From: Synoicihabitans lomoniglobus
GTDB taxonomy: Bacteria > Verrucomicrobiota > Verrucomicrobiia > Opitutales > Opitutaceae
NCBI RefSeq assembly: GCF_029023725.1
Contig: NZ_CP119075.1
Coordinates: 4,025,501 to 4,089,500, forward strand
DNA: 64,000 bases
Reading direction: 5' to 3'
The translations under genes and the position numbers were made by a program. The notes below the pieces were generated by a model. It was not told the DNA's origin and searched no databases. It was given only the letters and a program-made list of their open reading frames with translations. Shown piece by piece: positions 1-64,000 of the stretch. The first letter of the stretch is position 1, and each line of letters starts with the position of its first letter.

Positions 1-1504
1 GCGGAATCACCGGCACTTCCGCGCCCAGAATCTGTTCCATCTCCGAGTAGCGAACCGCCCGATCATGAGCATCGCCCAATGTGCCGGCCTCCGCGACGAG
101 TGCATCGTAACGGGCGTTGGACCAGCCGGTGCGGTTGTTGCCGCCATCGGTGACCATCATGTCCAAAAACGTCATCGGGTCCGCGTAGTCGCCGATCCAT
201 GCACTCCACGCCATGTCGTAAGCCTGGTTGTTCATGGTATCCAGATAGACTTTCCACTCCTGATTATAGAGGCGCACATCAATCCCGAGATTAGCGGAGA
301 GCATGGCCTGCAGGGCTTCACACACGATCCGGCCGGTGTCGGAGGTGGGATAAAGAATCTCGATCGCGGGCAATCCCTTGCCTCCGGGATAGCCGGCCTC
401 GGCCAACAAAGCGCGCGCTTTTTCCACGTTGTCCTCAAACGTGATGGGCGGATTAAAGACCGGCATCTGCGGCGTGAAGCTGTGCGCCGGGGTCTTCACT
501 CCCCGTTGCACCTCGTAAGCCAATCCATCGCGATCAATCGCCAACGCGAGAGCCCGACGCACGCGGGGATCGGACAGCTGCGGCTTGTTCACATTTACGC
601 GGAAGTAGGCCGCCGCCAGATAAGGGTCGAGATGGAACACGTCTTTTCGCTCGTCACGATAGTGATCGATTTTGCTGAGCGGCAGCGCGTCGGTCACGTC
701 GAGTTGCCCCGTGCGGAACATCCGCTCCTCGGTGTCGGTGCTTTCAATGGGGTAGAAGCGCACGGCGTCGAGTTTCACGCCATCACGGCCCCAGTAGGTC
801 GGGCTCTTGCGCACTTCGATGTGCTGGTTGGGTATCCACTCCGCCAGCACGAACGGACCATTGCTCACGTAGTTTTCCGCCCGGGTCCAGGCCGTGCCCT
901 TGCGCGTCAGCCCGCCGAATTTCTCGACGGTCGGCAAATGCACCGGATGCCAGCTGTAATGCGTGAGCAAATCGAGAAAGTAGCCCGTCGGATTGACCAG
1001 CGTGACCTCGATCGTGCGGTCGTCGAGAGCCTTGAATCCCGTCTGACTGAAGTCCGTCAGCTCACCCTTGTTGTAGGCCTCGCCCCCGACGACGAGGAAC
1101 AGGTTGTAGGCGTATTCAGAGCCCAACGACGGCGTAAGGATGCGTTGCCACGAGCCGACGAAGTCCTGCGCCGTGACCGTATCGCCGTTGGACCACTTGG
1201 CTTCCGGCCGCAGGTGAAAGGTGTAAACGCGTCCATCCTCGGAGATCTCCCAGGACTCCGCCTGCCCGGGACGCGGTTCGAGCGTGACCGGATCCGGTAT
1301 CACCAGACCTTCGATGAGCGTGCGAATGACTTTGCTCTCCGGCCGACCCGTCACAGTCTGCGGATCGAGATCGGAGGGCTCGGTCGAGTTGCCCACGTGC
1401 AGGGTGTTGCCCTGTGCGATCGGTTCGGCGCCACGTTTGGTGCAACCGGCGGCGAGGATCGACAGTGCGAGCGAGAGGCAGAGGAGGGTCTTGGAAAAAG
1501 TCAT
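1..1504 (-). CDS. Oligopeptide ABC transporter substrate-binding lipoprotein (OppA/SBP_bac_5 family), C-terminus off the left edge
   Basis: At least 501 codons are open from the ATG at 1504 to the window edge, so the C-terminus is missing. The N-terminus is a lipoprotein signal with lipobox LAAGC (Cys21), so the mature protein should be anchored outside the inner membrane. The body follows the SBP_bac_5 pattern: EPSDLDPQTVTG near residue 40, then TVTAQDFVGSWQRIL, DTEERMFRTGQLDVTDALP and a late DPMTFLDMMVTDGGNNRTGW. These proteins bind peptides for Opp/Dpp-type importers, but no permease or ATPase gene lies nearby. It sits 8 bases after the thioesterase stop in a minus-strand cluster. A full-length paralogue lies at 13697-15346. 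Family is secure; the ligand is unknown. Confidence 0.9.
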   Translation of the reverse strand, partial: MTFSKTLLCLSLALSILAAGCTKRGAEPIAQGNTLHVGNSTEPSDLDPQTVTGRPESKVIRTLIEGLVIPDPVTLEPRPGQAESWEISEDGRVYTFHLRPEAKWSNGDTVTAQDFVGSWQRILTPSLGSEYAYNLFLVVGGEAYNKGELTDFSQTGFKALDDRTIEVTLVNPTGYFLDLLTHYSWHPVHLPTVEKFGGLTRKGTAWTRAENYVSNGPFVLAEWIPNQHIEVRKSPTYWGRDGVKLDAVRFYPIESTDTEERMFRTGQLDVTDALPLSKIDHYRDERKDVFHLDPYLAAAYFRVNVNKPQLSDPRVRRALALAIDRDGLAYEVQRGVKTPAHSFTPQMPVFNPPITFEDNVEKARALLAEAGYPGGKGLPAIEILYPTSDTGRIVCEALQAMLSANLGIDVRLYNQEWKVYLDTMNNQAYDMAWSAWIGDYADPMTFLDMMVTDGGNNRTGWSNARYDALVAEAGTLGDAHDRAVRYSEMEQILGAEVPVIP

Positions 1505-1512
1505 GATGAAAT

Positions 1513-1941
1513 CTAGATGCTGTATTTCTCGCGCACATCGGCCGGGAGCTCAACCGCGCGATTGGTTTTGAGATCGATTAGCGCGTAATCGCAATACCCG
1601 TCGCAGGACCGCTTGCGCTGCGGCAGGCGGTCGATCTCAAAGGCGACACGACACCCCCGGGCCGTAAAATGATCAATCCAGCAACGCACCACCATCCGGT
1701 CGCCGAGTCCGAGCGGACGTTTGTAGTTCACCGTCGACGTCGTCATATACCAGCCCAGCCCACGCGCTGCGAAGTCGCTCATCGACATGCCGTAGTCGCG
1801 CTCCATCTGCGTAAATCGCGCCGCCAACACGTAGTCGAGATAACGCGTGCTGTGCACATGTTGATACAGGTCGATGTCGTCGGGTCGCACGTCGAGCTCG
1901 GTTTCAAAACGCGCAAAGACATTCAGGGGAGCTTTACTCAT
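1513..1941 (-). CDS. FadM-like hotdog acyl-CoA thioesterase
   Basis: A 142-residue single-domain hotdog protein. Residues 22-36 read DIDLYQHVHSTRYLD, matching the FadM/YbgC active-site region (FadM has LDVYQHVNNARYLE); Asp24 is the likely catalytic carboxylate. TTSTVNYKRPL is the typical central strand. Members hydrolyse acyl-CoA thioesters in the cytoplasm; chain length cannot be predicted. Its ATG overlaps the stop of the upstream S4-domain gene by 4 bases, so translational coupling is likely, and the oligopeptide-binding gene follows after 8 bases. Confidence 0.85.
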   Translation of the reverse strand: MSKAPLNVFARFETELDVRPDDIDLYQHVHSTRYLDYVLAARFTQMERDYGMSMSDFAARGLGWYMTTSTVNYKRPLGLGDRMVVRCWIDHFTARGCRVAFEIDRLPQRKRSCDGYCDYALIDLKTNRAVELPADVREKYSI

Positions 1942-2312
1942 AATTGGTCGAGCAGGTCATCGAGCTGACGTCGATCCCGCTTGGTGGGTCGGCCCGCGCC
2001 GCGTTCGCGGGCAAGCACCTGTTGCACCCGGGCCGCCTTCGCCCGCTCGATCTCCGCCGTCGGGGTGCGGTCTTCGCAGTGATCCGGCACCAGCTTGGCT
2101 CCGATGCGTGACGCGGGAATGCCGACGACCCGGTAGACCCGTCCGATCAAGCCATCGCGCACCGTCACCACTTCTCCGATACGCACTTCCCGCGAGGGTT
2201 TTACGATCGAGTCATCGATGCGGACCCGACCATCGCGGCAGGCTCCCGTGGCCAACGTCCGGGTCTTGAACACCCGCACGGTCCACAACCACCGGTCGAG
2301 GCGGCAGGTCAC
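1938..2312 (-). CDS. S4-domain RNA-binding protein, Hsp15 (HslR)-like
   Basis: From the GTG at 2312 the product is 124 residues. It opens directly into an S4 domain (CRLDRWLWTVRVFKTRTLA, then GRVRIDDSIVKPSREVRIGE) and ends in the basic tail GAGRPTKRDRRQLDDLL typical of Hsp15. In E. coli, Hsp15 binds 50S subunits carrying stalled nascent chains. The frame stays open to 2393, but that extension (IPAARLDWLAAVFVLSS) resembles no Hsp15 N-terminus, so the shorter start was chosen; there is no clear Shine-Dalgarno for either. It overlaps the thioesterase start by 4 bases. Confidence 0.85.
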   Translation of the reverse strand: MTCRLDRWLWTVRVFKTRTLATGACRDGRVRIDDSIVKPSREVRIGEVVTVRDGLIGRVYRVVGIPASRIGAKLVPDHCEDRTPTAEIERAKAARVQQVLARERGAGRPTKRDRRQLDDLLDQL

Positions 2313-2417
2313 AGGCGAAGGCGGCACGGGAGAGGAGACGGAACTCAAAACGAAAACGGCCGCCAGCCAATCAAGGCGGGCGGCCGGTATCAAATCAAAG
2401 CAGACGCAATCGCTCGA

Positions 2418-2924
2418 TCAGGCGCGTTCCGCCGCCCGCAACTCGCGGGAGATCCAGCGTTCGAGCAGTTGCTTCTCGTGCCGCAACGGATCGCGGTCGG
2501 TCACGCGGGAGCTATACATGAAGCCCAGATCGCGCAGCTTGCGATTGCCCTCCGCCAGCACGTTGCCGGCGTCGTCCGTGAGACGAAAACTGAGATTAAT
2601 GCGCGGCGGATACAGGTCCTTCACAATGCGGATATCCTGAGCGGTCGATCCCTGCCAGGGTTCGAACTCTCCCGCCATGTCCACATCCGTGATGACGATG
2701 GCCAAGCGTTGCCCCGGGGCCAGGTGTTGGGCCACCTGAGCTTCGATGTAACTCTTGAGTTCTTTGATGAGCAGGTCACGCCCCCGGGTGGGGAATGAAT
2801 AGGAGTCGGAAAAGTCCGTAAAATTGTCGGCATCGACAAAGTTCACGTCCACGGGCGATGCCGGTTCGGCGGCGGCCAGGCCGGCGAACAATCCGAGGGT
2901 TGCGAGTAATGTTGATGGTTTCAT
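2418..2924 (-). CDS. Secreted DUF3016 protein
   Basis: 168 residues starting at ATG 2924. The first 19 residues (MKPSTLLATLGLFAGLAAA) form a Sec signal peptide. The mature part has the DUF3016 layout: VDVNFVDADNFTDF early, then LAIVITDVDMAGEFEPW and INLSFRLTDDAGNVLAEG, ending in a charged helix. Function of the family is unknown; the signal suggests the periplasm. It lies upstream of the S4 gene on the same strand with a gap of about 105 bases. Confidence 0.8.
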   Translation of the reverse strand: MKPSTLLATLGLFAGLAAAEPASPVDVNFVDADNFTDFSDSYSFPTRGRDLLIKELKSYIEAQVAQHLAPGQRLAIVITDVDMAGEFEPWQGSTAQDIRIVKDLYPPRINLSFRLTDDAGNVLAEGNRKLRDLGFMYSSRVTDRDPLRHEKQLLERWISRELRAAERA

Positions 2925-3127
2925 GATTCGTAGTTGTTGCCAGAATACGACCGGAGACGGAGGACAATTGTTTCGTCGGGCGAAGTAAATTTCGATCGCG
3001 GATCGCTCCCCCGCTCTCCCGCCACCCGCGTGACTTTGACCGAAGTCGTTGGTCATGAGCCAGACGCCCGCAGCGCCTCCCCGGACAAAATTCTTTCACG
3101 CGGAGTCTTTATTTTCGAGGCATCGCG

Positions 3128-3176
3128 GCTACGTTACGTAGCCTCACGGTTTCGAACGGACACCGTGCTACGTAGC
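3128..3176. repeat. Palindromic intergenic element
   Basis: In the 259-base gap between the divergent DUF3016 and small membrane protein genes there is a perfect palindrome GCTACGTTACGTAGC (3128-3142) and a second copy of its core, GCTACGTAGC (3167-3176). The bases between them (CTCACGGT and ACCGTG) pair, so the whole segment can form one hairpin. It ends 7 bases before the next start codon, so it could be a repeat element, an operator or a leader hairpin. Confidence 0.55.
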
Positions 3177-3183
3177 TCCACCC

Positions 3184-3456
3184 ATGTTTGCCAATTTCCT
3201 CCCATTCCTGCGACGCTCGCCTCCGCCCGACAGCGAGTCGGCCTTCGTGCGCGAGGTCACGGTGACCCGGCACGAGCCGCGCAGCCGCCGTTCGGAGATG
3301 CTGCTGTTGGGCGGTTGGATTCTCATCGCGCTCAAGTGCGTCGGCACGTTCTGGATGGTGCGCCACTACGCCATGCCGTTCAACCCATGGTGGATCGTCC
3401 TGCCCACCCTCGCCGCCGCTGTCTTGTGCACGTGGGTGTATTGGCGCCGCAACTGA
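3184..3456 (+). CDS. Small two-helix membrane protein, unknown function
   Basis: 90 residues. A charged, proline-rich N-terminus (about 38 residues) is followed by two hydrophobic segments: LLLGGWILIALKCVGTFW (about 40-58) and WWIVLPTLAAAVLCTWVYW (about 69-87), ending RRN. This looks like a small helical hairpin in the inner membrane. I do not recognise a family. The next gene begins within a few bases, so the two are probably co-transcribed. Confidence 0.6.
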   Translation: MFANFLPFLRRSPPPDSESAFVREVTVTRHEPRSRRSEMLLLGGWILIALKCVGTFWMVRHYAMPFNPWWIVLPTLAAAVLCTWVYWRRN

Positions 3457-3481
3457 CGTGGCCGATCGCCCCATTTCCCAT

Positions 3482-3919
3482 ATGCCTGCAATACCCGGCC
3501 TTCGCAGCCCCCACGCCACCGTCGATCGTCTCGTTTACGTCGGCCGTATGTTTGACAAAATCCGCCTGCACGCGCGCGGCGAGCTTCCCGCCGACTACCA
3601 AGCCGCGCTCGGGAAAGGTCTCGACGCCCGCGCCTGCACGTTTCTGCGCATCGACTACGCTGCACTGCGGGCGCGCGTGCTCGACGGCGGCACCGATACG
3701 GATGTCCTGGCGTGGGCTTTCGCCACCGGCGGCGATCGCAGTGATAATGACTGCATGATCTGGAGCCGTTTTCTGCAAAAACTGGCTTGGCGCGACGATC
3801 GCTCCGCCTTTTTGCGCGCCCGGGTGGCCGAGCAGGGTCTCGAGGGTCGTGGCATCGAAACGTTCTTCGATTTGATTGAGATCGACGAAGGTCGCCCTAT
3901 CGGTGGTCCCGATGCCTGA
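3482..3919 (+). CDS. DUF5069 protein
   Basis: 145 residues from ATG 3482. The pattern LVYVGRMFDKIRLHARGELP near the N-terminus, a central DYAALRARV segment and FFDLIEIDEGR at the end matches DUF5069, a family of unknown function. A GTG at 3458, one base after the previous stop, would add eight residues; the ATG was preferred because family homology starts just after it. The stop overlaps the gluconokinase start by 8 bases. A second DUF5069 gene lies at 8885-9322. Confidence 0.8.
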   Translation: MPAIPGLRSPHATVDRLVYVGRMFDKIRLHARGELPADYQAALGKGLDARACTFLRIDYAALRARVLDGGTDTDVLAWAFATGGDRSDNDCMIWSRFLQKLAWRDDRSAFLRARVAEQGLEGRGIETFFDLIEIDEGRPIGGPDA

Positions 3920-4433
3920 CTCGCTTTCTTCCGTCCCCCCTGGAGCCCTCGTCGTGATGGGGGTGTGCGGCACCGGCAAGTCCACCGTCGGCGAGCAACT
4001 CGCCGCCGCTCTCGGTTGGGCCTACGCCGACGCGGATAATTTCCACCCGCCGGAGAACGTGGAAAAAATGCGCGCCGGCACCCCCCTCAACGATGTCGAC
4101 CGCGGCCCCTGGCTCGATCACCTGCGCGAACTGCTGACCACCCACCAACGCGAACAACGCGGTCTCGTGCTGGCCTGCTCCGCCCTCAAGTCCGACTACC
4201 GCCGCCGCCTTCAGCCCGCCACGCCCGTCTCCTTCGTGTTTCTCCACGGCACCCCTGCACTGCTCGCCGCACGGATGGGAAGTCGCGAAGGTCACTATAT
4301 GCCGGCGTCACTGCTCGACTCGCAACTCGCGACCCTCGAGCCCCCCTCACCAGACGAAGCGATCTGGTGCGACGTGGCGAATTCTCCGGCCGCCATCGTG
4401 GCGCAGGTGCTGAGCCGCCTGCGCCCGCGCTGA
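3912..4433 (+). CDS. gntK: Gluconokinase
   Basis: 173 residues, the normal length for GntK. P-loop GVCGTGKST at residues 17-25, substrate motif ADADNFHPPENVEKM just after, and ACSALKSDYRRRL in the middle, all diagnostic of the GntK branch of P-loop kinases. It phosphorylates D-gluconate to 6-phosphogluconate in the cytoplasm, feeding the Entner-Doudoroff or pentose phosphate routes. The start at 3912 lies inside the end of the DUF5069 gene, suggesting coupling. No gluconate transporter gene is nearby. Confidence 0.93.
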   Translation: MPDSLSSVPPGALVVMGVCGTGKSTVGEQLAAALGWAYADADNFHPPENVEKMRAGTPLNDVDRGPWLDHLRELLTTHQREQRGLVLACSALKSDYRRRLQPATPVSFVFLHGTPALLAARMGSREGHYMPASLLDSQLATLEPPSPDEAIWCDVANSPAAIVAQVLSRLRPR

Positions 4434-4479
4434 CCCCGCCTCGACATCGCGAGCGAATACGGCGACGATCTCCGCGCTC

Positions 4480-6867
4480 ATGAAAGTCGCCCGTATTATT
4501 CGTTGGTTTGGCCTGATCCTGTGCGCACTCGCGCTGATCCTCGTCGGTGCATTCGCGTGGATGTGGTCACAGGTAAAATCGAGTCTGCCTCCGCTCGATG
4601 GCGAACTCCCGCTCGCCGGCTTATCCGCTCCGGCGACCCTCGCCCGCGACGCCATGGGCACCGCCGTGATTCACGCCGACAACCGCGTAGACGCCATGCG
4701 TGCGCTCGGGTTCGCTCACGGGCAGGATCGTTTTTTCCAAATGGATCTCCTCCGCCGCCGGGCTGCCGGAGAGTTGTCCGGCTTGTTTGGCGAAGTGGCC
4801 CTGTGGTCGGATCGCACGACCGTGGTGCACCGGTTTCGAGCCAAGGCCCGAACCGCCCTCGAACAGGAGTCCCCAACCAATCGCGCTTTGATTGCGGCCT
4901 ACACCACCGGGGTAAACGCCGGGCTCGCCTCGCTCAGCGCCGCGCCGTGGGAATACGCCGTCGCCCGCACGGAGCCGCAACCGTGGGCCCCGGAGGATTG
5001 CATGCTCGTGCTCTACTCCATGGTGCTCGACCTGCAAAACTCGACCGGCAGCTACGAACAAGATCTCACGGTCCTGCGCGACGTCATGGGCACGCGCGCC
5101 GTCGATTTCTTCAATCCCATCGTCGGTCCCGACGATCGCGCCATCGACGGCAGCACGGCCCCATTGCCGCCCCCGCCGAGCGAAGAGGTCATCGACTTGC
5201 GCGGGGTTTCATCGATCGCCGAACCCGAGGACATCGCCGCCCGACCCGACCGCCTGCCCATCGGCTCCAACGCCATGGCCCTGCCCGGCGATCGCACCAC
5301 CAACGGAGCCGCACTGCTAGCCGGCGATCCGCACCTCGGCCTGCGCGTGCCCAACATTTGGTATCGCGCGCAACTCAACTGGACCGACGCCGCCGGTTCA
5401 CCCCAACGCATCACCGGCGCGAGCATGCCCGGCACTCCCGGCATCGCCATCGGCAGCAACGGCCACATCGCCTGGAGTTTCACCAACGCCATGATCGATA
5501 CCGGCGATCTCGTGGCCGTCGACCTCAACCCGGTCGCCCCGGAAATCCTCTATCTTCGCGGCACCGAATCTCTCGAGTTCGAAGAACACGTCGACACCAT
5601 CACCCTCAAAAACGGTGACACCGAAACGGTCGAAAGCACCTGGACGGTCTACGGTCCGATCGTGGGCAAAACCCTGCGAGGCAAATCCCTCGCCTTCAAA
5701 TGGGTCTTCCACGATCCGGCGGCGGTGAACCTCGGAATGCTCGACCTGCAACAGGCGCGCGACGTCGAAGCCGCCGTCAACGCCGCCCATCGCGCCGGGT
5801 TGCCCAGTCTTAATCTTCTGGTTGCCGATTCTGCGGGAGCCGCCGCTTGGACGATCACCGGCCGCATCCCGCAACGCTTCGGCTACGACGGTCGTTTCCC
5901 CGTTTCGTGGACCTACGGCGACCGCGGCTGGAGCGGCTACCTCGACTCCGCCGAGACTCCCGTGATCCGCGCCGCGCCCGGCCAAGCGCTCTGGGACGGC
6001 AACAATCGCGCCATCGGCGGCGACGCCCTCGCTCGATTGGGCGACTCCGGCTACGACGATCCCGAACGCGGCGCCCAGCTCGCCCGCGGCCTCGAAGCGC
6101 TCACCGCCGCCGCCGCGCCGGCCGACCTCGCCGCCATTCAAACCGACCCCCACGCCGATTGGATGCTGCGCTGGCGCGACCTGTTGCTGGCGACCTTCGA
6201 ACGCACCGGAGCTTCCGGCGACCGGGCGAAGTTCCTCGAAATCGTGAAGACATGGGACGGCACCGCCGGCGCCAACTCCGTCGCCTATCGCCTCCTCCGC
6301 GACTGGCGGGGCCAAGTCACGCGTCTCACGCTCGACCCGATCTTCTCGCTGTGCACGCGCGTCGCGCCGGATTTCCGCTACTGGCGTTTCCGTTATGAAG
6401 CGGCGCTGTGGGCGCTGCACCGCGACGAACCCGCGCACCTGATCACCGCCGATTACCTCAACTGGGACGCGCTTCGCCTCGCCGCCGTTGATCGCGTGAT
6501 CGCGCAAGCCGACGAAACCGGTCAGCCGTTCGACCGCACGACCTGGGGCGACACCAACCGCCTCGACATGAACCACCCGTTTGGAGAGATGGTGCCCGAA
6601 CCGTTCGCCGGTTGGCTCAACATGCCTCACTTGCGTCAGTCGGGGGATTCCCGGATGCCGTTCGTGCAACGGCCCAGCCACGGTGCCTCCCTGCGCATGG
6701 CGGTTTCGCCCGGCCACGAAGATGAGGGCCTGCTTCACCTACCCGGTGGCCAAAGTGGCAACCCGCTCTCCGTCTACTACCGCGCCGGTCACACCGCATG
6801 GGCCCAAAACGTGCCCGTGCCCCTGCTGCCGGGAGAGCCCGAGCACACGCTCACGCTCACGCCCTGA
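4480..6867 (+). CDS. Penicillin acylase family Ntn-hydrolase
   Basis: 795 residues. Residues 9-29 are a strong membrane anchor or uncleaved signal, placing the enzyme in the periplasm. The alpha part contains ALGFAHGQDRFFQMDL; the spacer is followed by IGSNAMAL, where Ser263 should become the N-terminal nucleophile of the beta chain after autoproteolysis. GDPHLGLRVPNIWY and PGIAIGSNGHIAWSFTNA are hallmark segments after it. Family members cut amide bonds in beta-lactams, acyl-homoserine lactones or N-acyl amides; the substrate here is unknown. Length fits the single-chain precursor, and the gene is intact. Confidence 0.92.
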   Translation: MKVARIIRWFGLILCALALILVGAFAWMWSQVKSSLPPLDGELPLAGLSAPATLARDAMGTAVIHADNRVDAMRALGFAHGQDRFFQMDLLRRRAAGELSGLFGEVALWSDRTTVVHRFRAKARTALEQESPTNRALIAAYTTGVNAGLASLSAAPWEYAVARTEPQPWAPEDCMLVLYSMVLDLQNSTGSYEQDLTVLRDVMGTRAVDFFNPIVGPDDRAIDGSTAPLPPPPSEEVIDLRGVSSIAEPEDIAARPDRLPIGSNAMALPGDRTTNGAALLAGDPHLGLRVPNIWYRAQLNWTDAAGSPQRITGASMPGTPGIAIGSNGHIAWSFTNAMIDTGDLVAVDLNPVAPEILYLRGTESLEFEEHVDTITLKNGDTETVESTWTVYGPIVGKTLRGKSLAFKWVFHDPAAVNLGMLDLQQARDVEAAVNAAHRAGLPSLNLLVADSAGAAAWTITGRIPQRFGYDGRFPVSWTYGDRGWSGYLDSAETPVIRAAPGQALWDGNNRAIGGDALARLGDSGYDDPERGAQLARGLEALTAAAAPADLAAIQTDPHADWMLRWRDLLLATFERTGASGDRAKFLEIVKTWDGTAGANSVAYRLLRDWRGQVTRLTLDPIFSLCTRVAPDFRYWRFRYEAALWALHRDEPAHLITADYLNWDALRLAAVDRVIAQADETGQPFDRTTWGDTNRLDMNHPFGEMVPEPFAGWLNMPHLRQSGDSRMPFVQRPSHGASLRMAVSPGHEDEGLLHLPGGQSGNPLSVYYRAGHTAWAQNVPVPLLPGEPEHTLTLTP

Positions 6868-6878
6868 ATCGCCTCTGC

Positions 6879-6940
6879 TGGGAACGCCGAGCTCCAGCTC
6901 GGTCCCGTCAGCATGGCCGAGCTGGAGCTCGACGTTCCCA
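6879..6940. repeat. 24-base imperfect inverted repeat (REP-like)
   Basis: Arms at 6879-6902 (TGGGAACGCCGAGCTCCAGC...) and 6917-6940 match as an inverted repeat at 23 of 24 positions, with a 14-base loop. Each arm also contains a smaller palindrome, GAGCT-CC-AGCTC. It lies in the 133-base gap after the acylase stop, so it may also act as a hairpin that protects or ends the transcript. Confidence 0.8.
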
Positions 6941-7000
6941 GCCAAACCCACCGCCATCTTCCCGAAATCCCGGTTGCGCCGCGCCCGCGTTTGGGGTGGG

Positions 7001-7756
7001 ATGGACGTCCCCAACCCGCCGTCCCTTCGACCTCGCGTGAAAGCCAAACTCAAGCCCGCCGCCAAAAGCTACTCCGTCTACTTCGGCGGGGAGCTGTTCG
7101 ACCTCAAGCACCTCATCGGCAATGCCTATATGGCCGAGGCGATTTACGAAAAATCGCACGGCAAATTCCTCTGCCATTTGCCGCAGGATTTCGAGTTGCG
7201 CGGTCTCAATCCGCACGTAATTCGCGATCAGGATATCATGGCGCTGTTCGAGGCCGATCTCGCCATTTTCAACTTCGATGGAACCGAGCTCGATAGCGGC
7301 ACGGTGGTGGAATTCATGATGGCGAAATTTGCCGACATTCCGACCGTGATCCTACGCACTGACCTGCGCGCCGCCGGCGATCAAGGTAGCGTCCGGCACG
7401 ATCCGTGGAACTTGATGGCCAGCTTTTATCCGCGCACCGAAGTCGTGCGCGCCGCCAGTCTCATCGACTACCGCAAGCTGCAACAATCGCGTCTGCGCAA
7501 GGCACCCGACGACATCACCCGCCTCGCCGGTCAGCACGCCTCCGCGACCGCCTCCATCATTTGCGACCGCCTTGCCACCGAGGTCGTGCGGGCCCTCAAT
7601 CGGGTGATCAAACTCCCGCCCGCGATGCCCAAGGAACTCCGACCCGACGTCTACTCCTGGCTGGCTCTCATGCCCGGTCTCAAGGGCAAGAAAAAGGAAC
7701 TGCGGGCCGAACTCGCCAAGATTCTCGAACGTAAAACCCTCCGTAATTTGATCTGA
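7001..7756 (+). CDS. Nucleoside 2-deoxyribosyltransferase-like protein
   Basis: 251 residues from ATG 7001; a GTG at 7037 would remove twelve residues. YSVYFGGELFDLKHLIGNAYMAE resembles the N-terminal fold of the family, and FDGTELDSGTVVEF holds the expected substrate pocket with Glu104 as candidate nucleophile. The family moves 2-deoxyribose between bases. The C-terminal half (about 150-251), with a KGKKKELRAEL tail, is longer than in small bacterial members, so activity is not certain. It sits 56 bases upstream of upp, which supports a role in base or nucleoside salvage. Confidence 0.72.
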   Translation: MDVPNPPSLRPRVKAKLKPAAKSYSVYFGGELFDLKHLIGNAYMAEAIYEKSHGKFLCHLPQDFELRGLNPHVIRDQDIMALFEADLAIFNFDGTELDSGTVVEFMMAKFADIPTVILRTDLRAAGDQGSVRHDPWNLMASFYPRTEVVRAASLIDYRKLQQSRLRKAPDDITRLAGQHASATASIICDRLATEVVRALNRVIKLPPAMPKELRPDVYSWLALMPGLKGKKKELRAELAKILERKTLRNLI

Positions 7757-7812
7757 CCATCGCGTCCCCAAGCTCATCCCGGACGCGTCCACCCTCAACC
7801 CGCCATCCCGCC

Positions 7813-8427
7813 ATGCCCGAACTACTTCACCACCCCCTCGCCTCTCACGTTCTCACCAAGCTGCGCGATAAAAACACCCCGGCGGCAGAGTTTCGGGCGT
7901 TGAGTTACAAGATCGGTTTAATGCTCGCCCTCGAAGCGACCAAGGACCTGCCGACCGATGTCGAAACGATCGACACGCCCCTGGAAACCATGGACGCCTC
8001 CGTGCTCGGCGAAGGCCTCGCCGTCGTGCCGATTCTGCGCGCCGGACTGGGCATGCTCCAGCCGTTCACCGATCTTTTTCCTTCCGTCAGTGTCGGCTAT
8101 CTCGGCCTCGAACGCGACCACGAGACCGCGGAACCCAGCGCCTACTACAACAAGCTGCCCGACGTCACCAGTCGCCGCGTCCTGTGCGTCGACCCCATGC
8201 TCGCCACCGGCGGTTCCGCCGTCATGGCGCTCGACAAGCTCAAGGCCGCCGGGGCCACGGACATCCGTCTCGTCACCATCGTGAGCGCCCCCGAGGGCAT
8301 CGAAACGGTCAAGGCCGCTCACCCCGACGTGCCCATCATCACTGCGGCCGTGGATCGCGAGCTTGATGACAACAGCTACATTCTGCCGGGACTCGGCGAC
8401 TTCGGTGACCGCCTGTTCGATACCTGA
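7813..8427 (+). CDS. upp: Uracil phosphoribosyltransferase
   Basis: 204 residues. HHPLASHVLTKLRDKNT is the typical start; VVPILRAGLGM and the PRPP-binding loop CVDPMLATGGSAVMAL (about 123-138) are diagnostic, as is SYILPGLGDFGDRLF at the C-terminus. It converts uracil and PRPP to UMP. The stop TGA shares its A with the ATG of the following GNAT gene (8427), so this is the first gene of a tightly packed run to 10164. Confidence 0.96.
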   Translation: MPELLHHPLASHVLTKLRDKNTPAAEFRALSYKIGLMLALEATKDLPTDVETIDTPLETMDASVLGEGLAVVPILRAGLGMLQPFTDLFPSVSVGYLGLERDHETAEPSAYYNKLPDVTSRRVLCVDPMLATGGSAVMALDKLKAAGATDIRLVTIVSAPEGIETVKAAHPDVPIITAAVDRELDDNSYILPGLGDFGDRLFDT

Positions 8428-8888
8428 TGCCTGACGCATCCGATTACCGGATACGAGCGGCCACGCCCGCCGACGACGACGTCTGGGCGCGGCTGCGCCA
8501 CGCCCTCTGGCCGGAGTGTCCGCCGGCGCGTCACGCCGAGGAGATTGCCCTCTATCGCCAATCTCCCGGGCTCGTGGCGCTCGCCCTCGACGCGCATGAT
8601 CACGCCGTGGGATTTGCCGAAACGACCATCCGGCACGAACACGTGACGGGCACTGCGGCGAGTCCCGTGCCGTATCTCGAGGGTTGGTTTGTCGAGTCGG
8701 CCTGGCGTGGTCGCGGCGTCGGCCGGGCGTTGATCGATTTCGTGGCCGCATGGGCCCGAACCCAAGGTTTCGCGGAACTGGCCAGCGACACCGAACTGGC
8801 CAACGTATCCAGTCAGGCCGCCCACACCCGCCTCGGATTTCGCGAGACCGAACGCGTCGTCCACTACCTTAAACCCCTTTCGCCATGA
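8427..8888 (+). CDS. GNAT acetyltransferase, aminoglycoside 6'-N-acetyltransferase-like
   Basis: 153 residues, one GNAT domain. YRIRAATPADDDVWARLRHALWP at the N-terminus, EGWFVESAWRGRGVGRALI (acetyl-CoA loop, RGRGVG) and ASDTELANVSSQAAHTRLGF at the C-terminus follow the AAC(6')-type pattern. The real substrate may be unrelated to antibiotics, because chromosomal relatives are common. It overlaps upp by one base and DUF5069 by four. Confidence 0.85.
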   Translation: MPDASDYRIRAATPADDDVWARLRHALWPECPPARHAEEIALYRQSPGLVALALDAHDHAVGFAETTIRHEHVTGTAASPVPYLEGWFVESAWRGRGVGRALIDFVAAWARTQGFAELASDTELANVSSQAAHTRLGFRETERVVHYLKPLSP

Positions 8889-9322
8889 AACTTCGCCGCC
8901 CTTGGGACGAACTTGCCGGCTGCATGTGGCTTGCCCGTTTTTTCGATAAAGCACGCCTCCATCTGGCAGGCAAACTGGGCCCCGACTTCGAGCCCTTCTT
9001 CGGCCATAAACTCGCGACCGACGGAACCTTTTTCGCCCACTTTGAACTTTCGCTCGAAGAGGTGCTGCCCGCCGTCGCCGCCGCCAACGACGATGACGAC
9101 GCCTTCGCCGCGTGGTTTGCTCAACGGCCCGCCAGTTCACCCGCCCGCATCGCCGCCTGGAACGAGATCGCCTACAATCTGGGAAAACCCGGTCATCTGA
9201 TGGAACGCAGTTACGCGTTCGCGAAGCGCCGCTATTATAAGACCGAAGACCCACGGCTTGATGGCGTGTTCGCGGGGATTGCGTGGGACGAAGGTTACCT
9301 CGACGAAATGCCCCGCCGATGA
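8885..9322 (+). CDS. DUF5069 protein (second copy)
   Basis: 145 residues with ELAGCMWLARFFDKARLHLAGKL near the N-terminus and an acidic central stretch. It shares the DUF5069 outline with the product at 3482-3919 but is clearly diverged. Function unknown. It begins inside the last four bases of the GNAT gene, and its stop overlaps the next start by four bases, so all three are probably translated in a coupled way. Confidence 0.75.
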   Translation: MKLRRPWDELAGCMWLARFFDKARLHLAGKLGPDFEPFFGHKLATDGTFFAHFELSLEEVLPAVAAANDDDDAFAAWFAQRPASSPARIAAWNEIAYNLGKPGHLMERSYAFAKRRYYKTEDPRLDGVFAGIAWDEGYLDEMPRR

Positions 9323-10164
9323 GCACGCCGTTGCTTCGGGTCGCGACGCCGGACGACTTGCCCGAATTGGCGGCAATCTACATCGACGCCGTGCAGACGC
9401 TTGGTCCGACCGCTTATACCGCCGCGCAAGTCACCGCGTGGGCGAGCTGGCCGACCGCCGAGCCCACGGAATTTCGCCGCCGCCTGACGGCCGGTCATAC
9501 CTGGGTGGCCGAAGTCGAGGGCCAGATTGCCGCCTTCGCCGTCTATGTGCAGCCCGATCATCTCGACTTTCTCTACACGCGGGGAGCTTATGCGCGCCGC
9601 GGTTTGGCGATGTTGTTGCACGAAAAATTGGAAGCCATCGCCCGCGATCTCTGCGCGCCTTTGCTGCGCACCGAAGCGAGTTACCTGAGTCGCCCCGTGT
9701 TCAAAAAGCTCGGCTATCGCGTGATGGAGATCGAACGCGTCGAGCGCTTCGGCGAGACCTTCACTCGCTTCAAGATGACCAAGCGCCTCCGCGTCGGCGC
9801 ACCGACCACCGGTCCTGATTTGGCGGTGATCGAGGCCCACGCGGCGTCCTTTGCCGTCACCCCTCACGTGGAAGCGGAAAGCGTCGTGACCCTTCGTCGG
9901 CACGACCCGGACAATCCCGGTTGGTTCAGTGGCAACGACGCCGGAGGCGTGCCCGGGTATTTTCCGACGGCATGGTTCGAGATCGACGAATCCACCCAAC
10001 AAGCCACCGCACAACGCGACTACGACGCCGCCGAACTCGACGTGGTCGTCGGTGATCAGGTTCACGTCGCCGAGACGATCGGCAACTGGTGCCTTGTCGT
10101 GACGCACAATGGCCTGCACGAAGGATGGATTCCGGCCGCATGCCTTCCTGCCACCCGCGAATGA
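9319..10164 (+). CDS. GNAT acetyltransferase fused to two SH3-like domains
   Basis: 281 residues. Residues 1-157 form a GNAT domain (YTRGAYARRGLAMLLHEKLE carries the acetyl-CoA loop; SRPVFKKLGYRVME follows). After a short linker come two SH3-like segments: about 178-222, ending VPGYFPTAWFEI, and about 229-278, with AQRDYDAAELDVVVGDQ (like the ALYDY start of SH3) and HEGWIPAACL. Bacterial SH3 domains often bind peptides or cell-wall glycans, so this may be an acetyltransferase tethered to a partner. The start was chosen for the ATGA overlap with DUF5069. Confidence 0.8.
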   Translation: MSTPLLRVATPDDLPELAAIYIDAVQTLGPTAYTAAQVTAWASWPTAEPTEFRRRLTAGHTWVAEVEGQIAAFAVYVQPDHLDFLYTRGAYARRGLAMLLHEKLEAIARDLCAPLLRTEASYLSRPVFKKLGYRVMEIERVERFGETFTRFKMTKRLRVGAPTTGPDLAVIEAHAASFAVTPHVEAESVVTLRRHDPDNPGWFSGNDAGGVPGYFPTAWFEIDESTQQATAQRDYDAAELDVVVGDQVHVAETIGNWCLVVTHNGLHEGWIPAACLPATRE

Positions 10165-10326
10165 CCGAAGGCGCGCCTGCGGCGGTTGTCGGGCGGTGAA
10201 CGTTCGCTTGCGGCATCCTAAAGTAATCCCGATTTGGAGACGATTGTGCTGAGTGATCATCAGCGACCGTGAACCTTCCCTCGGGTTGGCGGTCTCAACC
10301 ACCAACTCAAACGTCCGCTTTTCGTC

Positions 10327-10596
10327 ATGGTCTATTATCATACACCGCATCACTCCCCGGAGACCGCTACTCCGCTGCTGAGCGAGATCGTCGCCGAAGC
10401 CGTCCATACCGCCGAAACCTGCCACGCCAACGGCAGGTTTTTTAATGTCGCGCCCTCTGCATCCGCCGGGAGTGAACACGCTCACCGCACTTCCGCCGAC
10501 CGGGAATTGCTGCACATTGCGCAGGACTTCAGCTTCCTCTACGACGCCAGCCCGGAACACATCTACGCCGAGCTGCAGCGTCACTTCCGCGCCTGA
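10327..10596 (+). CDS. Small hypothetical protein with a terminator-like hairpin inside its frame
   Basis: 89 codons from ATG 10327. Start MVYYHTPHHSPETATPLL, end LLHIAQDFSFLYDASPEH; no family recognised. The second half has codon use like its neighbours, which supports translation. However, codons 30-39 encode a perfect intrinsic terminator (10415-10443). Either this is a coding gene with a coincidental or regulated internal terminator, or the first third is a leader peptide and the rest is fortuitous. Confidence 0.45.
   Translation: MVYYHTPHHSPETATPLLSEIVAEAVHTAETCHANGRFFNVAPSASAGSEHAHRTSADRELLHIAQDFSFLYDASPEHIYAELQRHFRA
10415..10443 (+). terminator. Intrinsic terminator or attenuator inside a small ORF
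   Basis: Perfect 9-base arms AAACCTGCC (10415-10423) and GGCAGGTTT (10432-10440) with an 8-base loop, followed by a run of six T (10438-10443). This is a textbook plus-strand terminator shape, but it lies 88 bases into an open reading frame. Confidence 0.65.
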
Positions 10597-10773
10597 TCCG
10601 TCGCAGTTCCCATCTCGCCCGCCTTTGGCTGCGGTCGATGTGATCAACACGGCGATCCGGAGCTCGGCGCCTTACCGGCCGGGAGAAACGGCGAAGCCTG
10701 CCTCACCGTGATAAGCTTGTTCCGGCGATCCGGGGCGGTCATCGTCGGGTCTTAACCCCTCCTTGTTTCGCCC

Positions 10774-12168
10774 ATGAAAATCAAAGTCCTCGGTGCCGCC
10801 GGTGGCCAGGTCACTGGCTCTTGTTATCTCGTTTCCACCAGCCAAGCTCGCATTCTCGTGGACTGCGGCATGTTCCAGGGCTCGCGCGAAGCCGAGGATC
10901 TCAACCGAGCCCTGCCCGTCGAAGGCATTGCCCAGCTCGACGCCATCGTGGTGACGCACGCCCATCTGGACCACACCGGTCGTTTGCCCGTGCTCGTGAA
11001 ACACGGCTACACCGGCCCGATCTTCCTTACTCCCGCCACGAAGGAACTGATGATGATCATCCTCGAGGACTCCGCGCGTATCCAGCTCAGCGACAACGAG
11101 CGCACCAACCGGAAGCGTCAGCGCGCCGGCGAAGATCCGATCGAACCACTCTACGAACCCGATCACGTCGAACCGGTCCGCAACCTCGCTCGTGAGGTGA
11201 CGCTGCACGAATTTGTAGAGGTCGCTCCCGGCATTCGGGCGCGCTATTTCGAGGCCGGTCACATGCTGGGTTCGACCAGCATCGAGCTGGAGATAACCGA
11301 CGCCGGCGTGACCAAATCGGTCGTATTTTCCGGAGATCTGGGACCGGCGAATCGTCCCATGTTGCGCGACTTCGAAAGCATGTGCTGCGCGGATCTCGTG
11401 ATCATGGAATCCACCTACGGCGATCACAACCACCAGCCGTATGACAAGACCGTGGCTGAGTTTGAGGCCATCGTGAAAAAGGTGGCCGAGGCCCGAGGCA
11501 AGATCCTCGTGCCGACCTTTGCGGTCGGCCGCTCCCAACAGATCATCTACCATCTCGCGGTCATGTTTCATGAGCGCAAGGTCGAGACATTTCCCATCTT
11601 CCTCGACAGCCCCATGGCGATCAAAGCCACCGAGGTTTACCGCGAACATCCCGAGTTGTTCGACGACGAGATGCAAGCCCACCGCGATGCGGGATTGTTT
11701 CCTATCAGTGGCGGTTTCTTCAAACCCACGATCACGGCCGACGAATCGAAAGCGCTCAACCATGTCGGCGGTCCGTGCGCCATTCTCGCGGGAGCCGGCA
11801 TGTGCAACGCGGGTCGGATTCTGCACCACCTCAAACAGAACCTGTGGAAACCCGACACGCATGTGCTGATCGTCGGCTATCAGGGCAACGGCACGCTCGG
11901 TCGGCGGCTCGTCAACGGCGAACCTCACGTCAAAATTCACGGCGAAAAAATCGCCGTGCGCGCGCAGGTCCACACCATGGGCGGATTCAGCGCCCACGCC
12001 GACCAAGCCGATTTGTTGCGCTGGTTTGCCACGCTCGCCTCCGACCAGCCCCGACTCGTGCTGACCCACGGGGAAGACATCGCCCGGGAAACACTGCGCG
12101 GAATCGTGAACCAGAAGTTCGGCATCGAAGCCACCCTCCCCGCCCTCGGCGAGGAAATCGACCTGTAG
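10774..12168 (+). CDS. Metallo-beta-lactamase fold beta-CASP RNase
   Basis: 464 residues. Metal-binding THAHLDHTGR at 61-70 (His62, His64, Asp66, His67), an upstream LVDCGMFQG, VFSGDLG, and ESTYGDHNH as the later acidic motif. The beta-CASP part contains PTFAVGRSQQIIYHL and the C-terminal GGFSAHADQADLLRWF. This matches the Ysh1/CPSF-73-like branch found in bacteria, which cleaves RNA endo- or exonucleolytically in the cytoplasm. It stands alone on the plus strand. Confidence 0.92.
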   Translation: MKIKVLGAAGGQVTGSCYLVSTSQARILVDCGMFQGSREAEDLNRALPVEGIAQLDAIVVTHAHLDHTGRLPVLVKHGYTGPIFLTPATKELMMIILEDSARIQLSDNERTNRKRQRAGEDPIEPLYEPDHVEPVRNLAREVTLHEFVEVAPGIRARYFEAGHMLGSTSIELEITDAGVTKSVVFSGDLGPANRPMLRDFESMCCADLVIMESTYGDHNHQPYDKTVAEFEAIVKKVAEARGKILVPTFAVGRSQQIIYHLAVMFHERKVETFPIFLDSPMAIKATEVYREHPELFDDEMQAHRDAGLFPISGGFFKPTITADESKALNHVGGPCAILAGAGMCNAGRILHHLKQNLWKPDTHVLIVGYQGNGTLGRRLVNGEPHVKIHGEKIAVRAQVHTMGGFSAHADQADLLRWFATLASDQPRLVLTHGEDIARETLRGIVNQKFGIEATLPALGEEIDL

Positions 12169-12285
12169 GGCGCAAACCCAACCTAGCTTCACCGTAGGCC
12201 GCGAACTCGCTCGCGCTGGCGACCTTCCCCACCACCGCCGCTTTTACTTGGCGCGCTCGCGCCGATGGTAAAACTCCCGACCAGC

Positions 12286-12933
12286 ATGGACACCCTCTCC
12301 CACCTGTTTGAACAAAACCGCAACTGGGCCGACGCCATTACGAGCGAAGACCCGGAGTTTTTCAGCAAACTCTCCCACCAGCAGAATCCCGACTACCTGT
12401 GGATCGGCTGCTCCGACAGTCGCGTGCCCGCCAATGAGATCATCGGACTGATGCCCGGAGAGGTCTTCGTGCATCGCAACATCGCCAACGTCGTCGCGCA
12501 TTCCGATCTAAACTGCCTGTCGGTGATCCAATTCGCCGTCGATGTGCTCAAGGTGCGCCACATCATGGTGGTCGGTCACTACGGCTGCGGCGGCGTGCGG
12601 GCCGCGGTTCGCTGCGATCGCGTCGGGCTGGCCGACAATTGGCTGCGTCATGTGCAGGACGTAAAAGACAAACACCACACCTGCATGTGCAGCCTCCCTG
12701 GAGAAGGCGAACGCACCGACCGGCTTTGTGAACTCAACGTCTTGGAACAGGTGCTCAACGTTTGTCAGACCACGGTCGTGCGCGATGCCTGGAGCCGGGA
12801 CCAACCGCTGACCATTCACGGTTGGATCTACAGCCTCAAGGATGGCCTGCTGCGCAACCTGCAGGTCAGCGCGTCCTCCCCGGAAGCGGCCGACTCAGCC
12901 TACCGCACCGCCGTCGCCGAACGCAGCGCCTGA
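12286..12933 (+). CDS. can: Beta-class carbonic anhydrase
   Basis: 215 residues from ATG 12286. Zinc ligands Cys42, His98 and Cys101 (IGCSDSRVP and VGHYGCGGV) with the Asp44-Arg46 dyad. The start MDTLSHLFEQNRNWAD aligns with E. coli Can; an in-frame ATG at 12265 would add seven residues without homology. It interconverts carbon dioxide and bicarbonate in the cytoplasm. Confidence 0.95.
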   Translation: MDTLSHLFEQNRNWADAITSEDPEFFSKLSHQQNPDYLWIGCSDSRVPANEIIGLMPGEVFVHRNIANVVAHSDLNCLSVIQFAVDVLKVRHIMVVGHYGCGGVRAAVRCDRVGLADNWLRHVQDVKDKHHTCMCSLPGEGERTDRLCELNVLEQVLNVCQTTVVRDAWSRDQPLTIHGWIYSLKDGLLRNLQVSASSPEAADSAYRTAVAERSA

Positions 12934-13061
12934 CGCGGCCCGTTCGATCCGGTCGCCATTGCATTGATGGAGCCGTTCGCCCGTTCATCCCGGGCGGATT
13001 GACGGTTGGGGCTGCGCCGCGAGGATCACCGCCGCAACCCGATCTCTCGCTTTACCTTACA

Positions 13062-13640
13062 ATGTATAACCCCACCTCAGCGCTTTCCCTCGAAGTCCAG
13101 TGGCAGCAGTTCGCTGCCTCGCGTTTCAACACCATGCCGATCGCCGGCACCATGGCATGGAGCATTATCGGGATCGCTTCTCTGGTGCTGCCGCCTCACT
13201 TCGCGAACTTGGTCATTTTCATCGCGACCGGCTCCATATTTTACCTCGCGCTCGGGCTGGCCAAGATCACCGGCGAAGACCTGTTGGGGAAGAAACGACC
13301 GGGCAACTTCTTCGACCGGATCTTTCTTTCCTGCGTTTTCATGGCCTGCCTGGTCTACGCCATCGCCATCCCGTTTTTCTTTATCGACCGCAGTTCCCTT
13401 CCGCTGACCGTCGGTATCCTGACCGGGTTGATGTGGATTCCGTTTTCCATCATCGTGCGCCACTGGGTCGGTCTGTTTCACGGTATCACGCGCACAGCGC
13501 TGATTGTCGTAGCCTGGTATTTGATCCCTGAATACCGAACAGCCGCCATCTCCGCCATCATCGTCGGCGTTTACGCGATCACCCTCGTTGTGCTGCGACA
13601 ACGCCACCGCGCGTTTCACGCCGCTGCCGCGCAACCGTAG
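13062..13640 (+). CDS. Polytopic membrane protein, DUF7010-like, unknown function
   Basis: 192 residues. After about 25 polar residues there are roughly six hydrophobic segments, including MAWSIIGIASLVLPP, IFLSCVFMACLVYAIAIPFF and YAITLVVLRQRH. It resembles a family of small integral membrane proteins of unknown function; the DUF7010 label is from memory and weaker than the membrane call. It ends convergently with the second oligopeptide-binding gene, with a 27-base repeat in the gap. Confidence 0.65.
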   Translation: MYNPTSALSLEVQWQQFAASRFNTMPIAGTMAWSIIGIASLVLPPHFANLVIFIATGSIFYLALGLAKITGEDLLGKKRPGNFFDRIFLSCVFMACLVYAIAIPFFFIDRSSLPLTVGILTGLMWIPFSIIVRHWVGLFHGITRTALIVVAWYLIPEYRTAAISAIIVGVYAITLVVLRQRHRAFHAAAAQP

Positions 13641-13648
13641 CGCGCAAA

Positions 13649-13675
13649 GGTAGGGCCCGCTCGCCGAGCGCGCCG
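13649..13675 (+). repeat. 27-base intergenic repeat, family B, copy 1
   Basis: GGTAGGGC, then three variable bases (CCG), then CTCGCCGAGCGCGCCG. The core GCTCG-C-CGAGC is palindromic. Two other copies lie at 23716-23742 and 29564-29590 and differ mainly in the three variable bases. This copy sits in a 56-base gap between convergent genes. Confidence 0.8.
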
Positions 13676-13696
13676 TTGCGGTTTAACAGTCCCGCT

Positions 13697-15346
13697 CTAC
13701 GGCGCGTCCACCAACCGCACGTGTTTGTAAGGATGTTTGTCCAACGGATTGGGCCACCAGCCCTTGACGCGCGGGTCCAACAAATACGCCCGGGTGTAGT
13801 GATAGACCGGCGCAATCGGACCGCCCTCAATCAACATCGCGTCAAGTTGCTGAATCATCGCAGCGCGTTTGGCCGGGTTCTGCTCCGCCATCGATGCCGC
13901 GTGTAACCGATCGTAGGCGGGGTCGCCCCAGCCGGTGCGGTTGTTCGGGTTACCCGTGGTCATGATCTCCACAAACTGGTTGGCATCATCGTAGACCGCG
14001 ACCCAACCCGACCGCGCGAGCCCGTAGTCGAGATTCGTCATGGAATCCAAATAGACTTTCCACTCCTGATTGAACAACTGCACGTCGATGCCGAGTTCAC
14101 GCCGCCACATCTGCTGAATCGCTTCGGCCACCGCACGGTGATTTTCCGAGGTATTGTAGAGCAGCTCCGCCCCGGGAAACCCCACCCCGTTCGGATAACC
14201 CGCCTCGGCCAACAACGCGCGCGCTTTGTCGGGATCAAACGCCACCGTTTTGGCGGGCACAAACCCACCCATGCCGGGTGGCGAAAAACTGCCGGCCGCC
14301 GTTTCGCCGCGGCGCGTCACGTGAGTCACAATGGCTTCGCGGTCGATCGCCAACGACATCGCCAACCGCACCCGGGCATCATCAAGCGGCGGCCGCGTGA
14401 CATTCATCCGATAGTAATACGTGCCGAGCTGCGGATCCACCCGCAGCGGCGAATCGGCCATCTCTGCATAGGTCGGCATCTTGGCCGAGGGAATGTCGTT
14501 GGTTTTGTGCAACTGTCCGCTGCGAAACATGCGCTCCTCCGTGTCGACACTCTCAACCGGGTGGAAATGGATCGCGTTGAGCGAAACCGTGGCCGCATCC
14601 CAATAGTAAGGGTTGCGCTCGACCACGATGACGCGGTTCTGCGACCAAGTCTTGAGACGGAAGGAGCCGTTGCCCACCAGATTGCCCTCGCGCGTCCATT
14701 CCGTGCCTCGCCGACGCAAACCGTCGAAACGCTCAATCACATGAATCGGCAACGGCCGCCAACAGGTGTAGGTCAGCAACGACAGGAAATACGGCACCGG
14801 ATGCCGCAGGCGAATCTCCAAGGTGCGCGCATCGTGCGCGATCACTCCCACCGTGGAAAAATCCGTCGACTCACCGGTAATGTAGGCCGGTCCGCCTTCG
14901 AGAATTTCAAACAAGTAGGTGTATTCAGAACCCAACGCCGGATTCATGATCCGCTCGTAGGTGCGCACGAAATCGGCAGCCGTCAGCGCCGTGCCATCGG
15001 ACCACTTCAGCCCCGGCCAAAAGTGAAACGTATAGACCGTGCCGTCCGCGGAAACCTCCCACCGCTCCGCCACCCCCGGTGCCGGTTGGCGCGTCTCCGG
15101 GTTGATGCTCACCAGGCCTTCGAACAACGCGTCGATGATGTGAAACTCCGGCACGCCCGTCACCACGTGCGGATCAAGATCCGGCGGCTCGGCGCCATTG
15201 CCCAGATGCAGCACGCCTTCGCGCACGCCCGTATCGACCATGCGCTCGGTGCGTCCACATGCGGTGAGAAAAAACATCAGGGCCACCGCCGCAGTCAGAA
15301 CAGTTCGCCAGGACCCGAGGCTTCGAAACACGTGCGGTGAACTCAT
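13697..15346 (-). CDS. Oligopeptide ABC transporter substrate-binding lipoprotein (second copy)
   Basis: 549 residues from ATG 15346. The N-terminus ends in a lipobox-like FLTAC, predicting a lipoprotein. SBP_bac_5 motifs: AEPPDLDPHVVTG, LTAADFVRTYERIM, DTEERMFRSGQLHKTNDIP, LAMSLAIDREAIV, and DYGLARSGWVAVYDDANQF near the end. It is the paralogue of the gene at the left edge, with the same motif order. No permease or ATPase gene is adjacent, so it may serve a transporter encoded elsewhere. Confidence 0.93.
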   Translation of the reverse strand: MSSPHVFRSLGSWRTVLTAAVALMFFLTACGRTERMVDTGVREGVLHLGNGAEPPDLDPHVVTGVPEFHIIDALFEGLVSINPETRQPAPGVAERWEVSADGTVYTFHFWPGLKWSDGTALTAADFVRTYERIMNPALGSEYTYLFEILEGGPAYITGESTDFSTVGVIAHDARTLEIRLRHPVPYFLSLLTYTCWRPLPIHVIERFDGLRRRGTEWTREGNLVGNGSFRLKTWSQNRVIVVERNPYYWDAATVSLNAIHFHPVESVDTEERMFRSGQLHKTNDIPSAKMPTYAEMADSPLRVDPQLGTYYYRMNVTRPPLDDARVRLAMSLAIDREAIVTHVTRRGETAAGSFSPPGMGGFVPAKTVAFDPDKARALLAEAGYPNGVGFPGAELLYNTSENHRAVAEAIQQMWRRELGIDVQLFNQEWKVYLDSMTNLDYGLARSGWVAVYDDANQFVEIMTTGNPNNRTGWGDPAYDRLHAASMAEQNPAKRAAMIQQLDAMLIEGGPIAPVYHYTRAYLLDPRVKGWWPNPLDKHPYKHVRLVDAP

Positions 15347-15445
15347 GACTCCAGCCCACGAGCGGACGGACCGGGGTGCAAGCTCCGGGAAGCAAGACTT
15401 GTGTTGCTCGGTGATCAATGAACGCTGAAGCGCTTTTATCGAATC

Positions 15446-16180
15446 ATGCGGCTCTGGCACACGAAGACAGTCTGGGAAAAACTCGCCCGCGAAGATGCGA
15501 TGTGGGCCGTGCTGACCGATCCCGCCAAGGACCGCAACCGTTGGCAAGTGGACGAATTTTTCGCCACCGGCCGCGCCACGGTGGACGCCGACATGGCGTA
15601 TCTCAGCACGCAATTGCCGACTTTGGCCAAACGCGACGCGCTCGATTTCGGCTGTGGCGTGGGTCGCCTCAGCCAAGCCCTCGCCCCCCATTTCGACCGC
15701 GTGACCGGACTCGATGTCGCCGCCGCCATGATCGAACAGGCCAACCAGCACAATCGACACGGTGAGCGCGTGACCTACGTGCATAATCCGGCCGGCCACC
15801 TGCGGCAGTTTGCCGACCACAGCTTTGATTTCGTTTACAGCGTCATCACGCTGCAGCACATCCCCGCGAGTTTGCAGCGCGGCTACCTCCGCGAATTCCT
15901 GCGCGTGTGCCGCCCGGGCGGGGCGGTATTCTTCCAACTCGTCACCACCGAACCCGACAAACGTTGGCGCTTCTCGTGGTATCCCCCGACGATGTGGATG
16001 CGCATCAGACGTTACTTCCGGCGCGCGGCTACCATCGATCCCACCATGACCATGAACGCCGTGCCTCGCGCCGAAGCCTCCAACTTATTGGAACAAGCCG
16101 GCGGTCGCATCGTGGATATCCAGCCCTACGGCGCGGCCGGCGAGCTTGAGAGTTGGTCGTATTTGGTTACCAAGGACTGA
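15446..16180 (+). CDS. Class I SAM-dependent methyltransferase
   Basis: 244 residues. The SAM-binding motif LDFGCGVGRLSQAL lies at about 65-78, followed by TGLDVAAAMIEQA, DHSFDFVYSVITLQHIP and LREFLRVCRPGGAVFF, the usual motif order of a Methyltransf_11/25 domain. The N-terminal 60 residues are charged and family-specific. The substrate cannot be told. It is divergent from the second oligopeptide-binding gene (99-base gap) and convergent with the deacetylase gene. Confidence 0.85.
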   Translation: MRLWHTKTVWEKLAREDAMWAVLTDPAKDRNRWQVDEFFATGRATVDADMAYLSTQLPTLAKRDALDFGCGVGRLSQALAPHFDRVTGLDVAAAMIEQANQHNRHGERVTYVHNPAGHLRQFADHSFDFVYSVITLQHIPASLQRGYLREFLRVCRPGGAVFFQLVTTEPDKRWRFSWYPPTMWMRIRRYFRRAATIDPTMTMNAVPRAEASNLLEQAGGRIVDIQPYGAAGELESWSYLVTKD

Positions 16181-16199
16181 TCCGGCCAAGATCCGAGTC

Positions 16200-17156
16200 T
16201 CAGTGATCGGCGTGCGGGCTGAAGAGCTTGTCCCGCACTTCGCGATGATCGATGAGGATGATGCCCTCCTCGTCGATGATGCGCTTCGTCTCCGGTGCCG
16301 TGGCCCAGTCGTAATCGATTTGCCGCCACTGCGCGCCCCAGAAGGGGTGATCGACCGTGATCGCCTGCATCTCCGGGCCATCGAACGCGACGTGCAATAC
16401 GATCATGTTGAGCCCCGGTTTCAGCTCGCGCAACACACGGTCATAGTGGTCGGCCATCCCCGCCGGATAGGCGGAGGTCGGCGCGCCGTGGATCGAGGTT
16501 AACCCCGCCTCATAATTGTCGAACAGGGCCTTCAGGTCCGCGTCCGACACCGACTCGCCAGCGTGGCTGTGAACCCGCAGGGGCAACTGATACTCATGGC
16601 CCAATTTAAGAAACAAGGCTTTGATGTCATCCCTCGCCGTCATCACGCCCATGTGACCATCGAGGTGCGTCACATCGATGCCGAGTTCGAGCGCGTGGTC
16701 GATCTGGATACGCACTTCCTTTTCAATTTCATCCAGCGCCGCTGCCGCCGCGTAGTCGGGCACATTGTCATGAAATACGCCTTCCGGAGTCACGAGGCTC
16801 GGCACCGTGTCTTTGCCCGCCATAGGTCCGGATTTGTAGTATTTCCACTCCGAGGTGAGCGTAAGGTGCACCCCGATATCCGCCTCCGGGTGAGCTTTGG
16901 CGTAGTCCACCACTTCCAGCACCCAGGGCGTGGGCATCATCACGCTCGCCGAGGTCACCACGCCTTTTTCCATCGCTGCAAACGTCGCCGCATTGTGCGC
17001 ATGCGACATGCCGATGTCGTCGCCGTGGATGATGAGTAACTTGGCCTCCGCCGGATACCCCAACCGTTCCTGAATGGTCTGTTCGTGTGCGCTGGAAAGC
17101 ATGGCCGAGCCTACCATGGCTCCGGCGCAAAGAAAATGACGGAGGTGGGGTAACAT
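16200..17156 (-). CDS. YdjC/ChbG-family carbohydrate deacetylase, secreted
   Basis: 318 residues from ATG 17156; another in-frame start at 17174 adds six. The N-terminus is a signal peptide (FLCAGAMVGSAMLSSA). LLIIHGDDIGMSHAHN carries the Asp pair of the metal site, with IGVHLTLTSEW and THLDGHMGVM supplying further ligands, as in ChbG, which removes acetyl groups from chitooligosaccharides. ChbG itself is cytoplasmic, so the export signal is notable. The true substrate is unknown. Confidence 0.85.
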   Translation of the reverse strand: MLPHLRHFLCAGAMVGSAMLSSAHEQTIQERLGYPAEAKLLIIHGDDIGMSHAHNAATFAAMEKGVVTSASVMMPTPWVLEVVDYAKAHPEADIGVHLTLTSEWKYYKSGPMAGKDTVPSLVTPEGVFHDNVPDYAAAAALDEIEKEVRIQIDHALELGIDVTHLDGHMGVMTARDDIKALFLKLGHEYQLPLRVHSHAGESVSDADLKALFDNYEAGLTSIHGAPTSAYPAGMADHYDRVLRELKPGLNMIVLHVAFDGPEMQAITVDHPFWGAQWRQIDYDWATAPETKRIIDEEGIILIDHREVRDKLFSPHADH

Positions 17157-17247
17157 GCGTCGAGTCTGCACCACCTAGTCCGACGAAGAAAACAACGAAG
17201 ACGCCCGGCGGCTTGCACCGTTCACCCGCCAATCTCAGCGTCGAGAG

Positions 17248-17934
17248 GTGTCCACCACTCCCGCCACCTTGTTTGAAGACGATGACTTGATTATCCTCAA
17301 CAAACCCAGCGGCCTGCTCACCGAGGGCGGCGGCGATCGCGAACGCGATCTGGAACAACTCGCCCGCAATGCCACCGGCAAGGCCGTGCACTGTTGCCAT
17401 CGGCTCGACCGGCTCACCAGCGGCGCTGTGCTCCTGCGCAAAACCGCCCGCTACAATCGCGAACTGGCCGCGCTCTTTGAACAACATCGTCTGCGCAAAC
17501 TTTACTGGGCTATCGTCGACGGCGCTTGGCCGCGCGGTATCAACAAAGTGGAAACCCACATCGCGCCGGTCGGCGGTGGCCGCTTCGCCAACGTCACCTC
17601 AGGCGGCAAACTCGCCGTGACCACCGTGCGCGTGCTCGGACGCTACGACCAACCGACGGCCCTCACGTGGCTCGGCTTGCTCTTAAAAACCGGACGCACC
17701 CATCAGGCTCGCCTGCATTGCGCGCACCTCGGTTGTCCCGTGACCGGTGATCCCCTTTACGGCCCGGCCACCGCCGACGGCACGTTCGGCCTGCACGCCC
17801 GTGAGTTGCGTTTCAAACATCCCGCCACCGGTGCCGAAGTCGTGGCCACGGCACCCGTGCCCGCCGCCTGGGCGGCCTGGAGCGATGACTTCGTCGAGCC
17901 GGGGCCGACGGCCGAAATCACACTTCCGCGATAG
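17248..17934 (+). CDS. RluA-type pseudouridine synthase
   Basis: 228 residues from a GTG start at 17248. LIILNKPSGLLT at the N-terminus, HRLDRLTSGAVLL with catalytic Asp54, LRKLYWAIVDG, and LKTGRTHQARLHCAHLGCPVTGDPLYG make this a clear RluA/RluC family member without an S4 domain. It isomerises uridine in rRNA or tRNA; the exact site is not predictable. Its last 17 bases overlap the end of the convergent thioesterase gene. Confidence 0.9.
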   Translation: MSTTPATLFEDDDLIILNKPSGLLTEGGGDRERDLEQLARNATGKAVHCCHRLDRLTSGAVLLRKTARYNRELAALFEQHRLRKLYWAIVDGAWPRGINKVETHIAPVGGGRFANVTSGGKLAVTTVRVLGRYDQPTALTWLGLLLKTGRTHQARLHCAHLGCPVTGDPLYGPATADGTFGLHARELRFKHPATGAEVVATAPVPAAWAAWSDDFVEPGPTAEITLPR

Positions 17935-18328
17935 TCATGCAGGTGCAGGTCGCCGTCGCGACCAGCTTGCCGCCGGCACTGTGTATCTCGCAGTCGAGAA
18001 AGCCGATGCGCAACCCGCGCTGCACCACCCGCGCCGTGGCGACGATCCGACCCAGCCGCACCGGGCGCATGAAATTCACCTTCAACTCAATGGTGGAAAA
18101 ATCCTCCTCCGGCCGCAGTTGCCGACCGTAGGCCGTGCCCATTGCCGCATCCGCCAACGCCGCGATCACGCCGCCATGCACGCGCCCCATGGGGTTGGCG
18201 TGCTTGGCTTCCGCCTCCAGCGCGACCTCCGTCACGCCGGCGCGTTCAGGCGCGACTTGAAAGCCGATCAGGCGAGAGATCGGAGCATCCGCAAAGCGGT
18301 CGTCAGCGTTGGGTAGGGATTCAGCCAT
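17918..18328 (-). CDS. PaaI-type hotdog thioesterase
   Basis: 136 residues. NPMGRVHGGVIAALADAAMG is the PaaI/YdiI-type active-site region (HGG motif), with STIELKVNFMRPV and GRIVATARVVQRG following. It should hydrolyse an acyl- or aryl-CoA thioester. The 3' end overlaps the convergent pseudouridine synthase gene by 17 bases, leaving no room for a terminator between them. Confidence 0.87.
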   Translation of the reverse strand: MAESLPNADDRFADAPISRLIGFQVAPERAGVTEVALEAEAKHANPMGRVHGGVIAALADAAMGTAYGRQLRPEEDFSTIELKVNFMRPVRLGRIVATARVVQRGLRIGFLDCEIHSAGGKLVATATCTCMTIAEV

Positions 18329-18438
18329 AGCGGCACCCGAACACGTTCCCGCGTTTTCGCAAACCTCCCCGTTACTCTCGCAGGAACATCGTGGAATCGC
18401 CCTCGTATCCGTCCGTTGGACTCACTACGATCGAACCC

Positions 18439-19092
18439 ATGCCCCTAGATCCCCACGCGCAGTTTGAGCAACATGTGCTCGAAAACCTCGAATTCAGTCC
18501 CACCGGCGAAGTGCCCCACACGCCCGCCCATCAGGAGGCGCTCGCGCACTTGATCGCCGCGCACCAAGTCTACCCGTCCGCCGATCACGCGCATGGCCAT
18601 GTGAGCGTGCGCACCTTGGCTGCCCTACCCGCTTTTTACGCGCACAACCTGGAGGCCGTGATCAAAGGCGAGGTCGCGGAAGCCGACCTCGAGTCGGACG
18701 AAAGCATCTTCGATCGCTACGTCGCGTCGTTGCCCGCATCGCTCCGCGAAGCTGCGGAAGTCAGCCGCTCCCTGGCGGTCGGACGGCGTCTGCTCCACCG
18801 CGCCAAACACGACGGCGAGATCGTCCACGATCCCGTGCACAGCCTGTTTCTCATTCCGGGTTGCGGTCCGCATCCCGGGTTGCCGGGCAACTACCTCCAC
18901 GGCTCAATTTTCCAAGACCACATCGACGACCTCGCCGGAGCCTGGGCGCTGCATGTCCATGACCGCGACGACGGCGCCGCGACCTGCGAAGTGCCGACCC
19001 GTGAAGCCGCGTTGGAGAAACTGGAGGAGCTGCTCGCCAGCGCCCCGTTTCTCCTCAGCGAACTTGAAGCATTGGACTTCCAGATGAATTGA
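18439..19092 (+). CDS. Hypothetical protein, unknown family
   Basis: 217 residues from ATG 18439; a GTG at 18391 would add 16. No signal peptide or membrane segment. It is histidine- and acid-rich: HQVYPSADHAHGHVSVRTLA, then HDGEIVHDPVHSLFLIPGCG, SIFQDHIDDLAGAWALHVHD, and a C-terminal helix. The repeated His and Asp residues could bind a metal, but I cannot place the family. Codon use fits the neighbourhood. Confidence 0.6.
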   Translation: MPLDPHAQFEQHVLENLEFSPTGEVPHTPAHQEALAHLIAAHQVYPSADHAHGHVSVRTLAALPAFYAHNLEAVIKGEVAEADLESDESIFDRYVASLPASLREAAEVSRSLAVGRRLLHRAKHDGEIVHDPVHSLFLIPGCGPHPGLPGNYLHGSIFQDHIDDLAGAWALHVHDRDDGAATCEVPTREAALEKLEELLASAPFLLSELEALDFQMN

Positions 19093-19114
19093 ATCCGCCC
19101 GGAGGGAGCGGCCG

Positions 19115-19384
19115 CTAAAACTGCAAACGCTCCTCCGGCTGGTCATCCGGCGCGCCTTCATACGCGTGCACCGAACGCTCGGAATCCGCCCACAGCGGCA
19201 GGTTGTCCCGCCGCCCCAGGCTGCACTCCTTGATCGATTGTTGCACCTCGGGGTCCATCGCTTCGTTCATCAACCGGTCGAGGGCGGCATACGCCACGTC
19301 CTCCGGTGTTACTTTAATGGCACGGGCCAAACGATTGACCACATGACGTTCACCTGGCTCCAGATGGATTTTTAATCCGGACAT
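19115..19384 (-). CDS. Small protein, possible ribbon-helix-helix regulator
   Basis: 89 residues. A strong Shine-Dalgarno, AGGAGG, lies five bases before the ATG at 19384. The start SGLKIHLEPGERHVVNRLAR, then IKVTPEDVAYAALDRLM, has the strand-helix-helix outline of ribbon-helix-helix or antitoxin-like proteins, and the C-terminus is acidic. No toxin partner lies beside it, so the assignment is tentative. Confidence 0.55.
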   Translation of the reverse strand: MSGLKIHLEPGERHVVNRLARAIKVTPEDVAYAALDRLMNEAMDPEVQQSIKECSLGRRDNLPLWADSERSVHAYEGAPDDQPEERLQF

Positions 19385-19522
19385 AATAGCCTCCTAGTTT
19401 GGGATTGAGTGCAGCATACGCCTGCACCGGTAAAAGTCGATGCGGATCACGGGAAAGGACGCCGAATTCGACCGCCCGCAAATAGAGTTTCAAAATTCGC
19501 CGACAGCCCTCATCGCCAAGTC

Positions 19523-20977
19523 ATGCCGTTTACTGCCTTGGGCTTGTCGACCCACTTGATCCGCGCGCTCTCCCAGCGCTCCTACGTCGCGCCCACCCCC
19601 GTGCAAACCGAGGCCATTCCCGCCATTCTACGCGGCGCCGACGTATGGGCGCAGGCGCAAACCGGCTCCGGCAAAACCGCCGCCTTTGCCCTGCCCTTGC
19701 TGCAACACGGCGCGGAAATCTCCCGTTCTTCCCGCCGCAACACGCCCGTGCTCGTGCTCGTGCCCACCCGCGAACTGGCCGCACAGGTCGCCCAGGCGTT
19801 CAGCGACTACGGACAATATCTCACCCGTCCTCCCAAGGTCATCACCGCCGCCGGGGGCGTATCGATCAATCCACAGATGATGGCGCTGGGCGGCGGGGCC
19901 GATGTCGTCGTCGCCACCCCCGGCCGCCTGCTCGATCTCGTTGACCACAACGCGGTGCATCTCGACGCCGTCGAAACGCTCGTTCTCGATGAGGCCGACC
20001 AACTGTTCGCTCTCGGCTTTGCCGACGAGCTCGGTCGCATTCTCGCGCTGCTGCCGGCCAAACGCCAGAACCTGCTGTTCTCCGCCACTTTCCCCGACGA
20101 GGTGACAGACCTCGCCACCGCGCTGCTGACCGACCCCGTCCGCATCACCATCGCATCCACTCCGGTCACGACCCCCGCGATCACGGAACGTGCCATTGAG
20201 GTCGACGCACCACGCCGCACCCAACTCCTCCGCCAACTGCTCGAAACGCACGATGGCTGGACCCGCGTGTTGGTTTTTGTCGCCACCAAATACTCCACCG
20301 GTCACGTCGCCGAAAAGCTCCGCCGCCTCGGCATCGAAGCCGGCTCGCTCCACGGCGAGTTGAGCCAAGGCGCCCGCACTCAAACGCTGGCCGACTTCGC
20401 CGCCGGGAAAATCCCCGTGCTCATCGCCACCGACCTCGCCGCCCGCGGCATCGACTTCACGCAACTCTCCGTCGTCATCAATTACGACCTGCCTCGCTCC
20501 GCGATCATCTACACCCATCGCATCGGCCGCACCGGCCGCGCGGGCGCAACGGGTGAAGCCATCAGCTTCGTCAGCGCCGCGACGTTTGAGTTGTTTCAAC
20601 TCATCGAAAAACGCCTCAAACGCTTGATTCCCCGCGAACAAATCCCGGGTTTCGAACCCGCCGAAGTCGCGCCTCCGGAAGCACCGCGCACCGGCGGCGT
20701 CAAAGGCAAACGCAAGAGCAAGAAGGACAAGCTGCGCGAAGCCGCTGGCCTGCCTCCGGGCACGCCGCTCAACTCGCCGGGTGCAGCCGCGGCCACGCCC
20801 GCGTCATCGTCCGCGCCCCGGCCCAAACCCGCTTCCACCCCGCGGCCGACGAAGCCGAAATCGCGCCCCTCCAGACCACCGCGCGAAGACTCCGGCGGAC
20901 GCGAGTCCACCCAGCTCGAATCCTCCGAAAACGCCTTCCGCTGGCACCGCGCCCCGCCCGGGCGCCGCCGACTTTGA
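19523..20977 (+). CDS. DEAD-box RNA helicase (RhlE-like)
   Basis: 484 residues from ATG 19523. Motifs in order: Q-motif region YVAPTPVQTEAIP, AQTGSGKT (45-52), PTRELAAQVA, TPGRLLDLV, VLDEADQLF (about 153-161), SATFPDEV, and HRIGRTGRAG (about 331). A basic, Pro/Ala-rich tail (KRKSKKDKLREAAG onward, about 90 residues) likely adds RNA affinity. It unwinds structured RNA, for example in ribosome assembly or mRNA decay. Upstream in-frame codons to 19409 look non-coding. The next gene starts on its stop codon. Confidence 0.93.
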   Translation: MPFTALGLSTHLIRALSQRSYVAPTPVQTEAIPAILRGADVWAQAQTGSGKTAAFALPLLQHGAEISRSSRRNTPVLVLVPTRELAAQVAQAFSDYGQYLTRPPKVITAAGGVSINPQMMALGGGADVVVATPGRLLDLVDHNAVHLDAVETLVLDEADQLFALGFADELGRILALLPAKRQNLLFSATFPDEVTDLATALLTDPVRITIASTPVTTPAITERAIEVDAPRRTQLLRQLLETHDGWTRVLVFVATKYSTGHVAEKLRRLGIEAGSLHGELSQGARTQTLADFAAGKIPVLIATDLAARGIDFTQLSVVINYDLPRSAIIYTHRIGRTGRAGATGEAISFVSAATFELFQLIEKRLKRLIPREQIPGFEPAEVAPPEAPRTGGVKGKRKSKKDKLREAAGLPPGTPLNSPGAAAATPASSSAPRPKPASTPRPTKPKSRPSRPPREDSGGRESTQLESSENAFRWHRAPPGRRRL

Positions 20978-21516
20978 TGTCTGCAGTTCCGTCGCCGTCC
21001 GATTCCTGCCCGCATTGCGCTCTGCTCACCGACGGCAGCGTCCACCCCGCCACCGGCTTGGGGTTCGGCGGGTATCTGTGCGGTCGCAGCGCCGACTTGA
21101 GTATCGCGTCCGATTCGACGGCAGTGTGTCTGCGACGATTTAAAGCCACCACCGCCGCCCGTCTGGAATTGCAAACGCTGATCTGGGCTTTGCGCGAGAT
21201 CCCTATCTGCGCTGGCGAGCTGGTCGTCTACACCGACTCGCAAACCATCGTCGGGCTCCCGTCCCGGCGCGGTCGTTTGGAACGCGCGGAGTATCGTTCC
21301 CGTCGCGGCACGTTGCTGAAACAACATGACTTGTATCGAGAATTCTATGACCTGTGCGATACCCGCCCCTTCACGATTAAGAAGATTCCGGGACATCAAC
21401 CCACGACGGCAAAAACCGGTCTCGCCTCAGCCTTCTCACTCGTGGATCGAGCGACACGACGAGCGCTGCGCCAAGCCATCCCCACCGACACCGACACCAA
21501 AAATAATGGTGCCTAG
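20977..21516 (+). CDS. RNase H-like fold protein
   Basis: 179 residues. The four acidic residues of the RNase HI fold are in the right order: Asp19 (LTDGSVHP), Glu64 (ARLELQTLIWAL), Asp87 (VVYTDSQTIV) and Asp157 (SLVDRATR). The sequence between them (RRGTLLKQHDLYREF) is diverged from RNase HI, so this may be an RNase H1 variant or a related nuclease. Its ATG shares one base with the stop of the DEAD-box helicase gene, so the two are probably coupled. It ends in CTAG, sharing that site with the opposite small ORF. Confidence 0.72.
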   Translation: MSAVPSPSDSCPHCALLTDGSVHPATGLGFGGYLCGRSADLSIASDSTAVCLRRFKATTAARLELQTLIWALREIPICAGELVVYTDSQTIVGLPSRRGRLERAEYRSRRGTLLKQHDLYREFYDLCDTRPFTIKKIPGHQPTTAKTGLASAFSLVDRATRRALRQAIPTDTDTKNNGA

Positions 21517-21740
21517 AATGGTCCTTCGTCGAAAGCGCAGTTGATGCCGCGCTTAACTTGATGGCGCTGCAGACGCGTGACGGGGGCTGCTGCGCTCGCC
21601 GGGGTCGCGGGCCGAGCCGACATTCGGCTGCCCAAGGCCAGTCCGACCACCGCGGTGCCGGCCTGTTTGAACCATCCGCGCCGACCGACAGGTTGAATCA
21701 AAGGCTGTTCGTCAACGGTGGGTGCAGGTCGTTCCGGCAT
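21513..21740 (-). CDS. Small protein with Tat-like signal, uncertain
   Basis: 75 codons. GRRGWFKQAGTAVVGLALG has a twin arginine followed by a hydrophobic core, resembling a Tat signal, but only about 35 residues follow and they match no family. It may be a real small exported protein, the remnant of a larger Tat substrate, or a chance frame. It converges with the RNase H-like gene and overlaps it by four bases at CTAG. Confidence 0.35.
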   Translation of the reverse strand: MPERPAPTVDEQPLIQPVGRRGWFKQAGTAVVGLALGSRMSARPATPASAAAPVTRLQRHQVKRGINCAFDEGPF

Positions 21741-21850
21741 AACCCGAGTCGGGCATTCGCGCCGCGGCGGAGCAAGTCACAAAGAATTTTCAGAATCTTT
21801 CATTGCCGTGAGGATTGCCAACTCCCCCTCGCGGAAATGAGCGTGGACCC

Positions 21851-23707
21851 ATGGGTGCTTACGATTTCAATTTCGATGTGCCGGCGGGCGAACGGTATCA
21901 GCCTTCCCCGGAACGCGTCGCCGCGTGGCAACGTCTTCTGCCGACGAAAAATTTCGGCTTCGCGCCCCCCATCACCGACCGCGCCGCGTGGGACCCGTGG
22001 CAATCAGACCCCTTCGGCCAACGCGTGCTGAGCGAAGCCCGCGAACTCGTCGCGGGCGGCTTTCCCGCCTACACCGACGCGACCTACCTCGATTGCCTCG
22101 AAACCGAGAGCGTCACTAAAATCAACGAAGTGCTGCCCATCGTGCGCACCCGCCAAGCCACCTTGTTGTTGGCCGAAGCCATTTTCGACCAAGGCGAGTT
22201 CCTCGGCGAAATCGGGGCGGACTTTGATCGGGTCGCCCAAGTCAGTTCCTGGGTGCACCCCAACAACGATCTCGAGCGTCGCAATCTCCGCCAGGAAACT
22301 CGCGAGATCGACTTGGTCACGGCCCACCACGCCGCCCACTATGCGGCCATGCTTCACGTGCTCGGCGCGCGGTTGCCCGAGGCTTTGCAACAGCGAATGC
22401 GGGCCGAACTGCACCTCCGCGCTTTCGAGCCGTTGCGTCGTCGGTTGGAAACCGGTCACGACGTCTACTGGTGGGTCGACGTCACCCACAACTGGAACTC
22501 CGTCTGCCTCGCCTGTCTCGTGCAAGCCGCGGCCGCCTGCCTGCCGGCGAACGAGCGCGCGTGGTGGTTCGCCACCGGAGAAATGTTGGTCAAATACTTC
22601 CGCGAGAGCTTCAACAACGACGGCTTCTGCACCGAGGGGGTCGGCTATTGGGGCTATGGCGTGAGCAACTACATCTTCATTTCCGAGATGTTTCGGTTGG
22701 GCACCGGTGGGCTGGTTGACCTGTTCGACGAACCCAAGATGTCGCGGGTCGCGCTGTTCCCCGATCGCTCCGAGATCGAACCCGGACTCTTTCCTACTTT
22801 CGCCGACTGCCGTCTCGGCACCAAGCCGCTCCTGTGGGCCCGGCACTGGTTGGACAACCGCCGCGGTGCCGCGTTGGAGACCTCAGCCGAGTTGCCCGGC
22901 ACGCCCGACGCCTTCGCCACCATGCGCTTGGGCTCATTCTCTGAACCGACGCTCTGGATGTTTCACACCCACAACCCCAACGCGCCCCGCGGCACCCGCC
23001 GGCCCCTGGGGCTGCGCCATTGGTTCGAAGATTCGTCGCTACTCATTGCCCGCCCCGGCGCCACCACCGGCCGTCGCTTCTCCGGCACGTTTCTCGGGGG
23101 TAACAACGGCGTGAACCACAACCACAACGACCTGGGCACCTTCACGGTCTGCCTCGACGGGCGCGCCCTCATTGTGGATCCGGGCATGGAAACCTACAGC
23201 ATGCGCACCTTCAGTGAGCACCGCTACGACAGCCAGTTGCTCAACTCCTACGGTCACCCCGTGCCCCGCGTGGCCGGTCGGTTGCAGGAGGCCGGAGCCG
23301 AGTGGCAAACCCGCGTGCTCGAAACCGAATTCACCGACGACGTTGACCGCGTGGTGTTCGATTTAAAACGCGCCTACGACGTTCCCACGCTCCGCCGTCT
23401 CGAACGCGAATTCATCTACGACCGCACCGGCGATGGCAGTATCTCGATTGTTGATACGGTCGAATTTTCCGAACCCGCGGACTTCGAATCCGTCCTGATC
23501 ACTTTCGGCGAAGTCGATATCCAGGGAAACCGGATCGTCCTGCGTGATAGTGGCTCCGCCATCACCGCCGACGTGGAAATTACCGGTGCCAACCTCGCCA
23601 TCGATACTGACACCATTAATCAACCGCCCCATCCTCAAAGACTGGCCCTCCGGTGCGACCGACCCGTCACGCACGCCGTCGTCCGCACGCACCTGCGGCC
23701 CCTCTAA
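21851..23707 (+). CDS. Heparinase II/III-like polysaccharide lyase
   Basis: 618 residues from ATG 21851. The N-terminal half is an alpha/alpha toroid (WWVDVTHNWNSVCLACLVQAA, then a Trp/Tyr-rich GYWGYGVSNYIFISEMF). The C-terminal half has the Hepar_II_III core: NGVNHNHNDLGTFTV at about 418-432, LIVDPGMETYSMRTF and RYDSQLLNSYGHPVP, with His and Tyr candidates for catalysis. Such enzymes eliminate uronic-acid-containing polysaccharides or oligosaccharides. There is no signal peptide, suggesting action on imported oligosaccharides. No other polysaccharide-use gene is adjacent. Confidence 0.85.
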   Translation: MGAYDFNFDVPAGERYQPSPERVAAWQRLLPTKNFGFAPPITDRAAWDPWQSDPFGQRVLSEARELVAGGFPAYTDATYLDCLETESVTKINEVLPIVRTRQATLLLAEAIFDQGEFLGEIGADFDRVAQVSSWVHPNNDLERRNLRQETREIDLVTAHHAAHYAAMLHVLGARLPEALQQRMRAELHLRAFEPLRRRLETGHDVYWWVDVTHNWNSVCLACLVQAAAACLPANERAWWFATGEMLVKYFRESFNNDGFCTEGVGYWGYGVSNYIFISEMFRLGTGGLVDLFDEPKMSRVALFPDRSEIEPGLFPTFADCRLGTKPLLWARHWLDNRRGAALETSAELPGTPDAFATMRLGSFSEPTLWMFHTHNPNAPRGTRRPLGLRHWFEDSSLLIARPGATTGRRFSGTFLGGNNGVNHNHNDLGTFTVCLDGRALIVDPGMETYSMRTFSEHRYDSQLLNSYGHPVPRVAGRLQEAGAEWQTRVLETEFTDDVDRVVFDLKRAYDVPTLRRLEREFIYDRTGDGSISIVDTVEFSEPADFESVLITFGEVDIQGNRIVLRDSGSAITADVEITGANLAIDTDTINQPPHPQRLALRCDRPVTHAVVRTHLRPL

Positions 23708-23715
23708 CCAGCAAC

Positions 23716-23742
23716 GGTAGGGCGCACTCGCCGAGCGCGCCG
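23716..23742 (+). repeat. 27-base intergenic repeat, family B, copy 2
   Basis: GGTAGGGC, variable GCA, then CTCGCCGAGCGCGCCG; two differences from the copy at 13649-13675. It again sits in a short gap between two convergent genes (lyase and DNA ligase), starting 8 bases after the lyase stop. Confidence 0.8.
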
Positions 23743-23787
23743 CCACGCTGACGGATCCCAAAAGATATCGGCCAGCACGAAACCCAA

Positions 23788-25614
23788 TCACCGCGCCGCC
23801 GCCCGCAGAGATCCCGCGCCCACCCCGTTCGCGGCCATCGCCCGGATCAGCGCGCGCCATTCCGGACGCCGCAGCGCGATGCCCAATGCCTCGGCCCCGG
23901 CGGCCCCAAGTTCGTTTTCCAGCCCCTCGTTGGTCGCGACATCCGCCAACTGATCAAGACTTGCTAGTCGCTCCGCCAAGCGTTGCGCCGCCGCGGGACC
24001 GACCCCGGGCAAACCCAGGCCCACCAACACGCGCTCCAGCGGTGCCGCGCGACTGGCTTCGATTGCACGCCAAAGTTTGGCCGCCGTCGCTGCACCAATT
24101 CCCGACACCGATTCAAGCGATTCCACCGTCAGCGCATACAAATCGGCCGGACTCCGCACCAAGCCCGCGTCGACCAGTTTTGCCACCGTCCCGGGACCGA
24201 GTCCGCGAATGTTCAAAGCGTTGCGGGAAGCGAAGTGTTCGATCCGTTGCACGACCTGCGCCTCACAGTCGAAATTCTCGCAGCGCAACTCATCGACACC
24301 CTGCACCGGCTGGTCACAGCTCGGGCAGCGTGATGGCAAACGCAGCGGCCGGGAATCCGGCCCCCGGCGATCACGCTCCACTCCGCCGATCGTGGGAATG
24401 ATTTCACCCGCCTTCTCGACCCAGACCACATCGCCAATCCGCAAATCGCGCCGCCGGACCTCCGCCACGTTATGCAACGACGCTCGCGCGATGACAGTGC
24501 CACTCAACGATACCGGCCGAAACTCGGCCACCGGCGTCAGCGCCCCCGTCCGGCCGACCTGCCAAACCACCGCGGTCAGGGTCGTCTCCGCCCGGGGCGG
24601 CGCAAACTTCCGCGCCAATGCCCACCGGGGCGCGGTCGCCGCCAGACCCAACTTCCGTTGCAATGCCACGTCGTCGACTTTGATCACCACGCCATCCGTC
24701 GGATAACCCTCCGCGAGTGTCCTCACCGCGTGCACCACGCTTTCCATTTCAACCGACGAACGCGTTTCAGCAAAACGAGCGTCACGCACCGACGGCAACC
24801 CACGCGCCTCCAGCCACTGTTGAAACGCCATGACCGATGTCGGCTCGGATTCGGCGGGAGAAACCTCTCCCCAACCGTGAAAAACAATCGAAAGCGTGCG
24901 ACTCGCGACCGCAGCCAGATCCTCCAGTTTGATCGCACCTGCGGCAACGCTCCGCGGATGACGAAACACGGCCTCTCCGTTCGCCACGCGCTCGCGATTC
25001 AACGCGGCGAACGCGGCATCCGTCAGATACACCTCGCCGCGCAGTTCAATGGTCTCGATCGGGACCTCATCGACGTCCCAACCAAACTCGTATCGCAAAC
25101 CGCGTATCGCATTCACCTGCGCGGTCACGTCCTCGCCACTCTCTCCGTCACCCCGCGTGGCTGCGCGCATTAAATTTCCCCGGTGCAAAGTCACACTCAC
25201 GGCGACGCCATCAAACTTGGGCTCGACGGCGAAGCGCACCGATTCGCCGCCCGCAGCCTCTTGGACCCGATCCATGAATTCGCCGACTTCGTCCGCCGAG
25301 TAAGCCTTGTCCAAACTCAGCATCGGGTGCTCATGCATCACCCGGTCAGTCGAGTTCCCACTCGAGTCATCCCCGATTGGGGACTCGTCAACAAGCAGGC
25401 CCGCTGCACGTTCCAAACGACGTAATTCTATCTTCAGCAGATCGTATTCATAATCCGTGATCTCCGGCGCAGCTTGGCGAAAGTAGAGGTCATCATGATG
25501 AGCGATCTCCGCCCGCAATGCATCAATCCGTTCCGAATCATCAACCGCTCCCGCCCCCAAAACCCACCCCAGCATCAAAATCAACCCAAGCCCAGCTCGT
25601 TTCGCGGCATACAT
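23788..25614 (-). CDS. NAD-dependent DNA ligase without BRCT domain, signal-like N-terminus (LigB-like)
   Basis: 608 residues. Residues 1-24 (KRAGLGLILMLGWVLGAGA) look like a signal peptide; the Ia-type helix pair follows (ALRAEIAHHDDLYF, EITDYEYDLL). The adenylation motif is EPKFDG with Lys133; a four-Cys zinc finger (CPSCDQPVQGVDELRCENFDC spans it) and helix-hairpin-helix repeats (GIGAATAAKLW, GLPGVGPAAAQRLAERL) complete the core. The protein stops before any BRCT domain, unlike LigA of about 670 residues. E. coli LigB likewise lacks BRCT and has a signal-like N-terminus. Probably an accessory ligase; its location is open. Confidence 0.87.
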   Translation of the reverse strand: MYAAKRAGLGLILMLGWVLGAGAVDDSERIDALRAEIAHHDDLYFRQAAPEITDYEYDLLKIELRRLERAAGLLVDESPIGDDSSGNSTDRVMHEHPMLSLDKAYSADEVGEFMDRVQEAAGGESVRFAVEPKFDGVAVSVTLHRGNLMRAATRGDGESGEDVTAQVNAIRGLRYEFGWDVDEVPIETIELRGEVYLTDAAFAALNRERVANGEAVFRHPRSVAAGAIKLEDLAAVASRTLSIVFHGWGEVSPAESEPTSVMAFQQWLEARGLPSVRDARFAETRSSVEMESVVHAVRTLAEGYPTDGVVIKVDDVALQRKLGLAATAPRWALARKFAPPRAETTLTAVVWQVGRTGALTPVAEFRPVSLSGTVIARASLHNVAEVRRRDLRIGDVVWVEKAGEIIPTIGGVERDRRGPDSRPLRLPSRCPSCDQPVQGVDELRCENFDCEAQVVQRIEHFASRNALNIRGLGPGTVAKLVDAGLVRSPADLYALTVESLESVSGIGAATAAKLWRAIEASRAAPLERVLVGLGLPGVGPAAAQRLAERLASLDQLADVATNEGLENELGAAGAEALGIALRRPEWRALIRAMAANGVGAGSLRAAAR

Positions 25615-25666
25615 ACCCCTTAAAACGGAAACCCACCCGCCAATCTTTCAAAAATCTCACGTGAAT

Positions 25667-25694
25667 GGGGTCATGTCGTTACTTGTTAACACTT
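25667..25694 (+). repeat. Left 28-base inverted repeat of the RAYT unit
   Basis: Begins GGGGTCATGTCGTTACTTG and ends TTAACACTT. Its exact reverse complement is at 26645-26672. The stop codon and last two codons of the transposase gene lie within it. Confidence 0.92.
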
Positions 25695-26611
25695 CGCCCT
25701 CTGCGATGCAGATACACGCGCAACGACCCCGCACTCCCGACACGCAGCCGCTTCGCCAGCCATACAACTGGCGTCCCCAGTTCTCGACGCATTTTAAGCG
25801 CTGCATCGATTTTCCAACGCTCGTAGCCGGCGGTGAGATCCCTCGTCTCCCCATTCTCCCGACACAATTCCCGCAAGCGCCGATCCCAGCGAATCTCTTC
25901 CGCCTTTCGGCCCATAGTGTATTCCGAATTCGCCGAATCTTTGAGATTTGAAACCTGGAGCTGCGCCATCTCCGCTAGCCACGCATCATCTCCGATCGCC
26001 CAACCCTTTGACCAACTCGCGTCGACTTCAGCATCGTGATTCTCGCCTCCCGCCTCGCCCGCACGCGCTCGCAACGCGCTGATCAAGGCAGCCCAACCCT
26101 CCGGCGTATCCTCCAACCCCTTGCTTTGTAGCCAGGGTAGCGGATTTAGCCCTTTGAACCGCGGTCCTTTCCGCAACCGATTGAGGCTGCTCCAGCGAAA
26201 GGAGTGCATTTGGTCTGGATCAACGATTCGGGCGCGAACCGGATTGAGATGAATGTAGTCGCTCAACTCTCCCCACACCCATTCGTTTTGTAGCAAAATC
26301 GCCTTATAGCGGCCCTGGAACAGGTGCCCCGTCTCGTGGCGAAAGCGATTAAATCGACTCGCAAAGGTCACTTGGAGCCACTGCATCCCTCGAGACAAGT
26401 TGGGGTCGGGCGTGCGCAAAGCCAAATGAAAGTGGTTTCGCATCAACACGTAAGAACCCAACTCCCAACCAAAGCGGGTGGTGGCTTCCTCCAGCACCTG
26501 GATGAACGACTCCGCCGCCCCCGCCGAGTCGAACAGATCTCGCCGGTAGTTTCCCCGATTGATCACATGGTAGATCGCTCCCGGGTATTCAATGCGTGGC
26601 ATTCGCGCCAT
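25679..26611 (-). CDS. REP-associated tyrosine transposase (RAYT, Y1/HUH family)
   Basis: 310 residues. N-terminal RIEYPGAIYHVINRGNYRRDLF is the usual RAYT start; the HUH metal motif is RNHFHLAL (His60, His62), and GHLFQGRYKAILLQ holds the expected catalytic Tyr region, with WGELSDYIHLNPVRA after it. The C-terminal third (about 230-310) is a basic helix-rich extension. RAYTs are thought to move or maintain REP palindromes using single-strand DNA chemistry. The gene is intact and framed by perfect 28-base inverted repeats, with more partial copies on the right side. Confidence 0.93.
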   Translation of the reverse strand: MARMPRIEYPGAIYHVINRGNYRRDLFDSAGAAESFIQVLEEATTRFGWELGSYVLMRNHFHLALRTPDPNLSRGMQWLQVTFASRFNRFRHETGHLFQGRYKAILLQNEWVWGELSDYIHLNPVRARIVDPDQMHSFRWSSLNRLRKGPRFKGLNPLPWLQSKGLEDTPEGWAALISALRARAGEAGGENHDAEVDASWSKGWAIGDDAWLAEMAQLQVSNLKDSANSEYTMGRKAEEIRWDRRLRELCRENGETRDLTAGYERWKIDAALKMRRELGTPVVWLAKRLRVGSAGSLRVYLHRRGRSVNK

Positions 26612-26644
26612 ACCTTACACCTTAGCAATCCACCCACCCGACTC

Positions 26645-26672
26645 AAGTGTTAACAAGTAACGACATGACCCC
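26645..26672 (-). repeat. Right 28-base inverted repeat of the RAYT unit
   Basis: Exact reverse complement of 25667-25694, 33 bases upstream of the transposase start. Immediately to the right, CCCGTCGGATTGCC occurs twice in tandem (26670-26683 and 26686-26699). Confidence 0.92.
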
Positions 26673-26744
26673 GTCGGATTGCCTCCCGTCGGATTGCCGT
26701 TCGCCTGGTGGGCAAAGCGGGATGATCCATCCGGGGCGGCTAAA

Positions 26745-26785
26745 ACACACAAAACACGACATGACATGACCCCGTCGGATTGGCC
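26745..26785 (-). repeat. REP-like repeat copy (family A)
   Basis: Reads ACACACAAAACACGACATG, then an extra duplicated ATGAC step, then ACCCCGTCGGATTGGCC. It shares CGACATGACCCCGTCGGATT with the right end of the RAYT unit. It lies in the 269-base gap between the RAYT and the OLD nuclease gene, which holds no gene. Confidence 0.85.
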
Positions 26786-26828
26786 TCGCCATAGCTGATT
26801 ATTCAGACTGATCTCTCATTCGTGTTCA

Positions 26829-26864
26829 ACACACAAAACACGACATGACCCCGTCGTATTGGCC
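26829..26864 (-). repeat. REP-like repeat copy (family A)
   Basis: Direct repeat of the 26745-26785 copy, without the ATGAC duplication and with one base change (GTCGTATT for GTCGGATT). It ends 17 bases from the stop codon of the OLD-family gene. Confidence 0.85.
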
Positions 26865-26880
26865 ACTGCGGAATTTAGGA

Positions 26881-28659
26881 TTAATCTAACAACTGCACTT
26901 CGCTACCCTTTTGCCTGAAGTCGTTAAGTTCCCTAATAAATTGAATCATATCATCGGGAATCATATTCCGCTTCAAACCGGCCAAAAGACTAGCGACGCT
27001 TATATGGACAGAATAATTTTCCTGAAGCCTCCCATTGATTCGGGAGATTGCTTCTTTTCCTGAAACTACTTTCACTCTGCCATCAAACTCCTTCCAATTC
27101 TGCTCGAACTCTCTGGTCGATTCGAGATCACAGGTAGAAGAGTCCTTCCCCGGACATTCCGCACGGCAGTAGTCACGATAAGATTTTTGATACTGGACTT
27201 GGGTCTCAATACGAATCTCCTCAAGCGAGTCGCCAACAACCTCCAAAACTTGATACTCAACGAGAGGACTTAAGTTATATCGCCTTCTCTCTGCATTCAC
27301 AACCAGCAAGAGTAATTCAGGAATTAACAAATAGTTCTCAATCTCCTTCCTCTGTAATATGGAAACCAACGAAGCTACCTTCTTAAGCGCATTCTCAATC
27401 TTTCGAACTTCAGCGGAACATCGATAATCTCGATCAAAGAGAACCGCCTTTTCTAGTCGCATCCCAAGCGTGGCCTCTACCCCTTCGGAAAAATCCCTGA
27501 CTTTGGGGGGATTGAAGCCATGAACTGGAACTACAGCGAAATCTGACCTGTTCGCGATTTTTGCGAAGCGAAGCACACGAGCAATCCCTGCGATAATTGT
27601 AAAATCTTTTCCTTCTACATATAGAACCCTTCTGCATTTTGCGATTTGTGTAAGCGTCGGATTGGCGTTTGACCCAAGAACACTAAATATTTCTTGGATC
27701 TCCTTTACATTTCTCACCGCACGCGCCGCTTTCCTATATTTATTGATATTTAAAATATTTCTCGGATCCACTTCTGAAATGATTTCAGTGGAATGAGTCG
27801 CCAAGATCACACGGCAGTTTCGATCTCGGAGAATATTCACCAGTTGCCGCTGAAGGTCAGAATGTAGATAAATATCCGGCTCATCGATAATAAGATGAGC
27901 TCCTTCCTGCGCTTGAACTAAATGTGTGAGCATCTGACACCACACTTGAAATCCAAAACCTGCCCAAAATATTTCTCGAGGATACCGATCCTCGGGGCAA
28001 AACATGTGAAGCATCGGCTTTTGCCCTGAATCGTTCCGCTCCGGCCTTTGAATATCCATGCCTGGCCAGGTCGTAACCAAAAGACTTCGAAACTCCTCAA
28101 AATTTTCGGGATAGTGATACCAAATGTTTCTGAAGTTTCTCGATCCAAAAGGAGAGCGAAGCGCCAATCGAGCGGCTTCTTTCTGATAAAGCAACTCATT
28201 ATGTTCGACCGGACCCAATATTGGAACAATGACAATCGAGAGATCAAATTCCCGCTTAAAATTCGCTACGGATCTTATTGCTCGTTTCGCCTCTGGAATT
28301 AATGAACAAATTCCCCGCTCTGGGAACACCAGTCGGAGGCTATTTCCATTATCTATTTTGAAGATGATGCTAGCAGGTTCTGAGTCATCATAGTTGTAGA
28401 ATACATTTTCTGTTGAAACTGGCATTCCCTCTAAATCAATCCGGTAACCAAATTCACCACTATCTCCATTGGGAACCCATTCTGGTTTTCTGGAGTAAGC
28501 CTTCTTCAGCGCCTCGCTTAAGAGTCGAAACGCACCAAGAACCGTAGATTTTCCGGCATTATTCGGTCCCACCAAAACACTAAAATCGGCGATTCGCACA
28601 CTATAATGGCGAAACGCTTTGTATCTTCTAAACTCAATTAGCGTAATGTGATTTGCCAT
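26881..28659 (-). CDS. OLD-family AAA ATPase with TOPRIM nuclease domain, probable horizontal acquisition
   Basis: 592 residues. ABC-type ATPase half: Walker A GPNNAGKST (31-39), Walker B HLIIDEPDIYLH (255-266), H-loop ATHS (287-290). The TOPRIM half has LYVEGKDF (346-353, Glu349), FDRDYR (408-413) and RKEIENYLL (437-445), as in OLD nucleases. Three Cys lie at 498-510 (YCRAEC..., STC). The gene is visibly AT-rich against GC-rich neighbours, indicating transfer. No GajB-like helicase or other partner is adjacent, so it fits a stand-alone class 1 OLD-type protein; phage P2 Old and Gabija GajA are relatives, and a defence role is inferred. Confidence 0.88.
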   Translation of the reverse strand: MANHITLIEFRRYKAFRHYSVRIADFSVLVGPNNAGKSTVLGAFRLLSEALKKAYSRKPEWVPNGDSGEFGYRIDLEGMPVSTENVFYNYDDSEPASIIFKIDNGNSLRLVFPERGICSLIPEAKRAIRSVANFKREFDLSIVIVPILGPVEHNELLYQKEAARLALRSPFGSRNFRNIWYHYPENFEEFRSLLVTTWPGMDIQRPERNDSGQKPMLHMFCPEDRYPREIFWAGFGFQVWCQMLTHLVQAQEGAHLIIDEPDIYLHSDLQRQLVNILRDRNCRVILATHSTEIISEVDPRNILNINKYRKAARAVRNVKEIQEIFSVLGSNANPTLTQIAKCRRVLYVEGKDFTIIAGIARVLRFAKIANRSDFAVVPVHGFNPPKVRDFSEGVEATLGMRLEKAVLFDRDYRCSAEVRKIENALKKVASLVSILQRKEIENYLLIPELLLLVVNAERRRYNLSPLVEYQVLEVVGDSLEEIRIETQVQYQKSYRDYCRAECPGKDSSTCDLESTREFEQNWKEFDGRVKVVSGKEAISRINGRLQENYSVHISVASLLAGLKRNMIPDDMIQFIRELNDFRQKGSEVQLLD

Positions 28660-28798
28660 GGGATAAAATATGAAAATTGTTGGTGACTGGTAAGTCTCCG
28701 TAACTCGCTGCCTAATAACACTAGCGACTTTCTGATTGAATCACGACCACTGCCTTTTGCTAAAACGAACGAACTGGGGGTAGATATTTCAGTGGTGC

Positions 28799-28830
28799 AA
28801 AAAAAGGCCCGGCTTTTTGCCGGGCCTTTT
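28799..28830 (-). terminator. Intrinsic terminator of the ParE toxin-antitoxin operon
   Basis: Arms GGCCCGGC (28806-28813) and GCCGGGCC (28819-28826) with a TTTTT loop, flanked by an A run on the left (28799-28805) and TTTT on the right, so it can work in both directions. It is downstream of the toxin stop (28944) and upstream of the OLD gene. The rest of the 284-base gap 28660-28943 holds AT-rich sequence likely to contain the OLD promoter and a REP-like copy; no gene. Confidence 0.85.
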
Positions 28831-28838
28831 AGGTGTCC

Positions 28839-28862
28839 GGACGGGGTCATGTCGTGTTTTGT
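28839..28862 (+). repeat. REP-like repeat copy (family A) beside a terminator
   Basis: GGACGGGGTCATGTCGTGTT continuing to 28862 has the same core as the RAYT ends, in the orientation of the left end. The octamer CCGGACGG occurs on both sides (28837-28844 and 28870-28877), which could be a target duplication or part of the repeat. Confidence 0.8.
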
Positions 28863-28943
28863 TTGTTTTCCGGACGGAACGCGGGGACTTTCTCGTAGAG
28901 GAAAAGTAGGACGGGGCAGTCACCGGAGAAGACTGTCATGAGA

Positions 28944-29237
28944 TTATTGCCGCGTGGCGAGACTGCTTTGATTCCGGGCGGTATGAAAGACCGCGACGAT
29001 TCGAACGGTGTCATGGTCGCGGAGTTCGTAGTAAATGGCGTAAGGGAAGCGCTTGGTATGAACGCGACGCAGATCTCGTAGCACAGCGCGAGGTAGCGTT
29101 GGGTGCTCTAAAATGAAATGAAATACCGTGTCGACGGCGGTGACCAACGCTCTGCCCAGGCCTGGTGACTCGGCTTCATACCAATCATGGGCTTCAATCA
29201 AGTCACGGTGCGCTGCTGACGTGACCCGAATTCTCAT
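28944..29237 (-). CDS. ParE/RelE-family toxin
   Basis: 97 residues. VTSAAHRDLIEAHDWYEAESPGLG at the N-terminus and HTKRFPYAIYYELRDHDTVRIVAVFHTARNQ at the C-terminus follow the ParE-type toxin pattern (the RFPYAIYY and VFHTAR segments). ParE toxins poison gyrase, while RelE relatives cleave mRNA; the presence of YYE-type residues does not settle which. It starts 18 bases after the antitoxin stop, giving an antitoxin-first operon. Confidence 0.88.
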   Translation of the reverse strand: MRIRVTSAAHRDLIEAHDWYEAESPGLGRALVTAVDTVFHFILEHPTLPRAVLRDLRRVHTKRFPYAIYYELRDHDTVRIVAVFHTARNQSSLATRQ

Positions 29238-29255
29238 CGTATTCCAGTCGAGTCC

Positions 29256-29468
29256 CTATCGACCCAGAATGTCGTCACGGACCTCTTCCCAAGAACGTCC
29301 TTGGTCGCTGGACTGCGTTTCTGAGCGTTTATTCAACTCGTCGATGTGCCATTGCGGAATTGGCAGCGTGTCCGGATTTGCCGCTATCTCGTCCCAGATC
29401 TCCTGAACCAATTCGATTTTCTCCGCAGGAGTCAGTCGGCTTAGTTCGGCGGCGATGGTCGCATTCAT
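29256..29468 (-). CDS. Addiction-module antitoxin, CHP02574-type
   Basis: 70 residues from ATG 29468. AAELSRLTPAEKIELVQEIWDEIA followed by PIPQWHIDELNKR is the typical addiction-module component family, and WEEVRDDIL at the C-terminus is the toxin-binding tail. It precedes the ParE-type gene, as expected for a type II system, and should neutralise it and autoregulate the operon. Confidence 0.87.
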   Translation of the reverse strand: MNATIAAELSRLTPAEKIELVQEIWDEIAANPDTLPIPQWHIDELNKRSETQSSDQGRSWEEVRDDILGR

Positions 29469-29563
29469 GGGGTGAACAGTGAGCGGTTTTTGCGGCGTGG
29501 CAACGATGCGATTGGGGGCGGCAATGGGGCCGATGCGGGAAGGGTAGGATCTGGTGGATGGAG

Positions 29564-29590
29564 CGGCGCGCTCGGCGAGCACGCCCTACC
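29564..29590 (-). repeat. 27-base intergenic repeat, family B, copy 3
   Basis: On the minus strand it reads GGTAGGGC, variable GTG, then CTCGCCGAGCGCGCCG. Unlike copies 1 and 2 it is not between convergent genes; it lies upstream of the antitoxin start, next to a family A repeat. Confidence 0.8.
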
Positions 29591-29599
29591 TCGATCCAC

Positions 29600-29647
29600 A
29601 AAAAGGCCCGGCGTTTTGGGGGAATTCGGACGGGATTATGTCGCTTT
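29600..29647 (+). repeat. Degenerate terminator-plus-REP composite
   Basis: AAAAAGGCCCGGCGTTTTG followed by GGACGGGATTATGTCGCTTT (29628-29647). It parallels 28799-28862 (A run, GGCCCGGC, T run, then GGACGGGGTCATGTCG) but has lost the right arm of the hairpin. The two composites flank the ParE toxin-antitoxin operon as direct repeats. Confidence 0.7.
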
Positions 29648-29683
29648 GGTTGATTTGCGGCGGAGTTGGGCACGGCGCTTAAC

Positions 29684-30016
29684 CTAGTTCACTTTTCCCG
29701 CTTTAGGGCGGGAACTTAGCCAATTTTCGAATGATGATGTGCTTTCGCCGGACGGGGCTCCGGCAAGCAGGCCTTCCGCACTAAGATCTTCATCCAAGAG
29801 GGGCCAATGCACGCCATAACCCTTCGCGATGAGTTGCCACGTATTGCGCTCTTTAACGGTGCCGTGGGCGAGTCGGGGATACCAACTTAGCGGTAGGAGA
29901 TGGCGGCGACCATCATCAAAGTCCACCTTGAGGCGGGAGGCCGTCACCGCAACTGCCTTGACGCGAATCACTTTAGTGTCCGTCGAAGTAGGCGTGCCAT
30001 TTTTGGATGAACTCAT
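29684..30016 (-). CDS. DUF2442 protein
   Basis: 110 residues. KVIRVKAVAVTASRLKVDFDDGRRHLLPLSWYPRLA matches DUF2442 (the DGR...PL.WYPRL pattern), and YGVHWPLLDEDLSAEGLL is its usual second half. The family often follows DUF4160 genes, and such pairs have been proposed to be toxin-antitoxin-like; that role is unproved. The start overlaps the DUF4160 gene by 44 bases. Confidence 0.8.
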   Translation of the reverse strand: MSSSKNGTPTSTDTKVIRVKAVAVTASRLKVDFDDGRRHLLPLSWYPRLAHGTVKERNTWQLIAKGYGVHWPLLDEDLSAEGLLAGAPSGESTSSFENWLSSRPKAGKVN

Positions 30017-30212
30017 CTTGGTGCTGAGTGGCTAATTTTTTGAGTTTGGCCAACTCACTGGAGGGAAAGCCCAGGTTGGCGTGGAGTCGAACAGGTTTTA
30101 GCCAGAACTTGGCCTCGTAATCATCGCGATGCACATGGATGTGCGGTTTTTCGTCACGATCTCCGGAATAAAAATGAAAGCGATAGGGACCGATGATCTT
30201 GACCGTAGGCAT
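29973..30212 (-). CDS. DUF4160 protein
   Basis: 79 residues from ATG 30212. IIGPYRFHFYSGDRDEKPHIHVHRDDYEAKFWL is the family core (the FYS.D..EP.HIHV pattern), followed by an amphipathic helix KLKKLATQHQDEFIQKWHAYF. Function unknown; it is the upstream partner of DUF2442. Its start lies 55 bases after the nrdA terminator. Confidence 0.8.
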   Translation of the reverse strand: MPTVKIIGPYRFHFYSGDRDEKPHIHVHRDDYEAKFWLKPVRLHANLGFPSSELAKLKKLATQHQDEFIQKWHAYFDGH

Positions 30213-30266
30213 CTTGGGGTGAGCGACGTGCTGGGGTTGACGATCAAACGGAGGTTCAGATTCGGG

Positions 30267-30295
30267 AAAAGGCCCGGCGGATCGGCCGGGCCTTT
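30267..30295 (-). terminator. Intrinsic terminator of nrdA
   Basis: Arms GGCCCGGC (30271-30278) and GCCGGGCC (30285-30292) extended by three A-T pairs, loop of six bases, and a T run on the minus strand (complement of AAAA at 30267-30270). It lies 50 bases after the nrdA stop. A further small hairpin, GCCTGC-AA-GCAGGC, lies at about 30308-30321 between the stop and this terminator. Confidence 0.87.
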
Positions 30296-30344
30296 GCAAA
30301 TCGGAGCGCCTGCAAGCAGGCGGCCTACGTTGTGGGGCGGGCGC

Positions 30345-33300
30345 TTACTGACAGGCCTCGCACTCTTCGCCGTTGCGCATCGCCTCGATGGAGCAGGCTT
30401 GTTTCTCCGCTTCGGTGAAGGTCTTTTTGCCGGTTTCGCCGCGCATCTCTTTTTTGATGGAGACGGTCGCTTTCTCGATGTTGGAGGCGCCGAGGGTGCG
30501 GAGGTAGTAGGTGGTCTTGAGTCCCGTGTGCCAGGCGTGGCGATACATGTGGCTCAGGGTCTTGAGGTCCGGGGTCGCCAACCAGAGGTTCACGGACTGG
30601 GACTGGTCGATCCACTTTTGGCGGCGCGCGGCGGCGTCCACCACCCACTTGTGGTCGATGCCGAAGGCCGTCAGGTATTTCACTTTGATGTCCTCGGGAA
30701 TCCTATCGATGTCCTTCAGCTCGCCGTCGAAATACTTGAGGTTGTCGATCATGTCCTGATCCCACAGGCCGCGGGCCTTGAGGTCGCGGACGAGGTAGTG
30801 GTTCAGCACGGTGAAGTCGCCGGAGAGGTTGCTCTTCACGAAGAGGTTCTTGTAGCCGGGCTCAATACACGGGCTGGTGCCGGTGATGTTGGAGATGGTC
30901 GCGGTCGGGGCGATGGCGAGGACGTTGCTGTTGCGCATGCCGTGTTTGGCAATCTTCTCGCGCAGGGGCGTCCAGTCCATCTTGCCGCCACGGGGAACTT
31001 CGACGGGCACGCCGCGCTCTTGTTCGAGGAGGTCGACGGTGTCGGGCGGGAGGAGTCCGCGGTCCCACTTGGAACCTTTGTAGGAGGAGTAGGTGCCACG
31101 CTCGGCGGCGAGGTCGGAGGAGGCTTCGTAGGCGTAGTAGGCGATGGCCTCCATCATCTCGTCGTTGAAGTCGACGGCTTCCTCGGACGCGAAGGCGACG
31201 CCTTTGCGGTAGAGCGCGTTGGCGAGGCCCATGACACCCATGCCGATGGGACGGTGGCGGCGGTTGGAGGTCTCGGCGGCTTTGGTCGGGTAGAAGTTGA
31301 TGTCGATGACGTTGTCCAGCGCGCGGATGGCGGTGGTGATCGTCTCCTTCAACTTCACGTGATCGATGGCACCGTCGGGCGTGAGGTGATTCTCGATGAT
31401 GACCGAGCCGAGGTTGCAGACGGCGGTTTCCTCGTTGGAGGTGTTGAGCGTGATCTCGGTGCAGAGGTTGGAGGAGTGCACGACGCCGACGTGATCCTGC
31501 GGGGAGCGGATGTTGCAGGCGTCTTTGAAGGTGATCCACGGGTGGCCGGTCTCGAAGAGCATGGAGAGCATCTTCTTCCAGAGCTCGATGGCCTGGACCT
31601 TTTGGCCGTAGATTTTGCCTTCCTCGACCATCTGCTCGTAGCGCAGGTAGGCTTCCTCGAATTTCTTGCCGTAGAGATCGTGGAGATCCTTGGCTTCGTT
31701 GGCGCGGAAAAGGGTCCACTCCTGGCGGGCTTCCATGCGCTTCATGAACAGGTCGGGAATCCAGTTGGCCGTGTTCATGTCGTGGGTGCGACGGCGGTCG
31801 TCACCGGTGTTTTTGCGGAGCTCGAGGAACTCGTAGATGTCGTTGTGCCACGATTCGAGGTAGGCGCAGCCGGAGCCCTTGCGCTTGCCGCCCTGGTTGA
31901 CGGCGACGAGTTGGTCGTTGTGGAGCTTAAGGAACGGGATGACGCCTTGGGACTCGCCGTTGGTGCCGCCGATGTGGGCGCCAGTGCCGCGCACGGCGGA
32001 CCAGGAGCCGCCGAGGCCGCCGGCCCACTTGGAGAGCTGGGCGTTCTCGGCGATGCCACGATACATGATGCCTTCGAGGGAGTCGTCGACGTAGTAGAGG
32101 TAGCAGGACGAGAGCTGGGAGTGGAGCGTGCCGGCGTTGAAGAGGGTCGGCGTGGAGCTGCAGAAGCGGCGGCTCTTGTAGAGATTGTAGAGCGAGAGCA
32201 CGCGAGCTTCGCGGTCGCCTTCTTCACCGAGGAAGAGACCCATGGAGACACGCATCCAGAAGAGCTGCGGGGTCTCGAGACGACGGGCGGGCTTTACCGT
32301 CTTATCGATGATGAGGTAGCGATCGTAAAGGGTCTGGATGCCGAGGAAGTCGAAATCGAGGTCGGCGGACGGGTCGATGGCGTCGGCGAGACGGTCGAGG
32401 TCGTAGTCGAGGAGCTTGGGGTTGATGCGCTTGATCTCGGCACCGTGGGCGAGGTGTTTGCGGAGGGCTTCCTTGTGGATCTCTTTGAGCTTGCCGATGC
32501 CGTCGGTGACGATGTCCCAACCGAGGACTTCCTGGTAGATGTAAGTGAGTTGGATGCGGCCAGCGAATTTGGAGAAATCGGCGTCCTTCTCGATGAGGGT
32601 CTTCGAGTTGAGGATGATGGTCGAATCGAGGTCCTTTTGGCTGATCTCGTCGAAGACGGAGCGGAGGAGCTCGACCTCGATCTCTTCGGGCGAGATGCAG
32701 AGGGTGAGGCCGATGGAGGCGAACTCGATGCGCTTTTTGAGGTCGGCGCGGTCCCAGAGCTTGTTGGTGCCGTCGAGCTGTTTGACCATGATCATGGCGG
32801 GCTGCGCGGAGGCGGCGACGGAGCGGAGGGCGGCATCATCGCCCTCGTCGTTGTCGTTGGTGGTGTCGCGGTGGTCGTTGCGAAGGGCGCGGTAGAGGAT
32901 GTAGGCCTCGGCGACTTTGAAGTGGCCGGATTTCATGAGCTCCTCCTGCACGATGTCCTGGATCTCCTCGATGTGGACAAAGGACTGTTTGGAGCCGAGC
33001 ACGCGGGCGGTGACGGCCTCGGTCACGCCGATGGCGGCGGTGGAATCCTGCTGGAGGGAGAGGAAGGACTTGCGGACGGCGATCTCGACCTTTTGGGCGA
33101 TGTAGGGAACGACGTGATTGGAGCGGCGGATGACACGCACGCCGGCGGTGGCGTGTTTGGAGCCGCCGACGAGTTTACGGGAGCGGTTGAGGAGGAGGCT
33201 CTTGGCGACGTCGTAGGCGTTGTTGTCGACGAGGGTTTTCTCGATGAGCTCGTAGAGTTCGTTGAGGGAAACTTTGAGGGGCGACTGCTTGCGGGCCTGC

Positions 33301-33599
33301 TCGGCGAGCGTCGCGGCAACCTCTTTCACGATGGTGCCGACGAAGGCGCGGGACTCGGGCGTGAAGATGTTGCCCTTTTCGCCGCGCGCCATGTGGACGT
33401 TGGTGACGGCGTTGCCGAGGGTCTCGGCGATCTCGGCGAGGTCGAAGGTGGTTTCACCCTGCGGGGCGAGAAGCTTGATGGTGGGCAGCAGGGCGGCGTC
33501 GGAAGGGACGCACTCGCGCCAGGCAAAGTTGGGACGTTCGCCGAAGGGCGTGTGGGTGGCGGCTTTGAGGGCGAGGTCGTGGGCGAGCGAAGGATTCAT
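30345..33599 (-). CDS. nrdA: Class Ia ribonucleoside-diphosphate reductase, alpha subunit
   Basis: 1084 residues, longer than E. coli NrdA (761) because of an extended N-terminus. A canonical ATP-cone starts at VRVIRRSNHVVPYIAQKVE and ends LYRALRND; the stretch before it (FDLAEIAETLGNAVTNVH to VAKSLLLNRSRK) looks like a second, degenerate cone. The catalytic barrel includes SSCYLYYVDDSLEGI, AVCNLGSVIIENH, and PTATISNITGTSPCIEPGYKN. The C-terminal CEACQ is the redox pair served by thioredoxin or glutaredoxin. It reduces NDPs to dNDPs with NrdB. It is 325 bases downstream of nrdB on the same strand. Confidence 0.95.
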   Translation of the reverse strand: MNPSLAHDLALKAATHTPFGERPNFAWRECVPSDAALLPTIKLLAPQGETTFDLAEIAETLGNAVTNVHMARGEKGNIFTPESRAFVGTIVKEVAATLAEQARKQSPLKVSLNELYELIEKTLVDNNAYDVAKSLLLNRSRKLVGGSKHATAGVRVIRRSNHVVPYIAQKVEIAVRKSFLSLQQDSTAAIGVTEAVTARVLGSKQSFVHIEEIQDIVQEELMKSGHFKVAEAYILYRALRNDHRDTTNDNDEGDDAALRSVAASAQPAMIMVKQLDGTNKLWDRADLKKRIEFASIGLTLCISPEEIEVELLRSVFDEISQKDLDSTIILNSKTLIEKDADFSKFAGRIQLTYIYQEVLGWDIVTDGIGKLKEIHKEALRKHLAHGAEIKRINPKLLDYDLDRLADAIDPSADLDFDFLGIQTLYDRYLIIDKTVKPARRLETPQLFWMRVSMGLFLGEEGDREARVLSLYNLYKSRRFCSSTPTLFNAGTLHSQLSSCYLYYVDDSLEGIMYRGIAENAQLSKWAGGLGGSWSAVRGTGAHIGGTNGESQGVIPFLKLHNDQLVAVNQGGKRKGSGCAYLESWHNDIYEFLELRKNTGDDRRRTHDMNTANWIPDLFMKRMEARQEWTLFRANEAKDLHDLYGKKFEEAYLRYEQMVEEGKIYGQKVQAIELWKKMLSMLFETGHPWITFKDACNIRSPQDHVGVVHSSNLCTEITLNTSNEETAVCNLGSVIIENHLTPDGAIDHVKLKETITTAIRALDNVIDINFYPTKAAETSNRRHRPIGMGVMGLANALYRKGVAFASEEAVDFNDEMMEAIAYYAYEASSDLAAERGTYSSYKGSKWDRGLLPPDTVDLLEQERGVPVEVPRGGKMDWTPLREKIAKHGMRNSNVLAIAPTATISNITGTSPCIEPGYKNLFVKSNLSGDFTVLNHYLVRDLKARGLWDQDMIDNLKYFDGELKDIDRIPEDIKVKYLTAFGIDHKWVVDAAARRQKWIDQSQSVNLWLATPDLKTLSHMYRHAWHTGLKTTYYLRTLGASNIEKATVSIKKEMRGETGKKTFTEAEKQACSIEAMRNGEECEACQ

Positions 33600-33925
33600 C
33601 GGTGGTGGCGAGCGGTAGTTGTGTTAATTGAAAAAAAGGAAAACGAGCGGACGGCGGTGGGGCGGTGGCGGAAACGGGTGCGAGCGAACGGGCGGGCGAT
33701 GCGGAAATGACGAAGCGATCAAACGCCAAAAACGCCGAAGCGGCGCCATGGAGAGCGATCACCATTCAAATCGAGCGACGGACAGAAGGAACGAAGCTGA
33801 GCTGGGGGTAGTTGAAGGTTGCGTGGTTGGGCGGGTGACGGCTTTGACGGGGGGTTGCCGGGCCAAGGGGTAACGTTGGCCGGGCGGTCGAAGTCGCGTG
33901 TTTCGGATTAGGAAAATCGGTGGGT
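33600..33925. other. Intergenic region between nrdB and nrdA
   Basis: A 326-base stretch with no convincing gene. Near the nrdB end, GCCGGGCCAA and TTGGCCGGGC (about 33853-33880) form an imperfect hairpin without a T run, a possible weak terminator or processing site. Near nrdA there is an A-rich patch (ATTGAAAAAAAGGAAAA), which could hold an AT-rich promoter or upstream element. No NrdR-type box was recognised. Confidence 0.5.
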
Positions 33926-35011
33926 TTAGAGATCGTCGTCGTCGGTCGCTTCGAGTGCGGACGACTTCTGGTATTCGGTGACGCGACCTTCGAAGAAGTT
34001 CTGCTCCTTCTTGATGTCCATCATCTCGGCGAGCCACGGCAGCGGGTTTTTGATACCGGGGTTGAGCGGGGTGAGTCCGCAACCTTCGAGGCGGCGGTCC
34101 GCGATGTAATCGATGTAGGTGAGGAAGTCTTCCAACACGAGGCCGACGGCGTTGACCGGGAGGCAGTCGCGGATGAACTCCTTTTCGAGCGAAACGGCTT
34201 CGCGCATGGTGTCGCGCAACTCTTCCTTGAACTCGGCGTTCCAGATGTCGCGGTTTTCCTCGACGAGGTCCATGAACAGATTGCGGAACACCTCGATGTG
34301 GTTGGACTCGTCGCGCAGGGTGTAGCGGAACATCTGGCCGATGCCGGGGAACTTGTTCTGGCGGTAGAGCGAGAGCAGCATGCCGAAGAGGCCATAGAAC
34401 TGCGTGCCCTCCATGCACTGGCCGAACATGAACATGTTTTTGGCCAGCAACTTCTTGTTGACCGGATCGGTCATATCGAGGTCGCGGCGCAGGTCCTTGG
34501 AAATGCGGGTCACGAACTCGTTCTTTTTCACGATGGTCTCGACGTCCTCGAACATGGCCTCGCACTCGTGCGGGTTGATGCCGAGAGATGAGATCATGTA
34601 GAGGAGCGAATCGGCGTGAATGTTCTCCTCGTGGGCGTGGCGGCCGAGCACGAGTTTGAGCTCCGGGGCGGTCACCAGTTCGCGCACCACGTGCTGCACA
34701 TTGTCACCCACGATGCCCTCGGCGGCGGAAAAGTAACCGATGCCCATGCGAATGATCCAACGCTCCTGATCGGAAACGACCGTCTCGTCACGCCACTGCT
34801 CGATATCCTTGCCCATGGGGATATCCTCGGGCTCCCAGTGGTTCGCCTTCATCGTCCGATAGATATCGTAAGCCCACTGATACTTGAGCGGCAGCAGGTT
34901 GAAGGTCATGGTTTCGCGACCATTGATGACCTTTTTCGCCGCAAAAGCGGCTTCAGCTTTGGCTTGATCGAGGACGAAGGTTTTGGAACCGACTTGGAAG
35001 GTTTTCTGCAT
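33926..35011 (-). CDS. nrdB: Ribonucleoside-diphosphate reductase, beta (radical) subunit
   Basis: 361 residues, the normal NrdB length. FNLLPLKYQWAYDIYRTMKANHWEPEDIPM is the typical entry with the first Glu/Asp ligands, SAAEGIVGDNVQ and HAHEENIHADSLLYMI hold ferritin-fold ligands, and MEGTQFYGLFGMLLSLYRQ is the later helix, followed by RDESNHIEVF. It carries the di-metal centre and tyrosyl radical used by NrdA. nrdB precedes nrdA, the reverse of the E. coli order. Confidence 0.95.
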   Translation of the reverse strand: MQKTFQVGSKTFVLDQAKAEAAFAAKKVINGRETMTFNLLPLKYQWAYDIYRTMKANHWEPEDIPMGKDIEQWRDETVVSDQERWIIRMGIGYFSAAEGIVGDNVQHVVRELVTAPELKLVLGRHAHEENIHADSLLYMISSLGINPHECEAMFEDVETIVKKNEFVTRISKDLRRDLDMTDPVNKKLLAKNMFMFGQCMEGTQFYGLFGMLLSLYRQNKFPGIGQMFRYTLRDESNHIEVFRNLFMDLVEENRDIWNAEFKEELRDTMREAVSLEKEFIRDCLPVNAVGLVLEDFLTYIDYIADRRLEGCGLTPLNPGIKNPLPWLAEMMDIKKEQNFFEGRVTEYQKSSALEATDDDDL

Positions 35012-35108
35012 GGCTGGAGACGAGGGCGCGTGAAGTTATAAAATGAGAGAGGAGCAGGGGCGGAGGATGGCGGAGAAACGAGTGGTTTTCAGGGTCGTGC
35101 GACTTCAC

Positions 35109-35244
35109 GCGAACAAAAGTTATCAAGAGTTGTTCGCATGTTGCTGACCACAAGGGGTTGTGGTTGCCCGCCGGAAAGGCCACAACCTATGGGTGTAACC
35201 AAAATTTCCGTCAACAGGTTTGTCCCGGAAAAAAGATCTTTTTT
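35109..35244 (-). promoter_or_regulatory. Inverted-repeat cluster upstream of nrdB
   Basis: Inside the 398-base gap 35012-35409, about 100-230 bases before the nrdB start, lie four inverted repeats: GCGAACAA/TTGTTCGC (35109-35116 and 35130-35137), ACCACAA/TTGTGGT (35147-35153 and 35158-35164), GGTTGTGG/CCACAACC (35156-35163 and 35180-35187; overlaps the previous one, so the two are mutually exclusive), and the 16-base palindrome AAAAAAGATCTTTTTT (35229-35244). The overlapping pair could act as a switch. None matches an NrdR box. No gene is seen in the gap. Confidence 0.5.
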
Positions 35245-35344
35245 CGCCAGATTTTGCTTGAACGGGCGGAGCCACAAACACCTCGCGTGAATTACGTGTA
35301 AAACCGGGCGTATTCACTCTGTTGGCACCGGCGGACGCGGGCCC

Positions 35345-35369
35345 AAAAAAGGCGGCCGGGACGGCCGCC
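35345..35369 (-). terminator. Intrinsic terminator of the deoxyhypusine-synthase-like gene
   Basis: Arms GGCGGCCG (35351-35358) and CGGCCGCC (35362-35369), three-base loop, and a run of six T on the minus strand (35345-35350). It lies 41 bases after the stop at 35410. Confidence 0.87.
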
Positions 35370-35409
35370 GTGGGGTCCAAAAACCGGATACGATTTCGCG
35401 TCTGGCGCC

Positions 35410-36456
35410 CTACTCTCCCAGCACCCAGGAAAAGATCAGCGGAGCGACGATGGTAGCGTCACTTTCGACGATGAACTTCGGCGTCGACGAGGCCAGTTTG
35501 CCCCACGTGATTTTTTCGTTGGGCACGGCGCCGGAGTAGCTGCCGTAGCTCGTGGTCGAGTCGCTGATCTGGCAGAAGTAGCCCCACAACGGCACCTCGG
35601 AACGTTCCAGGTCCTGATGCAGCATGGGCACGACACAGATCGGAAAATCGCCGGCGATACCGCCGCCGATCTGAAAGAAGCCGATCGACCCTTCGCCATT
35701 TTTGAGGGTTTTGGCCGTCTTCGTGTAATATTCGGCCAGATACGTCATGTATTCGATGCCGGTGCGCACGGTGTGCACGTTTTTGACGTCACCGCGGATG
35801 ACGGCGGCGGCGAACATGTTGCCCAACGTCGCATCTTCCCAGCCCGGCACAATGATCGGGAGATTCTTTTCCGCGGCGGCCAACAGCCACGAGTTCTTCG
35901 GATCGATTTGGTAGCTTTTCTCCAACACTCCCGAACGCAGGAGCTTATACATGAACTCGTGCGGGAAATAGCGTTCGCCGGCGGCGTCGGCCTTGGTCCA
36001 CTCGGCCAGCACGGCCTTTTCGATGCGCCGCATGGCTTCCATCTCCGGGATGCAGGTGTCGGTCACGCGATTCATGTGGCGATCGAGCAGCTTTTGCTCG
36101 TCGTCGGCCGTGAGGTCACGGTAGCCCGGCACGCGCTCGTAGTAATCGTGGGCCACGAGATTAAACACATCCTCTTCCAGATTGGCCCCGGTGCAAACGA
36201 TGCCGTGCACCTTGCCGCGACGGATCATCTCGGCGAGCGAGATACCCAATTCGGCGGTGGACATGGCGCCGGCGAGCGTGACGAACATCTTGCCGCCAAC
36301 CTTGAGATGGTCCTCGTAACCCTTCGCGGCATCGAGCAGGGCGGCCGAGTTGAAGTGACGGTAGTGGCGAGCCAAATACTTCGAAATCGGTCCCTTGCGG
36401 GTGGCTCGCTTGGCGTTGAGATCTTCAGGACGCTGCTTTTGGCGTTTGGCTTTCAT
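35410..36456 (-). CDS. Deoxyhypusine synthase family protein
   Basis: 348 residues. KVGGKMFVTLAGAMSTAELG and IVCTGANLEEDVFNLV match the NAD-binding part of the DHS fold; LPIIVPGWEDATLGNMFAA and GSIGFFQIGGGIAGDFPI follow; PNEKITWGKL aligns with the SWGK of DHS, keeping the catalytic lysine (Lys320). Eukaryotic and archaeal DHS moves an aminobutyl group from spermidine to eIF5A. Bacteria have no eIF5A, so homologues may make homospermidine-like polyamines or modify another target. The gene is intact, single, and has its own terminator. Confidence 0.87.
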   Translation of the reverse strand: MKAKRQKQRPEDLNAKRATRKGPISKYLARHYRHFNSAALLDAAKGYEDHLKVGGKMFVTLAGAMSTAELGISLAEMIRRGKVHGIVCTGANLEEDVFNLVAHDYYERVPGYRDLTADDEQKLLDRHMNRVTDTCIPEMEAMRRIEKAVLAEWTKADAAGERYFPHEFMYKLLRSGVLEKSYQIDPKNSWLLAAAEKNLPIIVPGWEDATLGNMFAAAVIRGDVKNVHTVRTGIEYMTYLAEYYTKTAKTLKNGEGSIGFFQIGGGIAGDFPICVVPMLHQDLERSEVPLWGYFCQISDSTTSYGSYSGAVPNEKITWGKLASSTPKFIVESDATIVAPLIFSWVLGE

Positions 36457-36604
36457 ATGTGCGGGTCAACCTAGACCGCGCTCGCCCGCACAGAAGCACA
36501 AAAAGCAGGAATTCGATGAACCACAGCGGGGGCCGGTATTGCCACCGGGTCCGCGACCTGCCTGATGGCGCGCTACCGCGCACCGCGCGCGCCACGCCTT
36601 CGCC

Positions 36605-37510
36605 ATGTTCGCCTCCATTCTTACGACCATCTTTTTCTCCTTTTCGGCCATCCTGGCGAATCGGTCGATCGCAGCGGTGGGTTCAACTCGGGCCAATCTG
36701 GGCCGGCTGGTGGTGGCCTTCGTGTGCTTGGGCGCGATGGCGCATGGATTCGGCGGCGGCATGGGCGGAGCGGGGCGCAATGGTTTCCTGCTCAGCGGCG
36801 TGATCGGCATGGGCTTGGGCGACTTGGCCCTGTTCGCCGCCCTGCCTCGCCTCGGTTCCCGCCTCACCGTGCTCATGTGCCAATGCGTGGCCGTCCCGAT
36901 CGCCATGCAGGCCGAGTGGATGTGGATGGATACGCGTCTCGCCCCTCTGCAGATGGCCTGGGCGGCGGTGATTTTGATCGGTGTGACGGTCGCACTGATG
37001 CCCTCACCTCGCCATCCGCCCAAGGTGCCCATTACGCGAGTTGGCTTCTTATGCGGTTTCCTCGCCGCAGCGGGCCAGGGTCTCGGCGCCGTGCTGAGCC
37101 GACACGCGTATCAGGTTTCGGCCGCGGCCGGGCTGGAGGTGGATGGCATCACCGCCGCCTATCAACGCATCACCGGCGGTTTGCTCATCACCGGCGGCTT
37201 TTTCCTCGTGCGTCATTTCCTGACGCGGGAAACGCCCCCCACGGGCAAGTGTAACCATAATGGTTACACTTGGCGCGGAGCGGCCTTCGTGGTCGGCAAC
37301 GGACTCTGCGGACCCGTGATCGGGGTGAGTTGCTATCAATGGGCGCTGGCGGGGACGCCTTCCGGGATCGTCCTACCGATTGTGGCCACCACGCCACTCG
37401 TTATCATCCCGCTTTCCTATTGGATCGAAGGAGATCGCCCCACGGCGCGATCGATGGTCGGCGGGCTCATTGCCGTGACCGGCGTCGTGGCGTTGACATT
37501 GGTGGGCTGA
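36605..37510 (+). CDS. EamA-family drug/metabolite transporter
   Basis: 301 residues with about ten membrane segments in two EamA repeats (ANRSIAAVGSTRANLGRLVVAF in the first; YQWALAGTPSGIVLPIVATTPL and PTARSMVGGLIAVTGVVAL in the second). The substrate cannot be predicted. A 25-base palindrome at 37247-37271 lies in the frame and encodes KCNHNGYT in a polar loop at about residues 215-222, with no frame disruption. The start has no strong Shine-Dalgarno. Confidence 0.85.
   Translation: MFASILTTIFFSFSAILANRSIAAVGSTRANLGRLVVAFVCLGAMAHGFGGGMGGAGRNGFLLSGVIGMGLGDLALFAALPRLGSRLTVLMCQCVAVPIAMQAEWMWMDTRLAPLQMAWAAVILIGVTVALMPSPRHPPKVPITRVGFLCGFLAAAGQGLGAVLSRHAYQVSAAAGLEVDGITAAYQRITGGLLITGGFFLVRHFLTRETPPTGKCNHNGYTWRGAAFVVGNGLCGPVIGVSCYQWALAGTPSGIVLPIVATTPLVIIPLSYWIEGDRPTARSMVGGLIAVTGVVALTLVG
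37247..37271. repeat. 25-base palindrome (family C), copy 1, inside a gene
   Basis: Arms AAGTGTAACCAT and ATGGTTACACTT around a single central A. Open in two of three frames, so insertion adds eight codons without stopping translation of the transporter. The same palindrome, with a T centre, is at 50692-50716. Confidence 0.9.
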
Positions 37511-37561
37511 AACACTCGCAACCCACGACCACCATCCGGCGCTGTCTCGCGGTGCGGAGGA

Positions 37562-37780
37562 TCACTCCATCAACGACACGACCTGATGCACGCGCTCCAC
37601 CGCTAATTCGAGCAGGTCCCGCTTGGCACGGACCAACGGCGGACGGGTTTGCCCCTGATGCTCCAGCCGGCCCAACCGATTGGAAACGATCTCGGCATTA
37701 TAGGCGTCCAAGACTAACTTGCGGGCCTCGATCGGGCCAATTTGAGCCGTAATTTCGGCCATCATTTCTTTAGCAGTCAT
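37562..37780 (-). CDS. Small hypothetical protein
   Basis: 72 residues from ATG 37780. MTAKEMMAEITAQIGPIEAR, then LVLDAYNAEIVSNRLGRLE and LLELAVERVHQVVSLME: helical, charged, no signal or membrane segment. It converges with the transporter gene (51-base gap) and is divergent from the ABC-F gene. Amino acid make-up looks protein-like, but no family is recognised. Confidence 0.5.
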   Translation of the reverse strand: MTAKEMMAEITAQIGPIEARKLVLDAYNAEIVSNRLGRLEHQGQTRPPLVRAKRDLLELAVERVHQVVSLME

Positions 37781-37957
37781 CGTTTTCGGGGAAGCGGGGG
37801 AACAAAATAAAGCGGGGGGCCGCGAACAACGAATCCCGACGATGAAACCGCACCGAAGCATGGCAAGTCTCCAACCTCGCCGCCGCCCGGGAATCGTCAC
37901 CGCCCGATTCACGGGGTTTGACGCGACCCGCCGGGCCCGTTTGGTTGTCCGGTTCAC

Positions 37958-39832
37958 ATGCTCACCATCGCCGACGTCGCTAAATCCTATGGCACCCGAG
38001 AACTGTTCTCGGACGTGTCTCTCTTCGTCGCGCGCACCGACCGCCTGGGCCTCGTGGGCCCCAACGGCGCGGGCAAATCGACCTTGTTCAACCTCATCCT
38101 GGGCAAGGAATCCCCGGACAACGGCGTGATCGAATGGGAACGCGGCGCGGACTTCGGGTTTCTCCCGCAGGAAAGCGCCCCGGTCGGCGACGAAACCGTC
38201 ATCGCCATCGCCACCGACGGTCAAAAGCTCGATTTCGACGGCGACGATGACGACGACTACGACATCGATTGGACGCTCGAACCGCGTGCGCGCAAAATTC
38301 TCGCCGGTCTCGGTTTCAAGGACGCCGACATGGACCTGCCCGCCAAGTCCTTTTCCGGTGGCTGGATCATGCGCGCTCACCTCGCCCGCCTGCTCGTTTC
38401 CGAGCCAACGCTCCTGCTCCTCGACGAGCCGACCAATCACCTCGATCTCGAAGCCCTGCTCTGGTTCCAGGACTACCTCACCCGCTACCCCGGCGGTCTC
38501 GTCGTCATCTCTCACGACCGCGCTTTTCTCAACGCCCTCTGCAACGGCATCCTCGAGCTGCGCGGGGCCACGCTGCATAAATACACCGGTAACTACGACG
38601 ACTACCTGGAGCAAAAGGAAGCCCGTCACGAGCAGCTGCTCGCGGTTTATAAGAACCAACAGCGCGAAATCGCCCACCAGCAAAAGTTCGTCGATCGCTT
38701 CGGCGCCAAGGCCTCGATGGCCACCCGCGCCAAATCCAAGGAAAAGCACATCGCCCGCCTGAAAGAAGAAGCGGTCGAGTCGCCGGAGATGGAGCTCAAG
38801 CGGATCAACTTCCGCTTTCCCCAACCGCCCCGCTCGGGCCTCAAGGTCATCGAGCTCGAACACGTCGAGCAGGCCTACGGCGATCACGTCGTTTATCAGG
38901 ATCTCAACTTTACCGCCGAACGTGGCGAAAAGATCGTCCTCGTCGGCCCCAACGGCGCGGGCAAGTCCACGCTGCTGAAAATTCTTGGCGACGTCATCCC
39001 GATCCGCGGCGGCGAGCGCGAGCTCGGCTCCAATGTCTACCCCGGTTACTTCGCGCAAAACCGCGCCGACAACCTCAAGCTCGACGAAACCGTGCTCGCC
39101 AACGTCATGGAGTTGCGCACGGCCGAGAACGATCTCACCGAACAACAGGCCCGCGCCATCCTCGGCGCCTTCCTCTTCCGCAAGGACGACGTTTTCAAAA
39201 AAGTCTCCGTGCTCTCCGGCGGCGAAAAATCCCGCCTCGCCCTCGCCCGCCTCCTCGTCGATCCGCCCAATCTCCTTCTCATGGATGAGCCGACGACCCA
39301 CCTCGACATCCAGTCGATCGACGCACTCATCAGCGCGCTCAAAGCCTTTGCGGGCACCTTCATTTTCATCAGCCACGACGTGTATTTCATCCGGCAACTC
39401 GCCGAGACCGTGCTGCACGTGCACGGCGGCCGCCTCACGCGCTACGCCGGCGACTACGACTACTACCTCGAGAAATCCCAAGCCACCGGCGAACGCGAAG
39501 CGCTCACGGCCGGCTTCACCGCAGCGCGACCCGACCAAGCCAAAAGCGCGGCCAAAACCAACGCCAAACCCGACCGTGACGCGGCGAAAAACCGCGACGC
39601 CGAGATCCGCAAACTGCGTTCCTCGGTCGGCGACTTGGAGCAAAAGGTCGTCGACCTCGAAGCCAAACAAGGCGAACTGACCGCCGAACTTGAAGACCCC
39701 GGCACCTATGAGGAAGCGGGCAAAGCCCAACACCTCAACCGCGAGCTCACCGCCGTGACCGACCAGCTCACCGCCGCCAACCGCGAGTGGGAAGCCGCCG
39801 CCGAACGCTTGGTCGAGTTGGAAAAAGCCTGA
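37958..39832 (+). CDS. ABC-F ATPase (Uup-like)
   Basis: 624 residues, two ABC domains and no membrane segments. First Walker A GPNGAGKST at 34-42 with signature FSGGW and Walker B LLLLDEPTNHLD; the linker is charged (HEQLLAVYKNQQREIAHQQKF). Second Walker A GPNGAGKST at about 330, signature LSGGEKSRLALARLL and LLLMDEPTTHLD. The C-terminal 100 residues form a coiled coil (LRSSVGDLEQKVVDLE), typical of Uup. ABC-F proteins act on ribosomes to relieve stalling or antibiotic effects. Confidence 0.92.
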   Translation: MLTIADVAKSYGTRELFSDVSLFVARTDRLGLVGPNGAGKSTLFNLILGKESPDNGVIEWERGADFGFLPQESAPVGDETVIAIATDGQKLDFDGDDDDDYDIDWTLEPRARKILAGLGFKDADMDLPAKSFSGGWIMRAHLARLLVSEPTLLLLDEPTNHLDLEALLWFQDYLTRYPGGLVVISHDRAFLNALCNGILELRGATLHKYTGNYDDYLEQKEARHEQLLAVYKNQQREIAHQQKFVDRFGAKASMATRAKSKEKHIARLKEEAVESPEMELKRINFRFPQPPRSGLKVIELEHVEQAYGDHVVYQDLNFTAERGEKIVLVGPNGAGKSTLLKILGDVIPIRGGERELGSNVYPGYFAQNRADNLKLDETVLANVMELRTAENDLTEQQARAILGAFLFRKDDVFKKVSVLSGGEKSRLALARLLVDPPNLLLMDEPTTHLDIQSIDALISALKAFAGTFIFISHDVYFIRQLAETVLHVHGGRLTRYAGDYDYYLEKSQATGEREALTAGFTAARPDQAKSAAKTNAKPDRDAAKNRDAEIRKLRSSVGDLEQKVVDLEAKQGELTAELEDPGTYEEAGKAQHLNRELTAVTDQLTAANREWEAAAERLVELEKA

Positions 39833-39972
39833 CGCGATCGCTACGGTTCCCGCATCACTGAGGAAGGATGCCACGGTGACAGCGCACATTCGGCTCACCG
39901 GGAACTGAACTCCTCCCCCCTGCGCGCTCCGCAAGATTGACGAAACCGCATTTCCTTACTTTCCTTACCGGT

Positions 39973-40206
39973 ATGGAAACCCTGATCACGAAGCTTACCA
40001 GCAAAGGGCAAACCACCATCCCCCAGCGGGTTCGCCTGACCCTCGGTCTGCGCACGGGTGACGCTCTCGCCTTCCGCTTCAACGGCGACCGCATCGAAAT
40101 CGCCAAGGCCCAACCACTCGATCTCACGTTCGCCGAATCAACCGCGAAGACGCTCGCTCCCGAATGGATGTCCGAAGCCGACGACGATGCCTTCCGCGAC
40201 CTTTGA
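39973..40206 (+). CDS. AbrB/MazE-type antitoxin
   Basis: 77 residues from ATG 39973. METLITKLTSKGQTTIPQRVR is the swapped-hairpin AbrB/MazE DNA-binding fold, followed by LRTGDALAFRFNGDRIEI. The acidic C-terminus (MSEADDDAFRDL) is the toxin-binding tail. It overlaps the PemK-like toxin gene by 20 bases in another frame, so the pair is translated together and probably autoregulated. Confidence 0.88.
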   Translation: METLITKLTSKGQTTIPQRVRLTLGLRTGDALAFRFNGDRIEIAKAQPLDLTFAESTAKTLAPEWMSEADDDAFRDL

Positions 40207-40546
40207 GCCGGGCACCCTGGTAGTCGTCCCGTTTCCCTTCACGGATAGTGCGACGACAAAACGGCGCCCCGCCGTGGTGCTCTCTTCCGCCGCGTTCAAC
40301 TCCACGAACGGTCACGTCATTCTAGCCATGATCACCACCGCAAAGCATTCCTCGTGGACCGGCGATATGCCGATACGTGACTGGAAAAAATGCGGCCTAC
40401 CCCAACCCTGCATCGTTCGCCCCAAAGTCTTCACCCTCGATCTGCGTTTCGTTGAACGTGCGCTCGGAAAACTAACGCCGCGCGACGCGATCGCTTTCCG
40501 CAGTGTCATCAACGATACCGTGATGAACCACTGGTCAGGCAATTAG
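40187..40546 (+). CDS. PemK/MazF-family toxin (endoribonuclease)
   Basis: 119 residues from ATG 40187. FEPGTLVVVPFPFTDSATTKRRPAVVLS is the hallmark MazF/PemK start; the middle ILAMITTAK and the C-terminal LTPRDAIAFRSVI fit the family. These toxins cut mRNA at short sequence motifs. Order (antitoxin first, overlapping start) is standard. Both genes have normal local base composition. Confidence 0.88.
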   Translation: MPSATFEPGTLVVVPFPFTDSATTKRRPAVVLSSAAFNSTNGHVILAMITTAKHSSWTGDMPIRDWKKCGLPQPCIVRPKVFTLDLRFVERALGKLTPRDAIAFRSVINDTVMNHWSGN

Positions 40547-40592
40547 ATCGAAGTCCCGGCCATGCCTTCGTGAGCATGGCACCAGACCCTTC

Positions 40593-41900
40593 CTACCCGA
40601 TCCGGTCGGCGATCAGCGCCGGCGGCGCGGCCGCTGTAGTGCCGATCTTGATACCATCGCGCAGGCGCACCTCGGCTTCGGCCCAGGCGTCATCGTCGTT
40701 GGCGTGCACAATACAAAGAGGCTGACCCTTTTCGACGACCTCGCCGATTTTGACCAACGCGGTCACACCGACTGCCGGGTCGATCGCATCTTGTGCGCGG
40801 GCTCGCCCGGCCCCCAGTCGCAGCGCGGCGAGGGCGACTTCCATGGCGTCGACGTCCTGCACGATGCCGGCGTGGTCGGCCAATAGCGGCACTTGCTGTG
40901 AGGCTGCGGGCAGCACGCTCTCCGGGTCGTCGATGACGCGGGGATCACCGCCTTGCGCCTCGATGATTTCCTGAAATTTGCGCAACGCCGATCCGTCATC
41001 CACAACCGCCTGCAGTCGGGCGCGGGCATCCGCGTCGTCCGCTGCGACTCCGCCCAGTTGCAGCATCTCGGAGCAGAGCGCCTTGGTGACTTCCATAAGA
41101 TCCGCCGGGCCTTCACCGCGCAGGCACGCGATTGATTCGGCCACCTCGACGGCATTGCCCACGGCCCGACCCAGGGGCTCGTGCATGGCGGTGATGAGGG
41201 CACGCATGCCTTTGCCCATCTTGTTGCCAATGTCGACCATGGCACCGGCGAGTTCACGCGCTTGCGCGAGGTCTTTCATGAACGCGCCGCGACCATATTT
41301 TACGTCGAGCACGAGACCATCGATGCCCTCGGCCAGTTTTTTGCACATGATCGAACCACAGATGAGCGGCATGCACTCGACCGTCGCGGTCACATCGCGC
41401 AGCGCGTAGAGTTTTTTGTCCGACGGCGCGAGTTCCTTGGTCTGTCCAATCAAAGCACAACCGACCCTGGCCACCTGATCGCGGTAGGCGCTGAGCGAGA
41501 GGTTCACATTGAAACCCGGGATCGATTCCAATTTGTCGAGCGTGCCGCCGCTGTGACCCAGCCCACGACCACTGATCATCGGCACCGGCACCCCACACGC
41601 GGCCACCATCGCGGCCAGCGGCAACGATACTTTATCGCCGACCCCACCGGTGGAATGTTTGTCGACCTTCACCCCCGGAATATTCGACAAATCGGCAACC
41701 ACGCCGGAGTTCATCATGGCTCGCGTATAGAGCGCTACCTCGTCCGCGGTCATGCCATTCAGGTAAATGGCCATGAGCATCGCGGTGAGTTGATAGTCTT
41801 CCCACGACCCGTCGGTGGCCCCCCGGACAAAGGCCTGAATCTCGGCCTCCGTCAAAATCTGGCCGTCTCGTTTTCGCGCGATCACATGTTGAGGAAACAT
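40593..41900 (-). CDS. deoA: Thymidine / pyrimidine-nucleoside phosphorylase
   Basis: 435 residues. MFPQHVIARKRDGQILTEAEI is the typical start; VDKHSTGGVGDKVSLPLAAM (phosphate site), SGRGLGHSGGTLDKLES, and KKLAEGIDGLVLDVKYGRGAFM are diagnostic of NP-II family phosphorylases. It splits thymidine or other pyrimidine nucleosides to base plus (deoxy)ribose-1-phosphate. With upp and the deoxyribosyltransferase-like gene it points to active pyrimidine salvage. It diverges from tex. Confidence 0.93.
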   Translation of the reverse strand: MFPQHVIARKRDGQILTEAEIQAFVRGATDGSWEDYQLTAMLMAIYLNGMTADEVALYTRAMMNSGVVADLSNIPGVKVDKHSTGGVGDKVSLPLAAMVAACGVPVPMISGRGLGHSGGTLDKLESIPGFNVNLSLSAYRDQVARVGCALIGQTKELAPSDKKLYALRDVTATVECMPLICGSIMCKKLAEGIDGLVLDVKYGRGAFMKDLAQARELAGAMVDIGNKMGKGMRALITAMHEPLGRAVGNAVEVAESIACLRGEGPADLMEVTKALCSEMLQLGGVAADDADARARLQAVVDDGSALRKFQEIIEAQGGDPRVIDDPESVLPAASQQVPLLADHAGIVQDVDAMEVALAALRLGAGRARAQDAIDPAVGVTALVKIGEVVEKGQPLCIVHANDDDAWAEAEVRLRDGIKIGTTAAAPPALIADRIG

Positions 41901-42004
41901 GCCATCAGAGTGGCTTCAAAAACATGGTTTTTCGAGGCCCAAATCGCTTGCCATCACGCGCCGCCCCCGCTCGCCCTCACGCCCGCGGTCATCCCGCAAG
42001 GCCA

Positions 42005-42027
42005 CTTGTCACCTATTAGGTGACAAG
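42005..42027. promoter_or_regulatory. Inverted repeat between deoA and tex, possible operator
   Basis: CTTGTCACCT and AGGTGACAAG form a perfect 10-base inverted repeat around ATT, in the 248-base divergent gap. The sequence just right of it is AT-rich (TATTATCTGATAAACTTATG) and could hold a tex promoter, with TAAACT near 42045 as a candidate -10. Its symmetry and place fit an operator for deoA, tex or both. Confidence 0.5.
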
Positions 42028-42148
42028 CTATCGCTATTATCTGATAAACTTATGGTTATGAATCTACTTCAGGGAAGTGGGTGCGGGCGGGTTTTTGCCC
42101 TTGATGATGCGGACATGACCCATGGAATGAACGGTTTTTACGCTATCC

Positions 42149-44503
42149 ATGTCTGTTACCACGGCCTCCGCGCCCAACCCCGACCACGTTCTTCAACTTG
42201 CCGACGAATTAGCCCTGCCCGTCGCGCAAATCGCCGCCACCGCCCAGCTCCTGGCCGAGGGCGCCACGGTGCCGTTCATCGCCCGCTATCGCAAGGAGGT
42301 CACCGGCTCTCTCGACGAGGTCGTCGTCACTTCGATCCGCGATCGGCTCGAAGCCCTGCGCTCGCTTGATGACCGACGCGCCAGCATTTTGGGCGGACTA
42401 AAGGAACGCGGCCTGCTGACCCCGGAACTCGAAAAAGCACTCCAGGCGGCCACCACGCTCACGCAGCTCGAAGACATTTACCTGCCCTTCCGCCCGAAAA
42501 AACGCACCCGCGCCACGATCGCGAAGGAACTCGGTTTGGAACCGTTGGCCGACTCGCTATGGGACCAGGATCCGTCGTTCGATCCCGCCGCCGCCGCCGC
42601 GAATTTCGTGGGCAACTCCGTCACGCACGAGACCAAAACCAACACGGTTGCCACGGTCGAAGAGGTGCTGGCCGGGGCGCGCGACATCCTCGCCGAACGT
42701 ATCAGCGACGACGCCACCGCGCGCGAAAAACTGCGCGCCATCTACCGCGAGCAAGCCACGGTATCGTCCAAGGTCATGTTTGGCAAAGAAGAGGCCGGAG
42801 CGAAATTTAAGGACTACTTCGACTGGTCAGAGCCGCTCGCCAAGGCGCCCTCCCACCGCGTGCTGGCCATGCGCCGCGGCGAAAAGGAAGGCTTCATCAT
42901 GATGCGGGTGCAACTGCCCGACGAGGCGCTCGCCTTTGCCGAGCTCGATCGACTCTATTTGAAAGGCGACGCCAGCAACGCCGCCGCACAACAGGTCCAT
43001 CTCGCCGCCGAGGACGCCGCCAAGCGTCTACTTTTTCCCGCCATGGAAACGGAGATGCGTCTCGATTCCAAGAAGCGCGCCGATGCCGACGCCATCACGG
43101 TCTTCACCGAAAATCTGCGCGAGCTCCTGCTCGCCTCACCACTCGGCCAGCGCGCCGTCATGGCGATCGATCCGGGCTTCCGCACGGGCTGCAAAACCGT
43201 GCTCCTCGATGCCCAGGGCAAACTGCTCCATCACGACGTCATTTTCCCCGATCGACACGGTATCGAAGCCGAGGAAAAGGTCCGCGGATTCGTCGAGCAC
43301 TTCAATGTGCAGGCCATCGCCATCGGCAACGGCACCGCCGGCCGCGAGACCGAAGCGTTCATTCGCGGACTCAAGCTCCCCGCCTCCGTGACGGTCGTGC
43401 TCGTCAACGAATCCGGGGCGTCGATCTACTCGGCCTCCGAGGTGGCCCGCGAGGAATTCCCCGACCACGACCTCACCGTGCGTGGTGCCGTCTCCATCGG
43501 TCGCCGCCTCATGGATCCCTTGGCGGAGCTCGTGAAACTCGACCCCAAATCCATCGGCGTCGGCCAATACCAACACGACGTCGACCAGGCCGCGCTGAAA
43601 CGCTCGCTCGACGACACCGTCGTCAGCTCGGTCAACGGCGTCGGCGTCGAACTCAACACCGCGTCCAAACAACTGCTTGCCTACGTCTCCGGCCTCAACA
43701 GCAGCACCGCCGCCGCCATCGTCGCGCGCCGCAACGATGCCGGCCCGTTCAAGACCCGCGCCGAGCTGCTCGACGTGCCGCGCCTCGGGCCCAAAGCGTT
43801 TGAGCAAGCGGCCGGCTTCCTACGCATCCGCGACAGCGTGCACCCACTCGACGCCTCGGCCGTTCACCCGGAGCGCTACGCCCTCGTCGAACGCATGGCG
43901 ACCGATCTCGGCGTGACCGTGGCGGACCTGATCGCCGATGCCAAACTGCGTCGCAGCATCAAACTCGAAACCTACGTGTCCGCCGATGTCGGCCTGCCGA
44001 CGTTGCAGGATATCGTCGCGGAACTCGCGAAACCCGGCCGCGATCCGCGCGCGGAGTTTGAAGCCTTCGCCTTCGACGAGAGCGTGAACAAACCCGAGGA
44101 TTTGAAACTCGGCATGAAGCTCCCCGGCATCGTCACCAACGTCACCGCGTTCGGTGCATTCGTGGATGTCGGTGTGCATCAGGACGGGCTCGTGCACGTC
44201 AGCCAACTCGCCGACACCTTCGTTAAAGACCCGTCCGAGCACGTGAAACCCGGCCAAAAGGTTCGTGTAACGGTCACCGACATCGATCTGCCCCGCAATC
44301 GCATCGCGCTCTCCATGCGTAGTGCGCCCGAGATCGGCGGCAAATCGGGCGGCGGCAACGGTGGCGGCAACCGCGACCGGAACGCTCCCCGCCGCGACAA
44401 TCGCGGCAGTGCCCCGCGCGACAACCGGTCAAATTCACGCGGCGGAGGCAACGCCACCCTCAACAACGACTGGTTCTCTGCTGCCCTGAACAAGAAACGC
44501 TAA
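42149..44503 (+). CDS. tex: Tex-family RNA-binding transcription accessory protein
   Basis: 784 residues. N-terminal ATAQLLAEGATVPFIARYRKE and LEDIYLPFRPKKRTRATIAKE are the Tex signature; a YqgF-like RNase H fold follows at about 336 (AIDPGFRTGCKTVLLD). Helix-hairpin-helix motifs lie near 520-560, and an S1 domain begins at about 654 (GMKLPGIVTNVTAFGAFVDVG). The last 50 residues are Gly/Asn/Arg-rich, likely an RNA-binding tail. Related to Spt6; it acts in transcription and RNA handling. Confidence 0.95.
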   Translation: MSVTTASAPNPDHVLQLADELALPVAQIAATAQLLAEGATVPFIARYRKEVTGSLDEVVVTSIRDRLEALRSLDDRRASILGGLKERGLLTPELEKALQAATTLTQLEDIYLPFRPKKRTRATIAKELGLEPLADSLWDQDPSFDPAAAAANFVGNSVTHETKTNTVATVEEVLAGARDILAERISDDATAREKLRAIYREQATVSSKVMFGKEEAGAKFKDYFDWSEPLAKAPSHRVLAMRRGEKEGFIMMRVQLPDEALAFAELDRLYLKGDASNAAAQQVHLAAEDAAKRLLFPAMETEMRLDSKKRADADAITVFTENLRELLLASPLGQRAVMAIDPGFRTGCKTVLLDAQGKLLHHDVIFPDRHGIEAEEKVRGFVEHFNVQAIAIGNGTAGRETEAFIRGLKLPASVTVVLVNESGASIYSASEVAREEFPDHDLTVRGAVSIGRRLMDPLAELVKLDPKSIGVGQYQHDVDQAALKRSLDDTVVSSVNGVGVELNTASKQLLAYVSGLNSSTAAAIVARRNDAGPFKTRAELLDVPRLGPKAFEQAAGFLRIRDSVHPLDASAVHPERYALVERMATDLGVTVADLIADAKLRRSIKLETYVSADVGLPTLQDIVAELAKPGRDPRAEFEAFAFDESVNKPEDLKLGMKLPGIVTNVTAFGAFVDVGVHQDGLVHVSQLADTFVKDPSEHVKPGQKVRVTVTDIDLPRNRIALSMRSAPEIGGKSGGGNGGGNRDRNAPRRDNRGSAPRDNRSNSRGGGNATLNNDWFSAALNKKR

Positions 44504-44592
44504 ACCTTACGGCCAATTGTGACGTTTCCGTTGCACGCAGCCGCTTCAACCCGCAATGATTGGCCTCTTCGCCAGTTATTAACCCCCATTTC

Positions 44593-44979
44593 ATGACCCA
44601 AGAAATCCCCCCAGAAGTTATCGAAGAGAAACTGATTCTCAGCGGTATCCACCTCGATCTCACCGACGCCATCAAGGCCCACGTTCGCGAAAAAGTCGCC
44701 AAACTGCTCCGTCACGAGCCCCGTATCGTCCGGGTCCGTCTCGAGATCGAATACCACCAAACCAAGTCCCATCACGGTCAATTCACGGCCAAGGGACACA
44801 TCGAGATTTCCGGTCCCGACCTGAACGCCTCCGACAACGGCGACGACGCCTACGTGGCGATCGACAAGGTCGTCAGCGAACTCGATCGCCAGATCCGCAA
44901 GCGCTCCACCGATCGCCTCAGCAAGCGCAACCACCCGCACGCGGTCGACCTCGGCGCCGACCTGCCCAAAGCGGGTTAG
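44593..44979 (+). CDS. hpf: Ribosome hibernation promoting factor, short form
   Basis: 128 residues from ATG 44593. KLILSGIHLDLTDAIKAHVREKVAKL and RLEIEYHQTKSHHGQFTAKG fit the HPF/YfiA ribosome-binding fold, which occludes the mRNA channel in stationary phase. It lacks the C-terminal dimerisation domain of long HPF. A clear terminator follows 30 bases after the stop. Probably induced on starvation, by analogy. Confidence 0.9.
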   Translation: MTQEIPPEVIEEKLILSGIHLDLTDAIKAHVREKVAKLLRHEPRIVRVRLEIEYHQTKSHHGQFTAKGHIEISGPDLNASDNGDDAYVAIDKVVSELDRQIRKRSTDRLSKRNHPHAVDLGADLPKAG

Positions 44980-45009
44980 ATTCCGCCCCTTTCGCTCGAA
45001 AATTCATCC

Positions 45010-45038
45010 AACCCGCTCGATATCGGAGCGGGTTTTTT
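45010..45038 (+). terminator. Intrinsic terminator of hpf
   Basis: Arms AACCCGCTC (45010-45018) and GAGCGGGTT (45026-45034), loop of seven bases, T run to 45038. Confidence 0.92.
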
Positions 45039-45108
45039 CGTGTTCGATCGCAACAGCATCAGATTTTCGCTTTCGTCGGACCCGATAGCGACCAAGCGTA
45101 AGCGCCCT

Positions 45109-45810
45109 ATGATCAAGACCATTGGGTTCGATGCCGACGACACACTGTGGCACAATGAGACGCTCTTTGTCGCGACGCATGAGAAACTCTGCGAATTGCT
45201 GGGCCGCTATCATGACCGCGTTCAGGTCGACGACGCCCTCAACGCCACGGAACGGCGCAATCTCGCGCGCTACGGCTACGGCATCAAGAGCTTCACCCTC
45301 TCCGCCATCGAAACCGCGATCGATTTGAGCGGCGGGCAGGCCTCGGCCACCGAGATTCGCGAAATCATTAGTTTGGCGCATGACATGCTGGACCATCCGG
45401 TCGAAATCCTCGACGGCGTGCCCGAAACGGTGGCGCAGATCGCCGCATCGCAACGCTTCAATCTCATTGTCATCACCAAGGGCGACCTCCGTGACCAATC
45501 CCGCAAATTCAGCCTGTCCCAACTCGACCCGCACTTCACCGACCTTGAAGTCGTCACCGAAAAAGACCCCGCCACCTACGAGCGTCTCCTGCGCCGTCAT
45601 GGCATCGCTCGCGACGAATTCCTGATGGTGGGCAACTCCATCAAGAGCGATATTCTACCCGTGCTCGATATCGGCGCTCACGCCGCTCATGTGCCGTATC
45701 CGCATACGTGGGTCCTCGACCGGGCGGACCGCGATCCCGAGGGCGAACGGTTCCACGCTTTGGACGCCATTACCGATCTGCCCGCGTTACTCGATCGACT
45801 GACCCGCTGA
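45109..45810 (+). CDS. HAD-superfamily hydrolase
   Basis: 233 residues from ATG 45109. Motif I GFDADDTLW (Asp8 nucleophile, Asp10), motif II VITKGD, motif III and IV in TEKDPATYERLL and MVGNSIKSDILP. A helical cap lies between motifs I and II. It should act on a phosphorylated small molecule; the substrate is unknown. It lies between hpf and glgA, in the same direction. Confidence 0.87.
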   Translation: MIKTIGFDADDTLWHNETLFVATHEKLCELLGRYHDRVQVDDALNATERRNLARYGYGIKSFTLSAIETAIDLSGGQASATEIREIISLAHDMLDHPVEILDGVPETVAQIAASQRFNLIVITKGDLRDQSRKFSLSQLDPHFTDLEVVTEKDPATYERLLRRHGIARDEFLMVGNSIKSDILPVLDIGAHAAHVPYPHTWVLDRADRDPEGERFHALDAITDLPALLDRLTR

Positions 45811-45862
45811 CCGCTCCTGCCCGACATCTCTCGTTATCCGTTCTACGCTCCCTCTCCCCGCT

Positions 45863-47335
45863 GTGCCTGCGTTAAAAATACTCTTCGTTTCTCCGGAAGT
45901 TGAGCCCTTCGTCAAAGTTGGCGGGCTCGCCGACATGGTGGGTTCGCTGCCCAAGGATCTCGCCAAACTCGGCCACGATGTGCGCGTCGTATGCCCGGCC
46001 TACGCGAGCATGAAGCTCGACGGCAATATCGTGGCCCGCGACGAACCCCTCGGCGTCGATGTCGGCGCGGGCGCGCATTGGGGCCGCACCTGGACGACCC
46101 ACCTGCCGGGCTCGCAGGTGCCGCTATACGCCTTGGAGCACGACCAGTTCTTCGGCCGGCCGGAAGTCTATGCCGGGCCGTGGGGCGACCATCCCGACAA
46201 CGATCTGCGCTTCATTTTCCTTTGTCGGGGAGCGCTGACGCTGTGCCAGCAACTGGACTGGATCCCCGACGTTATCCACTGCCACGACTGGACCACCGGC
46301 TTCATTCCCCTATTGCTCAATACGACGTTGCGCGACACTCCCATCGGCCGGGCCGCGACAGTGTTCACCATCCATAACCTGGAGCACCAAGGTTACTGCG
46401 ACCGGCGGGCCCTCGACTTCGCCCACGTGCCGGTGGCCGAGTTTCGCGCCGACAGCACCGAGTCGCACGGCAAGGTCAATATGATGAAAGCGGGGCTCTA
46501 CCACAGCACCAAGATCACCACCGTCAGCCCGACCTACGCTGAAGAAATCAAGACTGCGGCGGGAGGTTTCGGCCTGGATCACGTGCTGCGTTTTCGGGCC
46601 GCCGACCTGTTGGGCATCGTCAACGGCATTGACGAATCGACGTGGAATCCCGCCACCGACAAGGCGCTGCCATTTAACTACACCTCGGCAAACTTCGGCG
46701 GTAAATCCACCTGCAAAGCCGCGTTGCAAAAACAACTCGGGTTGGAGATCGACCCGCATATCGCGTTGTTCGGGGTCGTGTCGCGCTTTGCCACGCAGAA
46801 GGGGCTCGACCTCTTGGCGGAAGCATTGCCCTACGTGCTCGACCGCATGCACGTGCAGTTTGCCGTGCTCGGCAGCGGCGACGGCGCTCTCGAAACGACA
46901 TTCCGCGAGCTGGCGGAAAAATTCTCCGGACGGCTCGGCCTGCACGTCGGTTTCAACGGCAAGCTCGCGCGCTTGATTCAAGCCGGCAGCGATTTTTTCG
47001 TCATGCCCAGTCGCGCCGAACCTTGCGGTCTCACTCAACTCTACGCCATGCGCTACGGCACTCCGCCCATCGTGCGGGCCACGGGCGGGTTGGTCGACAC
47101 CGTGGAACAATTCGTCGAGGACACCGGCGAAGGCACCGGATTCAAGTTTCAGGACGCCACCGCGCCGGCGCTCTACAACACTATCGGCTGGGCCAACGCC
47201 ACCTACTACGACCGCCCCGACGAATACCGCCAGTTACGACGCAATGGCATGGCCCGCGATTTCAGCTGGCGGACTTCCGCCGCCAGCTATGTCAACGCCT
47301 ACGAATGGGCGATCGCCGCCCGTCGTCCAGACTAG
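45863..47335 (+). CDS. glgA: Glycogen synthase (ADP-glucose, GT5)
   Basis: 490 residues from a GTG start. KVGGLADMVGSLPKDL (18-33) is the ADP-glucose binding loop; IPDVIHCHDWTTGFIPLLL, VFTIHNLEHQGYCDR and MPSRAEPCGLTQLYAMRYGTPP complete the GT5 set. It extends alpha-1,4-glucan chains. No other glg genes are adjacent. Confidence 0.95.
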   Translation: MPALKILFVSPEVEPFVKVGGLADMVGSLPKDLAKLGHDVRVVCPAYASMKLDGNIVARDEPLGVDVGAGAHWGRTWTTHLPGSQVPLYALEHDQFFGRPEVYAGPWGDHPDNDLRFIFLCRGALTLCQQLDWIPDVIHCHDWTTGFIPLLLNTTLRDTPIGRAATVFTIHNLEHQGYCDRRALDFAHVPVAEFRADSTESHGKVNMMKAGLYHSTKITTVSPTYAEEIKTAAGGFGLDHVLRFRAADLLGIVNGIDESTWNPATDKALPFNYTSANFGGKSTCKAALQKQLGLEIDPHIALFGVVSRFATQKGLDLLAEALPYVLDRMHVQFAVLGSGDGALETTFRELAEKFSGRLGLHVGFNGKLARLIQAGSDFFVMPSRAEPCGLTQLYAMRYGTPPIVRATGGLVDTVEQFVEDTGEGTGFKFQDATAPALYNTIGWANATYYDRPDEYRQLRRNGMARDFSWRTSAASYVNAYEWAIAARRPD

Positions 47336-47369
47336 CATCAAGCGTGTTCCGAATCTATTTCACCTCCGC

Positions 47370-48449
47370 ATGCCCTCACCCCATCACGACGAATCACAGC
47401 TCCAATGCTTCTTGCGACTGCTCCTGGTCGTGGGAGGAGCCATCGTGGTGTCCCAGATTTTTTTCGCTCCCAGGCTCTGGTTGATGACGGGATATTTTCC
47501 CGGCTCGTTTCAATGGGATCGGGCCCAAACGTTTCTGCTCCAATGCGAACAGCCGTTTAGAACCGATATCGAGCCCGCGATGCGATGGAGACTAGCGGCC
47601 CCCCTGATCGCCCACACGCTTGGTCTGCGCAATACCGCCGCGTTCATCATTCCTTGGGCCGGTGTCGTTCTACTGCTGGGTTATATCGCGCGATTGTTGA
47701 TGCAGCGCACGACTGATTGGGCGGTGATTTTCGCGGGCACGCTCACCGTCGCGACCACATCTGCCGTCCTCGTCCCCATACACTGGCTGGGCATGAATGA
47801 CGCTTGGGTTTGGCTCGGCCTTCTCGTCATCAGCTTTTCGCCTCACCGAACGGCGCTCGCCGTGGTCGTGCTAACGATCCCGTGGGTCGACGAACGCTTT
47901 TTGATCGGACTCCCCTTGGCGCTGACCGTGCGATTTCTCCACCAGCAGAATCTCCTGCGGCTGAGTGACGCTTGGCTGGCCCTGCTCCTGATGATCTATC
48001 CGATCATTCGCATCGCGTTCGGGGGCAATCCGTTGACTGGAGAAGTGGAGCAATCGTTTTTGCAAGAAAACCTCCGGGCCTGCATTCCGCGCATCGGCTT
48101 AGCGCCCTTGGCTTGGTGGATGGGGCTTCGGGCCGCTTGGATACCCATCGGGGTGGCCTTTTGGTATGCGAATCCGCGTCATCGTTTGAGGATGGGAAGC
48201 GTTTTCCTGGCCACCGCCGGGATCTCCTTCGTGCTGGCATCCGACATGAGTCGCTCCTCCGCCATCGTTCTACCGGTGATTCTATGGGGGGTAATCAAAT
48301 TGATCGAAGCTCCCTTGGATTCAGCCCGACGCTGGATGATCGGCATGGCCGTATTGAGCGTTTTGCTACCCGCGATGCACGTCGTCGCGCTCAAGCTCGA
48401 TCCCATTGAAAATTTGGGTATCGAACTGATTCGACTCTGGCGATCCTAG
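47370..48449 (+). CDS. Polytopic membrane protein, unknown function
   Basis: 359 residues from ATG 47370. About nine hydrophobic segments, for example LLLVVGGAIVVSQIFF, AAFIIPWAGVVLLLGYIARLL, WAVIFAGTLTVATTSAVL and WMIGMAVLSVLLPAMHVVAL. A periplasmic loop after segment one has YFPGSFQWDRAQTFLLQCEQPFR, and VDERFL lies after the fifth segment. The layout resembles membrane glycosyltransferase-type proteins, but no motif proves it. It lies 34 bases after glgA. Confidence 0.6.
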   Translation: MPSPHHDESQLQCFLRLLLVVGGAIVVSQIFFAPRLWLMTGYFPGSFQWDRAQTFLLQCEQPFRTDIEPAMRWRLAAPLIAHTLGLRNTAAFIIPWAGVVLLLGYIARLLMQRTTDWAVIFAGTLTVATTSAVLVPIHWLGMNDAWVWLGLLVISFSPHRTALAVVVLTIPWVDERFLIGLPLALTVRFLHQQNLLRLSDAWLALLLMIYPIIRIAFGGNPLTGEVEQSFLQENLRACIPRIGLAPLAWWMGLRAAWIPIGVAFWYANPRHRLRMGSVFLATAGISFVLASDMSRSSAIVLPVILWGVIKLIEAPLDSARRWMIGMAVLSVLLPAMHVVALKLDPIENLGIELIRLWRS

Positions 48450-48516
48450 CACACGAAATGCACGTTTACGAGCGGCGCTCGAACCGTAGCGAGGGAGAAT
48501 TTGAGGAAGTTTTCGA

Positions 48517-48777
48517 TCAGCCGCCCGCCGCGCCAGCCGGAGCTTCGGCTTGATTAGGGACTTCGTGCGTCTCCAGACTAGAACCGGTGCTCACGCCGGT
48601 GGTGCCGCCGTCATATTTTTCACCTTTTTTCACCTTAATGCGCATGTTGCTGCCGGTGACTTTGATGTATTCGTATTCGGTGTTGTCGTCCTTTTTGGCA
48701 TCGGTGGAGGCACACCCGACGAGAAAACCAACCGCGAGCACAGGAACAATCAGCGAGCGAAGTAGTCGTTTTTGCAT
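48517..48777 (-). CDS. Small lipoprotein, unknown function
   Basis: 86 residues from ATG 48777. LIVPVLAVGFLVGC is a lipoprotein signal with the acylated Cys at 22. The mature 64 residues are polar (KKDDNTEYEYIKVTGSNM, then IKVKKGEKYDGGTTG) and end in a low-complexity Ala/Gly stretch. A SNMRIKVKKGE-type segment may form a short beta-hairpin. No family recognised. Confidence 0.65.
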   Translation of the reverse strand: MQKRLLRSLIVPVLAVGFLVGCASTDAKKDDNTEYEYIKVTGSNMRIKVKKGEKYDGGTTGVSTGSSLETHEVPNQAEAPAGAAGG

Positions 48778-48882
48778 TGGGCAAAATGACGCAAATTTTG
48801 CGCCAACCGGCAAGATGAAGCTGAACAAGTTCGACCGGTTCCACCATGGGGTCGGTTCGACCGCGTCACCGACGCCGTCCCC

Positions 48883-49635
48883 TCAACGGTAAGGCTGGTT
48901 GAGCTCCACCGGAGTTTTGGCGTTCTTTCGCGCCCGCATCCGCAAGTTCAACATCTCCACGCCAAACGAGAACGCCATGGCGAAATAGATGTAACCTTTG
49001 GGGATGTGATGCCCCATGCTTTCGCCGATCAACATCACCCCGATGAGAATCAAAAAGCTCAATGCCAACATTTTAAGCGTCGGGTGCCGATTGACAAAGT
49101 CGCTGATCGACTTGGCCGACCACAGCATGATTCCGATCGCGATGATGACCGCCGCGACCATCACGCCCAGCACGTCCGCCATACCGACCGCGGTGATGAC
49201 CGAGTCCAACGAGAACACGATATCCAACACCAGGATCTGCCCCACCACCGCCCCAAACGTGGCCGTGCCCAGATTGGCGGTGGCGTGACCATCGGCACCT
49301 TCGAGCTTCTCGTGTATCTCCATCACACTCTTCCCGACCAAAAAAAGCCCCCCGATGAGCAGGATCAAATCCTTCCCCGATACCCCGTTGCCCAACACCG
49401 GCATCACAAACAAGGGGGTCGTGAGCTTCATGAGCCAGGAAATGCTCATGAGCAGGAGGATCCGCGTCACCAACGCCAGCATCAGGCCGGTCTTGCGTGC
49501 CCGGTCCTGCTGCTCCGCCGGCAACTTGCCCGCGAGGATCGAAATGAAGATAATGTTATCGATCCCGAGCACCACCTCCAACGCCGTGAGGGTGAACAGG
49601 GAAATCCAAATCTGCGGGTCAGCGATCCACTCCAT
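48883..49635 (-). CDS. TerC-family integral membrane protein
   Basis: 250 residues from ATG 49635. [24 protein letters not shown] and [21 protein letters not shown] are the paired TerC motifs, each with an Asp in the membrane, and a third set ([25 protein letters not shown]) closes the fold. TerC proteins are linked to metal ion handling, especially manganese export, and to tellurite resistance. It lies 47 bases downstream of the AEC transporter gene stop, same strand. Confidence 0.9.
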
Positions 49636-49682
49636 GCCTTCGCATCTCAATCCGCATTCGCCAATCCGCAACCTGCAATTTC

Positions 49683-50627
49683 CTACATCACCCAGGAAAG
49701 CCCCAGTCGTAACCACAGGGGAATCGCCACGAGCCCCACCGCCGTGGTGCCCAGCACCACCTGCACGGCGGTGAGCGGCTGGCCCCCATAGTGCTTGGCG
49801 ATGAGGATCGGGATGATGCCCGCCGGCATGGCCGCCTCGACAATCATGACCCGTTTCATCTCCGGGCTGATCGGCAGCACTTTGGCCACCACCAAAAACA
49901 CCGCCGGGAACAATCCCAGACGCAACGCGCACGCCATGGGAGTGATCCGTCGCGAAAACAGCTGCGACGGCTTGGTGAGGTATTCCGCCAACGTCGCGCC
50001 GATCGCAATCAACCCCATCGGAATCGCACAGGCGCCCGCCGTGCTGATCACCCGGTCGGCCACGGTCGGCATCACTTCGTCCAACCCGACCACATTGCCC
50101 ACTGTCGCCAGCAACAAGGCGATCACCGGTCCACTGATCAACCGTCGCCACCCGTCGCGTAAGGAAACCCCGGATACGACCAGCACCCCGACCGTCCACA
50201 CGGCCGCCTCGCACCCCACGTTGTGCACGAGCAGCACACCGATACTGTCGGGTCCGAACAGCTCCTCCATCAACGGAATCGGAATGTAGCCGTAATTATA
50301 AATACCCGCCGCGAACGCAAACGTCCGCAGCCCCTGCCCTTTCTCGAAGCCGAGCCTCCGCCCGATCCAGAGCGCGGCGAGAATGCCAAACGCCATGGTG
50401 ACAAAGCCAATCAACGGCGGCCAATACACATTGCGTGGATCGCTCAACGCCGGGTTGCCCAGCACGGCCCGAAAAATCAGCGCCGGGTAGAGCACATTGA
50501 CCACGAGCTTCATGAGGCTCACGTCGGCCGCCGGCGTCAGCCAGCCCGCAAAGCGCGCCCCCGAACCAATCGCGATCATCGCGAACACCGGCAGGATCAA
50601 CCCCAACAGCTCAAAGTAAGTAGGCAC
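49683..50627 (-). CDS. AEC-family (auxin efflux carrier-like) transporter
   Basis: 314 residues with about ten membrane segments. [32 protein letters not shown] (first discontinuous helix), [21 protein letters not shown] and [21 protein letters not shown] match the family. AEC members move small organic acids or amino acids; the substrate is not predicted. Likely co-transcribed with TerC. Confidence 0.87.
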
Positions 50628-50691
50628 GGACGACAGGGTGAACGGTGAGTCGGGAAAAATGAAAGCCAGAATCCGCCCGCCGCGGCGGGAG

Positions 50692-50716
50692 AAGTGTAAC
50701 CATTATGGTTACACTT
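50692..50716. repeat. 25-base palindrome (family C), copy 2, supplying a stop codon
   Basis: Arms AAGTGTAACCAT and ATGGTTACACTT around a central T. On the minus strand GTG-TAA within the palindrome forms the last codon and stop of the HI0933-type gene (stop at 50709-50711). Confidence 0.9.
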
Positions 50717-51944
50717 CCCCGGCGGCGGCCGATCCGGCGATGTGGCCCGTGGTCCACGCCGACTGGAAATTAAACCCGCCGGTGATCCCATCGATATCGA
50801 GCACCTCCCCGGCGAAATAGAGTCCGGCCTGCTTCCGGCTTTCCAAGGTTTTGAAATCGACTTCGCGCAGTCGCACGCCGCCGCAGGTGACAAATTCCTC
50901 CTTGTTCATGCTCTTGCCCGTAACGGCAAACTCGGTGGCCGCCACCGCCCGCACGAGGGCGTTCAGGCCCACCTTGGAGAGCGTCACCCAGGTCGTGGTG
51001 GGGTCGACTTGCGCCGTTTGCAGCAGACGTTCCCAAAGCCGTCCCGGCAACCCGATCGGGTTGGCGTTGGACACCTGTTTGCGCCCCAGCGACTGCCGCC
51101 CCGCCGCGAGCTGCGCCCGCACTTTCTCTTCGTTGGATTCGCCGCTCCATGCGATGCGCACCGTGAACCGATAGTCGCACGCGGCGAATTCCCGCGCCCC
51201 CCACGCCGACAATCTCAAGATGGCGGGACCACTGAGCCCCCAGTGTGTGATAAGCACCGGCCCCACTTGTTTGAGTTTCGTGCCCGGCACCTTCGCCTCG
51301 GCATCGGGCACCGCCAACCCCTCCAGACCACGCAGCAACGGATCCTCAATTTGAAAGGTAAACAACGAAGGCACCGGCGGCTCGATGGTGTGACCAAACG
51401 CGGTCGCGATGGCATGCCCGCCCGAACCGCGATTCCCGCCGGTGGCTACGATCAACCGATCGAAGCGCTCGATACTGCCGTCGCCGAGGGTCAGTTGAAA
51501 TCCATCGCCGTCCTCCAAATGGACCACCTCACGCACCGGCGTGCGCAGCCGCACCCCGATGGCTTTGTCGGCCGCCGTCTGCCGCAAGCAATCGATGATC
51601 GTGCCGGAATCGTCGGTGATGGGGAACATGCGGCCATCGCCTTCGGTTTTGAGTTCGACGCCTCGCTCCGCGAACCACGCGACGGTTTGAGTCGGCCCGA
51701 ATCGATGCAGCGGACCGATCAACTCGCGCGCGCCCCGAGGGTAGCGTTTGACCAGTTCCCGCGGGTCGAAACAGGCGTGGGTGACGTTGCAACGCCCTCC
51801 TCCCGAAATACGCACCTTGGCCAACACGTAGGCCGTGGCCTCCAAAATCATCACGCGCGCGTTCGGGTTGACCTCCGCCGCCCGAATGGCGGCAAAGAAA
51901 CCCGCCGCGCCACCACCCACGACCGCAATACGCAAGGAACTCAT
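50709..51944 (-). CDS. HI0933-family NAD(P)/FAD-dependent oxidoreductase
   Basis: 411 residues. N-terminal FAD motif AVVGGGAAGFFAAIRAAE; KVRISGGGRCNVTHACFDP is the HI0933 signature; LIVATGGNRGSGGHAIA follows, and the C-terminus has GGVRLREVDFKTLESR and GLYFAGEVLDIDGITGGFN. The biochemical role of the family is poorly defined. Its stop codon and final Val codon lie in the family C palindrome, so the natural C-terminus may have been altered by it. Confidence 0.9.
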   Translation of the reverse strand: MSSLRIAVVGGGAAGFFAAIRAAEVNPNARVMILEATAYVLAKVRISGGGRCNVTHACFDPRELVKRYPRGARELIGPLHRFGPTQTVAWFAERGVELKTEGDGRMFPITDDSGTIIDCLRQTAADKAIGVRLRTPVREVVHLEDGDGFQLTLGDGSIERFDRLIVATGGNRGSGGHAIATAFGHTIEPPVPSLFTFQIEDPLLRGLEGLAVPDAEAKVPGTKLKQVGPVLITHWGLSGPAILRLSAWGAREFAACDYRFTVRIAWSGESNEEKVRAQLAAGRQSLGRKQVSNANPIGLPGRLWERLLQTAQVDPTTTWVTLSKVGLNALVRAVAATEFAVTGKSMNKEEFVTCGGVRLREVDFKTLESRKQAGLYFAGEVLDIDGITGGFNFQSAWTTGHIAGSAAAGEV

Positions 51945-52013
51945 TGGCGATCACGCATGCACGGATGATGGCCGGGTGACAATGCGCACCTTGGCCGGGC
52001 CGGAAATTTGGCC

Positions 52014-52050
52014 AAAAAAAAAAAGGCCGTCGCCCCGAGGGACGACGGCC
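52014..52050 (-). terminator. Intrinsic terminator of the three-repeat secreted protein gene
   Basis: Arms GGCCGTCG (52025-52032) and CGACGGCC (52043-52050), ten-base loop, and eleven T on the minus strand (52014-52024). It lies 36 bases after the stop. Confidence 0.9.
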
Positions 52051-52085
52051 GAAAGCAATACGAGTTGCGGTTATTTATCCTGCGA

Positions 52086-52961
52086 TCAGGCGCGGGCGAG
52101 CGCTTCCGCCTTGATGAGGGCGCGGTATCCGGCGCGTTGATCGGCGGTCATTTGAGCGCGGATCTTGGCTCCGTAGTCCTTCATGATGGTGGACTTGGCG
52201 GCTTTCTTCGCGACATCATCCATCGACGCATCGCGCGTTACGGCCAAGAGGGCGGCACCACGCGCTTTGAGCAACGGGGCAATTTCCACGATTTGGTTTT
52301 CGCTGAGACCGAGCGCTTCGGCGAGCACATCGATACGGGCGGGCTTCAGACCCACTTCGCTGCGGATCAAAGCGGTGTATTTGACATCCTGCGCCGGCGT
52401 GAGGAGCGGGCGAATCAACGCACCATACTTCTTCATGATCGCCGCATCGGAGGCCTTTTTCGCATCGGCATCCAGGTTCATGTCGGCCCGGACTGCTTGA
52501 CGCTCGGCTTTGCGGGCGGTGAGCAGAGGCCCGATTTGGGCACCTTGCTCCGGGGTCAGGCTCAGCGCTACGATCAGCACGTTGATGCGCTTGGGCGAGA
52601 GACCGTTCTCCGCGCGAATGAACATCGAATACTTGGCGGCTTGCACGTAGGTCAGCTCAGCGCGGATACGCTCACCATAGCTGGCCATAACGGCCGAGGT
52701 GGCGGATTTTTTGCCAGCTTCGTCCAACGCCATGTTGGTGCGAATGGATTTGAGCTCATCGGAACGAGCTTTGAGGAGGGGTTTAATGGCGGTCGACTGC
52801 TCGGCACTCAGACCGAGTTCAGCCGTCAGCACATCAATCCGAGCCGGTGTGACCGGTGCTTTCGCAGCGGCAGTTGAATCCGCCGCGTAGGAGACGCTCA
52901 CCGTGCCGGTTACGGCAGAGAGCGTAATAGTTGCCGCAACTACAAGACGCGACAGTTTCAT
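52086..52961 (-). CDS. Secreted protein of three tandem ~84-residue repeats, unknown function
   Basis: 291 residues. A signal peptide (KLSRLVVAATITLSAVTG to SYAA, about residue 27) is followed by three related units at about 38-121, 122-205 and 206-291. Each starts ARIDVL or KRINVL, has LGLSAEQ/LSLTPEQ, then PLLKAR, then a VMASYGERIRAELT/IMKKYGALIRPLLT segment, and ends KYxxxIRxExGL. The LTPEQ-like helices recall Spy/CpxP periplasmic proteins, but no metal or zinc ligands stand out. Divergent from the zincin gene, with its own strong terminator, so probably well expressed. Confidence 0.75.
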   Translation of the reverse strand: MKLSRLVVAATITLSAVTGTVSVSYAADSTAAAKAPVTPARIDVLTAELGLSAEQSTAIKPLLKARSDELKSIRTNMALDEAGKKSATSAVMASYGERIRAELTYVQAAKYSMFIRAENGLSPKRINVLIVALSLTPEQGAQIGPLLTARKAERQAVRADMNLDADAKKASDAAIMKKYGALIRPLLTPAQDVKYTALIRSEVGLKPARIDVLAEALGLSENQIVEIAPLLKARGAALLAVTRDASMDDVAKKAAKSTIMKDYGAKIRAQMTADQRAGYRALIKAEALARA

Positions 52962-53100
52962 GGGTATTCTTTTTTTAGGTGTTGTTTAGCATCGAGCGAG
53001 AATATCGCGCCGATCTGTATTGCGTGTGAGTGCCTTCTTCCTCGCATGCAATTCTGTTGCGTAAATATTTTTGTAATAGGTAACGCCCAAATCCTTCCAT

Positions 53101-53472
53101 GTGACTCTCAACGACCTACGCAAAATTGCCGCCGCGGAAATCTCCGCCACCATCGCAGAACTTTCGCCCCCCCTGCGCCCTCACGCCGAGCGTATCCCCG
53201 TGTTGTGCCATGACCACCCTTCCCCCGAGATTCTGGGGGCGGAATTTGAGCCCGACATTCTCGGTTTGTTTGTGGGTCCCGCGCACGGCGATTCGATCGG
53301 CGACGAGGTGGGGCCTCCGACCCAGATTCTCCTGTTTCTGTCCAACCTCTGGGACTATGCGGAACATGACCGCGAAACCTTTCTCGATGAGGTGCACATC
53401 ACTTACCTCCACGAACTGGGACACTACTTCGGCTGGGACGAAGACGATCTCGCCGAACGCGATTTGGATTGA
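53101..53472 (+). CDS. Zincin-like metallopeptidase (PF06262-type)
   Basis: 123 residues from a GTG start. An HExxH motif is present: YLHELGHYFGWDEDDL (His104, Glu105, His108), with the acidic residue pair downstream as the likely third ligand. LGLFVGPAHGDS and PPTQILLFLSNLW match the family. No signal peptide, so cytoplasmic. Proteolytic activity has not been shown for most members. Confidence 0.83.
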   Translation: MTLNDLRKIAAAEISATIAELSPPLRPHAERIPVLCHDHPSPEILGAEFEPDILGLFVGPAHGDSIGDEVGPPTQILLFLSNLWDYAEHDRETFLDEVHITYLHELGHYFGWDEDDLAERDLD

Positions 53473-53583
53473 ACCCGACCCGCAACCCGCTGTCCACCAT
53501 TGGAACAAGTCGCGCGCACCGGGTGTAATTCGTAATTCCCAAACCTGCGCTCCCGTGCATAGTGCGTCGCAGTAAAGATTGTT

Positions 53584-54267
53584 ATGAAGCGTTTTCTCTC
53601 CCTCGCCTTGATCGCCTTTTGCCTGACTGGAACCACTCAGGCCGCCCGTAGTCTTTCGCATGAAGACTACGTGACCCGCATCGAATCGTGCGAAGCGATT
53701 CTGCGCGAGTTTCAGGCCGATCCCAACTACGCCATCCCCCGGGAAGTGCTGCAGAACGCGAAGGCGATTGTCATCACCAACCAATTCAAAGCCGGCTTTT
53801 TGTTCGGGGTGAAAGATGGCTACGGCCTCTACATCGCCCGCCGGGCCGACGGCACCTGGAGCCTGCCGGCCTTTGTCAGCGCCGGCGAAGCGAGCTTCGG
53901 TTTGCAGCTGGGGGGCGCCGCCGTGGAAACCATTTTTGTGCTCACCAACGAAGACACCGCCCGACTCCTGTATAAGGGACGGTTCAACGTGGGCGTCGAC
54001 GCCGCGGCCGTAGCCGGTCCCAAGGTCGCCGAAGTGCAACGCATCAACAAAGAGATCCTCGCCACCCCGGTGTTGGTTTACGCCAAAAAGAAGGGGCTGT
54101 TCGCCGGTGCCACCCTCAAGGCCGGCTGGCTCTCGGCCAACAACAACGCCAACCGCGACTTCTACAACACCCGCTACTCGCTGCCCGAAATCGTGCAAGG
54201 CGACTGGGTGCAGCCTCAACCTGAGATCGGGCCGTTGATGCAGTTTCTCTCGCAGATCGCTCCGTAA
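53584..54267 (+). CDS. SYLF/Ysc84-like lipid-binding protein, secreted
   Basis: 227 residues. Signal peptide KRFLSLALIAFCLTGTTQA. VLQNAKAIVITNQFKAGFLFG and GLYIARRADGTWSLPAFVSAGEASFGLQLGGA are the SYLF core; VLVYAKKKGLFAGATLKAGW and FYNTRYSLPEIVQGDW complete it. Eukaryotic SYLF domains bind phosphoinositides; bacterial members are thought to be envelope-associated. A terminator follows. Confidence 0.88.
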   Translation: MKRFLSLALIAFCLTGTTQAARSLSHEDYVTRIESCEAILREFQADPNYAIPREVLQNAKAIVITNQFKAGFLFGVKDGYGLYIARRADGTWSLPAFVSAGEASFGLQLGGAAVETIFVLTNEDTARLLYKGRFNVGVDAAAVAGPKVAEVQRINKEILATPVLVYAKKKGLFAGATLKAGWLSANNNANRDFYNTRYSLPEIVQGDWVQPQPEIGPLMQFLSQIAP

Positions 54268-54291
54268 ACGACGGCGAGACTTCGTTCTCAC

Positions 54292-54321
54292 TGCCCGGCT
54301 CCAATCGATCCGGGCATTTTT
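54292..54321 (+). terminator. Intrinsic terminator of the SYLF gene
   Basis: Arms TGCCCGG (54292-54298) and CCGGGCA (54310-54316), loop of eleven bases, then TTTTT. It lies between the SYLF stop and the convergent cinA-like gene end. Confidence 0.85.
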
Positions 54322-54330
54322 GTGTCCGGG

Positions 54331-54837
54331 TTATCCGCGCGGGGATCGCAAATGGGTGACCAACGCTTGCAACACCCCGGCTGTGACCGCTGCTTGCACC
54401 GCCACCCGCGACAGACCCGGGCAGGCAATGCGACCACTGAGCGCCTCGGTGGACACCCCCATCCCGGCGCGCCCGGCCAATGCCCACCAGGCAAACGGTT
54501 CGGTGATGCCTCCCGTCGGATCGGCCTCGGCATAACCGGTGGTCGCCACGGCCAGATCCGCCCCGAACATGGCCAGGGCTCCCCGCGCCATTTCCCGTGC
54601 GGTGGCTTCGCTGACGCAATTACAAGCCTCCGCCGTCGTCCGATCGACCCCGAGATGCTTCACTTTTTGTTCGAGCGTATAAGCCGTGATTCCACCGAGA
54701 AAAAATGCACTCGCCCCCGAAACGGACCCGATCGCCGCCTGGAGCTGGCCACAGGTCAGACTCTCCGCCACGGCCAGCGTGCGGCTCGGGGGAGCCGTGA
54801 GGAGCGCCTTCAGTGCCGTGAGATCAGCCGGAGTCAC
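54331..54837 (-). CDS. CinA-family nicotinamide-nucleotide amidohydrolase (PncC type)
   Basis: 168 residues, a stand-alone CinA C-terminal domain. LAVAESLTCGQLQAAIGSVSGAS is the active-site signature; FFLGGITAYTLEQKVKHLGV and ADLAVATTGYAEADPTGG follow. It deamidates NMN to nicotinate mononucleotide, recycling NAD made into NMN by, among others, NAD-dependent DNA ligases. Its start overlaps the SET-domain gene by four bases, third in an xth-SET-cinA operon. Confidence 0.92.
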   Translation of the reverse strand: MTPADLTALKALLTAPPSRTLAVAESLTCGQLQAAIGSVSGASAFFLGGITAYTLEQKVKHLGVDRTTAEACNCVSEATAREMARGALAMFGADLAVATTGYAEADPTGGITEPFAWWALAGRAGMGVSTEALSGRIACPGLSRVAVQAAVTAGVLQALVTHLRSPRG

Positions 54838-55511
54838 TTCTTCTTGCCCGCTTTCTTTTCCCGCTTGGGGCGATCCGACTTTTTATCCTGCTTCTTCTTG
54901 CGACCTTTCGGCTTCGCGTCGGCGGCCTGTTTTCGCTTCGCTTTTTCCTTGGCCTTGCGCCGGGCCTTCTTGGCCGCCTCGGCTTCGGCTTTGATCACTT
55001 TGGTAACCTTCTTGCGCTGGCTTCGTTTGACGATGTAACCGAAGCATTTGGGCGAGCCGCAACGGCAGGGATGGTCGCGCCAGTTCTCCCAGTCGAAACC
55101 GTAGTCGTAGCTCAATTCCTCATCCGCCGCGATGTCGCGCAAGGCGCTGATCCAGATGTGACCGTTGGCATTCTCCGTCTCACAATTGGGCTCGCAGGAA
55201 TGATTGATCAAACGGGCGGTATTCCACTCCACGTCGCCGTCGAGATCGTAGCGCTTGTTAAGTTCGAAAAGATAAACGCAGCCATCGTCCCCCTGTTCCT
55301 GTCGCGCCAGTCGCGCTGCTTCGCGTCGGTCCGACTCCGCCTTGGTGATCTTGTCCCCCACATACTCGATGACCCGCGTGCCCTTGGGGATCGGCTCCGA
55401 CGCATAAAGGCCGGTGCCGTGCACGGTCGACGCCGCGGGGCGCGCCCAGCGCGAGGTGGTGGGAACGGGCGTCGCGACATCCGCGGCGGTCTGCTTTTTT
55501 GCTTTGCTCAT
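54834..55511 (-). CDS. SET-domain protein lysine methyltransferase with a lysine-rich tail
   Basis: 225 residues from ATG 55511. SET core: [35 protein letters not shown] (NHSCEPNC at 103-110) and [10 protein letters not shown] (132-141), then a post-SET Cys set (Cys149, 151, 156: CRCGSPKC). Residues about 162-225 are Lys/Arg/Ala-rich, like a histone H1 tail, and probably bind nucleic acid. The protein target is unknown. Start chosen for the four-base overlap with xth. Confidence 0.88.
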
Positions 55512-56263
55512 GAGAGTTCCAAACCGACGGGACAGTGATCGCTGCCCATGACCTCCGGGCTGATCCAGGCGTTTTTCAACCGGGGACGCAGAGCGGCCGA
55601 AGTCATGAAATAGTCGATACGCCACCCGATGTTGCGCCCGCGCGCCCCCGCCCGATAGGTCCACCAACTGTAATGTCCCGGGCCGGGCTCAAACTCGCGA
55701 AACGTGTCGACAAACCCTGCCGTGATAAACCGGTCAAATCCCGCCCGCTCCTCGATCGTGAATCCCGGGTTTCCCACATTGGCTTTGGGCCGCGCGAGAT
55801 CGATTTCCTTGTGCGCCACATTGAGATCACCGCAAAACACGACCGGCTTCGACTTTTCCAACGTCTGCAGATAAGTGCAAAAATCGACATCCCAACGCTG
55901 CCGGTAGTCGAGTCGACGCAACTCGTGCTGGGCGTTCGGCACGTAAACATTCACGAGATAGAAATCCTCAAACTCGACCGTGAGAGCGCGCCCCTCCAAA
56001 CTATGCTCTTCGATTTCAATGCCTTCGCGCACGCTCAGCGGCGGTCGCTTCGTGAAGACCACCGTGCCGCTGTAGCCTTTCTTCACCGCCGCGCTGAAAT
56101 AGGCCGTGTATCCGGCCGGCCACTCGACTTGAGCAACATCACCGGGGTGACACTTGGTTTCCTGCAGACAAAGCACGTCGGGCGACGTCGCGGTGAAATA
56201 GTCGAGAAAGTCCTTTTTCAGCACCGCCCGTAGTCCGTTTACGTTCCAAGAAACCAATTTCAT
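55508..56263 (-). CDS. xth: Exodeoxyribonuclease III
   Basis: 251 residues. [24 protein letters not shown] (catalytic Glu), [34 protein letters not shown] and [11 protein letters not shown] are all ExoIII/AP-endonuclease motifs. It repairs abasic sites and trims 3' ends. First gene of the operon with the SET and cinA-like genes; divergent from the response-regulator kinase gene. Confidence 0.94.
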
Positions 56264-56379
56264 CGTCGCGCATGCTCACGGCCTGTGCCGAATTTTCAAC
56301 CTCGCTGACGATCCCAACGAGAATTTCCGGCTTCGACATCCCCCGGGCACGCTTCAATCTTTCCTCCCCACCACCAACC

Positions 56380-57438
56380 ATGAGCTCCATTCTACTCATA
56401 GATGATGACGAAAACCTACTGACGCTGCTGAGCGAACTGTTCGGCATCGAAGGTTTCCGCGTCATTTCCGCCTCCGACGGAGAGCAGGGTCTGCGCCTCG
56501 CGCGAGCCCACCGGCCCGACATCATTGTCTCCGACATCCGCATGCCCGGGCTCGACGGTCACGAGGCCCTCGCCGCCGTCCGGGCCACGCCCGGGCTGGA
56601 GGACACCCCCATCATTCTCATCACCGGTGAGGCCGATTTTGTCGACATGCGCAAAGGCATGGAAGGCGGAGCCGACGACTACATCCCCAAGCCTTTCGAC
56701 AGCCAGAAGTTGCTGGACACGGTCCAAAAGCATCTCGATCGCGCCGCCCGCCGCCGCGACGCCGCCTCGCAGGAACTGCGCTCCCTACGCCGCAGCCTGA
56801 GCGCCATTCTGCCCGACGACATGATCGAGCCTTTGCACGAGATCATCGGCTGCGCTTCGGTGATCGAGATCGATGCCGAAGTCATGCCCGCGTCGGAATT
56901 GAAGGACTTCGCCCGTAACATCATCGCCAGTGCCGAATCCCTCAATCGCCGGATCGAGAGTTTCATGATCTTTTCGCACCTCGAGGCCGGTTCCCTCAAA
57001 CTCGCCCTCAGCGCGGATTCGCCCATCCACGATCTGGTGCGGCACGCAGCGGAACAAGTTGCCCGTCGCCATCGTCGCGTTGAGACCCTGCGTCTTGACC
57101 TGGAGCAGGTGCGGGCGCCAATCGCTCGTGATCTGCTCGCGAAAGCGATCATCGAACTCGTTTCCAATGCCTGTCGCTACTCGATCAAAACCGAACCCAT
57201 CGACGTGAAACTCACCAGCACCCCGGATGATTTCACGATCACCGTCACCGACCACGGCATGGGCATCGGCGAAGACAAACTCGCCGCCCTGCAAGATGAG
57301 GAAAAGCCGGCGCATGGCTACGGTCTCACCTTGGCCCGCCGCCTCACTCACGCCATGGGCGGAGACTGGGTGCTCGATAATCAGCCGAAAGTGGGCGTGA
57401 CCGCCAAACTCACTTTTCCCCGCTCGCCGCAATCCTGA
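56380..57438 (+). CDS. Response regulator fused to a histidine-kinase-like domain with Asp at the phospho-His position
   Basis: 352 residues from ATG 56380. REC domain 1-120: acid pocket Asp8-Asp10, phospho-acceptor Asp52 (SDIRMPG), Lys104 (PKPFD). A dimerisation-helix region follows; where HisKA has LPHEFRTPL this protein has LPDDMIEPL, so Asp146 replaces the His. The ATPase domain is intact: N-box ELVSNACRYS, DHGMGIG and GYGLTLARRL. Histidine phosphorylation is therefore doubtful; another residue (His153) might serve, or the protein may be a regulator that binds ATP. Confidence 0.87.
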   Translation: MSSILLIDDDENLLTLLSELFGIEGFRVISASDGEQGLRLARAHRPDIIVSDIRMPGLDGHEALAAVRATPGLEDTPIILITGEADFVDMRKGMEGGADDYIPKPFDSQKLLDTVQKHLDRAARRRDAASQELRSLRRSLSAILPDDMIEPLHEIIGCASVIEIDAEVMPASELKDFARNIIASAESLNRRIESFMIFSHLEAGSLKLALSADSPIHDLVRHAAEQVARRHRRVETLRLDLEQVRAPIARDLLAKAIIELVSNACRYSIKTEPIDVKLTSTPDDFTITVTDHGMGIGEDKLAALQDEEKPAHGYGLTLARRLTHAMGGDWVLDNQPKVGVTAKLTFPRSPQS

Positions 57439-57523
57439 GTCCGTCCGTTAAACTTCCGCCCTTTGCTGGCTCGAACCGGAGACCAACCCTTCCGGATCAA
57501 GCCGGCTCCCGACTCTACGAATC

Positions 57524-59038
57524 ATGAGCGCGTTCCCTCCCTTGCCGTTGGGGCAACCCATTCCCGACTGCCTCCATGGCGTCTCGTGCAGCCTGCCCAC
57601 GATGCGCGATGTGATCGGCTACGAAGAAAAAAATCCGGCCGTCACTGCGCACCTCGACAGCGGCTATCCGCGTTTTGTGGTCCACCGCTTCAACCGGCAA
57701 CTGGCCACGCTCATCGCCACGGAACTCTCCCTGTCCGATCACGATATCTGGCTCACCTGCTCCGCGCGCGTCGCCACTGCATTGGTCGGCGAACTCTCCG
57801 ATGCACACACCTCACTCATCCACCACGATGGGGTGCACGGCGTGGCGCACCGCCGTGATCCCGATCTGTTCAACCACGCCAAACGCTATCTCCAAAACAT
57901 CGGCGGGTTTCTGAGTTCCCGCGAGGCGGAAGACCGTCTCGCCGCGCGCGGGCTGATCGCCGTCGCGCCGGAAACGTTGGCGCCCACCGCAACCGCCGCG
58001 ACCACCGTGCGGGAAGTGCTGACCCAGGCTCACGCCGGGGCCCGTCACGAGGACATTCTGCTGGCCCCGTCCGGCATGAACGCCTTCCACGGCGCCTGGC
58101 GTTCCCTCGCCGCTCTCCAAGCCGAGCGTGGTCGCACCGTTTGGATCCAGCTCGGTTGGCTCTATCTCGACACCATTGCGCAACTGCGTCGCTTCACCGC
58201 CAGTCCCGCCGACTACGTCAACATCACCGACGTCAACGACCTCACGGCATTGGACGAAGCCCTGGCTGCCGCCGGCAATCGGCTCGCCGGACTCGTCACC
58301 GAGGTGCCCACCAACCCGCTCGTGCAAACGGCCGATATCGCTGCGGTCGCTCGGAAAGTCCACGCGGCCGGCGGACGGGTGCTGCTCGATCCCACGTTGG
58401 TTTCGCCCTTCAATATTCGACTGCTCGAACACTCCGATGTGGTCGTTAACAGCCTCACCAAATACGCCGCCAACGAGGGAGATGTGATCGCCGGCTCCGT
58501 CATCATCAATCCCGCCGGATCCGACGCCGCTGCGCTTCGCCACCGCATCGCCGCCGCGCTCGATCCGGTGTATCCACGCGATCTCGCCCGACTCGCCGCC
58601 CAGGTTCCGGCCTACGAATCCACCGTGCTGCAAACCAACCGCACCGCGATCGATGTAGTTGAATTTCTGCGACAGCACCCCGCCGTGCGCGAGGTGTATT
58701 GGAGCCTGCAACCGGCCACGGCCGAAAACTATCTGAAAATCGCCCGCAGTCCGGCGCACATCGGCAGCATGATCAGCTTCACGCTGCGACGGCCGCTCGC
58801 CGAAGTCTACGACCGCTTGCCATTGGCCAAGGGGCCGAGCTTCGGCATGCAGACGAGTCTCATCTGCCCCTTCATCTACCTCGCCCACTACGACCTCGTC
58901 ACGACCCCGGAAGGTCGTGCCCAACTTGCGGCCGCCGGCATCGATTACGAGTTGCTGCGGCTTTCGGTCGGCACCGAGCCCGTGAGTGAAATCATCGCGG
59001 CCCTTGAGTCGGCTCTGAGCGCTCCGACCCCCGCCTAA
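57524..59038 (+). CDS. Cys/Met-metabolism PLP-dependent enzyme (cystathionine gamma-synthase-like)
   Basis: 504 residues, about 100 longer than typical CGS because of an N-terminal addition with HRFNRQLATLIATELS. DILLAPSGMNAFHGAW begins the PLP domain, GLVTEVPTNPLVQTADIAA and GGRVLLDPTL follow, and the PLP lysine is Lys313 in NSLTKYAANEGDVIAGSV. The C-terminal domain (MISFTLRRPLAEVYD, LRLSVGTEP) is typical. It may be a cystathionine synthase, a lyase or a Met gamma-lyase-like enzyme; the active-site lysine is secure, the reaction is not. Confidence 0.85.
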   Translation: MSAFPPLPLGQPIPDCLHGVSCSLPTMRDVIGYEEKNPAVTAHLDSGYPRFVVHRFNRQLATLIATELSLSDHDIWLTCSARVATALVGELSDAHTSLIHHDGVHGVAHRRDPDLFNHAKRYLQNIGGFLSSREAEDRLAARGLIAVAPETLAPTATAATTVREVLTQAHAGARHEDILLAPSGMNAFHGAWRSLAALQAERGRTVWIQLGWLYLDTIAQLRRFTASPADYVNITDVNDLTALDEALAAAGNRLAGLVTEVPTNPLVQTADIAAVARKVHAAGGRVLLDPTLVSPFNIRLLEHSDVVVNSLTKYAANEGDVIAGSVIINPAGSDAAALRHRIAAALDPVYPRDLARLAAQVPAYESTVLQTNRTAIDVVEFLRQHPAVREVYWSLQPATAENYLKIARSPAHIGSMISFTLRRPLAEVYDRLPLAKGPSFGMQTSLICPFIYLAHYDLVTTPEGRAQLAAAGIDYELLRLSVGTEPVSEIIAALESALSAPTPA

Positions 59039-59060
59039 CCCCATCGGTAAAAAACGGCTG

Positions 59061-59351
59061 ATGACCGACTCTGGTGCGACCTGCGTCCTGCCCATCAAAG
59101 CCGTGCCCAACGCCACCCGCAGCGAAGTGGTGGGGTGGTTGGGGGATGCGCTGAAAGTGAAGCTCAAAGCGCCCCCGGTCGACGGCAAGGCCAACGCCGA
59201 ACTCTGCCGCTTTTTGGCCGGACTTTTCCAACTGCCCAAGGGGTCGGTCACGTTGGCCACCGGGGCGAGTGCGCGCCAAAAACGGGTGGCTATTCACGGC
59301 CTCACGCTCGAGGAAATCCGGGCGATCGTGGCCCCCGTGAGCCGCGGTTAG
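59061..59351 (+). CDS. DUF167 (YggU) family protein
   Basis: 96 residues. IKAVPNATRSEVVGWLGDALKVKLKAPPVDGKAN and LCRFLAGLFQLPKGSVTLATGASAR are the whole family signature. Function unknown. Its TAG stop overlaps the TAA of the convergent hybrid kinase gene (shared TTAG, 59348-59351), with no room for a terminator. Confidence 0.92.
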   Translation: MTDSGATCVLPIKAVPNATRSEVVGWLGDALKVKLKAPPVDGKANAELCRFLAGLFQLPKGSVTLATGASARQKRVAIHGLTLEEIRAIVAPVSRG

Positions 59352-62300
59352 GACCGCGCCACTTCGACGGAGTTTTCGAGGAAATCGCGAATCTCGCTCA
59401 TTTGGTAACTCTTGAGCAAGGGTCGCAGGGCCGCCGCCAGTTTGCGCCCGTCGGGTTCGGTCTCGGCCAGGGCTTCGACCGCCGTGCGCAGTCCCCGCAC
59501 GTTGCCGACCTGCGCCAAGGCGGCCAGCTGTTCCACTGCGGAAGCGGACAGTCGCACCGGGCCGGTTGTCGGCGGTTCGACATCGGGCGGCGCCACGGCC
59601 TCCAGTTCACCGATCCAATCCAGGTGCAACAGCCGGCCCAGCTTTTCAAACAGGGCCGCCGCATCAAAGGGCTTGGGCAGAAAATCGGCAAACCCAGCCT
59701 GCAGCGCATCCGCCGCCTCCGCCTTCAACACACTGGCCGAAAGACCCAACACCGGCACCGGCGACGCCATTGCCGCCCGCAACTCCGGCAGCAATTCAAT
59801 CGAGTTTCCATCCGGCAGACGCACGTCGAGAATCAAGAGATCCCATGATTCCCGGCCGACCGCCGCCAGGGTTTCCGCCCAGGTGGCGGCCTCGCCCAGT
59901 TCAAACCCCAACGGAGCCAGGTAATCACGCAACAACCGCCGGTTCGTCGCCATGTCGTCCACCACCAAAATGCGGCGGCGGCGGCCTTCGTAACCGGTGA
60001 CAATCCGACGGGGCACCGGGACTTCCGCCCGCTCGTCGGTCCGGACGGGCAACGGTATCCGGAATGAAAATACGCATCCGTGATCGGGCGCCGTCTGCAG
60101 TTGCAGTTCGCCGCCCAGCAAACGCACAAACTCCCGGGCAATGGGCAGCCCCAGCCCCGTGCCGGCCTCCATGGATACCGCCCGCGCCGATTGCTCGAAG
60201 GGCTCAAACAGGCGCGTCGTGTCCTCGGTCGTCATGCCCGGACCGGTGTCGCGCACGATGACCTCCAACTGGTCGTTCGCGTGGGCGACACTGATCGCCA
60301 CCTCGCCCCGGGTGGTAAATTTGATGGCGTTGCTCATCAGGTTCTCGATGACCTGGCGCAACTTTTGCCCGTCGCCAACCACGACCTCCGGCAGTGGATC
60401 GGACGTGGTAAAACTGAACCGAATCGGCTTGTCCTGCGTGCGAGTTTCACCGGCCGCGCGCATTTGCCGCATCAACGCCGGCAAGGGAAATGGCGCGTCC
60501 CGGCGCTCCACGCGTCCAGCCTCGATTTTGGAAAGATCGAGCACCTCGTTGATCATGCTCAGCAGGTGTTCCCCGCTGCCGTGGATGATGCCCACTTTCT
60601 CGCGCTCGGGCGCGGCGAGGTCGCGGCTGCGGGCCAACAACTGCGCATAGCCGATGATCGCGTTGAGCGGCGTGCGCAACTCGTGGCTCATATTGGCGAG
60701 AAAACGACTCTTGGCCGCATTGGCTTTCTCGGCCGATTCCTTGGCCGCCGCGAGCTGGGTGGTGCGATCGACCACGACCGCTTCCAGACGGGCGCGCTCC
60801 CGGCGCAGCGACCGCGTGCGCAGGCGAATGTAACCCCACAACGCCACGCTCAGGCCCACCACGTAGGCGGCGATCGCGACGCGGGACTCATACCACGGCG
60901 GACGCACCGAAAACCGATATCCCTGCACTTCACTTTCGTTGCCTTCACCATCCCGCGCCTGCACTTCGAAGCGAAACGGACCGCCCTTGAGATTGGTGAA
61001 GCGAATGCTCACGTCGTCGTCGTAGGCGCTCCAGTTGTCGTCGTAACCGACCAATCGCGTGCGAAACTGCATGGTGTTGCCGTGACGATAGCGCGGGGCC
61101 CCAAACGTGAACGCGATCGGCTCCGTGGCATAGGGAAACGCATGCAACTCTTCCGCCCCCGTGTCCTGAAACGCCCCCGCGGCCCGCACCGTGTTCACCC
61201 GCGGTGACCACGGTCGATCGGCGGGCAACGGCGCGTCCAGTTCCCACCGCAGCAGGCGGAGCTCAATCACCCAGAGAATGCGCCGTCCGTCGGGCGTGAT
61301 TTCCAACAACGCCGCCGGCGCCCCGTTCGGCCCGATGAGGTCGAGAATGGGGGCTGGCGCGGTGATGACGTCATAGTCCCCACCCGGCCGGGGCACAGCC
61401 CGCACCAACGCCGTGTAAGACCGCACCAAGTTTTGGCCCACGCTGGTCCAGAAGGACCCGTCCGGTTGTTGTTCGAGCGGAAAAACCAACGTCGGCGGCG
61501 CGTCGTAGAGATTGAGCGGGTTCCACACCTCCATCGCCTTCCCGTCTCCAGCGACCCGATACACGTTCTTCGGCGTGGTGATCGACAAGCCGTCGATCAG
61601 TGGCTCCGCCAGCTGGGTGACTTCGCTGGCATCGTAACCGAGCACCGCGGGATCGCGTGCAATCGTGAGGTGCTCCCAATCCACTGCCGCAACCGTCGGG
61701 GCCATGTCCACGCGAATGACGCCATGTCCGGCCGTGGTGACCCAAAAATCGCCGTTCAAATTCTGCAGTTGCCGGGTCTGGGACGAGCCGTGCTCCACCA
61801 CGCCCAGGCGCCGATAAGAACCGTCGGGCAAGCGTTGATAAAAAATTTCCATGCCGCGCGGAGAACGCACCACGACGTCGGGCCACATGCGCAGAGCGCT
61901 CAACACGCCCGCCCGTGGTTGCGGGTCCTCCACCACCAACTCGATCGAGCCGTCCGCCCGCAGTCGCCCCAATCCCCGCTCGAGTGTCACCAACAAGTCG
62001 CCTTGCAGCGCGATCGCATCCGTGATGCGGGCCTCCGTTTCGATCGGCACGTTTTCAAAATGCGCCCCCGTTTCCGGCGGACCCGGGACGAGACGTTTCA
62101 ATTGTCCCGCCCGCACAATGTGCAGCACGCCCTCATGGATGAACATCTGCTCGGTGTTACCTTCGCCCAATCCCCGATCGGTATCAAAAACCGTGATCGG
62201 CAGCTGATAGTTCCAATGATGCACCCCCACCAAACCGGAGCCCCAGATGCTGCCCTCATCGTCCTCCACCAGGTCGAAAAACGTATCGTTCTCGAGCCCC

Positions 62301-63202
62301 GAACGCGTGCTGACCTGGTGCACGATTCCGTGTTCGGGATCGAGGATGGCGATGCCCATTTGCGGGCCCGTCACCGCGAGTTGCCCTGATCGCAAACGCA
62401 GCACATTGCGCAACTGGCGTTCCTCGAGTTGGAGCCCCAGGCCATCAAACGCCTCACGCACATCTCCATTCGCGTAGAGATCGTAAATGCCGTTTTCGTT
62501 GCCCATGACGGTCACGCGGGCGCCCGCGACGGGCGGCGGATCCGCGAGCACCACCAACCCGCCCAGTCCGGCAATTCGTTCATCGCTCCACCGCAGCACC
62601 CACGCTCCGTTCTCCCACGCATACACGCCTTCGCCGGCTCGAAAACAATACAGGCCGTCAGCGGTGGCGACCAAAGGGGAGTTCTTGGCTTCGCTCCACT
62701 CGGCGTGGCGCACGGTCTCGCCGTCCCACGAAAAGAACACCTGCGGCGTGCTCGCCCACACCACCCCGTCGTAAATCACCAGGGAGCCACCGACCCCAAA
62801 ATCCTTGGGGTCAGCCACGACCCGATCGATCAGCGACTCATAAGCGTAACGCCCGTCCTCCCCGCGCTGGAGTCGGCCGAACACCCCGCTGCTGGACACA
62901 TAAATCTCGTCGTCCGCCGTGACCGCTTGATTGAAAATGAAATTCTCCTCGATCGGGAGCTTCGTCCAGGTCTGCCCATCGAAGAGCAACAGCCCGCCGA
63001 ACGTGCCGAAGACCACCCGTCCGTCCGACAACTTTGCGCCGCCGATCGTGTTGATGTGGGCCTCGTAGTCCTCGGAACTGAAATGACGCACGAGCTGCTT
63101 GCCCTCTTGCGACAGTTCAACTCCCGGAGCGTCCTGCGCGCTCCCCCCGAGGACTCCGCCACCTAGCGCAACGATCAATGCAAGGACTCGGCGTAGGCTC
63201 AT
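59348..63202 (-). CDS. Propeller-type hybrid sensor histidine kinase/response regulator
   Basis: 1284 residues from ATG 63202 (signal peptide SLRRVLALIVALGGGVLGGSA). The extracytoplasmic part is made of two-component regulator propeller repeats to about residue 690, followed by a Y_Y_Y domain (AYDDDVSIRFTNLKGGPF) and one membrane helix near 780. Cytoplasmic part: HisKA with MSHELRTPLNAIIGY at about 837, ATPase N-box VIENLMSNAIKF at about 954 and GTGLGLPIAREF, then a C-terminal REC near 1076 (RRILVVDDMATNRRLL, LILDVRLPDG) and a short HPt-like helix tail. Such kinases often sense polysaccharides in Bacteroidota and Verrucomicrobiota. Confidence 0.93.
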   Translation of the reverse strand: MSLRRVLALIVALGGGVLGGSAQDAPGVELSQEGKQLVRHFSSEDYEAHINTIGGAKLSDGRVVFGTFGGLLLFDGQTWTKLPIEENFIFNQAVTADDEIYVSSSGVFGRLQRGEDGRYAYESLIDRVVADPKDFGVGGSLVIYDGVVWASTPQVFFSWDGETVRHAEWSEAKNSPLVATADGLYCFRAGEGVYAWENGAWVLRWSDERIAGLGGLVVLADPPPVAGARVTVMGNENGIYDLYANGDVREAFDGLGLQLEERQLRNVLRLRSGQLAVTGPQMGIAILDPEHGIVHQVSTRSGLENDTFFDLVEDDEGSIWGSGLVGVHHWNYQLPITVFDTDRGLGEGNTEQMFIHEGVLHIVRAGQLKRLVPGPPETGAHFENVPIETEARITDAIALQGDLLVTLERGLGRLRADGSIELVVEDPQPRAGVLSALRMWPDVVVRSPRGMEIFYQRLPDGSYRRLGVVEHGSSQTRQLQNLNGDFWVTTAGHGVIRVDMAPTVAAVDWEHLTIARDPAVLGYDASEVTQLAEPLIDGLSITTPKNVYRVAGDGKAMEVWNPLNLYDAPPTLVFPLEQQPDGSFWTSVGQNLVRSYTALVRAVPRPGGDYDVITAPAPILDLIGPNGAPAALLEITPDGRRILWVIELRLLRWELDAPLPADRPWSPRVNTVRAAGAFQDTGAEELHAFPYATEPIAFTFGAPRYRHGNTMQFRTRLVGYDDNWSAYDDDVSIRFTNLKGGPFRFEVQARDGEGNESEVQGYRFSVRPPWYESRVAIAAYVVGLSVALWGYIRLRTRSLRRERARLEAVVVDRTTQLAAAKESAEKANAAKSRFLANMSHELRTPLNAIIGYAQLLARSRDLAAPEREKVGIIHGSGEHLLSMINEVLDLSKIEAGRVERRDAPFPLPALMRQMRAAGETRTQDKPIRFSFTTSDPLPEVVVGDGQKLRQVIENLMSNAIKFTTRGEVAISVAHANDQLEVIVRDTGPGMTTEDTTRLFEPFEQSARAVSMEAGTGLGLPIAREFVRLLGGELQLQTAPDHGCVFSFRIPLPVRTDERAEVPVPRRIVTGYEGRRRRILVVDDMATNRRLLRDYLAPLGFELGEAATWAETLAAVGRESWDLLILDVRLPDGNSIELLPELRAAMASPVPVLGLSASVLKAEAADALQAGFADFLPKPFDAAALFEKLGRLLHLDWIGELEAVAPPDVEPPTTGPVRLSASAVEQLAALAQVGNVRGLRTAVEALAETEPDGRKLAAALRPLLKSYQMSEIRDFLENSVEVARS

Positions 63203-63319
63203 AAACAAGGGAGGCTGGGGACTCACGCGCCACGACCGGGACATGAGGCCGCCACCATGATGGTCCCTTTCCCGCTAATCCAGCTCTTCCTGACCAACAA
63301 CCTCAACTCAACCAAGCAC

Positions 63320-64000
63320 CTACGGCGTGTCTCCCGTTCGCGTCATGCGTAGGAACCGCGCATTCAACGCCACCGCGGCAAAGATCAGCCCGACCGCCAA
63401 GCCCGTCCAGATACCCGTCGGCCCCCAGCCGCTCTTCACGCCCAGTCCGTAGGCAATGGGCAGCGCCAGTCCCCAATACGCCACGGCCGTGATCGCGGTC
63501 GGCACCTTCACGTCGGTGAGTCCCCGCAACGCCGATGCCGCCACGACTTGCGCTCCGTCCGCGAGTTGGAACACCGCCGCCACCACCAGCAACTTGCCCG
63601 CCAGGGCGATGACTTCGCGTTCGCTGACAAAGCCCGACGCCAGCCATTGCCCCTCAAAGGCGAACAGCACCGCAAAGAGGCCCATGACGATCGCCGACAT
63701 CGCCTGCGCCCCCAATCCGATCGGCCGCAACGCGTCCTGCCGCCCTTCGCCCACCGCCCGGCCAACCCGCATGCTCACCGCCATCGACATGCCCAGCGGG
63801 ATCATGAACGTAAACGCCGCGCAACTGATCGCAATCTGGTGCGACGCGAGCGCCGTGGCACCGAGCCAACCCATCATGATGGCGGCCGCCCCAAACGCCG
63901 CCGCTTCAAACACGAGACTGAACGCGATCGGCACACCGACTTTCAGCAATCGCCCAAAGCGTTTCCACTCATAACCCGAAAACCAGTGCGCCGGCCATCC
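63320..64000 (-). CDS. MATE-family multidrug/sodium exporter, 5' end off the right edge
   Basis: At least 226 codons are open from the window edge to the stop at 63320, so the N-terminal half is missing. VGVPIAFSLVFEAAAFGAAAIMMG and LASHQIAISCAAFTFMIPLGMSMA are the start of the second MATE bundle, with MRVGRAVGEGRQDALR after it; several further membrane segments follow. MATE proteins export cationic drugs or metabolites with Na+ or H+. The 117-base gap to the hybrid kinase gene has no clear terminator. Confidence 0.9.
   Translation of the reverse strand, partial: GWPAHWFSGYEWKRFGRLLKVGVPIAFSLVFEAAAFGAAAIMMGWLGATALASHQIAISCAAFTFMIPLGMSMAVSMRVGRAVGEGRQDALRPIGLGAQAMSAIVMGLFAVLFAFEGQWLASGFVSEREVIALAGKLLVVAAVFQLADGAQVVAASALRGLTDVKVPTAITAVAYWGLALPIAYGLGVKSGWGPTGIWTGLAVGLIFAAVALNARFLRMTRTGDTP

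Follow-up and report, generated by a model that had tools for sequence, protein, structure and literature searches.

We analyzed a 64,000-nt stretch of the genome of Synoicihabitans lomoniglobus (contig NZ_CP119075.1), referred to throughout as the window. An intact ORF of 592 codons on its minus strand, running from an ATG at 28659 to a stop at 26881, encodes a protein that joins an ATPase domain to a TOPRIM domain. The features of the gene and its surroundings are given below, with conservation taken from 56 aligned full-length family members.

26881..28659, minus strand: gene for a single-chain ATPase-TOPRIM protein of 592 residues (intact ORF; 56-member full-length family alignment)
27664..28659, minus strand: compact ABC-type ATPase domain, N-terminal, about residues 1-332 (Pfam AAA_21, 2.6e-23, and AAA_15; fold matches)
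28543..28569, minus strand: Walker A, GPNNAGKST, residues 31-39 (G31, N33, N34 and G36-T39 invariant)
27925..27960, minus strand: putative signature-like motif, GFGFQVWCQMLT, residues 234-245 (a family hallmark by its conservation in the alignment)
27874..27894, minus strand: Walker B, LIIDEPD, residues 256-262 (D259, E260 and P261 invariant)
27790..27801, minus strand: H-loop, ATHS, residues 287-290, with histidine H289 (A287, T288, H289 and S290 invariant)
26884..27663, minus strand: TOPRIM domain and helical tail, C-terminal, about residues 333-592 (AF2 model, AriB fold match, profiles in relatives)
27613..27615, minus strand: TOPRIM glutamate E349, within YVEG (invariant)
27427..27435, minus strand: TOPRIM DRD, D409-D411 (D409 invariant, D411 in the class conserved at 90% or more)
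27328..27348, minus strand: KEIENYL motif, residues 438-444 (conserved in the 56; EIENYL in a Nostoc relative)
26828..26855, plus strand: left-hand REP-like repeat of the inverted pair that flanks the gene (28 nt, 96% complementary to 28840-28867)
28840..28867, minus strand: REP-like repeat, right arm of the pair (inverted copy, pairs with 26828..26855)
28800..28830, no strand assigned: terminator-like hairpin between the gene and a ParE/antitoxin pair (hairpin listing, plus strand, 28811-28826, and reading of the sequence)

The original prediction described a 592-residue protein with full Walker A, Walker B, H-loop and TOPRIM residues, encoded by a stand-alone gene of unusual base composition between repeats and a terminator, and this description holds in each respect. 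The motifs are intact. The GC content of the gene is 0.437 compared with 0.620 in the remaining window, and its GC3 is 0.42 compared with 0.57-0.88 in ten neighbouring genes. REP-like copies occur on both sides: at 26653-26684, 26754-26785 and 26833-26864 on one, and as the inverted copy at 28840-28867 on the other, next to the hairpin at about 28806-28830. The neighbours scanned with Pfam comprise a REP-associated transposase of IS200-like type, a ParE toxin-antitoxin pair and a DUF2442 protein. Among the window ORFs and these Pfam results, neither a helicase nor a reverse transcriptase nor any further partner adjoins the gene, and no restriction or BREX gene was recognized beside it in the window.

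The gene may have arrived in S. lomoniglobus as cargo between the inverted REP repeats beside the REP-associated transposase (RAYT). RAYT homologues also follow nrdA in three relatives from the genus that do not carry the gene, so it was not necessarily brought by the transposase. A RAYT-borne cassette as a general rule was rejected, as a search of the ORFs of loci L001-L083 (E up to 1e-5) placed a RAYT homologue near just one other locus (L060).

The ABC-type ATPase with its Walker A, Walker B and H-loop, together with a C-terminal TOPRIM fold bearing a glutamate and a DxD (E349, D409, D411), places the protein in the OLD superfamily; the model of the C-terminal half matches structures of both AriB and OLD TOPRIM domains. 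The AF2 model has a pLDDT of 95.6 over residues 329-592. We read residues 234-245 as a 'signature-like' motif from the sequence, and within them G234, G236, F237, Q238, W240, C241, Q242, L244 and T245 are invariant in the 56 members. The KEIENYL motif at 438-444 does not appear in the motif list of the original prediction. Its E439 and E441 are invariant among the 56 aligned proteins, N442 and L444 are conserved at 90% or more, and Y443 is not conserved. By its sequence the motif is possibly AriB-like.

This family of approximately 590-residue proteins was found at no fewer than 79 loci in one scan, spanning ten phyla as judged by record titles. All but one of the 56 aligned proteins (55) are 36-50% identical to the window protein, and across the full-length members the residues of the active site are fixed or almost fixed. 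A limited search of the open-access literature found no published name for the family, and we know of no function or activity for any member. The gene is sparsely distributed, occurring in one of eight genomes of the genus and one of 387 in a phylum sample (both counts include the seed genome), and in three of 369 genomes of one Gammaproteobacteria sample, a count that also includes the seed genome. Phyla are intermixed in the family tree. GC content is below that of the flanks in 54 of 54 testable loci (median -12 points). At all 50 loci compared with neighbouring long ORFs, GC3 is lower than the median of those ORFs, and at 38 of the 50 the gene has the lowest GC of the whole set. At nine of the 82 loci L002-L083, isolates included, the coding sequence is broken into two or more ORFs, an appearance that MAG errors can also give.

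Clustering of 1097 neighbour ORFs from 80 of these 82 loci did not reveal a conserved partner; L073 and L080 were left out, having no core ORF in the simple gene caller. The largest shared neighbour cluster is an ABC-type ATPase found at nine loci and at scattered positions, and a conserved partner gene was rejected on these grounds. The gene was probably acquired by gene transfer, and its arrival in this genome appears to have been recent. The gene does not behave as one that is conserved in place and normal in composition, given the single carrier among eight genus genomes and the depressed GC at every testable locus. The lack of a conserved context at 80 loci and the sparse spread across phyla likewise do not suggest that the homologues are housekeeping proteins.

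To look at the genomic surroundings we compared 130 ORFs near family members with 130 far ORFs, drawn from 196 and 134 candidates with ORFs over 900 aa left out. At 1e-15, 32 PADLOC models matched among the near ORFs versus 9 among the far ORFs; in these counts most models match one protein and several models may match the same protein. The near ORFs include a match to a type II restriction enzyme and methyltransferase and two phage integrases, and among the best 25 of 152 Pfam families no restriction enzyme, methyltransferase or integrase occurs in the far ORFs. The 130 ORFs near relatives contain one match to a GajB model. These loci do not stand out clearly as defence islands, and the excess of near over far matches is suggestive only. 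A tblastn search of a phage collection (50,697 records, 1e-5) returned no match and none of five pattern matches in viral contigs is a relative; thus, at that sensitivity, the family was not seen in phages. A distant relative, GJB62_RS33680 on the Nostoc plasmid pNsp_c, has 22% identity (E 7e-9 in the plasmid search, 2e-20 when the two sequences were compared directly) and lies inside a BREX-1 operon, flanked by pglX and pglZ. The defence role that the original prediction considered a reasonable inference is supported at that level, and the window gene is likely a one-gene defence against phages.

The fold of the ATPase half is matched by retron/Septu PtuA (Z 20-22), SMC/Rad50 heads (Z 17-19.5) and AriA (Z 17.9). 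By these scores PtuA is the better match, and AriA matches no better than the SMC/Rad50 heads do. AriB is not listed when the whole model is compared, because ATPase matches fill the list.

When the nuclease domain alone was compared with PADLOC in 53 members, AriAB matched 27 (best 1.6e-9) and AriB 19, whereas any one GajA model matched at most four of the 53 and the Old profile matched none. The window protein's own nuclease domain has no matching PADLOC model at 0.01, so its link to AriB rests on relatives, fold and motif. In VIA-align the nuclease half scores highest against AriB, with Z 11.6 for 8ux9_A (rmsd 7.7 A, 212 aligned) and Z 10.6 for 8v46_D (rmsd 7.0 A, 208 aligned), compared with Z 8.7 for the best OLD TOPRIM (rmsd 4.7 A, 173 aligned) and lower values for the rest. 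The AriB Z scores thus exceed those of OLD TOPRIM domains, with a high rmsd for the AriB superposition. However, Foldseek places OLD TOPRIM domains first for the nuclease half (4.8e-4) and AriB sixth (9.2e-3). A nuclease-domain profile searched against PDB sequences with hmmsearch gave two chance-level hits and nothing else, and when the family of nuclease domains was aligned by hhalign with each of two DUF4435 proteins, which are weak single-sequence templates, no alignment was confident (probability at most 1%), an outcome that counts against the AriB-like reading.

OLD-like_TOPRIM (PF20469) matches 12 of 56 members weakly (best 0.0042), and DUF4435 (PF14491) matches four of 56 at E up to 1, with the stronger best value (5.1e-5); neither is listed for the window protein at E up to 10, a range in which HMMER filters drop most matches above about 0.1. 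A DUF4435 search of 30 carrier genomes or records found one family member at E 0.001 (L009), which at 25.7 bits misses the curated cut-off of 27 bits. DUF4435 occurs in none of 240 genomes of the phylum sample at 1e-8, and local PARIS references are therefore absent. The AriB-type motif reads AVENYL in the DUF4435 protein of L127 and HDLECLL in that of L128. Judged from sequence profiles and the structural model, the C-terminal nuclease domain appears closer to PARIS AriB than to either Old or GajA, and we treat the family as PARIS-like and single-chain, not as PARIS. The name 'PARIS' is withheld because the strict mark, DUF4435 at its cut-off, is absent. The 'OLD-type' label of the original prediction therefore stands in part: the ATPase-TOPRIM chain, the Foldseek rank of OLD TOPRIM domains and the PF20469 matches agree with it, but the AriAB and AriB profiles, the AriB Z scores and the DEP Walker B do not.

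The window protein could be a Class 1 OLD protein in the sense of P2 Old or TsOLD, acting as a stand-alone DNA nuclease or as a RecBCD-guarding suicide protein, with its likeness to AriB reflecting only shared ancestry. The gene stands alone, which is the context that defines Class 1 in a 2023 review (PMC10568477). As full-length proteins all 56 members are matched by PADLOC Old (best 2e-25), and by GajA models as well, and TsOLD is listed at 5.9e-13 for the whole model in Foldseek; the Foldseek order for the nuclease half and the larger number of PF20469 matches point the same way. However, the Old match of the window protein is strongest at residues 4-50, inside the ATPase, and for the nuclease half alone AriAB and AriB prevail. 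Additionally, the Walker B is DEP in the window protein and in two AriA-like proteins but EEP in the eight canonical OLD proteins in which a Walker B could be located, and ENYL after the DxD occurs in none of ten canonical OLD proteins, one of which has VENLV near its end. We consider this assignment unlikely. A somewhat better, though still doubtful, case can be made for a PARIS fusion protein (AriAB) that detects Ocr or other anti-restriction proteins, cuts tRNA and is already counted as PARIS by permissive fusion models.

Such AriAB fusions are documented in a published account that uses a 20-bit cut-off for AAA_21 with DUF4435 (PMC9122126). The PADLOC AriAB model PDLC02981 matches all 56 full-length proteins at 1e-5 or better and has the best E-value (1e-27) among the best 25 of 133 PADLOC models; the window protein itself scores 53.7 bits against it, its best stretch (residues 250-482) falling on 328-562 of the 694-position model. 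The four DUF4435 matches add to this case, but the missed cut-off and the missing DUF4435 match of the window protein count against it, as do the shorter ATPase (Walker A-to-B spacing of 225 versus 344 and 361 in two AriA-like proteins) and the surroundings, in which no restriction or BREX gene was recognized. A separate AriA-AriB-like pair of two genes is also present in two of the 30 carrier genomes or records. Finally, the protein could be a host-regulatory or DNA-repair ATPase with no part in defence, as is reported for the archaeal OLD ATPase Cran1, a member of the same superfamily (PMC12796447). The strong conservation of the ATPase without a defence partner would fit such a role, but the failure to find the gene in seven of the eight genomes of the genus and in 386 of the 387 sampled in the phylum, its lower GC at all 54 loci tested and its split copies make it highly improbable.

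In our view the window gene probably specifies a defence protein that works as a single gene and belongs to the OLD/PARIS superfamily, an ATPase-restrained AriB-like TOPRIM nuclease that would most likely act by abortive infection. This explanation draws on the intact conserved motifs, the predicted fold, the lack of an adjoining partner, the foreign composition and the scattered spread over phyla. The compact ABC-type ATPase and the nuclease would be kept inactive in one chain, probably oligomeric, and would be released once the ATPase half detects that a phage or plasmid is invading. At that point the nuclease, most probably a toxic one restrained by the ATPase sensor and perhaps a tRNase, would act through metal ions coordinated by E349, D409 and D411, with E439 and E441 as further acidic residues. 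Its substrate can be guessed by analogy, as tRNA from AriB or as DNA from GajA and TsOLD. The outcome would be a growth stop or killing of the invader.

A further proposal, which we put forward tentatively and at less than even odds, is that the family forms a separate, unnamed OLD class in which one 590-residue chain combines a minimal ATPase sensor with a TOPRIM that is AriB-type and RNase-like, defends without AriA, restriction or helicase partners, and has spread by transfer over at least ten phyla. Two observations weigh slightly against both this proposal and the one-gene defence explanation: ENYL is missing from the second AriB-like protein, and Foldseek places OLD TOPRIM above AriB. 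If the nuclease cuts tRNA, the sensor-effector logic of PARIS would fit into one compact chain. The 2023 review asks if an OLD gene on its own is enough for defence, and if AriAB fusions encoded by a single gene should be treated as a separate class (PMC10568477). The family is a concrete and well-bounded candidate for both questions, with one gene, near-uniform length, active-site residues fixed across phyla and no shared partner.

Among known systems, the Class 3 retron OLD effector differs in that a reverse transcriptase is not among the Pfam-identified neighbours of the window gene. PtuA of Septu and retrons is the highest-scoring solved ATPase fold over about 280-300 residues, but it works with the HNH partner PtuB, which is named in the PDB titles, whereas the window protein carries a TOPRIM domain in the same chain. 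Gabija GajA (Class 2 OLD) provides the best PDB sequence matches, which cover the first TOPRIM strand as well as the two parts of the ATPase. However, no GajB helicase lies beside the window gene, and GajA-type TOPRIM domains reach Z 8.7 or less compared with 11.6 for AriB. Class 1 OLD proteins (P2 Old, TsOLD, YbjD) share the stand-alone gene, the ATPase with TOPRIM, a similar length and the lead in the Foldseek list for the nuclease half; they differ in the EEP Walker B and the lack of ENYL after the DxD in the canonical OLD proteins compared, and in profiles that miss the nuclease half of the family. The BREX-embedded Nostoc GJB62_RS33680, an OLD-TOPRIM ATPase, has the same domain order, EIENYL motif and DEP Walker B, but it is part of a BREX-1 operon and forms a very long branch in the family tree. 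Fused AriAB of PARIS (AAA_15/AAA_21 with DUF4435) differs in that the window family falls under the DUF4435 cut-off and no restriction gene was recognized beside the window gene, and the two AriA-like proteins have 119-136 more residues between Walker A and B. It shares with the window protein an N-terminal ATPase and a C-terminal AriB-like TOPRIM in one chain, the DEP Walker B, AriAB profile matches in every aligned member, and the highest Z score for the nuclease half, that of AriB.

The original prediction placed an ATPase/TOPRIM gene at 26881-28659 with a composition unlike its neighbours, and both points hold: the ORF there, on the minus strand, is intact. The ATPase-TOPRIM gene has a GC content of 0.437, compared with 0.620 for the remaining window, and its GC3 is 0.42, compared with 0.57-0.88 in ten neighbouring genes. 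The features around it are as follows.

23788-25614, second DNA-ligase-like gene, past the RAYT gene (name read from the translation)
25667-25694 and 26645-26672, perfect 28-nt inverted repeats enclosing the RAYT gene
25679-26611, minus strand (that of the ATPase-TOPRIM gene), RAYT (REP-associated tyrosine transposase) gene
26828-28867, stretch with 28-nt inverted copies of a REP-like repeat (96%) on both sides of the ATPase-TOPRIM gene
28944-29582, same strand, ParE-type toxin and Unstab_antitox (PF09720) antitoxin, just upstream of the ATPase-TOPRIM gene
29684-30016, same strand, DUF2442 gene, next after the toxin pair
after DUF2442, same strand, ribonucleotide reductase (name read from the translation)

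Because a terminator-like hairpin separates the ATPase-TOPRIM gene from the toxin pair, the gene is probably transcribed alone. No sigma-70-like promoter is listed upstream of it, and the stretch contains three promoter-like sites where 3.4 are expected by chance. The ParE/antitoxin and DUF2442 genes (GC 0.55-0.58) likewise fall under the window mean.

The repeats flanking the RAYT are relatives of those around the ATPase-TOPRIM gene. Allowing at most one mismatch, the genome has six copies of the REP core, four of these in the ATPase-TOPRIM stretch and just to its left, and a reversed-sequence control gave zero genome copies. In this genome the gene is possibly REP-flanked cargo. Among the other family loci, L060 alone was found to have a RAYT nearby, and we do not treat carriage by REPs as a family-wide property.

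The stretch after nrdA is variable in the genus, and the nrdA-ligase interval looks like a hotspot for insertion. Among the genus relatives, nrdA and the ligase of G388 are separated by genes for a RAYT-like protein and a DEAD-box helicase, G091 has an interval of approximately 15 kb that includes a RAYT, and G390 has a putative ParA-like ORF and RAYT copies after nrdA. The corresponding stretches of G387, G391 and G389 have no matches to the accessory genes of the window. At locus L108 of G091 (12507-14721), the RAYT lies with a 397-aa ORF within the interval. Copies of the second DNA-ligase-like gene, 53-58% identical, occur in three other genus genomes, making four of eight in total, and a paralogue (44-46%) is carried by all eight. 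The ATPase-TOPRIM gene itself is absent from all seven relatives; thus, a gene conserved in place with normal composition is not what is seen, as it occurs in one of eight genus genomes and its GC is low. It is similarly sparse in two phylum samples, 1/387 and 1/288 genomes (the samples overlap and each includes its own genome), and in a class sample around a Marinobacter carrier (3/369, seed counted).

Relatives 48% identical were identified by tblastn on two Cupriavidus megaplasmids, one of equal length and one frameshifted. Scanning GTDB genomes with a two-row alignment through two seven-residue patterns gave at least 79 loci, all necessarily pattern-bearing. Full-length proteins come from 57 loci, 56 of 585-607 aa and a distant Nostoc relative of 625 aa. 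The closest partial relative among the loci listed is L030, from a Verrucomicrobiota MAG (61% over residues 5-421, ending at the contig end). One locus, L063, is on a 3 kb contig assigned to a methanogen, which could be a binning error. Copies split over at least two ORFs (L003, L006, L054, L067, L074, L079, L081, L082 and L083), some from isolate genomes, suggest gene decay, or misassembly where the genome is a MAG.

At least 5 kb of flank is present in 54 of the 57 full-length loci, and in all 54 the flanks exceed the gene in GC (by a median of 12 points); the set is not entirely independent because it contains close pairs (two Polaromonas, Rhizobium/Agrobacterium, two Legionella) and that also includes the Nostoc relative. 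Its GC3 is below the median of the other long ORFs of the same locus in 50/50, and it is the lowest-GC long ORF in 38/50 (about 5.6 expected at eight neighbours each). The gene is still lower in all eight loci with flanks of 50% GC or less, which suggests that low GC characterises the family and does not reflect the last donor alone.

Judged by record titles, the tree includes members from ten phyla, many of them MAGs: Pseudomonadota, Bacteroidota, Acidobacteriota, Verrucomicrobiota, Planctomycetota, Thermodesulfobacteriota, Gemmatimonadota, Nitrospirota, Vulcanimicrobiota and Bipolaricaulota. The phyla are intermixed, and the starred branches alone require at least nine changes of the Pseudomonadota label. 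This label changes 13 times, clustering no better than chance (109/500 shuffles as low); taken together, the phylum labels are somewhat clustered (14 changes versus a shuffled mean of 17.8, 0/200 as low), and Bacteroidota form a single group. Mixing of labels is not proof of transfer. The window protein clusters weakly (91/54) with two Verrucomicrobiota members, the bootstrap values of the tree being not fully settled.

In the family alignment (n=56, including the window protein and excluding loci L004 and L015), invariant positions include the motif residues (Walker A, Walker B, H-loop and signature-like) together with E349, D409, E439 and E441; D411 belongs to the class conserved at 90% or more. 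The family has the acidic residues for metal-dependent cleavage, and its ATPase is likely able to bind ATP.

All 56 members match Pfam AAA_21/AAA_15. Pfam does not settle the identity of the nuclease half, in which OLD-like_TOPRIM matches 12 (best 0.0042) and DUF4435 four (best 5.1e-5). Many PADLOC ATPase models match the full-length proteins, and among the best 25 the PARIS model AriAB leads (1e-27), followed closely by Old (2e-25) and Gabija GajA (2.2e-25), so full-length profiles do not decide between them. With the nuclease half alone (53 domains, threshold 0.01), ten models match: AriAB in 27, AriB in 19, a second AriAB model in 6, mad4 in 4, GajA models in 4, 1 and 1, and three others in 1-2. 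At this threshold Old models match none of the 53 domains, and the window's own domain matches no PADLOC model. AlphaFold2 models of the window protein are confident (pLDDT 91.8 at full length, 95.6 for the model of residues 329-592), but two fold comparisons of the nuclease half give conflicting rankings. Foldseek lists OLD TOPRIM domains at the top (4.8e-4), with AriB in sixth place (9.2e-3), whereas VIA-align favours AriB (Z 11.6 over 212 residues at rmsd 7.7, and Z 10.6 over 208 at rmsd 7.0) and puts OLD TOPRIM after it (Z 8.7, rmsd 4.7 over 173). AriB spans more of the modelled domain, and OLD fits more tightly. The modelled ATPase half is nearest to PtuA (Z 20-22), with SMC/Rad50 heads at 17-19.5 and AriA at 17.9.

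A role in defence is likely for this candidate family. The Nostoc relative lies in a BREX-1 operon on a plasmid, which agrees with a 2026 survey: it reports that BREX loci can contain OLD ATPases linked to TOPRIM as backup effectors (PMC12839542). PADLOC models are somewhat commoner near family loci (32 models matched among 130 near ORFs versus 9 models among 130 farther off), and no common partner gene was found among the neighbours. Of 30 carrier genomes or records, two also have a separate putative AriA-AriB-like pair, with DUF4435 above the cut-off adjoining a putative ATPase; these pairs, L127 and L128, are elsewhere in the carrier genomes of L011 and L040.

AriA detects phage proteins and frees AriB, which cleaves tRNA and for which a two-metal-ion mechanism has been proposed (PMC12409363). 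Activated P2 Old reportedly cleaves a host tRNA (work cited in PMC13261556), and GajA nicks DNA (PMC10568477). The ATPase would hold the nuclease in check until a trigger appears, and by analogy to PARIS the action may be abortive. We tentatively give tRNA an edge as the substrate, because the nuclease half is nearest AriB by profile, at somewhat under an even chance.

Sequence motifs lean towards AriA/AriB. The window protein has DEP as its Walker B, and so do two AriA-like proteins and the Nostoc protein from the BREX operon, whereas canonical OLD proteins have EEP in the eight where it was found. E-N-Y-L follows DxD in the window and Nostoc proteins; of two DUF4435 proteins one has AVENYL and the other HDLECLL, and none of ten canonical OLD proteins has ENYL after DxD, although one has VENLV near its end. 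The OLD/GajA label of the original prediction stands as to an OLD-type ATPase-TOPRIM protein, but AriAB and AriB profiles lead for the nuclease half, and we refine the assignment to a PARIS-like single-chain family that does not reach the strict DUF4435 mark of PARIS.
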